From positions 1-28,792 of IMG/VR virus record IMGVR_UViG_3300046373_000050: a stretch of 28,792 bases of DNA. The stretch is one strand, 5' to 3'. A model generated the notes under the pieces. That model was not told the origin of the DNA. It did not search any database and saw only the letters and a list, made by a program, of their open reading frames with translations. This DNA comes from a virus. The number at the start of each line of letters is the position of its first letter. Position 1 is the stretch's first letter. The translations under genes and the position numbers were made by a program. This document shows, one piece after another, positions 1 through 28,792 of the stretch.

Positions 1-1313
1 TTGAGCAGATTACCGATGTCGGCCGGGTGGGACATTGGAGCTGCCTTCTTCGGCAGTTCCTTCAGCGACTTGGCCTTCTGCGGCTGTACTTGGTCGAGGT
101 ACCGCTGATTGATCTCGCGGATCACCTTCATCGCAGCTTGCTTGTTCGCCGCCGGGATGGTCGGGTCGCCGATCTGGCCGGCCATCTGCCTATAGAGCAG
201 CACATCCTTGTCGGACTGGGGTCCGCTCATCTTCGGCATTTTCGAGATCAACGAGCCCTCGATCGCCTTCAGCTGCGCAGCAGATTCGCCGCCGCTGGTG
301 CTGGCCCCGAAAGCGCGCGCAACCTGGTCGACTGCGGCGCCGCCGTAGCTGCTGGTCGCTTTTCCGACGAGCGGCTCCGCCATATCGAGCAGGCCCAGTA
401 CCGACTGCGCATCGCCGATCTTCTGCTGCACCTCGCTGGTCTTGGCCGTCACCGGGCCGCCCGGGATTGCTTCGAGCGACTTGCCATCGGCTGCCCAGCG
501 GTAGCCGGCTGGCGTCTTGCCTTGGGCGATCGCATCGCGCGCGCGCGCATCGCTCATGTTCTGGCCGCGCATGGTCGCCGCCACGCTGGCTGCCGAGTCG
601 GGCGACTGGGTGTTCCGGATCGTGTTGGCGGGCTTGCCCGTGAACTGGTCCAGGGCGACCGTAGCGCCACCGGTGTTCGCGAAGTGCAGCTTCTCAGCGT
701 CTGGCGCGAAGCCGTCGACACGCTCGGTGCGGCCGTCCTCGTAGACGTTCGCCATGACGCGCTGGCCGTCGATTGTGCGCACGGCCTGTTCCTTCAGCTT
801 CGGGCGCAGCTTTTCGGCCATGTCATAGTACGGTTTGGCCTGCGCCACGCGGCCGGCTTGGGTCAGCCGCTCGGCGTAGCCCATCAGCGTGGCATATTGG
901 TCGGCGGGTGCTGCTGGCGCGATCGCGGGCACCGGTGCCGCGCTGGCAGCTGCACCCGCCGACGGCGCGCCACCGAGACGCGGCAGCCCGGGAGGCGGAC
1001 CCATCGGCACAGACTGGCCGCCGGAGAGGATCTTCTGCAGCTGCATCGGCTCGTCGGCGGCAGCCTGCATCTTTTGGTTTTCCAGTCCGATCTGCTGCAT
1101 CTGCGCCTGGCGGAGCTGGTCCTGCTGCTGCTGCGCCAGCGCGCCGTGGTAGCCCTGTGAGCCGGACATCAGCCCGCCGCCCAGGATCACGCCCAGGTTG
1201 CCGCGTCCGCCCAGCAGCGCGGCGCCGGCGGCTAGCAGGCCCTGGCGCGCCGCTGCTTTCTTGTCCGGGTCTTCCGGCAGCCAGTTCGGCAGGTATTGGC
1301 CCAAAGGTCCCAT
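1..1313 (-). CDS. Putative DNA-ejection / internal virion protein, C-terminus cut by window edge
   Basis: About 437 codons are present; the frame is open to position 1, so the C-terminus lies outside the window. The product begins MGPLGQYLPNWLPEDPDKKA, then a Gly/Ala-rich stretch (residues ~25-45), a Gln-rich helical part (LAQQQQDQLRQAQMQQ), a Pro/Ala linker, and a mostly helical C-terminal half with the segment SGPQSDKDVLLYRQMAGQIG. That last segment resembles large structural proteins found at the end of tail-gene blocks in short-tailed phages. It is the last of three genes after the stabilisation protein, the position where P22-like phages keep proteins ejected with the DNA; that role is inferred from position. 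No lysozyme motif is visible in the part present. ATG at 1311-1313, ten bases after the preceding stop. Confidence 0.6.
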   Translation of the reverse strand, partial: MGPLGQYLPNWLPEDPDKKAAARQGLLAAGAALLGGRGNLGVILGGGLMSGSQGYHGALAQQQQDQLRQAQMQQIGLENQKMQAAADEPMQLQKILSGGQSVPMGPPPGLPRLGGAPSAGAAASAAPVPAIAPAAPADQYATLMGYAERLTQAGRVAQAKPYYDMAEKLRPKLKEQAVRTIDGQRVMANVYEDGRTERVDGFAPDAEKLHFANTGGATVALDQFTGKPANTIRNTQSPDSAASVAATMRGQNMSDARARDAIAQGKTPAGYRWAADGKSLEAIPGGPVTAKTSEVQQKIGDAQSVLGLLDMAEPLVGKATSSYGGAAVDQVARAFGASTSGGESAAQLKAIEGSLISKMPKMSGPQSDKDVLLYRQMAGQIGDPTIPAANKQAAMKVIREINQRYLDQVQPQKAKSLKELPKKAAPMSHPADIGNLL

Positions 1314-1322
1314 GTCTTCTCC

Positions 1323-2090
1323 TTAAAAACCGCGTTGGCGGCGGCGCGCGATCGCGGCAAGTACTGCGTTCTGGTTCGGTGCGGGCTGGCCGCCCATGCT
1401 GGATGCGATAGGCGCTTGCTCGCCCTGGAAGACCGGGCGCGGGGCTGGGGCTTGGCGTTGCGGCTGCCCGCCGCCCATGGCCCTGTTTGCGGTGTTGTAG
1501 TTCGACATTCCCTTGACAGCGCTGCCGAGCGTCGAGCCTGCCTTGAGGCCTTCGAGTGACGCGCCGTTCGCGGCATAGCCGGGCTGGCTGGCTGCCACCG
1601 CATCCATGCCAGCACCGTTCGCCACGTAGCCAGGCTGGCTGGCCGCAATCGCGTCGAGTGACGACATGCCGCTGGTGGCCTGGCCGCCTAGCATGCCGCC
1701 TTGGGTAACCGATGGCGTCACGAACGTCATCGCACCCGGCGCCGCGGCACCTTCTGCCGCGAGCATCCCTGCGCCGACTCCTTCCCCCGCCATGCCAGCG
1801 CCGTATGCGGCAAGCGCGGCATCGGCAGCAGCCGCGCCAGTGCCTGCCATCGCGCCACCGGCTGCGCCTGCACCAAGCATGCCCGCACCTGCGCCGGCCG
1901 CACTAGCCGCACCCAAGGCGCCCGCCGCACCGGCGGCACCAGCACCGGCTGCGCCCGCAGCGCCTGCACCTGCAGCAGCGCCGCCAGCGGCCGCCGCTCC
2001 ACCCGCTGCAGCACCGCCAGCGGCGGCACCACCAGCGGCTGCGCCGCTACTTGCAGCGCTGAGCGCCGCTGCTGTTTCGATTCCTGACAT
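1323..2090 (-). CDS. Ala/Gly-rich phage structural protein, possible membrane-active ejection protein
   Basis: 255 residues. Residues ~8-110 are almost only Ala and Gly in blocks such as AAAGGAAAGG, with Met-containing turns; such sequence could form an apolar helical bundle. Residues ~130-175 hold two tandem 17-residue repeats (core AASQPGYVANGAG and AASQPGYAANGAS; DNA period 51 bp near 1567 and 1618). The end is basic (AIARRRQRGF). ATG with AGGAGAACAC just upstream, ten bases after the preceding gene. The composition makes spurious ORFs in other frames, but the Shine-Dalgarno, tight spacing and frame-specific repeats support this one. Between two other presumed ejection proteins it could help the DNA cross the host envelope; this is inference, and no family was recognised. 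Confidence 0.65.
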   Translation of the reverse strand: MSGIETAAALSAASSGAAAGGAAAGGAAAGGAAAAGGAAAGAGAAGAAGAGAAGAAGALGAASAAGAGAGMLGAGAAGGAMAGTGAAAADAALAAYGAGMAGEGVGAGMLAAEGAAAPGAMTFVTPSVTQGGMLGGQATSGMSSLDAIAASQPGYVANGAGMDAVAASQPGYAANGASLEGLKAGSTLGSAVKGMSNYNTANRAMGGGQPQRQAPAPRPVFQGEQAPIASSMGGQPAPNQNAVLAAIARRRQRGF

Positions 2091-2099
2091 GTGTTCTCC

Positions 2100-3062
2100 T
2101 TAATTGCCGAGCAGGCCGTAAAGTGCAGCGCCTGCACCAGCGGCCTGCGCGTATGGGTTTGCGCCTGGTGCGCTCTGGCTGACTGTCGAGCCGCCGCCAA
2201 CCGCCGCGCGGATCGAGTTGCCCAGCACGTCGAGCTGCTTGTATGGCGACTGCGCGCGCTCGTTGAAATAGTCCATCTGGTCGGTCAGCTGCTGCTGGTC
2301 GGCGCCGTACTGGATCTCGCCGACGCCCTGCAACTGCGCGGCGTCGGTGTACGCCTGGTTGCCGTACTGGAGAGCCAGCGGCAGGCCGGCCATCTGGCGC
2401 GCGCGCTCACCCTCGAAGGCTGCCTGGTTGCGTGCCAGGCCGGTATCGGCCAGGCCCGCATTCGTCTGCCAGGCCTGCTGTCCGCGCGCGAGGGCGTTTT
2501 CAGCCAGGCCCGCGCTCTGGTTGTAGTTCTGCATGCGCATCGATGTCGCCGAGTCGGACAGGCCCTGCGCCAAGTTGCGCGAGTTTCCTTCCTGCGCCTG
2601 TTGCCAGGCCGAGCCGCCGAACGCGCCAGCGCGCGCCATGGTGGCGTCGGTACCGTTCACAGCTCCGTTGTAATTGCGCGTGATGTCGCCCGCCGCCTTG
2701 TCGATCGAGGCTTGCAGGTACGGGTTGTCGCCCATATAGGCGTTGGTGCCGATCGGCTGCGCTCCCATGTACTGGTTGCTGCCGGTGTCGCGCCCCAGGT
2801 ATTGGCCGCCGAGCGTGCCCTGCAGCGCCTGGCTGCCGGCGTTGATCTCGCTGGAGCCGTTCATGGCGCGGTTGGTAGCCATGTTCATGCCCTGCGTCTG
2901 ATAGCCGTTCAGGCCCGCCGAGCGCTGGCCGGCGTAGACGGGCATTTCGCGCTGCGAGAGCGCACTCCCTCGGCTCAGAAGCTGCTGCGCGCTTGCCCTA
3001 GCCCATTCGGGAAGTTCGGTCGTGGTCTTGCTGGTGGTGTTTGATGGCGTGCTGCTGCCCAT
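2100..3062 (-). CDS. Phage virion structural protein (presumed ejection/tail component)
   Basis: 320 residues from ATG 3060-3062, preceded by TTTAGGAGCAACC. A longer reading to 3137 would overlap the upstream gene and has no ribosome site, so the internal ATG was chosen. The protein is rich in Gln, Asn, Ala and Gly. A central segment, NPYLQASIDKAAGDITRNYN, then ARAGAFGGSAW, is a pattern I recognise from a widespread phage structural family without a defined function. The last ~20 residues (AAGAGAALYGLLGN) are apolar. It is followed after ten bases by the Ala/Gly-rich gene. An ejected or tail-associated role is inferred from position. Confidence 0.7.
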   Translation of the reverse strand: MGSSTPSNTTSKTTTELPEWARASAQQLLSRGSALSQREMPVYAGQRSAGLNGYQTQGMNMATNRAMNGSSEINAGSQALQGTLGGQYLGRDTGSNQYMGAQPIGTNAYMGDNPYLQASIDKAAGDITRNYNGAVNGTDATMARAGAFGGSAWQQAQEGNSRNLAQGLSDSATSMRMQNYNQSAGLAENALARGQQAWQTNAGLADTGLARNQAAFEGERARQMAGLPLALQYGNQAYTDAAQLQGVGEIQYGADQQQLTDQMDYFNERAQSPYKQLDVLGNSIRAAVGGGSTVSQSAPGANPYAQAAGAGAALYGLLGN

Positions 3063-3070
3063 GGTTGCTC

Positions 3071-3484
3071 CTAAAGTGTGAATTGGTAGCTGACTTGCGC
3101 CGGGGTAAAGCCAAGGCGCCGCGCGCCCGCTTCCCATTCATCGCGTGCCGAGGCGAACGAAATCATGGTGGCGCCGACGTTGCGCGCCACGGCCTTGATG
3201 TGCGGGAAAAAGCGACGCATCAGCGGCTCGCGCGTGGCCGAGTACGCGCACCAAATCTCGACTTTCTTGCTGTGGAACGTCGGCACCAGGCGCAGCACCA
3301 GGAAGCCCAGGTATTCGCCGTCTTCACCCGTGCCGATGTACAGCGTCGAGTGGCCCTGGCGCAGCGACATGTAGACGTCTTCCGGCAGCCAGTCGTCCGG
3401 CGTAGCCTTCTTGACCTCGACCAGGCCGGCGCGCACGCGCTCCCACTCGGCGGCCAGGTATTGCGGTTCGATTGCGCGCAGCAT
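3071..3484 (-). CDS. GNAT-like virion-associated protein
   Basis: 137 residues. The N-terminal helix (AEWERVRAGLVEVKK) is followed by alternating strands: STLYIGTGEDGEYLGFLVLRLV, then KVEIWCAYS, then a helix ending near KAVARNVGATMISFASARDEWEAGARRLGF. This follows the core of GNAT acetyltransferases, in which a final segment of the kind W...A.RLGF is common. A clear acetyl-CoA pyrophosphate loop (Q/RxxGxG/A) is not visible, so enzyme activity is doubtful. Similar small GNAT-like proteins occur among podovirus tail genes, where their role is unknown. Start ATG 3482-3484, one base after the stop of the upstream gene. Confidence 0.6.
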   Translation of the reverse strand: MLRAIEPQYLAAEWERVRAGLVEVKKATPDDWLPEDVYMSLRQGHSTLYIGTGEDGEYLGFLVLRLVPTFHSKKVEIWCAYSATREPLMRRFFPHIKAVARNVGATMISFASARDEWEAGARRLGFTPAQVSYQFTL

Positions 3485-3485
3485 C

Positions 3486-3791
3486 TCAGTTCCCAGTCAA
3501 AAAACGCTTTTGGACGAATGTGGCCGGCGCCGCGGTGCAAAGCCAGCCCTCGATGACGTACTTGCTGCCGGCGGGCCCCAGCTCCTGCGGCGCGCTGTTT
3601 CGGACGAAGTCGCCTGGTGTGTAGCTACCCGTCGCCGGCGGCGCCGCCATCGCGTTCGTGCAGGCCCTGATCGATCCCTCGGACAGGAAATTGATCTGGT
3701 TGACCAGGTCGCGCACCAGCTCGTAAAGGCGCTGTTTCAGGCTGCGCACGTCGTCGCCCTGCGGCAGCCGCGCGTCGTTGTTCAGTCTCAT
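3486..3791 (-). CDS. Small phage structural protein, unknown
   Basis: 101 residues, MRLNNDARLPQGDDVRSLKQ followed by a helix (RLYELVRDLVNQINFLSEG) and a C-terminal part with TGSYTPGDFVRNSAPQELGP and VIEGWLCTAAPATF. The C-terminal half reads like the short beta-strand repeats of phage fibre or needle tips, but no family is certain. The start is the ATG in an ATGA overlap with the stop of the stabilisation-protein gene; a longer reading to 4076 lies inside that gene and is rejected. The position after a gp10-like protein is where P22 has its tail needle; a short needle or plug role is only a guess. Confidence 0.6.
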   Translation of the reverse strand: MRLNNDARLPQGDDVRSLKQRLYELVRDLVNQINFLSEGSIRACTNAMAAPPATGSYTPGDFVRNSAPQELGPAGSKYVIEGWLCTAAPATFVQKRFLTGN

Positions 3792-5245
3792 TCGGTGCCG
3801 TCCGGGGTGAGCGCCGGCGTGAAGCCGACTATTTCGAAGTCGCCCTGTAGCTCGATACGCACCCGGTGGTAGCGCCCCGAGGCCAGGGTGTCGTAATGGC
3901 TTCCGGAGAGCACGTTGCTGCCGCGGTTCTCCAGTGCTTCGCCGTCGAAGTTCCGCGTGTAGTGCGTCAAGCTCGATGCAACCGGCCGAGCCGTGAAGCG
4001 TGGCGTAACGCGGCCCAAGGTCGTGTATTGCTCGTCGTCGCCGAAGTCGCCAGTCGTGAGCGACGCGGCGCCACATGGACCCGTCACCGTCTTGATCTTG
4101 TGATCCATGGCCACGACACCCATCGCCGAACTGCTGGTGTCGAATGCAGGCGAGTCGAAGGGCAGGTCGGGCAGCGTGTCGTAGGTCACCGCGGCGTCGG
4201 CCGGCCAGTTGTCGTAGTTCGTCTCCGCGCCTTGGTACTGGAATACTGTCTCGATCGGCAGGGACACGCGGCCCCAGCGCTCATTGTTCAGGTTGTAGAC
4301 CAGGGCGTCCGTCAGCGCGCCGCCGGAGCCAGGCGTTGGGTAGAACCACCAGCACAGGTTCTTGGCCTGGTCAAAGTGCGAGCGGATGCGGTAACGGTAG
4401 GTCGCGTCCGATTTGGCGAAGAACCACTCCTTCACCGGCGCGCCGATCGGGCGTGGCCGCGAGCCGTCGAACAGCCAGAAGTCGTCCCGGCCGATGAACA
4501 GATGCGCGGTGCCCGTGTCGACGACCGCCTCAGCGCTGATGGCTCCCACGTTCGATGCGACCAAGTCCCACTGCCAGATGACCGGCGGCCCGACGTAGCG
4601 CCCCAGATAAAGGGATTTTTCCTTGTACACGGCGACGTCCTTGCCAAGACGCTTCGCCGCGCGAATGTCGCCCGGGGTGTCGAGCAGATATCCATAGGCC
4701 GCTTGGTTGGTTGATGCCGGCGCCCAGGTCAAGTGGTCGTAGATGTGCGAGCAGGCCCAGGCGTCGGGCCGGTCGCCGCCCACGTAGGTGGCGTTCAGGC
4801 CGAAGGCCAGCACGAAGCCAGACGCGGTCTCGATGATGCGCGCCTTGGGCGACTGCGGAATATCGGCGAACGCCGTGCCGGTACCGGTGGATACCTGCAG
4901 CTGCTCGGTCTCGTTGCAGGCCAGCGAGGCGTTGCCGAACTGGGCGAACCGCCAGCGGTTTTCCACGCTGCCGGTGTAGCCGCCCGCGCGCGACTGGTCG
5001 ACGAACGACGTGCTGGACAGCTCGTAGAGCTTCGCGCGGGTGCCGGCGAACACGCGGTTCAGCTTGTCCATGCGGGTGAGCACGGCGCTACCCCGGCATT
5101 CAGTCGGCAGGGCGGCCAGGCCGGCGTCGAGTGGGGAGGGTGCGCCGGCCATGCCGCGCAGTGTCGGAATAACGTTGGTGCAGTCCATCAGCGCGCCCGG
5201 CGCCGTGCTGTCGGCGTCAGGCGCGAAGCCGATCAGCGGGATCAT
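3788..5245 (-). CDS. Packaged-DNA stabilisation / tail hub protein, P22 gp10-like
   Basis: 485 residues, near the usual length of P22 gp10-type proteins. The N-terminus MIPLIGFAPDADSTAPGALM, then DCTNVIPTLRG and later RVFAGTRAKLYE, VYKEKSLYLGRYVGPP, FIGRDDFWLFDG and WGRVSLPIE, shows repeated strand-turn-aromatic units of a beta-propeller-like structural protein. The pattern 'bulk definition of N constants, then display of loaded values' is typical of phage stabilisation proteins that close the portal channel after packaging. ATGA overlap with the adaptor gene upstream and with the 101-residue gene downstream indicates translational coupling. A T7 gp12-type nozzle protein is the alternative. 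Confidence 0.7.
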   Translation of the reverse strand: MIPLIGFAPDADSTAPGALMDCTNVIPTLRGMAGAPSPLDAGLAALPTECRGSAVLTRMDKLNRVFAGTRAKLYELSSTSFVDQSRAGGYTGSVENRWRFAQFGNASLACNETEQLQVSTGTGTAFADIPQSPKARIIETASGFVLAFGLNATYVGGDRPDAWACSHIYDHLTWAPASTNQAAYGYLLDTPGDIRAAKRLGKDVAVYKEKSLYLGRYVGPPVIWQWDLVASNVGAISAEAVVDTGTAHLFIGRDDFWLFDGSRPRPIGAPVKEWFFAKSDATYRYRIRSHFDQAKNLCWWFYPTPGSGGALTDALVYNLNNERWGRVSLPIETVFQYQGAETNYDNWPADAAVTYDTLPDLPFDSPAFDTSSSAMGVVAMDHKIKTVTGPCGAASLTTGDFGDDEQYTTLGRVTPRFTARPVASSLTHYTRNFDGEALENRGSNVLSGSHYDTLASGRYHRVRIELQGDFEIVGFTPALTPDGTE

Positions 5246-5850
5246 CGCGCGCTCCCCATGGTCAGGGTGGAGCCGCTGTGGCGCTCTGCCTGGTCAGAAT
5301 CGATCAGGGCGTTCGCCGCAGCGGCGTACATGCGCGCCGCCGTCGGGATCCGCGCGTCGTCCTTCAGGTGCGCATAGGCCTCGATCAGCGCCGAGTACAG
5401 ATACAGGTTCGGGAAATTGGTCAACAGCCAGTTCGTGTCGCTGTCGGCAGCCAGGGCCGGTAACTTTTTGTAGTAGGACAGGGCGAACACGGCGGGCGCG
5501 CCACCCTCGACAGCAATGCCGCCATCCTGGTGCGTGTAGTAGCGGGCAAAGCCGGTCGGCGCCAAGTCGGCGAAGCGTTCCGGCGTCAGGTAATCGAGTG
5601 GGCGTGGGCCAGCACCATCGTTCACGGTCAGGCGCTCGGCAGCGAGGAAGCCAGTCGGCAGGGCGGCCAGCGACACCGTCTCGCGCGCCAGCATCGCGCG
5701 CAGGCGCAGCGGCGCCACGGACACGTCGATGTCGCGGAAGCCGTGGTACAGACGCGGCTCGCCCAGCATCACGAAATCGGGGATCACGGCGGTCAGGTTG
5801 GTACGGCCCAGGCGATTCGCGATCGCGGCCTTCAGTTCGCCGTAGTTCAT
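5242..5850 (-). CDS. Head-tail adaptor protein (SU10/P22 gp4-type)
   Basis: 202 residues starting MNYGELKAAIANRLGRTNLT, followed by IPDFVMLGEPRLYHGFRDID. A short N-terminal helix with 'A..I...LNR.D' character, then I..FI..AE.R..R..R, is the pattern of phage adaptor proteins that form the ring below the portal. The C-terminal part (NWLLTNFPNLYLYSALIEAY, then AAANALIDSDQAER) is also typical: a ring-binding helix region with FPNLYLY. The start at 5848-5850 was chosen over 5877 because it overlaps the upstream stop (TGATG). ATGA overlap with the stabilisation gene downstream. Confidence 0.72.
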   Translation of the reverse strand: MNYGELKAAIANRLGRTNLTAVIPDFVMLGEPRLYHGFRDIDVSVAPLRLRAMLARETVSLAALPTGFLAAERLTVNDGAGPRPLDYLTPERFADLAPTGFARYYTHQDGGIAVEGGAPAVFALSYYKKLPALAADSDTNWLLTNFPNLYLYSALIEAYAHLKDDARIPTAARMYAAAANALIDSDQAERHSGSTLTMGSAR

Positions 5851-6158
5851 CAGATGCGGCCCTCGTAGATGCGGCATTTGCTGTGCTCAGCAAGGAACTG
5901 GTCGAGCATCTTGTCTTCGCGTGCGACAACCTCCCAGGTGGTGCCCCGTTTCATCGCCCACTCGTTGAGCAGGTCGATGGGAATGCTGGCGGCGTAGTGG
6001 TCTCCGCCATGGGTCTTCGTCGCACCGGCGCTGCGCAGGCGTTCGTTACGGGCGAGTGCGGCGGAAACGTCGGTCGATTGCACGATGACGCCCGAACCAT
6101 CGTTCTCGACCTGCATCGTCAGTTGGCTGTTCTGCGTGGACTCAAGAATGTGTTTCAT
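5850..6158 (-). CDS. Small phage protein between capsid and adaptor, unknown
   Basis: 102 residues: MKHILESTQNSQLTMQVEND, a strand-rich N-terminal third, a central charged helix (SAALARNERLRSAG) and a C-terminal part with SIPIDLLNEWAMKRG. No family with a known function was recognised; small genes here often code for head-completion or head-decoration factors. It begins about 15 bases after the terminator that follows the capsid gene and has no good Shine-Dalgarno (only GGAT), so it probably depends on terminator read-through. Its stop overlaps the adaptor start by one base. Confidence 0.6.
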   Translation of the reverse strand: MKHILESTQNSQLTMQVENDGSGVIVQSTDVSAALARNERLRSAGATKTHGGDHYAASIPIDLLNEWAMKRGTTWEVVAREDKMLDQFLAEHSKCRIYEGRI

Positions 6159-6173
6159 GGGTATCCGGAAAAG

Positions 6174-6202
6174 AAAAAGGGCCAGCGGTTAGGCTGGCCC
6201 TT
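6174..6202 (-). terminator. Rho-independent terminator after the major capsid gene
   Basis: On the minus strand an 8-bp perfect stem (GGGCCAGC / GCTGGCCC, arms 6179-6186 and 6193-6200, 6-base loop) is followed by TTTTTCTTTT. It lies 20 bases after the capsid stop, so it would reduce transcription into the adaptor and tail genes and favour capsid protein. Confidence 0.8.
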
Positions 6203-6221
6203 CGGTGAGCTGCAGGGTGTG

Positions 6222-7163
6222 TTAGCTCAGGTCGAGCACTGCGCCATGCGCCTTCGGGTTGTAATCGCGCAGAGTGAATTCGCAGTTCACCAGCACGTCT
6301 TTGGTATCACCGGTGACGCCCAGCGGGGTGTCCTTCATCGGGCGCAGGATTGCCAGTTCGAGGAAGTCTGGGTTGATGAAGGCGACTTCGCGCTGACGCA
6401 TGTGGCGTGCGTTGACGGTCTTTACCCGACCGAATGGGCCGATGTAGACTTCGAGCGTCGCGGTCAGCGTCTTGTCTTCAGCCTTGTCGAAGCGAGTAGT
6501 GCCGGCCAGGAAGGTGTCGAACACGACGCGCTGACTCGACGGGAACAGGCCATAAAGGCTTTCCATATCGGCGCCGTTGTCGAACATCTGTTGCAGCACG
6601 CCTTTCATCAGCGTTTCGGTAAACGCGCGCTGGGCGCCGTCGACGGCAGCGGTGTTGGTCAGCGGGTTTGCTGCCGCACCGCCGGTGCCGAACGACACGT
6701 TATCGCTCATGAAGCCGAACAGGCCGCGCGACTGGCCGGCAACGCCGGCAGTGGCAGGGATAGCCGTGGTGTTTTGCAGCACGGCCAACTCGATATCCTT
6801 TTTCAACTCAACCATGGTTTTCGCCAGTTGAGTGTTGTACTCGGACTTTTGCCCGGCTTTTTCGACGACCTCCTGCGTACCGGTGACGCCGAACACGTCT
6901 TCCACGATCTGCGTGCGGTTGCCGTAGCGCAGTTTCGGGGTACGCGCGGTGCGCGATGCCGAGTTGCCCTGCTCAACCTTGTTGACCTTGGCGGCGCGGT
7001 ATGCGTCGGTGCTCCACTCGTCGAAGACGCCGTCAGCCTTGCCTTTGCCGATCAACTTCAAGGTGGGAGTTTCTGCAACGGAGACGTTCCAGATCTTGTT
7101 CATCAGCTGCTCACGATTCGTGGTGCTGTTGAAAGTCGCGTAGGTGTTGGCGGTTTGTGCCAT
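6222..7163 (-). CDS. Major capsid protein, SU10-like HK97 fold
   Basis: 313 residues. The N-terminus MAQTANTYATFNSTTNREQL leads to ETPTLKLIGKGKADGVFDEW, a pattern of the SU10-type major capsid family (also called DUF5309): a short N-arm, then 'TP....IGK.K....F.EW.TD'. The spine-helix region (EYNTQLAKTMVELKKDIELA), the VLQN strand, and a long C-terminal P-domain-like part with VYIGPFGRVKTVNARHM and AFINPDFLELAILRPM fit the HK97 fold. Start ATG with AAAGGAAAATCACC upstream. It follows the scaffold gene after 12 bases and is followed by a strong terminator. The family assignment rests on sequence pattern, not on a search. Confidence 0.78.
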   Translation of the reverse strand: MAQTANTYATFNSTTNREQLMNKIWNVSVAETPTLKLIGKGKADGVFDEWSTDAYRAAKVNKVEQGNSASRTARTPKLRYGNRTQIVEDVFGVTGTQEVVEKAGQKSEYNTQLAKTMVELKKDIELAVLQNTTAIPATAGVAGQSRGLFGFMSDNVSFGTGGAAANPLTNTAAVDGAQRAFTETLMKGVLQQMFDNGADMESLYGLFPSSQRVVFDTFLAGTTRFDKAEDKTLTATLEVYIGPFGRVKTVNARHMRQREVAFINPDFLELAILRPMKDTPLGVTGDTKDVLVNCEFTLRDYNPKAHGAVLDLS

Positions 7164-7175
7164 GGTGATTTTCCT

Positions 7176-8147
7176 TTAACGTTTGATCATCCCGAGCGCG
7201 GCAGCGAAGTCCTTGACGTTGCCGGTCTGGTCGAGACGACGGGTTTGTTTTTCAATGTGGAGTTGCGCAGCAGGCTTCGCGGCCGGCGCGGCTTTCGCTG
7301 CCTTGGTGGGCAGTGCCGAGACCGCCTTGATGGCCTTCTGCGTGGTGTTTTGCTGCTTGTCGAACTGCGCGGCCTTCCAGAGCACTTCCAACATGCGTTT
7401 GTCGGTCACGTTCGCCAGCTCGGCGGCGGTGAAACCTGCCTTCGTGCCGATCGCCTTCATCTGCTCGATGTGCTCCTTGCCGAACCCTGGAACGAGCGTG
7501 GCCATGTGCGCCGCAGCTTCCTGCGCCTGCTGGGCGACGGCCTGCTGCTGCGCTGCGGTCAGCGACTGCTGCTTCTGGATGATCCCGCGCTCGACTTCGC
7601 CGCGGCGCGCCTGCATGCGGTTGAAGTCGGCCACGTGGACGCCGTACGAAACCGGATCGCTCTCGCGCAGCGCATCCCAGTCGACAGCCTGGTATTCGGC
7701 CAGGGCCGCGTCGATGCTGTTCAGCTGGCCGATCTCGGCGCTGTACTGCTGCACCTCGGCAGCCTGGCGGGCCACGTGCTGGTTCCACTCCTGACGCTCT
7801 TGGGCGAGGCGCTGGGCCTTCTGCGTGTAGTCCTGCTGACGCAGATAGCCGTTTTTGGCCTCGTCCTTCGATACCTGAACCTTTTCGCCATTGATTTCCA
7901 GCTCGAGGAACGCTTCGATCGGGTCCGGATCTGGATCCGGTTGTCCGTCGGGATCAGGCGCGGCGTCGGGATCGGCGTCAGGATCGACGTCGGGGTCTGC
8001 TGCGAGCTGGTCCGGGTCCGCGATTGGGTCCTGATCGGGGTCGGCGTTTTGCGGGTCCGGGTTTTGGTCCGGTTGTCCGTTATCGCCGGGGCCGCTCAGC
8101 ATTTCCGCGAAAGAGTCAGTGCTCAGGGTGGTGTCTTCAGTGCTCAA
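7176..8147 (-). CDS. Capsid scaffold protein
   Basis: 323 residues from a TTG start at 8145-8147, chosen because GGAGA lies six bases upstream; the GTG at 8187-8189 would put the start inside a terminator stem and the first ATG is not preceded by a ribosome site. Residues ~20-77 are an acidic Asp-Pro-Asp tract. Then comes LELEINGEKVQVSKDEAKNG with YLRQQDYTQKAQRLAQERQE, a pattern typical of phage scaffold proteins, followed by a long helical part rich in Gln/Ala (residues ~110-215) and a basic C-terminus (QTRRLDQTGNVKDF), where scaffolds usually bind the coat protein. It sits immediately before the capsid gene, as expected. Expected to leave the capsid or be removed during maturation. Confidence 0.75.
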   Translation of the reverse strand: MSTEDTTLSTDSFAEMLSGPGDNGQPDQNPDPQNADPDQDPIADPDQLAADPDVDPDADPDAAPDPDGQPDPDPDPIEAFLELEINGEKVQVSKDEAKNGYLRQQDYTQKAQRLAQERQEWNQHVARQAAEVQQYSAEIGQLNSIDAALAEYQAVDWDALRESDPVSYGVHVADFNRMQARRGEVERGIIQKQQSLTAAQQQAVAQQAQEAAAHMATLVPGFGKEHIEQMKAIGTKAGFTAAELANVTDKRMLEVLWKAAQFDKQQNTTQKAIKAVSALPTKAAKAAPAAKPAAQLHIEKQTRRLDQTGNVKDFAAALGMIKR

Positions 8148-8177
8148 TGTGTTCTCCGTGAGGTGTGAGTTCAGAAA

Positions 8178-8205
8178 TGAAAAGGCCACCTCAGCGGGTG
8201 GCCTT
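8178..8205 (-). terminator. Rho-independent terminator ahead of the scaffold gene
   Basis: Minus-strand hairpin with 9-bp arms AAGGCCACC (8182-8190) and GGTGGCCTT (8197-8205), 6-base loop, followed on the minus strand by TTTTCATTT. It lies between the 120-residue gene and the scaffold, only 34 bases before the scaffold start, and with the terminator at 6174-6202 brackets the scaffold-capsid pair. Confidence 0.65.
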
Positions 8206-8226
8206 CTGATTGTTCCTAACTCGACG

Positions 8227-8250
8227 GGCAGCGTTCAGGGGCACGCTGCC
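8227..8250. repeat. Perfect inverted repeat next to the scaffold-side terminator
   Basis: GGCAGCGT (8227-8234) and ACGCTGCC (8243-8250) form an 8-bp stem with an 8-base loop. No T tract follows on either strand. It precedes the terminator at 8178-8205 on the minus strand, giving tandem hairpins; it may be a pause or processing site. Confidence 0.5.
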
Positions 8251-8260
8251 AGCCCGGGGA

Positions 8261-8623
8261 TTAGATGGTGGAGCCGTCCGAGAGCAGGGCGGCCGGGGTA
8301 TCGCCACGCACCAGGCGGATTCCTGCGTACTTGCCGACGTGCAGGCCGCCGTCCTTGGCGTCCGGGTGCGTGATCTGGCAGACCGGCAGCGGCTGCGCGG
8401 CTTCCTCGATGCGCGCGGCGTAGGCGACCAGGGGCTCGACCTCGGCGGCGGGCGCTGGCGGCGCTGGGTCCGGGTCAGGCTGCGGTGCCGGCGGCGTTTC
8501 CACCACCGGCGGCTGCGCGGCTTCCTCGATGCGCGGCGCGTCGCCCTGCTCAAGCGCGGGTGGTGCCGGCTCGACTGGCTTCTGTTCGACCGGCGTGGCC
8601 GGGGTTTTTCCATTACGTGGCAT
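8261..8623 (-). CDS. Pro/Ala/Glu-rich phage head protein with an internal repeat, unknown
   Basis: 120 residues. The N-terminal two thirds are a low-complexity linker (PAPPALEQGD, PAPQPDPDPAPPAP) with the octapeptide RIEEAAQP twice, 40 residues apart. The C-terminal third is compact and looks folded: VCQITHPDAKDGGLHVGKYA then GIRLVRGDTPAALL. A disordered arm plus small folded tip suggests a head-associated spacer or decoration protein, but no family was recognised. Start ATG 8621-8623 overlaps the end of the 99-residue gene by 11 bases. Followed by tandem hairpins and a terminator. Confidence 0.6.
   Translation of the reverse strand: MPRNGKTPATPVEQKPVEPAPPALEQGDAPRIEEAAQPPVVETPPAPQPDPDPAPPAPAAEVEPLVAYAARIEEAAQPLPVCQITHPDAKDGGLHVGKYAGIRLVRGDTPAALLSDGSTI
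8391..8535. repeat. 25-bp direct repeat inside the 120-residue gene
   Basis: The same 25 bases occur at 8391-8415 and 8511-8535 (GGCTGCGCGGCTTCCTCGAT, then GCGCG). The distance is 120 bp, exactly 40 codons, so the frame would be kept if they recombined. They encode the two RIEEAAQP copies. Confidence 0.85.
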
Positions 8624-8912
8624 TGATTCTCCGTTGTACGGCTTCCGCCTTGGTTTGCATGCTTTCGCGGGACAGGAGCTCTGCCCGCAGGATGGTTGCG
8701 CCGCCCGCGAACGACACGAATACGGCTTCGAACTGGTTGGCCGCCCACAACAGGCGCTTCAGTTCCTCGGCCTGGGCCTTGTTCTCGACCGGCAGCGCGG
8801 CCCAGGCGTCGATAACGGCCTGCCGGGTCTCGCGCATCGCTTCCTGGAAGAGCGGGTCATCGAGCAGGCGCTTGGCGTGCTCGCCGCGCGCAATTTGTTG
8901 TTTAGGGGTCAT
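8613..8912 (-). CDS. Small helical phage protein, unknown
   Basis: 99 residues, almost all helix: MTPKQQIARGEHAKRLLDDP, FQEAMRETRQAVIDAWAALP, ELKRLLWAANQFEAVFVSFA, then a basic end (QTKAEAVQRRINAT). I have seen proteins of this type in the head-gene block of other phages without a defined role. It starts one base after the stop of the LamG protein gene and overlaps the next gene by 11 bases. It may be a small capsid-assembly or cement factor; this is a guess from position. Confidence 0.6.
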   Translation of the reverse strand: MTPKQQIARGEHAKRLLDDPLFQEAMRETRQAVIDAWAALPVENKAQAEELKRLLWAANQFEAVFVSFAGGATILRAELLSRESMQTKAEAVQRRINAT

Positions 8913-8913
8913 C

Positions 8914-10371
8914 TCATCCCAGCAGTAAAAGTTCGGTTTCGAATTCGTCTTCCAGCTCAGCCAGGAACTGCTGCTCGGCCAGCCATGCGGCGACCCGCGC
9001 GCGCACGTCAGCGACGACGGCGGGCGGCAGGATCACCGGGCGCGGGCCGTGCACTGGCGCCCACGTTGCCGGCGGTAGCTCGCGCGCGACGATCTGCGCG
9101 ATAACCGGCGCAACCTGGACGGCGACCGGCTCGTCGGGCAGCAGTTCCAGCACCGCCGCCTCGATGGCCTGCTTGCGGCGCTTCTTCTCGCCCTTGGTCG
9201 GCTTGCGCGCGCGGTCGAGTTCGTCGGCGAAGGCACGCACTTCGCGCACGCTGCCAGCACCGCCACCGCCCGGCGCCGCAGGGGGCAGGGCAGAGGCAGC
9301 AAGGATGTCCGGAAGCTCCGACGCCAGCACGCTGCCGTTGATGGCAGACAGCGCTGTGCCAGTGGCCGCCATACTGTCGGCTCTCTCGCTTGCGGACGCT
9401 GCCCCGGTGATGGGGTTGACCGTCGCGGCGCCGGCGCCGGTCAGCGTGTCGGGCGCTTCGCTACTGCTGGCCGCGCCGCTGATCGCGACAAAGCCTGCGC
9501 TACCGGCGGCCGACAGCGTATCCGCTCGTTCGGTGCTATTCGCGGCGCCGGCGATAGGCGGGAAACTGATCGTCCCGGCGGCACCGAGCGTGTCAGCAGC
9601 TTCCGCCGATGCGGCGGTACCGGTTACAGGACCGACCGAAGCGGCAGCAGAACGCCACAGTCGCCGCGCCGGTGCCTTGAAGATCTGCCAGGGGTTCGCG
9701 TAGAAGCTGGCGAGCTCGGCTGGTGACAGCGCGCGATCCCAGATTGCGAAGTAGTACGCATTGCTGTTGCCTGGCGATGCGCCTGCCCCGTTCTTCGCAT
9801 TCAGCGCGATTGCTGACGTCGAATTCGTGATCGTGCCGCTGATGGCCTGGCTGTTGTTGCGCGCGCCATTGGCGACCGACCAGAACGTAGCTCCGTCAAA
9901 CGTGAAGCCGGCTTGAGCTGACTGGCCACCGTTGACATTGAGCGCGGCCCCAGCCCAGGCTGCACCGACCCGCAGATATGCCTGCATGGCCGTGTTGCCG
10001 CCAGCACAATACAAACCCCAGCCGTCGTTCGAATTTTCGCAGCCGAAGTTGTACGTATAGCCCGCCGCGTTGGTCATCATGCCGTCCATCAGGACGGTGA
10101 TCGCGGCGGTCGGCTTGATGCGGGAGTCGTTCGGAAGCGTCGCTGCCATGGCAAGCGAGCTTGCGCCCAGGCGCCGGCCTTTCGGTCCAGCGTTTACCGC
10201 TCCGGCCGCGGCGACGGTCGCGGCAGGTACGTTCGGCAGGGCGGACCGGAAGCCATTCCCGCTCGGGAGCCAGAAGCCGACCAGCCCGCGCGTAAGCGGG
10301 TTCGACGAGTCGAGCGGAAACGCCTGCTGCGGCTGCTGTTGCAGGCGATGCGGCAGGATTAGCGCGCCCAT
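8914..10371 (-). CDS. LamG-like fibre/decoration protein with five 24-residue repeats
   Basis: 485 residues. Residues ~20-225 form a concanavalin A/LamG-like domain: SSNPLTRGLVGFWLPSGNGF at the start and YYFAIWDRALSPAELASFYA at the end are the usual borders of phage LamG domains. Residues 250-363 hold five near-identical repeats of about 24 residues (consensus TGAASASERADTLSAAGT..). Residues ~375-405 are highly charged (TKGEKKRRKQAIEAA), and the end is acidic (EDEFETELLLLG). This suggests a glycan-binding head, a flexible stalk and an attachment end. The gene lies in the head block between portal and scaffold, not with tail genes, so a head fibre is as likely as a tail fibre. TGATG overlap with the upstream gene. 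Confidence 0.65.
   Translation of the reverse strand: MGALILPHRLQQQPQQAFPLDSSNPLTRGLVGFWLPSGNGFRSALPNVPAATVAAAGAVNAGPKGRRLGASSLAMAATLPNDSRIKPTAAITVLMDGMMTNAAGYTYNFGCENSNDGWGLYCAGGNTAMQAYLRVGAAWAGAALNVNGGQSAQAGFTFDGATFWSVANGARNNSQAISGTITNSTSAIALNAKNGAGASPGNSNAYYFAIWDRALSPAELASFYANPWQIFKAPARRLWRSAAASVGPVTGTAASAEAADTLGAAGTISFPPIAGAANSTERADTLSAAGSAGFVAISGAASSSEAPDTLTGAGAATVNPITGAASASERADSMAATGTALSAINGSVLASELPDILAASALPPAAPGGGGAGSVREVRAFADELDRARKPTKGEKKRRKQAIEAAVLELLPDEPVAVQVAPVIAQIVARELPPATWAPVHGPRPVILPPAVVADVRARVAAWLAEQQFLAELEDEFETELLLLG
9283..9624 (-). repeat. Tandem protein repeat region of the LamG-like protein
   Basis: Codes for repeats starting at residues 250, 274, 298, 322 and 345, a period of 24 codons (23 for the fourth). 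Conserved core: G-A-A-S-x-S-E-x-x-D-T-L-x-A-A-G. The last copy is the most diverged. DNA identity between copies is lower than protein similarity, so the array is not recent. Confidence 0.75.
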
Positions 10372-10838
10372 CAGCTTACATCGCCGCTCTGGTCTGCCCG
10401 GTAGGCATCATGGCCCGATGCCGCGAGGGCGGCACCCGAGTCGTTCTTGACGATCAGCCGGGTAGCGTACGGCAGCACGCCACCGAAGGCGGCCGCGAGC
10501 GAAAACACACGGCTCTGCAGCGCGGCGTTCGTGCCCAGCGGAAGGACTCCGATGAAGATCAGGTTCGCCTCGTCGGTGGCCACCGCGCCCGATGCCGGCC
10601 CCGAGCTGAAATTCGTACCGTCGAGCGATGCCTGCGCGTAGAGAATGGCCTGCTTGTTGCCGGCGACAGTTCCGGGCGTCACCGACAGTTCGACTAGGCA
10701 GTCGAGCGGCGCTTTGCCGGCGCTGTTGTGCGTGATGGTGCCGATTGTGCCAAAGGCGGTCGATGCCAGGTTGGCGAGTGCCGCCGCAGCGCCGCTGATC
10801 TGCGTACGCGCACCTTGGGTGATAAGTGCGGTCGCCAT
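10371..10838 (-). CDS. Phage virion structural protein, unknown
   Basis: 155 residues, mostly predicted strands with small residues: MATALITQGARTQISGAAAA, LVELSVTPGTVAGNKQAILY, ASLDGTNFSSGPASG, then NLIFIGVLPLGTNAALQSRV and TRLIVKNDSGAALAASGHDA. This beta-sandwich-like composition is common in phage decoration proteins and baseplate-free tail parts, but no family name is supported. Two bases separate it from the gene before it, and it overlaps the LamG gene start by one base, so the two are likely made together; it could be a partner of the fibre. Confidence 0.65.
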   Translation of the reverse strand: MATALITQGARTQISGAAAALANLASTAFGTIGTITHNSAGKAPLDCLVELSVTPGTVAGNKQAILYAQASLDGTNFSSGPASGAVATDEANLIFIGVLPLGTNAALQSRVFSLAAAFGGVLPYATRLIVKNDSGAALAASGHDAYRADQSGDVS

Positions 10839-10840
10839 GG

Positions 10841-11140
10841 TCAGCCGATCGCGATGATGGCGTCGAGCACCGTGTTGACCTGGTACTGGATGTCGCCGTC
10901 AGGGGCGCCAGTCGCATTCTCGGCGATGACAGGATTGCGCAGCACCTGCATTGCGAGCTGCAAGCCCGAGATGTTCGCGCGCCCCTGGAGGATGCGCGTC
11001 GACCAGTCCTTACGCCCTTCGTGATTCGGCGTAGTCGGGTCCTCGGCCGCGATGTCCTGCGCAGCTTTCCACGTGGCGACTCGGCAGCGGGCCTGAAAGT
11101 CCTGATCATTCGCTGCGCTGTGAATGGAGAGATAGCTCAT
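10841..11140 (-). CDS. Small phage structural/assembly protein, unknown
   Basis: 99 residues, MSYLSIHSAANDQDFQARCR, then VATWKAAQDIAAEDPTTPNH and a helical C-terminal half (GLQLAMQVLRNPVIAENATG, DGDIQYQVNTVLDAIIAIG). Good Shine-Dalgarno (AAGGAAAAACC before ATG). Proteins of this shape are seen in the head block of other phages with no assigned role. Part of an uninterrupted run of genes after the portal. Confidence 0.6.
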   Translation of the reverse strand: MSYLSIHSAANDQDFQARCRVATWKAAQDIAAEDPTTPNHEGRKDWSTRILQGRANISGLQLAMQVLRNPVIAENATGAPDGDIQYQVNTVLDAIIAIG

Positions 11141-11149
11141 GGTTTTTCC

Positions 11150-11554
11150 TTAAACTGGTGCGCCGGTGATGACGAACGACGAAATGTTGACGGCCTGGCC
11201 GGCGGTGAGCGAGGTACTCGACAGGTTCAGGTCGGCGCCCGAGGTGCCAACGTCGCCATCGACGCATGCGCTGGTGCCGTCCGCCTTGAACACGCGGAAC
11301 CAGGTCGCGGTGCCAGTGGCGTCAGCCGCGGAGTCGCCGGTAATGGCGCCTGCAGTGAGCGCGCCACCGGACACCGAGCCGAACGCCGTGGCGTTGCCGA
11401 TCAGCTCAGCGAGCAGGGTTTGACCGCTGATCGCCGTATTGACGCTGGCGGGCCGCGTGCCGTTGTAGATGCGGATCTTCGCGCTCGCCCCGATGTCCGA
11501 GTTGACCGCGGCGAGGCGGGCGGCAATGATCGCCGTGCTGTACTTGATGCTCAT
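11150..11554 (-). CDS. Phage structural protein downstream of portal, unknown
   Basis: 134 residues. N-terminal helix (SIKYSTAIIAARLAAVNSDI) then a beta-rich Ser/Thr/Gly/Ala body (AKIRIYNGTRPASVNTAISG, LLAELIGNATAFGSVSGGAL, TATWFRVFKADGTSACVDGD). I recognise this as a common phage-associated hypothetical type without a function. It starts in an ATGA overlap with the portal stop, so it is translationally coupled to the portal. A cement or fibre-base role would fit but is unproven. Confidence 0.65.
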   Translation of the reverse strand: MSIKYSTAIIAARLAAVNSDIGASAKIRIYNGTRPASVNTAISGQTLLAELIGNATAFGSVSGGALTAGAITGDSAADATGTATWFRVFKADGTSACVDGDVGTSGADLNLSSTSLTAGQAVNISSFVITGAPV

Positions 11555-13707
11555 GCTTGATCCTGTTCAGGGTTGAATTGCTGCGGCAGCACCTTGACCG
11601 TATGCGATGCTTTGCCGGTGACCGGGTCGCGCACGATGTGCGTTTCCATCTGGGCGATGTCTTCCAGCTTGCGATGCAGGTCGACGATCAACTGCAATGC
11701 ACCTGGCGCGCCGCCTTCGACCTGTGCCGTGCCGGCTTCTGCCTGTCGGTTCTGCAACTCCATGCTCTTGAGGCCCAGTTCGATCTCCTTGATCCGGACC
11801 TCTTTCTCCTTCAACTGCAGGTCGATCAGCTTGAGCTGACTGTTGGCGGCCAGGGTCGCGGCGTCCGATTCCCGTTTGTACTCGGCGTCACGCGCCTTGC
11901 CCTGCTGACGCATGGTTTCGAGCTCCATTTCCATCTTGGCCAGCACCTGCTCCGGCGTCTCCTGCGGCGGCGCTGGTGGCGTCGTGCTCGGATCGGTCAG
12001 CAGGCGGGTTTCGCCACCCTGGATGTTCCCGGCTTTCAGCAGCATCTTGCCCAGGTTGTAGACGTTCTCCGGAGTGACCACGCCCAGCGGCGCGGCCTGC
12101 TGGAAGTAGGCGCCCATCATCCCGAGGAACTGGATCGTCTGCGACTTGTCGCCGGTGCCCAGGCCCACGTTGATGTTGACGTCCATCTCGGCCGACCAAC
12201 CACGCGGGTCGTATTCCACCCACTTGTTGCGCAGGCGGATCGTGGCCGGCTTGTCCTGGTACTCGCACGTCAGCTTGAGCAGGCGCTTGCACAGGTCCTT
12301 GCAGCCCGTCTCGGCGAAGATGCGCAGGATCATCAGCTCGCGCTTCTGGTCGCGGTTCTGCGCGATCTGCGCGCCGGTGGCGGTCTTGTTGAGACTGTCG
12401 GCGTCGAGGCCCTGGTTCAGACGGCTGATGCCGACGCGCTCCTCGCGTACCGTGTTCATCAACTCGATGCCCTGGAGCGACTCGTTGGCGACCAGCGAGG
12501 TCTGCATCGGGCCGGCGGCGAGCTGGCTCTTGACGCGCACCACCTTGCCGATGCGCGTGCTGAGCAGGTCGTCCAGATTCACCTGGCCGTCGACCGCGTA
12601 CGTGGTCGGGTTGTTCGCCAGGTAGAGCGAATCCAGGTACTGACGCTGCAAGCTGGTCTTCGTGTCCTGAATCGACACGACCGGGTCGGCCAGGGCCATG
12701 CCGATGATCCGGTGCGGCAGCAGGATCGGCGACCACAACGAGTATTCGTGGTCGTCGACTTCCTCGTTCTCGAGGATGTCGTTGCCGGCCATGAAGACGC
12801 GGCGCCATTCGGCGATGCCGTCGCCGTCGAAGTCGAGCTTCACGAAGCCGAAGAACAGGGTGATCTGCTGGTTTGCGCCTTCGCCGACGTCGCCCGGCTG
12901 CGGGTGATCAGCATCGAGCGCGAACGCATCTGGTGCGGCCTGGTAGTCGGACAGCGCCTCGACGCGCGCCCGGTCGAAGTCCATCGCGACCAGGTCGGAG
13001 CGCGTGTACGTGCGCAGCTCGCCGATGCAGGTCACATCCTCCATCTTCTTGGCGTGCCGCGACAGGATGAAGGCGCCGGGCTCGACGTTCTCGATGCGCA
13101 CGCCACGGGGGCCGCTGTCGATCACGACGTCGATGTCGTGCAGCATCTGCGGCGGCTGGGCCAGCGCGTTGCTCACCTCCTGCTGGTCCGGATCGGGCAC
13201 TGCGTCATGGGTCAGGATCGTGATGCGCGGGTCGTTGACCATCTTGACCAGCTGCATGTCGGTCAGGCCTTGATAGCTGGCCTTTTTCACCTTCTTCGTC
13301 TTATCCTGCCAGGAGCGAACGATGCCGATCTTGGACAGAAGGCCATCCTTGATCCAGGTGTTGAAGATCAGGAAGCCCGGGTTCTTCTTCTTGATGATGT
13401 GGTTGACAACATCGGTAGCTTGTTCGTTGTAGTCCTCGTCGCCTGGCTCGACTGGCTCGAACTCGCAGATGTTGTCGCCCGCGAAGAATGGCTCCAGCAG
13501 CGAGGGCAGGGCGGACTCGATCACCTCGAACACATCCCAGCTCACGACCTGCGACCGGCCGGCCACCTCGTTCCCGAGCGGCAGGCCCAGGTAGTAGGTC
13601 ATGTTGCGGTCGCGGTCGGCCGCCAGCTGCGAGCCGGTCCAGGCGGCGGACTCGCTCACCTCGTGGTCGACCGCGCTGCGCAGCTCGTCGTCGGTCATTT
13701 TGGTCAT
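11551..13707 (-). CDS. Portal protein, P22-like
   Basis: 718 residues, long as in P22-type portals. The N-terminal clip/wing region contains YYLGLPLGNEVAGRSQVVSW and DVFEVIESALPSLLEPFFAG, the signature 'S.....DV...IE...P.L...F' of portal proteins. RQYLDSLYLANNP and then LVANESLQGIELMNTVREER and VGISRLNQGLDADSLNKTAT are the stem and crown part typical of the family. Residues ~585-660 form a charged coiled coil (crown/barrel). It forms the dodecameric DNA channel in the capsid vertex. The start 13705-13707 is in an ATGA overlap with the terminase stop; a reading that continues to 14442 is an out-of-frame artefact inside the terminase gene. Confidence 0.85.
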   Translation of the reverse strand: MTKMTDDELRSAVDHEVSESAAWTGSQLAADRDRNMTYYLGLPLGNEVAGRSQVVSWDVFEVIESALPSLLEPFFAGDNICEFEPVEPGDEDYNEQATDVVNHIIKKKNPGFLIFNTWIKDGLLSKIGIVRSWQDKTKKVKKASYQGLTDMQLVKMVNDPRITILTHDAVPDPDQQEVSNALAQPPQMLHDIDVVIDSGPRGVRIENVEPGAFILSRHAKKMEDVTCIGELRTYTRSDLVAMDFDRARVEALSDYQAAPDAFALDADHPQPGDVGEGANQQITLFFGFVKLDFDGDGIAEWRRVFMAGNDILENEEVDDHEYSLWSPILLPHRIIGMALADPVVSIQDTKTSLQRQYLDSLYLANNPTTYAVDGQVNLDDLLSTRIGKVVRVKSQLAAGPMQTSLVANESLQGIELMNTVREERVGISRLNQGLDADSLNKTATGAQIAQNRDQKRELMILRIFAETGCKDLCKRLLKLTCEYQDKPATIRLRNKWVEYDPRGWSAEMDVNINVGLGTGDKSQTIQFLGMMGAYFQQAAPLGVVTPENVYNLGKMLLKAGNIQGGETRLLTDPSTTPPAPPQETPEQVLAKMEMELETMRQQGKARDAEYKRESDAATLAANSQLKLIDLQLKEKEVRIKEIELGLKSMELQNRQAEAGTAQVEGGAPGALQLIVDLHRKLEDIAQMETHIVRDPVTGKASHTVKVLPQQFNPEQDQA

Positions 13708-15158
13708 ACAATTCCCAGTGATTGATAGTTGAGGCTGCCGCCCCATGGCTTGTCGATGTCGCCGTATGCGATCGCGTGGCGCCGCATCATGTAGGCGTAG
13801 CGGACCGCGTCGAGCACGTCGTCGCGCGTCTTCGAAATCTTTCCTTTGTCGTCGCGGTGGTACTGCAGGAACTCGTCGAACAGGTCGCGCAGGCCGGCGA
13901 ATACCTTGAACCGGCCGCTCATCATCAGGTCGCGGATCTCGAACAGGCCGGCCTCGACGCCGTTGCCGCCGTCCGGCCAGGTGGCCTGCTCGAGCAGCAT
14001 GTTGAAGCCGGCTTCCTCGTAGTAGGCCTTCTGCTGTTTCGCGCTGCCTTTCTCGGTTTGCAGACCGTCGGCCGGCCAGGCAGTGGGCACACCCTTCGCC
14101 CAGGACTTGACGGCCCCCCAGGCCTCGATCGGCTTGGTCTGCGCCTTCTTCCACGCCTTGGTGACGTAGAACATGTCGCCCTCGGGATCGAACACCAGCT
14201 GCGCATGCGCCTGCGGGTGGTCCCAGCCGAAGTCCATGCCATCGATGACCCGAAAGTGCTTCGGGATCGCGAACGGCTCGCAGGTGATGGCGTCTTCTGC
14301 CAAGTCGTAAATTCGTCCGTGTCCCAGCATCGGGACTCCTTTCGTTCGCATGTCGCGCTGGTGTGCCGGGTAGCTGGCCAGCAGGCCTTCCTTGGCCTGT
14401 GTGCTCAGGTGGGGCGCATCGTCCCAGCCCTTCTGCATGCAAATCTGCGCCGGCGAGGGCGTGTCCATGAACTGGATCACCAGCTCGGTGCGCCCGTTCT
14501 CCGGCGTGAAGGTCAGGATGCCGCGCCCGCCGGCGCCCTTGTCACCGGTTGCGGTACGCGTCAGCACCTGGGGGAAGATGGTCGAATCCCGCGGCTCCTC
14601 GTCGATGTGGAACCAGTCCACCGAGTCACCCATCAGGGCGTGCTGCCCTTGCGAGTAGGACCAGAACTGGATTGCGGCATCGCTGGCCTGGATGTCGCCG
14701 CCGCCGATCTGGCGGATGTAAACGGTGCGCAGGGCGTTCGGCGTGCCGGACATCGCCTCGTAGCCCATGATGTGCTCGGGCGGGATCAGGCCGCCGGCGA
14801 ACTTGCTGCCGTCCTTGCGGCCGATGATCGGCTCCTGCAGCAGGTCGCGCGTCTTCTCGCCGGAGTAGCCCAGGCACCAGATCAGCGGCGCATGCCCGAA
14901 GGTGTGACCCTCCCAATCGTCCGGGTAATCTCCCAGGGCGTGGATCGCGTCGAGGTAGGTGCCGGTGTAAGTCTTGCCGATCCGGTTGGCAGCGATCAGG
15001 CAGACCTGCGTGTGCGTCGCGGTGTTGGCGTTGAACTCACGCTGCCAGCCGTACAGCTGCTGGTGCATCGTGCGATACCGGTAGACCCGGGCCCGGCGCT
15101 CTTTCTCCTGAAGCAGAACGAGCAGGCGCTCCCGCTCGGCCCTACTGGTCGCCGTCAT
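13704..15158 (-). CDS. Terminase large subunit
   Basis: 484 residues. Packaging ATPase and nuclease that cuts the concatemer and drives DNA through the portal. Walker A-like motif AANRIGKT (residues ~56-63, with Arg before GKT), Walker B with catalytic Glu at VDWFHIDEEP (180-189), coupling motif region near ILTFTPENG (214-222). The RNase H-like nuclease has Asp in GMDFGWDHP (307-315) and the C-terminal acidic cluster TRDDVLDAVRYAYM (444-457). Closest in pattern to P22/Sf6-type terminases. The ATG lies in the 17-base overlap with the small-subunit gene; no strong Shine-Dalgarno, so it relies on coupling. Confidence 0.9.
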   Translation of the reverse strand: MTATSRAERERLLVLLQEKERRARVYRYRTMHQQLYGWQREFNANTATHTQVCLIAANRIGKTYTGTYLDAIHALGDYPDDWEGHTFGHAPLIWCLGYSGEKTRDLLQEPIIGRKDGSKFAGGLIPPEHIMGYEAMSGTPNALRTVYIRQIGGGDIQASDAAIQFWSYSQGQHALMGDSVDWFHIDEEPRDSTIFPQVLTRTATGDKGAGGRGILTFTPENGRTELVIQFMDTPSPAQICMQKGWDDAPHLSTQAKEGLLASYPAHQRDMRTKGVPMLGHGRIYDLAEDAITCEPFAIPKHFRVIDGMDFGWDHPQAHAQLVFDPEGDMFYVTKAWKKAQTKPIEAWGAVKSWAKGVPTAWPADGLQTEKGSAKQQKAYYEEAGFNMLLEQATWPDGGNGVEAGLFEIRDLMMSGRFKVFAGLRDLFDEFLQYHRDDKGKISKTRDDVLDAVRYAYMMRRHAIAYGDIDKPWGGSLNYQSLGIV

Positions 15159-15585
15159 GGGCTACGGCCGCGCTGGCCTTCACGATCTCGGCCTCAAGCT
15201 CGGCGTCGGTCAGCTTCTTGATGCGGTGCTCGATCGCGCCGCCACCTTCGCCGGTCAGCTGCATGCGGTTGCCGTATTTCTTCGGCTTCATGCGCTGAGC
15301 CTGCTCAACCCGTGCGTGGATCCGGAGCTTGGCCTTGCGGATCGAATCGGCGTCGACGCGGCAGTTGTCCGCGATGTCGACGATCTCGTCGATCATGGTG
15401 TCGGCTCGCTCGTCCGTGGCGATCTCATACGCTGCAGCGAACTCCGGATGGTCTCGCAGCCAGCGGAACACGGTGGCCTTGCTCGGCATGCCGTCGAGCT
15501 TGCACACGGCGCGGATCGTTTTGCCATCCGCGATCGCTGCGCAGAACTTGTCGGCCAGGTCGGCCGTGTATGCGGTTGCGGTCAT
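15142..15585 (-). CDS. Terminase small subunit
   Basis: 147 residues from ATG 15583-15585; the longer reading from 15657 would cross a terminator and was rejected. The N-terminal helix-turn-helix, DGKTIRAVCKLDGMPSKATV then FRWLRDHPEFAAAYEIATDE, is the DNA-recognition domain of small terminases; the rest is helical oligomerisation sequence with DEIVDIADNCRVDADSIRKA and KLRIHARVEQAQRMKPKKYG. This is the Sf6-like terminase small-subunit pattern. It recognises the pac site and regulates the large subunit. Weak Shine-Dalgarno. The Cys-Lys-rich HTH start and the neighbour order leave little doubt. Confidence 0.85.
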   Translation of the reverse strand: MTATAYTADLADKFCAAIADGKTIRAVCKLDGMPSKATVFRWLRDHPEFAAAYEIATDERADTMIDEIVDIADNCRVDADSIRKAKLRIHARVEQAQRMKPKKYGNRMQLTGEGGGAIEHRIKKLTDAELEAEIVKASAAVAHDGDQ

Positions 15586-15598
15586 GGTGGTCAGGAAT

Positions 15599-15623
15599 AA
15601 AAAAGCCCGGCACGTGGCCGGGC
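15599..15623 (-). terminator. Rho-independent terminator ahead of terminase
   Basis: Minus-strand 7-bp stem GCCCGGC (15605-15611) / GCCGGGC (15617-15623), 5-base loop, followed by TTTTTTATTCC. It stands just upstream of the small terminase start, so late transcription must read through it; this fits a need for antitermination. Confidence 0.75.
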
Positions 15624-15781
15624 GAACTGGCTGCCGGTCAGGCAGCCCAGGAGACATGTTGTGGCGGCCACGAGGGCCTCACGCGATCAGCGCTTGACCA
15701 CACGGCTGGCGACTGCTGCCAGATGCCAGGCGTGTGGTGCCGCTGCTGTTCCCGGCTGGTCAGAGGCTGGGCCTCGAGGTG

Positions 15782-16048
15782 TTATCGGTGGTGCCGGCGG
15801 TTGCGCGCGATGCGTCGCTTCTTCGCCGCGGCGCGCTGCTGCTGCGCCATCGAGATCCGGGCGCCCTTGTGGCCGTAGAGACCAGGCCGGCGGGGCAGGT
15901 CGGTGCACGGTCCGCGCTTGCCAGGCTTGCTGGCGTCGGCCGGCGCGTGCACGACCGTTGCCTGCGCGGCGGCGGGCGCGACGCCAGTGCACGAGGCGAG
16001 GGCGGCGGCCACGACGAAAGCGAGCCGGCGGCGGAGGGATCCGAACAT
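15782..16048 (-). CDS. Small lipoprotein with basic C-terminus, unknown
   Basis: 88 residues. MFGSLRRRLAFVVAAALASC has a basic start, an apolar core and a lipobox LASC with Cys20, so a lipoprotein signal is likely; a signal peptidase I site after AQA (27-29) is the alternative. The middle has two Cys in all (C20 and C48), and the last ~25 residues are strongly basic (AKKRRIARNRRHHR). Shine-Dalgarno TGGAG six bases before ATG. It lies between two terminators, just before the packaging genes, where lysis or lysogenic-conversion genes often sit. No overlapping Rz partner with a membrane segment is seen, so calling it Rz1 is not supported. The ~195 bases between it and terminase hold only a terminator. 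Confidence 0.5.
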   Translation of the reverse strand: MFGSLRRRLAFVVAAALASCTGVAPAAAQATVVHAPADASKPGKRGPCTDLPRRPGLYGHKGARISMAQQQRAAAKKRRIARNRRHHR

Positions 16049-16070
16049 GTTTTCTCCAGGGAGCGGAAAC

Positions 16071-16105
16071 GAAAAAGCCCCGCGTCATTGCTGATCGCGG
16101 GGCTT
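16071..16105 (-). terminator. Rho-independent terminator after the AT-richer accessory gene
   Basis: Minus-strand 10-bp stem: AAGCCCCGCG (16075-16084) and CGCGGGGCTT (16096-16105), 11-base loop, then TTTTTCGTTTCC. It would end transcripts coming from the 16228-16593 gene and the replication operon before the lipoprotein gene. About 120 bases between it and that gene's stop hold no other visible feature. Confidence 0.8.
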
Positions 16106-16227
16106 CGAATTTTGTCTGGATGCGCCGGGGGCTCCCATCTGGGAACCGGCCTCGTCGCATTTCTAGACGGAATTAAGTTGTGACACGGAATTTACTGCTG
16201 AGATTTCCGGCTGTCAAGAAATTTCGT

Positions 16228-16593
16228 TCAGGAAGTTTTGGGCGCCTTCTGGTTGGGCTCGAAGAAAACATCCACGTGCACCAGCATCGCGACACCTATG
16301 GACTGCCGTGCAATCCGCAGACCATAGCTGCCGGTTTCTAGAGTTGCGAATGGCGGCACCCGTTGCGCGTGAGCCGCACCGTTGCTCAGAAAAGCGCATG
16401 AAATCGATAGCTGGCCTTCGGAGGCGGAAAACTCGAAATCACCTTCCACACCCGGGGTAGCAATTCCCTTGTTGGGGGTTTCAATCCGCAACCTTGCGCC
16501 GAAAAGTTCGGGAGGTGAGAGCACAGCGGTCTCTCCCTCCCCCATGATAAACGACCTGGAATACACAACGTTCTTGCCGCCGAGGTTCAGCAT
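16228..16593 (-). CDS. AT-richer accessory gene of unknown function
   Basis: 121 residues, rich in strands: MLNLGGKNVVYSRSFIMGEG, ETAVLSPPELFGARLRIETP, GDFEFSASEGQLSISCAFLS, GSYGLRIARQSIGVAMLVHV. No family was recognised. Strong Shine-Dalgarno AAGGGGGAATA before ATG. Base composition is visibly AT-richer than the structural genes, it has 77 bases of leader with an inverted repeat upstream and a terminator downstream, so it looks like a self-contained added gene (moron) between the regulator and the packaging genes. The ~77-bp leader shows no convincing sigma-70 promoter. Confidence 0.65.
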   Translation of the reverse strand: MLNLGGKNVVYSRSFIMGEGETAVLSPPELFGARLRIETPNKGIATPGVEGDFEFSASEGQLSISCAFLSNGAAHAQRVPPFATLETGSYGLRIARQSIGVAMLVHVDVFFEPNQKAPKTS

Positions 16594-16619
16594 TATTCCC
16601 CCTTGAGTTTTCGTTATCC

Positions 16620-16635
16620 CGCGATCCCTATCGCG
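16620..16635. repeat. Inverted repeat in the leader of the accessory gene
   Basis: CGCGAT CCCT ATCGCG, a perfect 6-bp dyad with 4-base spacer, flanked by CGTTATCC and GTTACGG. It is 27 bases from the start of the 16228-16593 gene and may be an operator or mRNA hairpin. Short enough to be chance. Confidence 0.35.
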
Positions 16636-16670
16636 TTACGGGAATGCTAACACACAGTAATTGCAAAAAG

Positions 16671-17057
16671 TTAACAACTGCTTACCACGGCAGCAGCGGC
16701 CTGCGCCTCGACCGCCGCCTGCGCTTCCCGGAATACCCGCACGAACTCGGTGGCCGGTCGGTTCGGGATCCCTGTCTTGCGGCAGACCACCTCCGGCGGC
16801 GCCTGCTTGATGTAGCACCACCACAGCAGGAGGCGCTGCTTCGTCTCCAGTCCGCGCATGGCGCGCTCGATCAGCAGCGCGTCAGCCTCGTCGATGCGGC
16901 GCCGCTCATCGGGCGCCTTCGAGGTATCGCCCTCGGCCTCGCGGCGCAGCCGATCGCAGAATGCCGCGGTCGGGCTGGACGCCGGGCGCCGCTCGTTGGC
17001 GGTGTTCCAGCGTCCCCAGTTCTCCAGGCGCGATCCGATATCGCGGCGTTCAGTCAA
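16671..17057 (-). CDS. Candidate Q-type late gene regulator (sigma-4-like HTH)
   Basis: 128 residues. The pattern LENWGRWN near the N-terminus, then IDEADALLIERAMRGLETKQ, RLLLWWCYIKQAPPEVVCRK and TGIPNRPATEFVRVFREAQA, is that of phage antitermination Q-like/ArpU-like proteins in betaproteobacterial phages, whose C-terminal half is a sigma-region-4-like helix-turn-helix. It is the last gene of the replication operon and precedes the late genes, exactly where a late regulator is expected. The start is TTG (17055-17057) in a TTGA overlap with the membrane-peptide stop, with GAGGGCGAGG upstream. If right, it would allow read-through of the terminators in the late operon. Confidence 0.55.
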   Translation of the reverse strand: MTERRDIGSRLENWGRWNTANERRPASSPTAAFCDRLRREAEGDTSKAPDERRRIDEADALLIERAMRGLETKQRLLLWWCYIKQAPPEVVCRKTGIPNRPATEFVRVFREAQAAVEAQAAAAVVSSC

Positions 17058-17161
17058 GGCCTCGCCCTCCGCGCGCGGTCGACCATGCCGGCGCCGATGC
17101 AGCGGCCGACCACGGCCCCGATCACAGGCGACAGGGCGATCCAGACGGCGAGGGCGGTCAT
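17054..17161 (-). CDS. Small single-span membrane peptide (35 residues)
   Basis: MTALAVWIALSPVIGAVVGR then CIGAGMVDRARRARP: one membrane segment (residues ~4-25) followed by a basic tail, so N-out/C-in by the positive-inside rule. ATGA overlap with the RusA stop and a GGAGG site five bases before the ATG; TTGA overlap with the next gene. Similar tiny membrane peptides occur in this position in other betaproteobacterial phages; the function is unknown. A longer reading from 17350 runs antisense-like through RusA and is rejected. Confidence 0.6.
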   Translation of the reverse strand: MTALAVWIALSPVIGAVVGRCIGAGMVDRARRARP

Positions 17162-17634
17162 GCTGCCTCCGCGAGCAGGTCGGCCTGCGGCTGCACCACC
17201 GGCACGGTCGTGATCGTCACCACCACGCGCGCCTCGCCGTCCGGCTCCATTCGCTCGCTGGTGAGGCGCCGCACCCACTTGTCGTCCTCGATCGCCACGT
17301 CCTTGAGCGAGTCGAGCAGCACCTTGTTGGCGTTGTCCAGGTCCAGGCACTGCACGCCGTCGTCCCAGGCTGCGCCCAGCTTGCGCTGGCGCGTTTGCCA
17401 GTCGAGCGGGCGGTGCGGGAACAGCTTTACGTCGAGCTGCACGCGGCCGGCCAGCGGCTTCGTGATGCCGGTGGCGCGAACCAGCCGCTCCACGGTCGCC
17501 TTGTACGCCTTTGCCTCGGGCGTCACGTAGGTCATGGCCATGGCCTTCCGGGCGCCCTTCGCGGGCACGGTGCGGGTTGCCCAGTAGCGGTTCGCGCTGA
17601 TCGGGTAGGGGAGGGTCAGGGTGATCGGCTGCAT
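17158..17634 (-). CDS. rusA: RusA-type Holliday junction resolvase
   Basis: 158 residues from ATG 17632-17634, with AGGAGA upstream; the longer reading to 17757 lacks a ribosome site. The N-terminus MQPITLTLPYPISANRYW is typical of RusA ('P...N......'). The catalytic cluster is VQCLDLDNANKVLLDSLKDV with D98, D100, K104 and then D117/D118 in AIEDDKWV, matching the spacing of E. coli RusA D70/D72/K76/D91. RusA is a dimeric nuclease that cuts four-way junctions made by phage recombination and replication. Its placement between the replication and regulatory genes is usual for lambdoid 'nin' regions. A hairpin (17664-17682) lies in its leader. Confidence 0.85.
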   Translation of the reverse strand: MQPITLTLPYPISANRYWATRTVPAKGARKAMAMTYVTPEAKAYKATVERLVRATGITKPLAGRVQLDVKLFPHRPLDWQTRQRKLGAAWDDGVQCLDLDNANKVLLDSLKDVAIEDDKWVRRLTSERMEPDGEARVVVTITTVPVVQPQADLLAEAA

Positions 17635-17722
17635 GCGGGTGTTTCTCCTGTCGTTGTTGTTGTCGCCCGGGCTGGCCGGGCGGGGTCCTACGGTTGTGCG
17701 CTCGCGCGCGAAGTGGTCTCGT

Positions 17723-17962
17723 TCAGGCTGGCCGTGCCATTGCGGTTTTTCGATCACGCGGGAACTGGTCCCGACTGACAGCTTTCTCTCGCTGCCTGGT
17801 CTCCCATGCCCCCCGATCGTTGAACAGCACGCATGGCCGGTCCGTCGATCGAACCTGCTTGTCCCAGCCGCTGCAGTGGCCTGTTCGCTCGACGCCTTCC
17901 TCCTTGGGGGAAGCTGGCGGGAAGCGGTTGCACACGCCGCAGGGCTGGTGGTCGCGGTTCAT
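17723..17962 (-). CDS. Small cysteine-rich (probable zinc-binding) phage protein
   Basis: 79 residues with four cysteines: CGVC (C8, C11), GHCSGWDK (C30) and PCVLFNDRGAWETRQR (C44). Two pairs of Cys flanking a polar loop suggest one zinc site; the end is charged and probably disordered. Proteins with the pattern 'C..C...C......D.PCVLFN..G.W' recur beside replication genes of betaproteobacterial phages, function unknown. The ATG is in an ATGA overlap with the replication gene stop. 88 bases separate it from RusA. Confidence 0.65.
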   Translation of the reverse strand: MNRDHQPCGVCNRFPPASPKEEGVERTGHCSGWDKQVRSTDRPCVLFNDRGAWETRQREKAVSRDQFPRDRKTAMARPA

Positions 17963-19023
17963 GGGTTGGAGCCTTTGCGCAGGGCGCGTTCAGCAGCGGT
18001 GACCCGGGCTTCCCAGTCCTCGTAGCTTTCGTCCGCGCCTTTCGGGGCGGTGCCATGGGGATTGCGGACTGGGCTTGAGATGTGCGGCGGCCATCCGGGT
18101 ACTGGTCCTGGTGCAGCCTGTTCGGCCAGCAGCTGGTCGACGATGGGCACGAGGTACTTGACCGGGATCTCCCCCGGTTTTGCAGCCTTGGCCTTGGCGA
18201 ATGCGACGTTCAGCACTTCGTCGGTCACCCGAGGGTTTTTCGACCAGGCCTGCACGAACGGGTTTTGCGACGTCGTCACCGTGCCCTGGGCGCACAGCAG
18301 GGCCGTGATCCGCATGTGGCGAGGCGTACCTGCGCCAGGTTCGGCAGGCGATTCTTTCGACAAATCGTCGTCTCGCGGTGTTGGCGGTTGAGATGACGAT
18401 GATTGGTTTTTAGTAGTTAACTCTCCCTTCTTCTCTCCCTCTCCCTTACTCACCGTGACACCCTGTGACATGTCACACTGCGCGTCCGTGACATGGTCGG
18501 GTGGCTCTTGTGACAAGTACTGCGCCGCCATGCCTCGCAGCGTCTTCGTTGACACGTTCCAGTCCGGCGTAACACCGTGACGCTTGAGGACTTCGAACAG
18601 CGCTTTGCGGTCCTTGCGTTCCCGCTCTTTCCGCTCGGCGTCGGCGCTCTTCTTGTGGTTGAACTCCTCGCGACCAGGTAGCGCGGCCAGTGCCTTCTCG
18701 GCGACCACAGGGTGATACCAGCGATCGTCCGAGCACAGGATCCAGCCGCGCATGGCGCCGGCCTTGATGCGCTTCCACTTCGCGGCGTTGCCCGACAGGT
18801 GAGCGAGCACCAGGTCTTTGTTCGGCAAGCTGGCGGCCGGCACCTGCGTCCAGCTCTTGCACCAGAGCGCGACAGCGGCCTTGAATTCGTCGCCGGTCGT
18901 CTCGGCGAACATGTCGGAGTCGAGCAGGCGGATTACATCCAGCGGCATGTAGGGCAGGCCGCGAAGGTCGCAACCGGCGGGCGTGAGCGGCGCCGGCAGC
19001 ATGTTGAGGTCGGCGGGCTTCAT
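17959..19023 (-). CDS. DUF1376-type phage replication protein
   Basis: 354 residues. Residues ~15-110 are the DUF1376 domain: DLRGLPYMPLDVIRLLDSDM, GDEFKAAVALWCKSWTQVPA, LPNKDLVLAHLSGNAAKWKR, MRGWILCSDDRWYHPVVAEK, a winged-helix-like unit found in replication initiators of lambdoid phages. A charged helix (DAERKERERKDRKALFEVLK) follows, then a Ser/Pro linker (residues ~205-235) and a C-terminal domain with NPFVQAWSKNPRVTDEVLNV and EIPVKYLVPIVDQLL. It probably binds the origin and loads the host helicase; no ATPase motif is present. ATGA overlaps on both sides tie it to the Dam gene and the zinc protein. Confidence 0.75.
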   Translation of the reverse strand: MKPADLNMLPAPLTPAGCDLRGLPYMPLDVIRLLDSDMFAETTGDEFKAAVALWCKSWTQVPAASLPNKDLVLAHLSGNAAKWKRIKAGAMRGWILCSDDRWYHPVVAEKALAALPGREEFNHKKSADAERKERERKDRKALFEVLKRHGVTPDWNVSTKTLRGMAAQYLSQEPPDHVTDAQCDMSQGVTVSKGEGEKKGELTTKNQSSSSQPPTPRDDDLSKESPAEPGAGTPRHMRITALLCAQGTVTTSQNPFVQAWSKNPRVTDEVLNVAFAKAKAAKPGEIPVKYLVPIVDQLLAEQAAPGPVPGWPPHISSPVRNPHGTAPKGADESYEDWEARVTAAERALRKGSNP

Positions 19024-19904
19024 GCGAACATCCTTTGCTGCGATCGCTGCTGCTCGAGCGCGGCGGCGCAGGCCTCGTTGATCCAGACGACTTCCATGCG
19101 CATGCGGCCGCCGTCGGCGACGTGCTTGCGCTCGTGGCGGATCCAGTCCGGATAGAGCTCCACGTCGTACAGTTCGCTGGGGTACCCGGACAGAACGACC
19201 ATGCCCTGGGCCTTGTGCAGTACTGCGGCCAGCGCGCGGTGGTCGTCGTCCGTCATTTCGTGGCGGTACCCGTGCGTCTTCGCCGATCGACCCATGATGG
19301 CCGAGCGAGTGCTATGGCAGTACGGTGGGTCGGCGTAGATCAGGGTCGACGCCGAGTCCATGCGTTCAATGACTTCCAGGGCGTTGCGGTTTTCGATGAC
19401 GACGCCGCGCAGGCGCCGCGTGAACGAGGGAATCGCGTCCGACCAAGTGGAGTACTCCACGGCTGGCAGCACGCGGCCGTCTGTCAACTTCGATCGAAAG
19501 CCTGTGCGGCAGCCACGAGTGGCCGAATCGGAGCCGTGGCCCATGAACGACTTGATGATTGTCTTGTGGGCCAGATCCATGTCGCTGGCGGCCGGCTCGT
19601 ATGCCCAATCGAACTCGTCGCGAGCGAAGGGCGTCATCTCGACCAGGTGCTGCAGCTCGAGCGCACGCGCCGGGTCTCGCAAGATGCGGAAGAGGTTGAC
19701 GATCGTCCCGTCCAGGTCGTTGTAGCACTCGGCGCCGACGCGCGGCTTCTGCAGCAGGACGGACGCAGCGCCGCCGAACGGTTCGACGTAGACGGTGTGG
19801 CGGGGGAAGAAGGTCAGGATCCACGGCGCCAGGCGGAACTTGCCGCCGTGGTAGCGCAGCACCGGGCGGGTCGGCGCCTCGACAATGTTGGTGGTGGTCG
19901 TCAT
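19020..19904 (-). CDS. D12-class DNA adenine methyltransferase
   Basis: 294 residues. YHGGK (18-22) and FGGAAS (43-48) form the AdoMet-binding motif; the catalytic motif DPPY is at 192-195 in TLIYADPPYCHSTRS. Between them is the target-recognition region. This is the order of the Dam/D12 class, which methylates N6 of adenine (GATC in Dam; the actual target here cannot be told). Full length for the class. No restriction enzyme is nearby, so it is most likely an orphan enzyme shielding phage DNA or affecting replication control. ATGA overlaps with the genes before and after it place it in the early replication operon, an unusual neighbour for the DUF1376 gene but seen in other phages. Confidence 0.85.
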   Translation of the reverse strand: MTTTTNIVEAPTRPVLRYHGGKFRLAPWILTFFPRHTVYVEPFGGAASVLLQKPRVGAECYNDLDGTIVNLFRILRDPARALELQHLVEMTPFARDEFDWAYEPAASDMDLAHKTIIKSFMGHGSDSATRGCRTGFRSKLTDGRVLPAVEYSTWSDAIPSFTRRLRGVVIENRNALEVIERMDSASTLIYADPPYCHSTRSAIMGRSAKTHGYRHEMTDDDHRALAAVLHKAQGMVVLSGYPSELYDVELYPDWIRHERKHVADGGRMRMEVVWINEACAAALEQQRSQQRMFA

Positions 19905-20083
19905 GGTGGCGACACCGCATCGTCGATGACGCGGCGCAGCTGCTGGCGCGCGCGGTATTCCTGCCTCTGCTTCAGGGGGTCTTGCTTGTCGGCGATCGCC
20001 GCCTTGTCGATGCTCCGCCAGGTCTTGGCCTGGTGGGCGATCCTTTCGTCCGGCGTCGCCTTGTTGGTCTCTTGGTCCGACAT
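19901..20083 (-). CDS. Small charged phage protein, unknown
   Basis: 60 residues: MSDQETNKATPDERIAHQAK, then TWRSIDKAAIADKQDPLKQR and QEYRARQQLRRVIDDAVSPP. Probably one long helix with many charges. Good Shine-Dalgarno (AGAAGGAAGAAACACC), and an ATGA overlap with the methylase start. No family was recognised. Confidence 0.6.
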   Translation of the reverse strand: MSDQETNKATPDERIAHQAKTWRSIDKAAIADKQDPLKQRQEYRARQQLRRVIDDAVSPP

Positions 20084-20097
20084 GGTGTTTCTTCCTT

Positions 20098-20223
20098 CTA
20101 TTCGATGGCTACCCAGGCGAGGGCGCGCGGTTTGAAATCGCCTTTAAAGATGCTGGCGCAGCGTGCGGCCTGCCACGTTCGCCCGGCCCGGGAAGCGCTG
20201 CACGTGGCCACGAATATGGCCAC
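20098..20223 (-). CDS. Possible small overlapping gene, 41 residues
   Basis: This frame is open across the 3' half of the ribbon-helix-helix gene and stops (TAG) 15 bases before the next start, with that gene's Shine-Dalgarno in between. A GTG at 20221-20223 is preceded by GAAGGGCCACGTC and gives VAIFVATCSASRAGRTWQAA, then RCASIFKGDFKPRALAWVAI and E. The tail looks more protein-like than the same DNA in the other frame. It may be a separate small gene, or the true C-terminus of the ribbon-helix-helix protein reached by a frameshift. Confidence 0.3.
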   Translation of the reverse strand: MAIFVATCSASRAGRTWQAARCASIFKGDFKPRALAWVAIE

Positions 20224-20419
20224 GACGTGGCCCTTCGCTTCGGCCCGGCCCGACAGTACGATTCGTCTGCTGGCGGATGTGCGCGGTAACGAGGTCTCGT
20301 ACGAACGGGGCCACTTTCTGGCCGACGCCGCTGCAGAACTTGCGGATCTGGTCCTGTTCGGCATCGTTCAAGGGCACCTTCAACGTGTTTTCGCGCTTCA
20401 GGTTCGGTTTGTTGCTCAT
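20144..20419 (-). CDS. Ribbon-helix-helix type DNA-binding protein (C-terminus uncertain)
   Basis: 91 residues. The N-terminal half, MSNKPNLKRENTLKVPLNDA then EQDQIRKFCSGVGQKVAPFV and RDLVTAHIRQQ, follows the ribbon-helix-helix plan: a basic strand (TLKVPL), helix A and helix B. Such proteins bind DNA as dimers and act as phage regulators (Arc, Mnt). After residue ~47 the sequence turns Arg/Gly-rich (GPGRSEGPRRGHIRGHVQRF) and less convincing, while another frame looks better. Strong Shine-Dalgarno, CTAGGAGATAACAC. It is the first gene after the Cro-like gene's terminator, where lambda has cII. A 108-base leader precedes it. Confidence 0.6.
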   Translation of the reverse strand: MSNKPNLKRENTLKVPLNDAEQDQIRKFCSGVGQKVAPFVRDLVTAHIRQQTNRTVGPGRSEGPRRGHIRGHVQRFPGRANVAGRTLRQHL

Positions 20420-20515
20420 GTGTTATCTCCTAGTGGGGCGGCGGTTCAGGATTTCAGGGGTGGTGCTACAGCAATGGAGCAGGGTCAACTGTCTGTGTGC
20501 AACTTTTTGGGCGAA

Positions 20516-20539
20516 TAAAAAGCCGGATCAGGGTCCGGC
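20516..20539 (-). terminator. Rho-independent terminator at the end of the Cro-like gene
   Basis: Minus-strand 6-bp stem GCCGGA (20522-20527) / TCCGGC (20534-20539), 6-base loop, then TTTTTATTCG. Part of the stem lies in the last codons of the Cro-like gene. It separates that gene from the rest of the early operon, as lambda tR1 does. Confidence 0.7.
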
Positions 20540-20764
20540 GCTGCTCGCTTCGACCAGCTCGGGCCAGATGCGCTGCCAGTCTCCGGGGCGCAGTTCTGGT
20601 CGTGTGACCTCGCCGCTGGTGGCGCGCTCGATCTCGACGCAGCGTTCCGGCGGGATCGGCCGTTTGCCGTTCGCCCATTGGTTGATCAGCACCGGCGTGA
20701 TGGCGAGTTTCGTAGCCAGCTCGCGCTGGGTGGCCCGGGTTTTGACGTAATCGAGTAGGTTCAT
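20528..20764 (-). CDS. Cro/YdaS-family regulator
   Basis: 78 residues from ATG 20762-20764; a reading to 20812 would cross the promoter. MNLLDYVKTRATQRELATKL then AITPVLINQWANGKRPIPPE and RCVEIERATSGEVTRPELRP: helix-turn-helix at ~12-33, then the YdaS signature 'RPIP.ERC..IE.AT.G.VT...LRP'. Family members are Cro-like repressors acting opposite CI. It has no Shine-Dalgarno; its ATG is six bases after the -10 box (expected +1 is the A of ATG), so the mRNA is probably leaderless. It is divergent from the CI-like gene, with three operators between. Confidence 0.8.
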   Translation of the reverse strand: MNLLDYVKTRATQRELATKLAITPVLINQWANGKRPIPPERCVEIERATSGEVTRPELRPGDWQRIWPELVEASSAGP

Positions 20765-20770
20765 GGAGAA

Positions 20771-20799
20771 ACTATAGCAATTTGCTTTTGGGCTTGCAA
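20771..20799 (-). promoter_or_regulatory. Promoter of the Cro-like gene (PR equivalent)
   Basis: Minus strand: -35 TTGCAA (20799-20794), 17-base spacer, -10 TATAGT (20776-20771). The spacer contains the operator AGCAAATTGCT. The predicted start of transcription, six bases past the -10 box, falls on the ATG of the Cro-like gene. Spacer and -10 match the promoter at 22621-22649 almost base for base. Confidence 0.7.
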
Positions 20800-20835
20800 T
20801 AGCAATTTGCACATTCCTTGCCCTAGCGTTTTGCT
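20776..20835. promoter_or_regulatory. Three-site repressor operator array (OR equivalent)
   Basis: Near-palindromes AGCAATTTGCT (20776-20786), AGCAATTTGCA (20801-20811) and AGCGTTTTGCT (20825-20835), each flanked by T/A. Centres are 25 and 24 bp apart, close to the spacing of lambda operators. The first lies in the Cro-like promoter spacer and the third just before the CI-like gene. Expected ligands are the CI-like and Cro-like proteins. Confidence 0.7.
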
Positions 20836-20848
20836 ATTAAATGGATAG

Positions 20849-21565
20849 ATGGCAACTTCAAAAGAATTACGACTCGAGAACCTGCGCGCACTTGTTGCAG
20901 AGTTCAAAACGGCCGACGCTGTGGCGAAGCTGGCGGATACAAACGCGATGTACCTGAGCCAGATCCTGAACGGCGCCAAGTCCTCCGCCGGCAATGCACG
21001 TGGGGTTGGTGACAAGCTGGCGCGCAAGCTGGAAGAGGGGTGCGGCAAGGAAATCGGATGGATGGACAGGCCGCATAGCGCGAGCGCGCTGGCTGATCTG
21101 GTCCCAGGGGCGTTGCCTGTGCGAGCTGTCGCGTCCGACGATCCGAGCTTGACGCAGATCAGGAAGGTCAAGCTCCAGGTGCAGGCCGGTATTACCGGGT
21201 TCCAGGTCGAGCCGGAGCACGACGACGGCGAGACGCAGGGAGTGCCGACGAAATGGATCTTGAAGGAAGGGCTGAGCCGCGATGCGCTACTCGCCATCAC
21301 GGTCCGCGGCGAGAGCATGGAGCCAGCCCTTTACGAAGGCGATGTGATCGTCGTGAATACCCGCGATACCATCCTGGTTGACGGCTCGGTGTATGTCGTG
21401 AACTACGAGGGTGAGGTTGTCGTAAAGCGGCTTATGCGCGATGCCGGCCAGTGGTGGCTGACCTCAGATAATGCCGACCAGCGTAAATATCACAGGAAGC
21501 TGTGCAAGGGCGCCGAGTGCATTTTGATCGGCAAGGTTATTCGCAAAGAAAGCACACACATTTAG
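20849..21565 (+). CDS. CI-like phage repressor with S24 self-cleavage domain
   Basis: 238 residues, close to lambda CI (237). N-terminal helix-turn-helix (residues ~15-45: ALVAEFKTADAVAKLADTNA then MYLSQILNGAK). The C-terminal S24/LexA-like domain has Ala113-Gly114 (VQAGITGF) as likely cleavage site, Ser156 in VRGESMEPAL and Lys193 in EVVVKRLM, close to lambda's A111/S149/K192. It should hold the prophage silent and be cut after DNA damage. It has no Shine-Dalgarno; a -10-like TATTAA (20835-20840) places transcription start at about the ATG, so a leaderless mRNA is likely, as for lambda cI from PRM. The -35 is poor, which suggests activation by bound repressor. Confidence 0.88.
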   Translation: MATSKELRLENLRALVAEFKTADAVAKLADTNAMYLSQILNGAKSSAGNARGVGDKLARKLEEGCGKEIGWMDRPHSASALADLVPGALPVRAVASDDPSLTQIRKVKLQVQAGITGFQVEPEHDDGETQGVPTKWILKEGLSRDALLAITVRGESMEPALYEGDVIVVNTRDTILVDGSVYVVNYEGEVVVKRLMRDAGQWWLTSDNADQRKYHRKLCKGAECILIGKVIRKESTHI

Positions 21566-21605
21566 CGGCCAGACATAGGTGCAAGCTAGGCGATGGAGAT
21601 ATGTA

Positions 21606-21956
21606 ATGAAAAATGTTCTGGTTATTGGCGCGTTAGTTCTTTTCGCGAACGAAGCCTATGCTGGGTTCTATGAGGGGAAGTCTCTCGTGGAAGGCTTGTC
21701 GGCGTACGAAAAAATCGAAAATGGCAAAGGCGGTCCAATGGATTACATGCTCGCCTCCCAAGCCATTGGGTACGTGAATGGAATTGTGGATCGGGCAGAA
21801 CTCGAGGGGAAGATGTGCACTCCCAATAATTCGACGCAAAAACAATATATGGCAATCGTCCACAAATATGTGAAAGCAAATCCTGAATTGTGGACAATGC
21901 CCGCGTTGCCACTTGTCGATATACCGCTGACACAGGCATTCCCCTGCAAAAAATAA
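21606..21956 (+). CDS. Secreted Rap1a/Tai-family protein, candidate lysogenic gene
   Basis: 116 residues from ATG 21606 (GGAGAT upstream). Signal peptide MKNVLVIGALVLFANEAYA with a cut after AYA. The mature part has EGLSAYEKIENGKGGPMDYM, AIGYVNGIVDRAELEGKMCT, QYMAIVHKYVKANPELWTMP and ends AFPCKK. Two Cys (in KMCTP and FPCKK), the GYVNGIVD helix, the 'V.KYV..NP' segment and the C-terminal FPC are the pattern of the Rap1a/Tai family, known as periplasmic immunity proteins against type VI secretion amidases. It lies 40 bases after the CI-like gene, on the same strand and visibly AT-richer, so it may be expressed in lysogens. No matching toxin is in the window. Confidence 0.75.
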   Translation: MKNVLVIGALVLFANEAYAGFYEGKSLVEGLSAYEKIENGKGGPMDYMLASQAIGYVNGIVDRAELEGKMCTPNNSTQKQYMAIVHKYVKANPELWTMPALPLVDIPLTQAFPCKK

Positions 21957-21985
21957 TCCCGCCCATGGTGGCGCGGGGAGTAGTG

Positions 21986-21999
21986 CCGGCGAGGGCCGG
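21986..21999 (+). other. Small hairpin in the gap before the zinc-ribbon gene
   Basis: CCGGC / GCCGG with a GAGG tetraloop, followed by ATTTACC rather than a T tract. A second, weaker dyad lies just before it (CCCGCCCATGGTGGCGCGGG). May be weak termination or mRNA structure; low confidence. Confidence 0.3.
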
Positions 22000-22020
22000 A
22001 TTTACCTGAAAGGGAATCAG

Positions 22021-22257
22021 ATGGCGCTTTATAAGGACTCGAAGTACCTACGCCACGATAATGGAACTGCATTTGACGTAATTCATAATCCTGGCGGCAC
22101 CACACCACTCTCAGGAATCTATAAGTGTGAAGGCTGCGGGCACGAAGTTACCTCGGTTGAGGGGCATCCCTTCCCACCGCAGAATCATCATCAACACGGG
22201 CCTTTAGCCGGGACTATTCGGTGGCGTCTGGTAGTCGCGACCTGGCATAGACACTAA
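22021..22257 (+). CDS. Zinc-ribbon-like small protein ('protein L' type)
   Basis: 78 residues. MALYKDSKYLRHDNGTAFDV, then HNPGGTTPLSGIYKCEGCGH, EGHPFPPQNHHQHGPLAGTI and RWRLVVATWHRH. The CEGC motif plus HPFPPQNHHQH suggests one metal site; the pattern SGIY.C.GCG...PPQNHH.H...IRWRL is a family often labelled 'protein L' in proteobacterial genomes and prophages, function unknown. Shine-Dalgarno GAAAGGGAATCAG. It follows the Rap1a-like gene by 64 bases and is probably in the lysogenic transcript. The last 54 bases overlap the 3' end of a convergent gene. Confidence 0.7.
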   Translation: MALYKDSKYLRHDNGTAFDVIHNPGGTTPLSGIYKCEGCGHEVTSVEGHPFPPQNHHQHGPLAGTIRWRLVVATWHRH

Positions 22258-22524
22258 GCTTATTTCTTCCAGTTTTCCCCCAGCATTGGCACTCAAATTT
22301 GTGTGCACAATCTGTTCCAGGGCGCGCACGCGCCCTTCCAGAACTTCCAGACCACCGCCGGCCAAGGTCCTAGGCGCACCGATGGCCGCCTGGCCGCCGC
22401 ATACGGGCCCAGGATTCATCGCCAACTCATAGTTCGACTGCAGCCCATCCGTTTCGACGTCCGCCAGTAGTCTGAACGGCATCTCGCCGACCTTCACCAG
22501 CGTTCCCTTCGGTAGCACAACCAT
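22204..22524 (-). CDS. Small phage protein, convergent with the immunity genes, unknown
   Basis: 106 residues: MVVLPKGTLVKVGEMPFRLL, then ADVETDGLQSNYELAMNPG, a middle with LAGGGLEVLEGRVRALEQIV and an end HTNLSANAGGKLEEISL. 'LPKGTLVKVGGIPF.L..DT' recalls small phage proteins of unknown role. Good Shine-Dalgarno GGAGGAATT. It is transcribed toward the CI cluster from the OL-like region; a possible promoter is TTGCTT / CAAAAT with 17-base spacing inside the operator array. The start of the gene faces a plus-strand terminator. Its 3' end overlaps the zinc-ribbon gene by 54 bases. Confidence 0.65.
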   Translation of the reverse strand: MVVLPKGTLVKVGEMPFRLLADVETDGLQSNYELAMNPGPVCGGQAAIGAPRTLAGGGLEVLEGRVRALEQIVHTNLSANAGGKLEEISLVSMPGRDYQTPPNSPG

Positions 22525-22535
22525 AATTCCTCCAC

Positions 22536-22559
22536 GCCCCGCCAGCCGGGGCTTTTTTT
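22536..22559 (+). terminator. Rho-independent terminator ending the CI transcript
   Basis: Stem GCCCCG (22536-22541) / CGGGGC (22547-22552), 5-base loop, followed by seven T. It would stop plus-strand transcription from the immunity operon before the right-hand promoter. A second, perfect 8-bp dyad CGCCCGGA / TCCGGGCG (22560-22578) follows directly. Confidence 0.75.
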
Positions 22560-22581
22560 CGCCCGGACCATCCGGGCGCGT

Positions 22582-22644
22582 AGCATTTTGCGCTCAGCAA
22601 AAAATAAAAGCAAATTGCTGTTGACCGCATAAAAGCAAATTGCT
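22582..22644. promoter_or_regulatory. Second operator array (OL equivalent)
   Basis: AGCATTTTGCG (22582-22592, weak), AGCAAATTGCT (22609-22619) and AGCAAATTGCT (22634-22644). Centres are 27 and 25 bp apart. The two strong sites are the same dyad as the operators at 20776-20835, and their relation to the -35 and -10 is the same as at the Cro-like promoter. Confidence 0.7.
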
Positions 22645-22649
22645 ATAGT
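22621..22649 (+). promoter_or_regulatory. Promoter of the right-hand early operon (PL equivalent)
   Basis: -35 TTGACC (22621-22626), 17-base spacer, -10 TATAGT (22644-22649). The spacer GCATAAAAGCAAATTGC carries an operator. Transcription should start near 22656, leaving a leader of about 45 bases before the first gene. Confidence 0.75.
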
Positions 22650-22701
22650 CATTCCAACGAAACGAGCTCAGCACCAGCCGAGCCGCTACCTGGAGAACAC
22701 G

Positions 22702-22896
22702 ATGCTCATTTCCAAAGTCGCTGACCAGCGCTTCATGGTCAGCCCGGACGGCCAGCAGGCCGACTGGATTCACCCGACCGAGATACCGACCCGCGCGCCA
22801 GACTGGACGGACTGCACCGATCTGGACGACACCGCCTTCGAGATCCTGATGCGTGAGCGTCTGGCCTCCAAGCCGCTGCTCTTTGTGGGGGTCTGA
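22702..22896 (+). CDS. First gene of the right-hand early operon, unknown
   Basis: 64 residues: MLISKVADQRFMVSPDGQQA, then DWIHPTEIPTRAPDWTDCTD and LDDTAFEILMRERLASKPLL. Good Shine-Dalgarno TGGAGAACACG. Acidic and short; no N-type arginine-rich motif is visible, so it is not an obvious antiterminator. It is followed by the next gene after two bases. Confidence 0.65.
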   Translation: MLISKVADQRFMVSPDGQQADWIHPTEIPTRAPDWTDCTDLDDTAFEILMRERLASKPLLFVGV

Positions 22897-22898
22897 CC

Positions 22899-23252
22899 AT
22901 GGCACTCCACGACCCGGTCACCTCCGACGAGAGGCGCGCCGAGAAGCTGGCGGACCTCACCCAGGAAGCCGCCGACTCGATCACCCAGGCGCTGGCCGCC
23001 GGCCTGCCGAAGACGATGCAGATCATCGACGAAGCCCTGGGCGAGTTCATGCAGGACGACCAGGCGCGCGCCGAGCTGCTGCGCAAGACCGCCGCCGGCG
23101 GGAACCCGTTCACGAAGGTGTTGGCCGACCTGGTCTGGCACGAGGCCGAAGCGCGCGCCGAGCAGGAGCTGCAGCGCCTCGAGCGCGAGGGCCGCGACGC
23201 CGACAACGAAGCACGCATCGACCTGGCGATTTGGCACCGCGAACCAGCCTGA
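22899..23252 (+). CDS. Helical early phage protein, unknown
   Basis: 117 residues, mostly helix: MALHDPVTSDERRAEKLADL, TQEAADSITQALAAGLPKTM, DEALGEFMQDDQARAELLRK and EAEARAEQELQRLEREGRDA. Its start is two bases after the previous stop, with GGGGG upstream as ribosome site. It is the last gene before the 374-bp gap. No family was recognised. Confidence 0.65.
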   Translation: MALHDPVTSDERRAEKLADLTQEAADSITQALAAGLPKTMQIIDEALGEFMQDDQARAELLRKTAAGGNPFTKVLADLVWHEAEARAEQELQRLEREGRDADNEARIDLAIWHREPA

Positions 23253-23626
23253 CCGATTTGCCGAAGCGGCGCACCTCGGAACACAACGTGCGCTTTGCCC
23301 TGAATCTCGGGTCAGGAAATAGAGGGAGTGGGATCTCGAATGCCCTGGCAGCTTGGAACAGACAGGCACCACACAGGAGCTCATTGATGCCAGCGCGACT
23401 GGGCTGGCGATGGATAAGCACCGACGCCCAGTGGGCTCCTGTGTGGTATCGGCGGCGCCGCCAAGCGCCTGCACCGCTGACTGATGTACCGGAGGCCTGC
23501 TGGCCACCACACGCTAGCCTGATTGCGCATAGGCCTGCGACGGGTGCAGTTAGAACCCGCGATCCGGTGAAAGGCCGGGACCAACAACGAAGCCGGCCGC
23601 GCCGGCGCCAACGACAGGAGAGATGG
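23253..23626 (+). other. 374-bp gap without a supported gene
   Basis: The only gap over 300 bp. It holds a strong plus-strand hairpin (see next entry). A frame in phase with the next gene is open through it and has an ATG at 23387, but the reading (Arg-rich, Trp-rich) looks non-coding. I see no tRNA, promoter or terminator with a T tract. Confidence 0.55.
23368..23447 (+). ncRNA. Long hairpin, possible structured RNA
   Basis: ACCACACAGGAGCTCATTG (23368-23386) pairs with CAGTGGGCTCCTGTGTGGT (23429-23447): 19 pairs on the plus-strand RNA, 17 Watson-Crick and two G·U. The same positions would be A·C mismatches on the minus strand, which points to a plus-strand RNA. The 42-base loop holds a second stem (GCCAGC / GCTGGC, 23389-23394 and 23403-23408). 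The left arm contains AGGAG of a possible ribosome site for ATG 23387, so the arm would hide it. It is inside an early operon. Could be an antisense-like or regulatory RNA or a processing site; no family was recognised. Confidence 0.45.
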
Positions 23627-24322
23627 ATGAGCAGCAGCGCCCAGGAGCCGATCGAGATCATCGACGTGATCCTCCATTACAACGCCATCAGCAAGAATCC
23701 CCAAGTGATGGTGGTCATCGACCGCATGCCAGAGTTCATCTATGCCCAGGAGGGTAAGCAGTTGATGGCCAACGACAGCGGCTTCTATGACCTGCTGTAC
23801 ATCGATGGCGGGACCGATGCATTCGCCGGCCGCAAGTTCGACATCAAGCTGCAGGACGGCACGGCGCTGCATTGCCATGGTCAGGTCTGGTCCGGCACCG
23901 TCACCCCGAACCCGGCCATGGTGCGGGACATGGAGGCGGTCAAACAGGTTGGCATCAACACGATCGAGGGGCTGAAGAAGTGCCACGTGTATTGCGCTGG
24001 CTTGGTATCGCTTGCGAAGCTGAACGACTGGCTGGCGCGCAATCAGCCGTCGTACGACTACGACAAGTACGACCCAGGCTGCACTCTGGCCTATCAGGAC
24101 GAGCTCTATCGCAAATACCCGGATATGGACCGGCCGGTCTGCGCGAAGCGGGCGCGCCGGCTTCGCCAGCGCGGCGTGACAATCCGCCGCCACGCAGGCA
24201 CCGGGGCGCATGGCTGGTCCCCGAGCTACGAGCGCAAGAAGGCTGAAATAAAGCAGCGCATGTCGCCCGATTACAAAGGCCGCTTCCACCCCGACGTGCT
24301 CGCCGCTCGAGGTGCAGCATGA
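23627..24322 (+). CDS. Early phage protein, unknown
   Basis: 231 residues from ATG 23627, preceded by GACAGGAGAGATGG. MSSSAQEPIEIIDVILHYNA, then AISKNPQVMVVIDRMPEFIY, YDLLYIDGGTDAFAGRKFDI and KLQDGTALHCHGQVWSGTVT, a strand-rich N-terminal half (residues 5-95), then a helical part with KKCHVYCAGLVSLAKLNDWL and a basic C-terminus (RKKAEIKQRMSPDYKGRFHP). Cys and His are present (CHGQ, KCHVYC, PGC) but no known motif is formed. In-frame starts further upstream in the gap are rejected. The next gene begins in an ATGA overlap. Confidence 0.65.
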   Translation: MSSSAQEPIEIIDVILHYNAISKNPQVMVVIDRMPEFIYAQEGKQLMANDSGFYDLLYIDGGTDAFAGRKFDIKLQDGTALHCHGQVWSGTVTPNPAMVRDMEAVKQVGINTIEGLKKCHVYCAGLVSLAKLNDWLARNQPSYDYDKYDPGCTLAYQDELYRKYPDMDRPVCAKRARRLRQRGVTIRRHAGTGAHGWSPSYERKKAEIKQRMSPDYKGRFHPDVLAARGAA

Positions 24323-24531
24323 CCGCCGCCGCCATCCGCGTCCCGCGCCGCCTGGTGCGCAAGCTGCTCAAGCCGGCGCTGCTCTGGCTGAACGCCCACC
24401 GCTACAAGCACTCGGAGAACGAAGTCTACCGCCTGACCGTAACTGCTGAATCGCTGCGCCGCGCCGCCGGCCGCGAGTCCATCCACCAGGTGAAGCTGCA
24501 GGAGCAGCGCCGCCGGATCGGAGGCTGGTAA
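24319..24531 (+). CDS. Small basic phage protein, unknown
   Basis: 70 residues: MTAAAIRVPRRLVRKLLKPA, LLWLNAHRYKHSENEVYRLT then VTAESLRRAAGRESIHQVKL. Strongly basic and amphipathic. ATGA overlap with the gene before it and TAATG overlap with the next one, so all three are coupled. No family was recognised. Confidence 0.6.
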   Translation: MTAAAIRVPRRLVRKLLKPALLWLNAHRYKHSENEVYRLTVTAESLRRAAGRESIHQVKLQEQRRRIGGW

Positions 24532-24647
24532 TGATCGCTCGCTTCCGCAACCACTACCGCACGCAGTTCCGCCTGTCGCTGCTCGCTGGCTTCGGTCCGC
24601 GCAAAGCCGCCCGCCGCGCGCTGCGCACCTACATTTTCGGCTTTTAA
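24531..24647 (+). CDS. Very small basic protein (38 residues)
   Basis: MIARFRNHYRTQFRLSLLAG then FGPRKAARRALRTYIFGF. Eight Arg and one Lys in 38 residues, with an apolar core. GGAGG lies five bases before the ATG, and the stop TAA is at 24645-24647, 14 bases before the RecT-like gene. Short, but the ribosome site, the TAATG overlap with the preceding stop and the tight spacing support it; such peptides recur before RecT-type genes in betaproteobacterial phages. Confidence 0.55.
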   Translation: MIARFRNHYRTQFRLSLLAGFGPRKAARRALRTYIFGF

Positions 24648-24661
24648 CCACGAAGGAATCC

Positions 24662-25432
24662 ATGAACGAACTTACGACCCAGGGCGAACCGACGTTCTCC
24701 CTTTCCCCTCGCAACCTGGCTGAAGCCATGGAGTTCGCGAAGATCATCGCCTCTTCGGACATGGTCCCGAAGGACTACATCAACAAGCCGGGCAATGTGC
24801 TGGTGGCGGTGCAGACCGGCGCTGAGCTGGGCCTGAAGCCGATGCAGTCCCTGCAGGGCATCTCGGTCATCAACGGCCGCCCGGGCGTGTGGGGCGATGC
24901 GATGCGGGCGCTCGTGATCAGCCATCCCGAATTCGAGGATCTGCACGAGGACAAGCAGGACACCCACTGCACCGTCACTTTGAAGCGGCGCGGACGCTCG
25001 GCGGTGGTCACCACCTTCACGATGGAAGACGCAAAGAAGGCGGGCTTGGCCGGCAAGCAGGGGCCGTGGCAGACAGCGCCGAAGCGGATGCTGCAGATGC
25101 GCGCCTTCGCCTTCGCCGCGCGCGACCTGTTCGCCGATGCGCTCAAGGGCATCAAGTCGATCGAGGAAATCCGCGATTACCCGGAAGGCGAGCGTGTTGA
25201 GCACGACATCACGCCGACGCCGACTGCGGCCGCGGTGACGACCAGGGCGGCTGCTGCAGCACTGCCGGAGTGCACGCCCGAGAAGTTCGCTGAGAACACG
25301 CCAGCCTGGCGCGACATGATCCTGTCGGGGAAGAAGACGCCGGCGGCGCTGATCTCGATGCTGAGCACGAAGGCCGTGCTCACCGAAGACCAGAAGCTGA
25401 CCATCGATAGCTGGGCCCACGAAGGCGAATAA
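24662..25432 (+). CDS. RecT-like single-strand annealing protein
   Basis: 256 residues. FSLSPRNLAEAMEFAKIIAS then SDMVPKDYINKPGNVLVAVQ, TGAELGLKPMQSLQGISVIN and GRPGVWGDAMRALVISHPEF are the signature of the phage RecT/enterohaemolysin-associated family: 'A...A..I..S.MVP..Y..KP.N...A...G.ELGL.P..S.Q.I.VI.G.P.V..D...A'. Then VTLKRRGRSAVVTTFTMEDA and a second conserved block near PKRMLQMRAFAFAARDLFAD. The C-terminal ~75 residues are a helical extension. It anneals complementary strands made by the neighbouring exonuclease, like lambda Beta with Exo. Shine-Dalgarno AAGGAA. Confidence 0.8.
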   Translation: MNELTTQGEPTFSLSPRNLAEAMEFAKIIASSDMVPKDYINKPGNVLVAVQTGAELGLKPMQSLQGISVINGRPGVWGDAMRALVISHPEFEDLHEDKQDTHCTVTLKRRGRSAVVTTFTMEDAKKAGLAGKQGPWQTAPKRMLQMRAFAFAARDLFADALKGIKSIEEIRDYPEGERVEHDITPTPTAAAVTTRAAAAALPECTPEKFAENTPAWRDMILSGKKTPAALISMLSTKAVLTEDQKLTIDSWAHEGE

Positions 25433-25442
25433 GGAGAACACC

Positions 25443-27230
25443 ATGCAAATTCACGATCTCGCGCAAGGCAGCCCCGAGTGGCAGCAATACCGGCTTGAGA
25501 AGTTCGGCGCTAGTGAGGCGGCCGCGATGCTGGGCCTGTCGTCGAAGGTCAAGCGCACCGAGCTGCTCCACATGAAGGCCACCGGCACCGCCCAGGAATT
25601 CAGCGACTGGGTGCAGAAGAACATCCTGGACTACGGCCACGAGGTGGAAGCGATGGCCCGCCCGCTGGTCGAAGACCTGATCGGTACCGAGCTGTACCCA
25701 GTGACCTGCTCGGACGGCCGCCTGTCGGCATCGTGCGACGGTCTGACCATGGCGGAAGACGTCGCCTTCGAGCACAAGCAGTGGAATGCGGCGCTGGCCG
25801 AGTCGGTGGCCAACTACGTGCTGCCCGACGAATACCAGCCGCAGTGCCAGCAGATCATGATGGTGACCGGCTGCGGCAAGGTCGTGTTCGTGGTGTCGGA
25901 CGGTACCGCTGACAACTTCCTGCACATGGACGTGTTGCCTGACCATGCTTGGCAGGAGCGCATCCGCGCGGGCTGGGCCCAGTTCGAAATTGACCTGGCC
26001 GAATACCAGCACGTCGAAGTCCTGCCGGCGCCCGTCGCCGCGGCGGTGCAAGACCTGCCGGCGCTGTCGATCCGCGTCGACGGCCAGCTTACCCTCAACC
26101 ACAATCTGGTGCTCTTCGGCGAGAAGCTGCAATCGTTCATTGCCGATATCGACACGAACCCGAGTGACGACCAGTCCTTCGCCGACGCCGAGCAGGCCAT
26201 CAAGGTGATGGAGCGCGCCGAGAACGCGCTGGGCGCCGCCGAGGCCTCCGCCCTGGGGCAGATCTCGACGGTCGACGATATGGTCCGGACGGTGGCCAGC
26301 TACAAGGAACTGGCCCGCAAGACCCGGCTGATGCTGGAAAAGCTGGTCAAGACGCGCAAGGAAACGATCCGCGTCGAAATCCATCAGGCCGGCAAGGACA
26401 AAGCCGCGGCGCACATCGCCGCGCTGAACGCGCGCCTTGGCAAGCCGTACATGCCGCCGATCGCCGTCGACTTCGCCGGCGTCATGAAGGGCAAGAAGAC
26501 CGTCACCAGCCTGCGCGACGCGGTCGATACCGAGCTGGCGCGCTTCAAGATCGAGGCGAACGCCGTCGCCGATCGCATCGAGATCAACCTGGGCACGCTG
26601 CGGGAACTGGCGGGCGCCCACGCTTTCCTGTTCGCCGACACCGGTTCGATCGTGCTGAAGGCCGCTGACGACCTGACCGCGCTGGTCAAGATGCGCATTG
26701 CTGACCACCAGAAGGCAGAGGCTGAGAAAGCCGAAGCCCTGCGCGCCCAGATCGCGGAGGAAGAGCGCGTCAAGGCCGAGAAGGCTGCGGCGGAAACCCT
26801 GCGCCTGGCACAGGTCGAAGCCGCGCGCGTCGCTGCGGAAGCCGCTGCGGCCGAGCGCGCCCGGGTTGCCGCCGACACGAAGCGTCAGCTCGAGGAGCAG
26901 GCCGCCAGCATCGCCGCTGCGAACAAAGCCGCAGCTCAAGAGGCGGCCGCCCGCGCTACGCCGGCGTCGAATCCTGTCGTCGAGCAGCCGGCGCAGGTAA
27001 CGCCGATCGCCGCAGCGCGCGCGGCCGCCAGCAGCACGCCGACCCTGCGCCTCGGCCAGATCGCCGAGCGCCTGGGCTTCGCCCTGACGGCCGACTTCCT
27101 CGCGTCCCTGGGCTTCGCCGCCGCCGGCCGCGATCGCGCCGCGGTGCTGTACCACGAAGCGGACTTCGCCGAGATGTGCGGCGCGCTGATCGAGCACGTC
27201 GGCGCTGTGGCCCAGGCGAAGGCGGCCTGA
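25443..27230 (+). CDS. YqaJ-type exonuclease with long coiled-coil C-terminal extension
   Basis: 595 residues; YqaJ exonucleases are normally near 200-300. Residues 1-~220 are the nuclease: SPEWQQYRLEKFGASEAAAM, LDYGHEVEAMARPLVEDLIG, SASCDGLTMAEDVAFEHKQW. D99, E110 and K112 match the lambda Exo set D119/E129/K131 in order and spacing. Residues ~225-400 have long helices (SFADAEQAIKVMERAENALG) and an internal domain, ~416-504 form an Ala/Glu/Arg coiled coil (AEAEKAEALRAQIAEEERVK), and ~515-595 form a compact C-terminal domain (LRLGQIAERLGFALTADFLA). It degrades dsDNA 5'->3' to feed the RecT-like protein just before it. The role of the extension is unknown. Confidence 0.8.
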   Translation: MQIHDLAQGSPEWQQYRLEKFGASEAAAMLGLSSKVKRTELLHMKATGTAQEFSDWVQKNILDYGHEVEAMARPLVEDLIGTELYPVTCSDGRLSASCDGLTMAEDVAFEHKQWNAALAESVANYVLPDEYQPQCQQIMMVTGCGKVVFVVSDGTADNFLHMDVLPDHAWQERIRAGWAQFEIDLAEYQHVEVLPAPVAAAVQDLPALSIRVDGQLTLNHNLVLFGEKLQSFIADIDTNPSDDQSFADAEQAIKVMERAENALGAAEASALGQISTVDDMVRTVASYKELARKTRLMLEKLVKTRKETIRVEIHQAGKDKAAAHIAALNARLGKPYMPPIAVDFAGVMKGKKTVTSLRDAVDTELARFKIEANAVADRIEINLGTLRELAGAHAFLFADTGSIVLKAADDLTALVKMRIADHQKAEAEKAEALRAQIAEEERVKAEKAAAETLRLAQVEAARVAAEAAAAERARVAADTKRQLEEQAASIAAANKAAAQEAAARATPASNPVVEQPAQVTPIAAARAAASSTPTLRLGQIAERLGFALTADFLASLGFAAAGRDRAAVLYHEADFAEMCGALIEHVGAVAQAKAA

Positions 27231-27231
27231 G

Positions 27232-27474
27232 ATGACCGGCCAGACACCGCGCGTCTGGACCGTGCTCCGCTGCAAAGAGTCCGACTTCCAGCAGTTTCTC
27301 GGTGTCGACTGCGAACAGACCGCCGCCCGCCGGGTGAAGGAACTGTGCGAGGTGAGCTCGCGCAGGGAGCTGGACCGCGACGAAGCAGCCCGGGCGCGCT
27401 GGAACGAGCGGATCCGCCAGCGTTACCAGCAGTACCTGCAGGACCCTAAAAATCAAACTACCCAGGAGAAATAG
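27232..27474 (+). CDS. Small early phage protein, unknown
   Basis: 80 residues: MTGQTPRVWTVLRCKESDFQ, QFLGVDCEQTAARRVKELCE then VSSRRELDRDEAARARWNER. The pattern '..R.F..FLGV...AA.RV.ELC.V.SR.ELD.D..A..R.' recurs next to YqaJ/RecT genes in other phages, function unknown; mostly helical and charged. It starts one base after the exonuclease stop. Confidence 0.65.
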   Translation: MTGQTPRVWTVLRCKESDFQQFLGVDCEQTAARRVKELCEVSSRRELDRDEAARARWNERIRQRYQQYLQDPKNQTTQEK

Positions 27475-27475
27475 C

Positions 27476-28213
27476 ATGACGAAGAAAGCAGACCCAGCAG
27501 CCAACGACAGCACCCTGAAGCGCAACGCGAACGGCTACGGCGCGCTGCCAGGCTTCGAGAACTTCACGTTGCCGACCGAGGGATTCAAACCAGGCGCCGT
27601 CGTGAACGGCAGCGAGATCTACGTCGTCGAGCTCTGCGACGATGTGAGTGCGAAGGAGACTGCCGCCTTCTGGCTCGGAGGCGGGGGCGACATCAGCGCC
27701 TGGACGCCGATCGCGCCTGAAGGTGAAAACTGGAAACTTGTGGCCGTGGCCGAAAGCGAACAGGGTCCGATCGCCGTCTTCGCCCGCCCCGGCGTGCACG
27801 GCGTCGTCACCGGAAAGGCGTATGCGCAGGAGTTCCTGCTCGGCTCGCTGATCAAGGCCTGCACGAAGCACATGAAGACCCTGTCGAAGCCCTGGATCGA
27901 GATGAAGGAAGGCGAGCAGCAGCGCGTGCTGGGCCAGGTACAGGTCGACTGCCGCAAAGCTGTGCAGGACGCCGTCGACATCATTGCCAGCAACGCGCGC
28001 ATGACGTTCCCGGCTGCGGTCGACCAGGTTGTGTTCAAGGACGGCGTGAAGTGCGTGCTGACGCTGGCCAAGGGTGACTGGGCGCACAGCCTGGCCGACG
28101 CCGAGGGCGGCTTCGTCACCATCGTCATCGAAGAGCGTTCGAAGCTGCTCCAGGAGGGCGATTCGCTGAAGGTCGAGAAAGATCAGAAATCCCTGCTGGA
28201 CGAGGCGGCCTGA
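27476..28213 (+). CDS. Early phage protein near recombination genes, unknown
   Basis: 245 residues: MTKKADPAANDSTLKRNANG (disordered start), then GSEIYVVELCDDVSAKETAA, APEGENWKLVAVAESEQGPI and FARPGVHGVV (strand-rich). The second half is a helix (FLLGSLIKACTKHMKTLSKP) and a domain with QVQVDCRKAVQDAVDIIASN, DQVVFKDGVKCVLTLAKGDW and ADAEGGFVTIVIEERSKLL. I recognise the last part as a recurring phage early-protein pattern without a known function. Shine-Dalgarno AGGAGAAATAGC, two bases after the previous stop. Confidence 0.65.
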   Translation: MTKKADPAANDSTLKRNANGYGALPGFENFTLPTEGFKPGAVVNGSEIYVVELCDDVSAKETAAFWLGGGGDISAWTPIAPEGENWKLVAVAESEQGPIAVFARPGVHGVVTGKAYAQEFLLGSLIKACTKHMKTLSKPWIEMKEGEQQRVLGQVQVDCRKAVQDAVDIIASNARMTFPAAVDQVVFKDGVKCVLTLAKGDWAHSLADAEGGFVTIVIEERSKLLQEGDSLKVEKDQKSLLDEAA

Positions 28214-28215
28214 TC

Positions 28216-28413
28216 ATGAAACGCGACCTCCTGACGATGGCGCTCGATCTGGGCAACGAGCTCATCATCGACAACTTCGCCGGTGGCGGCGGAACGAGCA
28301 CCGGTCTTGAGGCCGCGTTCGGCCGCCCGGTCGACATCGCCATCAACCACGACCCGGAAGCGCTGGCTATGCACGCCATCAACCACCCGCACACGAAGCA
28401 CCTGTGTGAGTCA
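28216..28413 (+). pseudogene. Truncated C5-cytosine DNA methyltransferase (N-terminal ~65 codons)
   Basis: MKRDLLTMALDLGNELIIDN, FAGGGGTSTGLEAAFGRPVD then IAINHDPEALAMHAINHPHT and KHLCES are the start of a phage cytosine methyltransferase: FAGGGGTSTGLE is motif I (AdoMet binding), and INHDPEALAMH.INHP is motif II. In intact members the sequence goes on toward a PC or PDC catalytic motif; here it changes after CES (28405-28413) and none is found. The frame stays open to the window end, but those codons lie antisense to a better gene. So the enzyme is cut at a DNA junction and should be inactive. It is the last gene of the early operon. Confidence 0.7.
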
Positions 28414-28792
28414 AGCAGAACGAGCCGGCTCATCGAATGGTCGACCCAGTGCGTTCATCAGATTGGTGGCTTGCGCGATGGCCGTTTCACAGTTGAGGCG
28501 GATTACCGCTGTGTCAAATGGGACCCCTTGCGGAATAGCGCTTCCAAAACTGTCCAGATGAGCGCTCGCCCGCTCAATAGCTTTGTTGAGATGTCCCATG
28601 CTTATTTGAAGCCCTACCAGATTCTCCAAAGCTTCATAAGTGCCGACCTCGTGGATTGGTATAGCGTTAAGCGCCGCTATCAAACTTTCCCGCTTCTTAT
28701 CAAGTTGTGCGAGAAAGAATTGCAGACTGCTGAAACCTCCCTCTGGGAAAATCGCCAGGGTAACTTCGCAATGCTCTTTTGCGGACCTTGCG
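28411..28792 (-). CDS. Partial gene at right edge, unknown, AT-richer
   Basis: The frame is open from the window end (no start seen there) to TGA at 28411-28413, about 126 codons. It reads ...GGFSSLQFFLAQLDKKRESL then IAALNAIPIHEVGTYEALEN, LVGLQISMGHLNKAIERASA, HLDSFGSAIPQGVPFDTAVI and ends NALGRPFDEPARSA. Mostly helical and believable as a protein, unlike the opposite strand. A TTG at 28681-28683 is an internal codon rather than a convincing start. Composition is visibly AT-richer than the phage genes. It ends exactly at the break of the methyltransferase, so it is probably host DNA or an inserted gene. No family was recognised. Confidence 0.5.
   Translation of the reverse strand, partial: ARSAKEHCEVTLAIFPEGGFSSLQFFLAQLDKKRESLIAALNAIPIHEVGTYEALENLVGLQISMGHLNKAIERASAHLDSFGSAIPQGVPFDTAVIRLNCETAIAQATNLMNALGRPFDEPARSA

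Follow-up and report, generated by a model that had tools for sequence, protein, structure and literature searches.

The stretch of DNA analysed here, referred to below as the window, is the 28,792-base IMG/VR virus record IMGVR_UViG_3300046373_000050. It includes a rightward early module, in which several small genes are followed by a gene for a 117-aa protein (22899..23252), a gap, an accessory gene of the phrog_26990 family (23627..24322), a gene for a 70-aa basic protein (RVPRRLVRKLLKP; 24319..24531), RecT and a RecE-like exonuclease, the features of this module and of its gap being on the plus strand. The gap between 23252 and 23627 (374 nt) is real, just as the sequence-only reading of this DNA had it when it singled out a long gap in an otherwise packed operon. 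In the window alone, the reading frame of the gene behind the gap runs open through it (ORF 22853-24322); however, in relatives this sequence is replaced wholesale or deleted, and hence we rule out the gap as coding sequence. Upstream lies a promoter-like site, TTGACC-17-TATAGT with a TG before the second hexamer (22621..22649), recognised by consensus match only (10/12 positions); such matching yields three sites against 1.1 expected by chance. An early operon behind this site would transcribe the gap as part of its message. Pfam and PHROG searches gave no match for the 117-aa protein, at the 3' end of whose gene the RNA described below begins, or for the 70-aa protein, which is a possible RNA-binding partner encoded near the RNA in many relatives. 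The phrog_26990 gene is replaced by other genes, or by none, in relatives.

Relatives of the region were drawn from five contigs (L004-L008) reached via the 117-aa protein, the homologue of which precedes the RNA in each of them, and from further records recovered by DNA-pattern scans of IMG/VR. Three of the contigs (L005, L006 and L007) share with the window the gap sequence on either side of a central hairpin, the hairpin itself being different, and two (L004 and L008) are missing most of the gap sequence. A 104-position covariance model, R1, built from the 104-nt left part of the gap (23265..23369), finds 35 records at E<1e-12 and describes a scaffold of four hairpins, H1-H4. H1 (23269..23293; stem 23269-23274/23288-23293) displays both-side changes at all six of its pairs with 99% of cells paired. 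H2 (23297..23312; stem 23297-23300/23309-23312) is nearly invariant, with one of its four pairs varying. H3 (23323..23346) comprises two nested helices (23323-23326/23343-23346 and 23329-23332/23335-23338) with 92% of cells paired and no double changes, and is the least certain helix of the scaffold. Finally, H4 (23351..23367) has a GC-rich stem and a GAA-C-AGA loop, which takes the form GAA-AGA or GAA-GT-AGA in relatives, and directly abuts the variable element that follows. The loops of the scaffold include invariant ones.

The model-fitted R1 alignment has 34 distinct rows, in which pairing holds in 96.6% of cells and 9 of the 23 pairs show both-side changes; the double-change cells number 37 as against 7.8 in shuffles, with none of 500 shuffles as high, in an alignment that is by its making biased towards structure. 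A MAFFT alignment of 17 rows gives a result of the same kind (11 double-change cells against 3.2). Most of this covariation is carried by H1, and the cell counts are inflated by sequences related by descent. Most of the records are metagenomic fragments.

The element abutting H4 is the hairpin to which the sequence-only reading had drawn attention. Its coordinates (23368..23447) proved exact: the arms (23368-23386/23429-23447) form 19 bp, of which 17 are Watson-Crick and two G·U, with no A·C when read on the plus strand. The second stem that had been placed in its loop is likewise there, as an inner GCCAGC/GCTGGC hairpin (23389..23408; stem 23389-23394/23403-23408), for which a homologue search found none. 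Folding better than shuffled sequence, which had been offered as a check, is seen for a 100-nt stretch with the hairpin (z -3.82; 1 of 200 shuffles as good) and for the 80-nt element alone (z -5.47), whereas the whole 374-nt gap reaches only z -2.26; the signal thus rests on the stem and the comparative evidence, not on the overall energy of the gap. An AGGAG in the arm (23375-23379) with an ATG following at 23387 is present as described, but neither is conserved among relatives, where unrelated heads replace the hairpin or the hairpin is absent; we therefore reject a translational switch working by way of this motif, a translational switch being one of the functions that had been proposed. 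What had been missed is that the hairpin forms an exchangeable head ('cargo') of a larger conserved RNA, which begins about 100 nt further upstream.

This head is followed by further structured modules (23448..23583), with an ACCACAC word at 23506-23512 that directly repeats the first bases of the head's 5' arm, and a CGGGT/ACCCG stem that reads CGAGC/GCTCG in relatives, and then by a common leader (23584..23626) with a GCCGGC hairpin and the ribosome binding site ahead of the next gene. A general bistable switch via the downstream ACCACAC word was considered and rejected, being convincing in few records only. We also noted, at L074:2000-2700, a long array of structured modules that has no R1 scaffold and includes a T-loop-like hairpin, CACGG-TGCGAAT-CCGTG.

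In those records that have a head, it starts at the base right after H4, and this same slot houses unrelated sequences in different relatives, typically closed by a stem of ~15 bp, which we term the clamp. A comparison of 19 records, from which class D (see below) was excluded, yields 15 different closing stems of 15 bp with 97.8% of cells paired; their double-change cells number 45, as against a mean of 10.5 and a maximum of 26 when whole 3' arms are swapped between records. Little changes over the first six pairs (ACCACA or ACTACA), and the remaining pairs vary freely. Taken with the scaffold alignments, these comparisons show that selection maintains a structured RNA whose scaffold and clamp are conserved and whose heads can be exchanged. 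On their own, the head interiors for the most part have no folding advantage over shuffled sequence (mean z about -0.7), and six records (L029, L034, L035, L047, L064 and L086) have the scaffold with no head at all. The heads fall into loose classes: tRNA-like (class A: L030, L040, L043, L053 and L091); a GCTGG-nGTAGCGn-CCAGC-type hairpin (class B: L006, L012, L045, L083 and L085); those with TGCGCAGGCTGATGCGCA and GCCGGAGATCAGCACCGGC (class C: L054, L080 and L082); a CCGATAAG hairpin with a pseudoknot domain, the closing stem of which is shorter and comes after a mismatch (class D: L015, L028, L031, L048 and L049); class F (L023, L046, L051 and L056); and unclassed heads (the window, L005, L007 and L025/L044).

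A minority of the heads seen are tRNA-like. Against the Rfam tRNA model (RF00005, cut-off 29 bits), the L091/G437 head scores 55.9 bits, that of L053 41.7 bits and that of L043, with an Asn-like loop CTGTTAA and a large insertion, 38.1 bits; ARAGORN folds the L091 head into a tRNA whose anticodon is GCA and whose variable arm is long. By eye, T-arm motifs are apparent in L030, L040 and L080 and acceptor motifs in L030 and L040; however, the tRNA model gave no match on the L030 and L040 heads, and hence these two are suggestive only. T and D arms of the tRNA type are kept, and the 7-bp acceptor stem runs on into an 8-bp clamp; accordingly, no free CCA acceptor end was found in these heads, their acceptor strands running into the clamp. 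Judged by eye, some anticodon loops appear shortened, a feature that does not hold generally, the loop of L091 having the usual 7 nt. Scans with ARAGORN at relaxed settings added no information. No likeness to tRNA can be recognised in the head of the window itself: a search of the window with RF00005 gave nothing at E<=1, ARAGORN finds no tRNA there and no Rfam 15 family reaches its gathering score. Elsewhere in the record of L040 there is an ordinary tRNA-Asn (GTT) gene (L095:139-214), which may serve as an attachment site or be a phage tRNA.

The class-D module extends well beyond this group, its core recovering 63 stretches in a scan of IMG/VR. Across 46 aligned sequences, each of the six pairs of one helix shows both-side changes (93 double-change cells against 25.9); a second, crossing helix is invariant over four pairs, and at the pair flanking it all 46 of the 46 distinct cases are Watson-Crick, four types of pair being represented, as against 63% pairing in shuffles. 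Therefore, the module is very probably a pseudoknot; it overlaps no Rfam family at the gathering threshold in the sources scanned. Its core, GACTGGATGRC..CTTCAAGACGGTC..TAAATGTC (e.g., L099:9812-9873), shows strong covariation and is widespread in phages (L015, L024, L028, L032, L049, L092, L096-L150 and L155), where it often adjoins phage tRNA genes. A tRNA match over the cut-off is present in 20 of the 46 class-D records, a figure taken for the class-D records alone. One phage record carrying the module also has a match to the Rfam RT-15 RNA (L105:8068-8249).

Related sequence is found in phage mEp390, in Klebsiella and Salmonella phages, in DIBBI, RiverRider and the Pantoea phage PSKM, and in E. 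coli prophages. In mEp390 (L151:2147-2929), Klebsiella phage P7641 (L154:2018-2721) and the E. coli 21AR0133 prophage (L155:2193-3226), the array fills an unannotated or misannotated, RNA-rich gap of 0.7-1 kb behind the repressor gene, the gene in P7641 being annotated as hypothetical and read as a repressor by its position. The annotation of mEp390 places a hypothetical ORF, mEp390_036, on top of the array. The RiverRider array sits in a tRNA cluster and that of DIBBI in a gap that looks tRNA-rich; in the latter (Xanthomonas phage DIBBI, L152:1500-2402) apparently unannotated tRNA genes can be made out by eye amid the structured modules. The enterobacterial arrays have an H4-type hairpin followed at once by a stem starting ACACAAC, of about 22 positions with a few mismatches. 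Over all loci, a long stem directly follows an H4-like hairpin in 33 of 80, judged at the level that 1% of random sites reach; the independent cases are fewer than 33 because some are duplicate contigs and most come from the window's own group.

Comparison of the leader by DNA similarity with named phage and plasmid collections found nothing, and in 399 genomes of the order of an Azoarcus MAG, a sample that may exclude the host, it gave one weak match that on inspection was due to chance. In the open-access literature we found no description of the RNA, and it has no Rfam match, the tRNA-like heads aside. It is, as judged from these sequence comparisons, a conserved and unrecorded phage RNA.

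What might such an RNA do? That the element instead acts as a DNA-level palindrome, in protein binding or replication, is very improbable. A perfect inverted repeat is of course a DNA palindrome as well, and strand bias alone is undecisive since the G·U and A·C cells over the 15 stems are equal (three and three); however, G·U pairs occur among the H1 covariation, all three A·C cells are confined to the acceptor stems of tRNA-like heads, the tRNA model matches the heads on the operon strand, and arms differing in sequence would not preserve a protein site. The functional plus-strand RNA envisaged by the sequence-only reading is strongly supported by covariation in relatives. A recombination hot spot, at which ACCACAC repeats and stems allow the exchange of accessory RNAs or genes with the heads as passengers, would suit the mosaic heads, the varying accessory genes nearby and L064, which resembles a deletion between ACCACAC repeats, but it leaves the covariation of clamp and scaffold unexplained, and we regard it as quite improbable. 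A cis-regulatory leader, attenuator or put-like antiterminator for the downstream genes, perhaps bound by the 70-aa basic protein, is also improbable, if less so. The position of the RNA ~600 nt behind the promoter-like site in an early operon, the presence of that protein nearby in many records and the invariant scaffold loops speak for it; yet the downstream genes differ among relatives, AGGAG/ATG is not conserved, and the pairing of the 3' arm with the downstream ACCACAC word is strong in few records only.

The main rival, which fits many facts and is unlikely without being far-fetched, is processing or insulation: RNase III would cut the ~15-19 bp stem, or the stem would block exonucleases, separating or stabilising segments of the early mRNA, with tRNA-like heads being cut by tRNA-processing enzymes. 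Here the content of the head matters little, and therefore heads would drift and capture tRNA genes. Consistent with this, a long, near-perfect stem of a length compatible with RNase III occupies a fixed place between cistrons, the head interiors fold no better than shuffles, the genes downstream are accessory and variable, and no intrinsic terminator (a GC stem with a U run) was found in the gap on the plus strand. However, the very high sequence conservation of H1-H4 exceeds the needs of a nuclease site, T and D arms of the tRNA type are retained, and some records have the scaffold with no stem at all.

We tentatively favour, while giving it somewhat less than an even chance, a phage RNA scaffold that displays hypervariable heads and acts in trans, as a mimic or decoy of host RNAs and above all of tRNA; the expression, release and function of the RNA we infer from its sequence. 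Briefly, a structured RNA would be co-transcribed within the early operon, its H1-H4 scaffold terminating in a clamp helix on which an exchangeable head is presented. Stable heads might then act in trans in early infection by mimicking or decoying host RNAs, tying up host factors that act on tRNA (e.g., defence nucleases), and their turnover would reflect differing hosts and defences. This decoy reading is suggested by the tRNA-likeness and variety of the heads, the association with tRNA clusters and the precedent of phage tRNAs that counteract tRNA-cleaving defences (PMC11555353), tRNA being a common target of defence (PMC12409363). The covariation of scaffold and clamp, the same layout in other phages and the related modules inside tRNA clusters also favour it; against it stand the window head that is no tRNA match, interiors that for the most part fold no better than shuffled sequence and the minority status of the tRNA-like heads. 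With yet more reserve, we suggest that beta- and gammaproteobacterial phages may share a widespread unrecorded system of this kind, in which a scaffold with GAA..AGA hairpins and clamped heads, including tRNA mimics, provides trans-acting decoys in an arms race with RNA-targeting defences. If true, it would be an RNA counterpart of the accessory-gene hot spots of phages, with one slot and many heads, some of them tRNA look-alikes. It would also offer a defined locus at which to ask whether mimic RNAs serve phages against immunity that targets tRNA, and account for unannotated gaps in known phages (mEp390 and Klebsiella P7641) and some E. coli prophages.

The RNA bears partial likenesses to several known systems. 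Bacterial Y RNAs (YrlA) are closed by a stem, and their effector part can be tRNA-like. The phage RNA is likewise stem-closed with a tRNA-like part possible, but its match to YrlA (RF02553) reaches 14.3 bits against a cut-off of 69, and a TROVE/Ro protein (PF05731), the partner of such RNAs, is absent from the same element in all 23 records, on which ground we reject a Ro-Y RNA. In retron msr-msd RNAs a conserved part precedes a long hairpin that varies, as is the case in the phage RNA; the difference is that no reverse transcriptase (PF00078) occurs in the same element in any of 23 records, many of them fragments, and on this absence we reject a retron or DGR RNA. The put antitermination RNAs of phage HK022 are hairpins in the phage early transcript, a likeness the predicted early transcript here would share, but the phage RNA is not near the promoter start. 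GOLLD and ROOL are large structured RNAs of mobile elements. In contrast to these ornate RNAs (PMC12286853), the phage RNA is shorter and modular, with exchangeable heads and no Rfam match. Phage counter-defence tRNA clusters (e.g., the T5 tRNA-Tyr against retron-Eco7; PMC11555353) are alike in consisting of phage-borne tRNA or tRNA-like RNA, with related modules inside such clusters; they differ in comprising working tRNAs, whereas here the tRNA-like part is clamped with no CCA and most heads are not tRNA-like. The phage tRNAs described in the literature achieve rescue by functioning as tRNAs, a role that clamped heads would not easily fill.

Elsewhere in the window, a DNA methyltransferase gene (28216-28792) has a family match covering its first ~65 aa, nothing searched matching the remainder of its frame, which runs from about 28411 to where the record ends, and a Rap1a-immunity-like gene (21579-21956; Pfam PF18602) adjoins the repressor.
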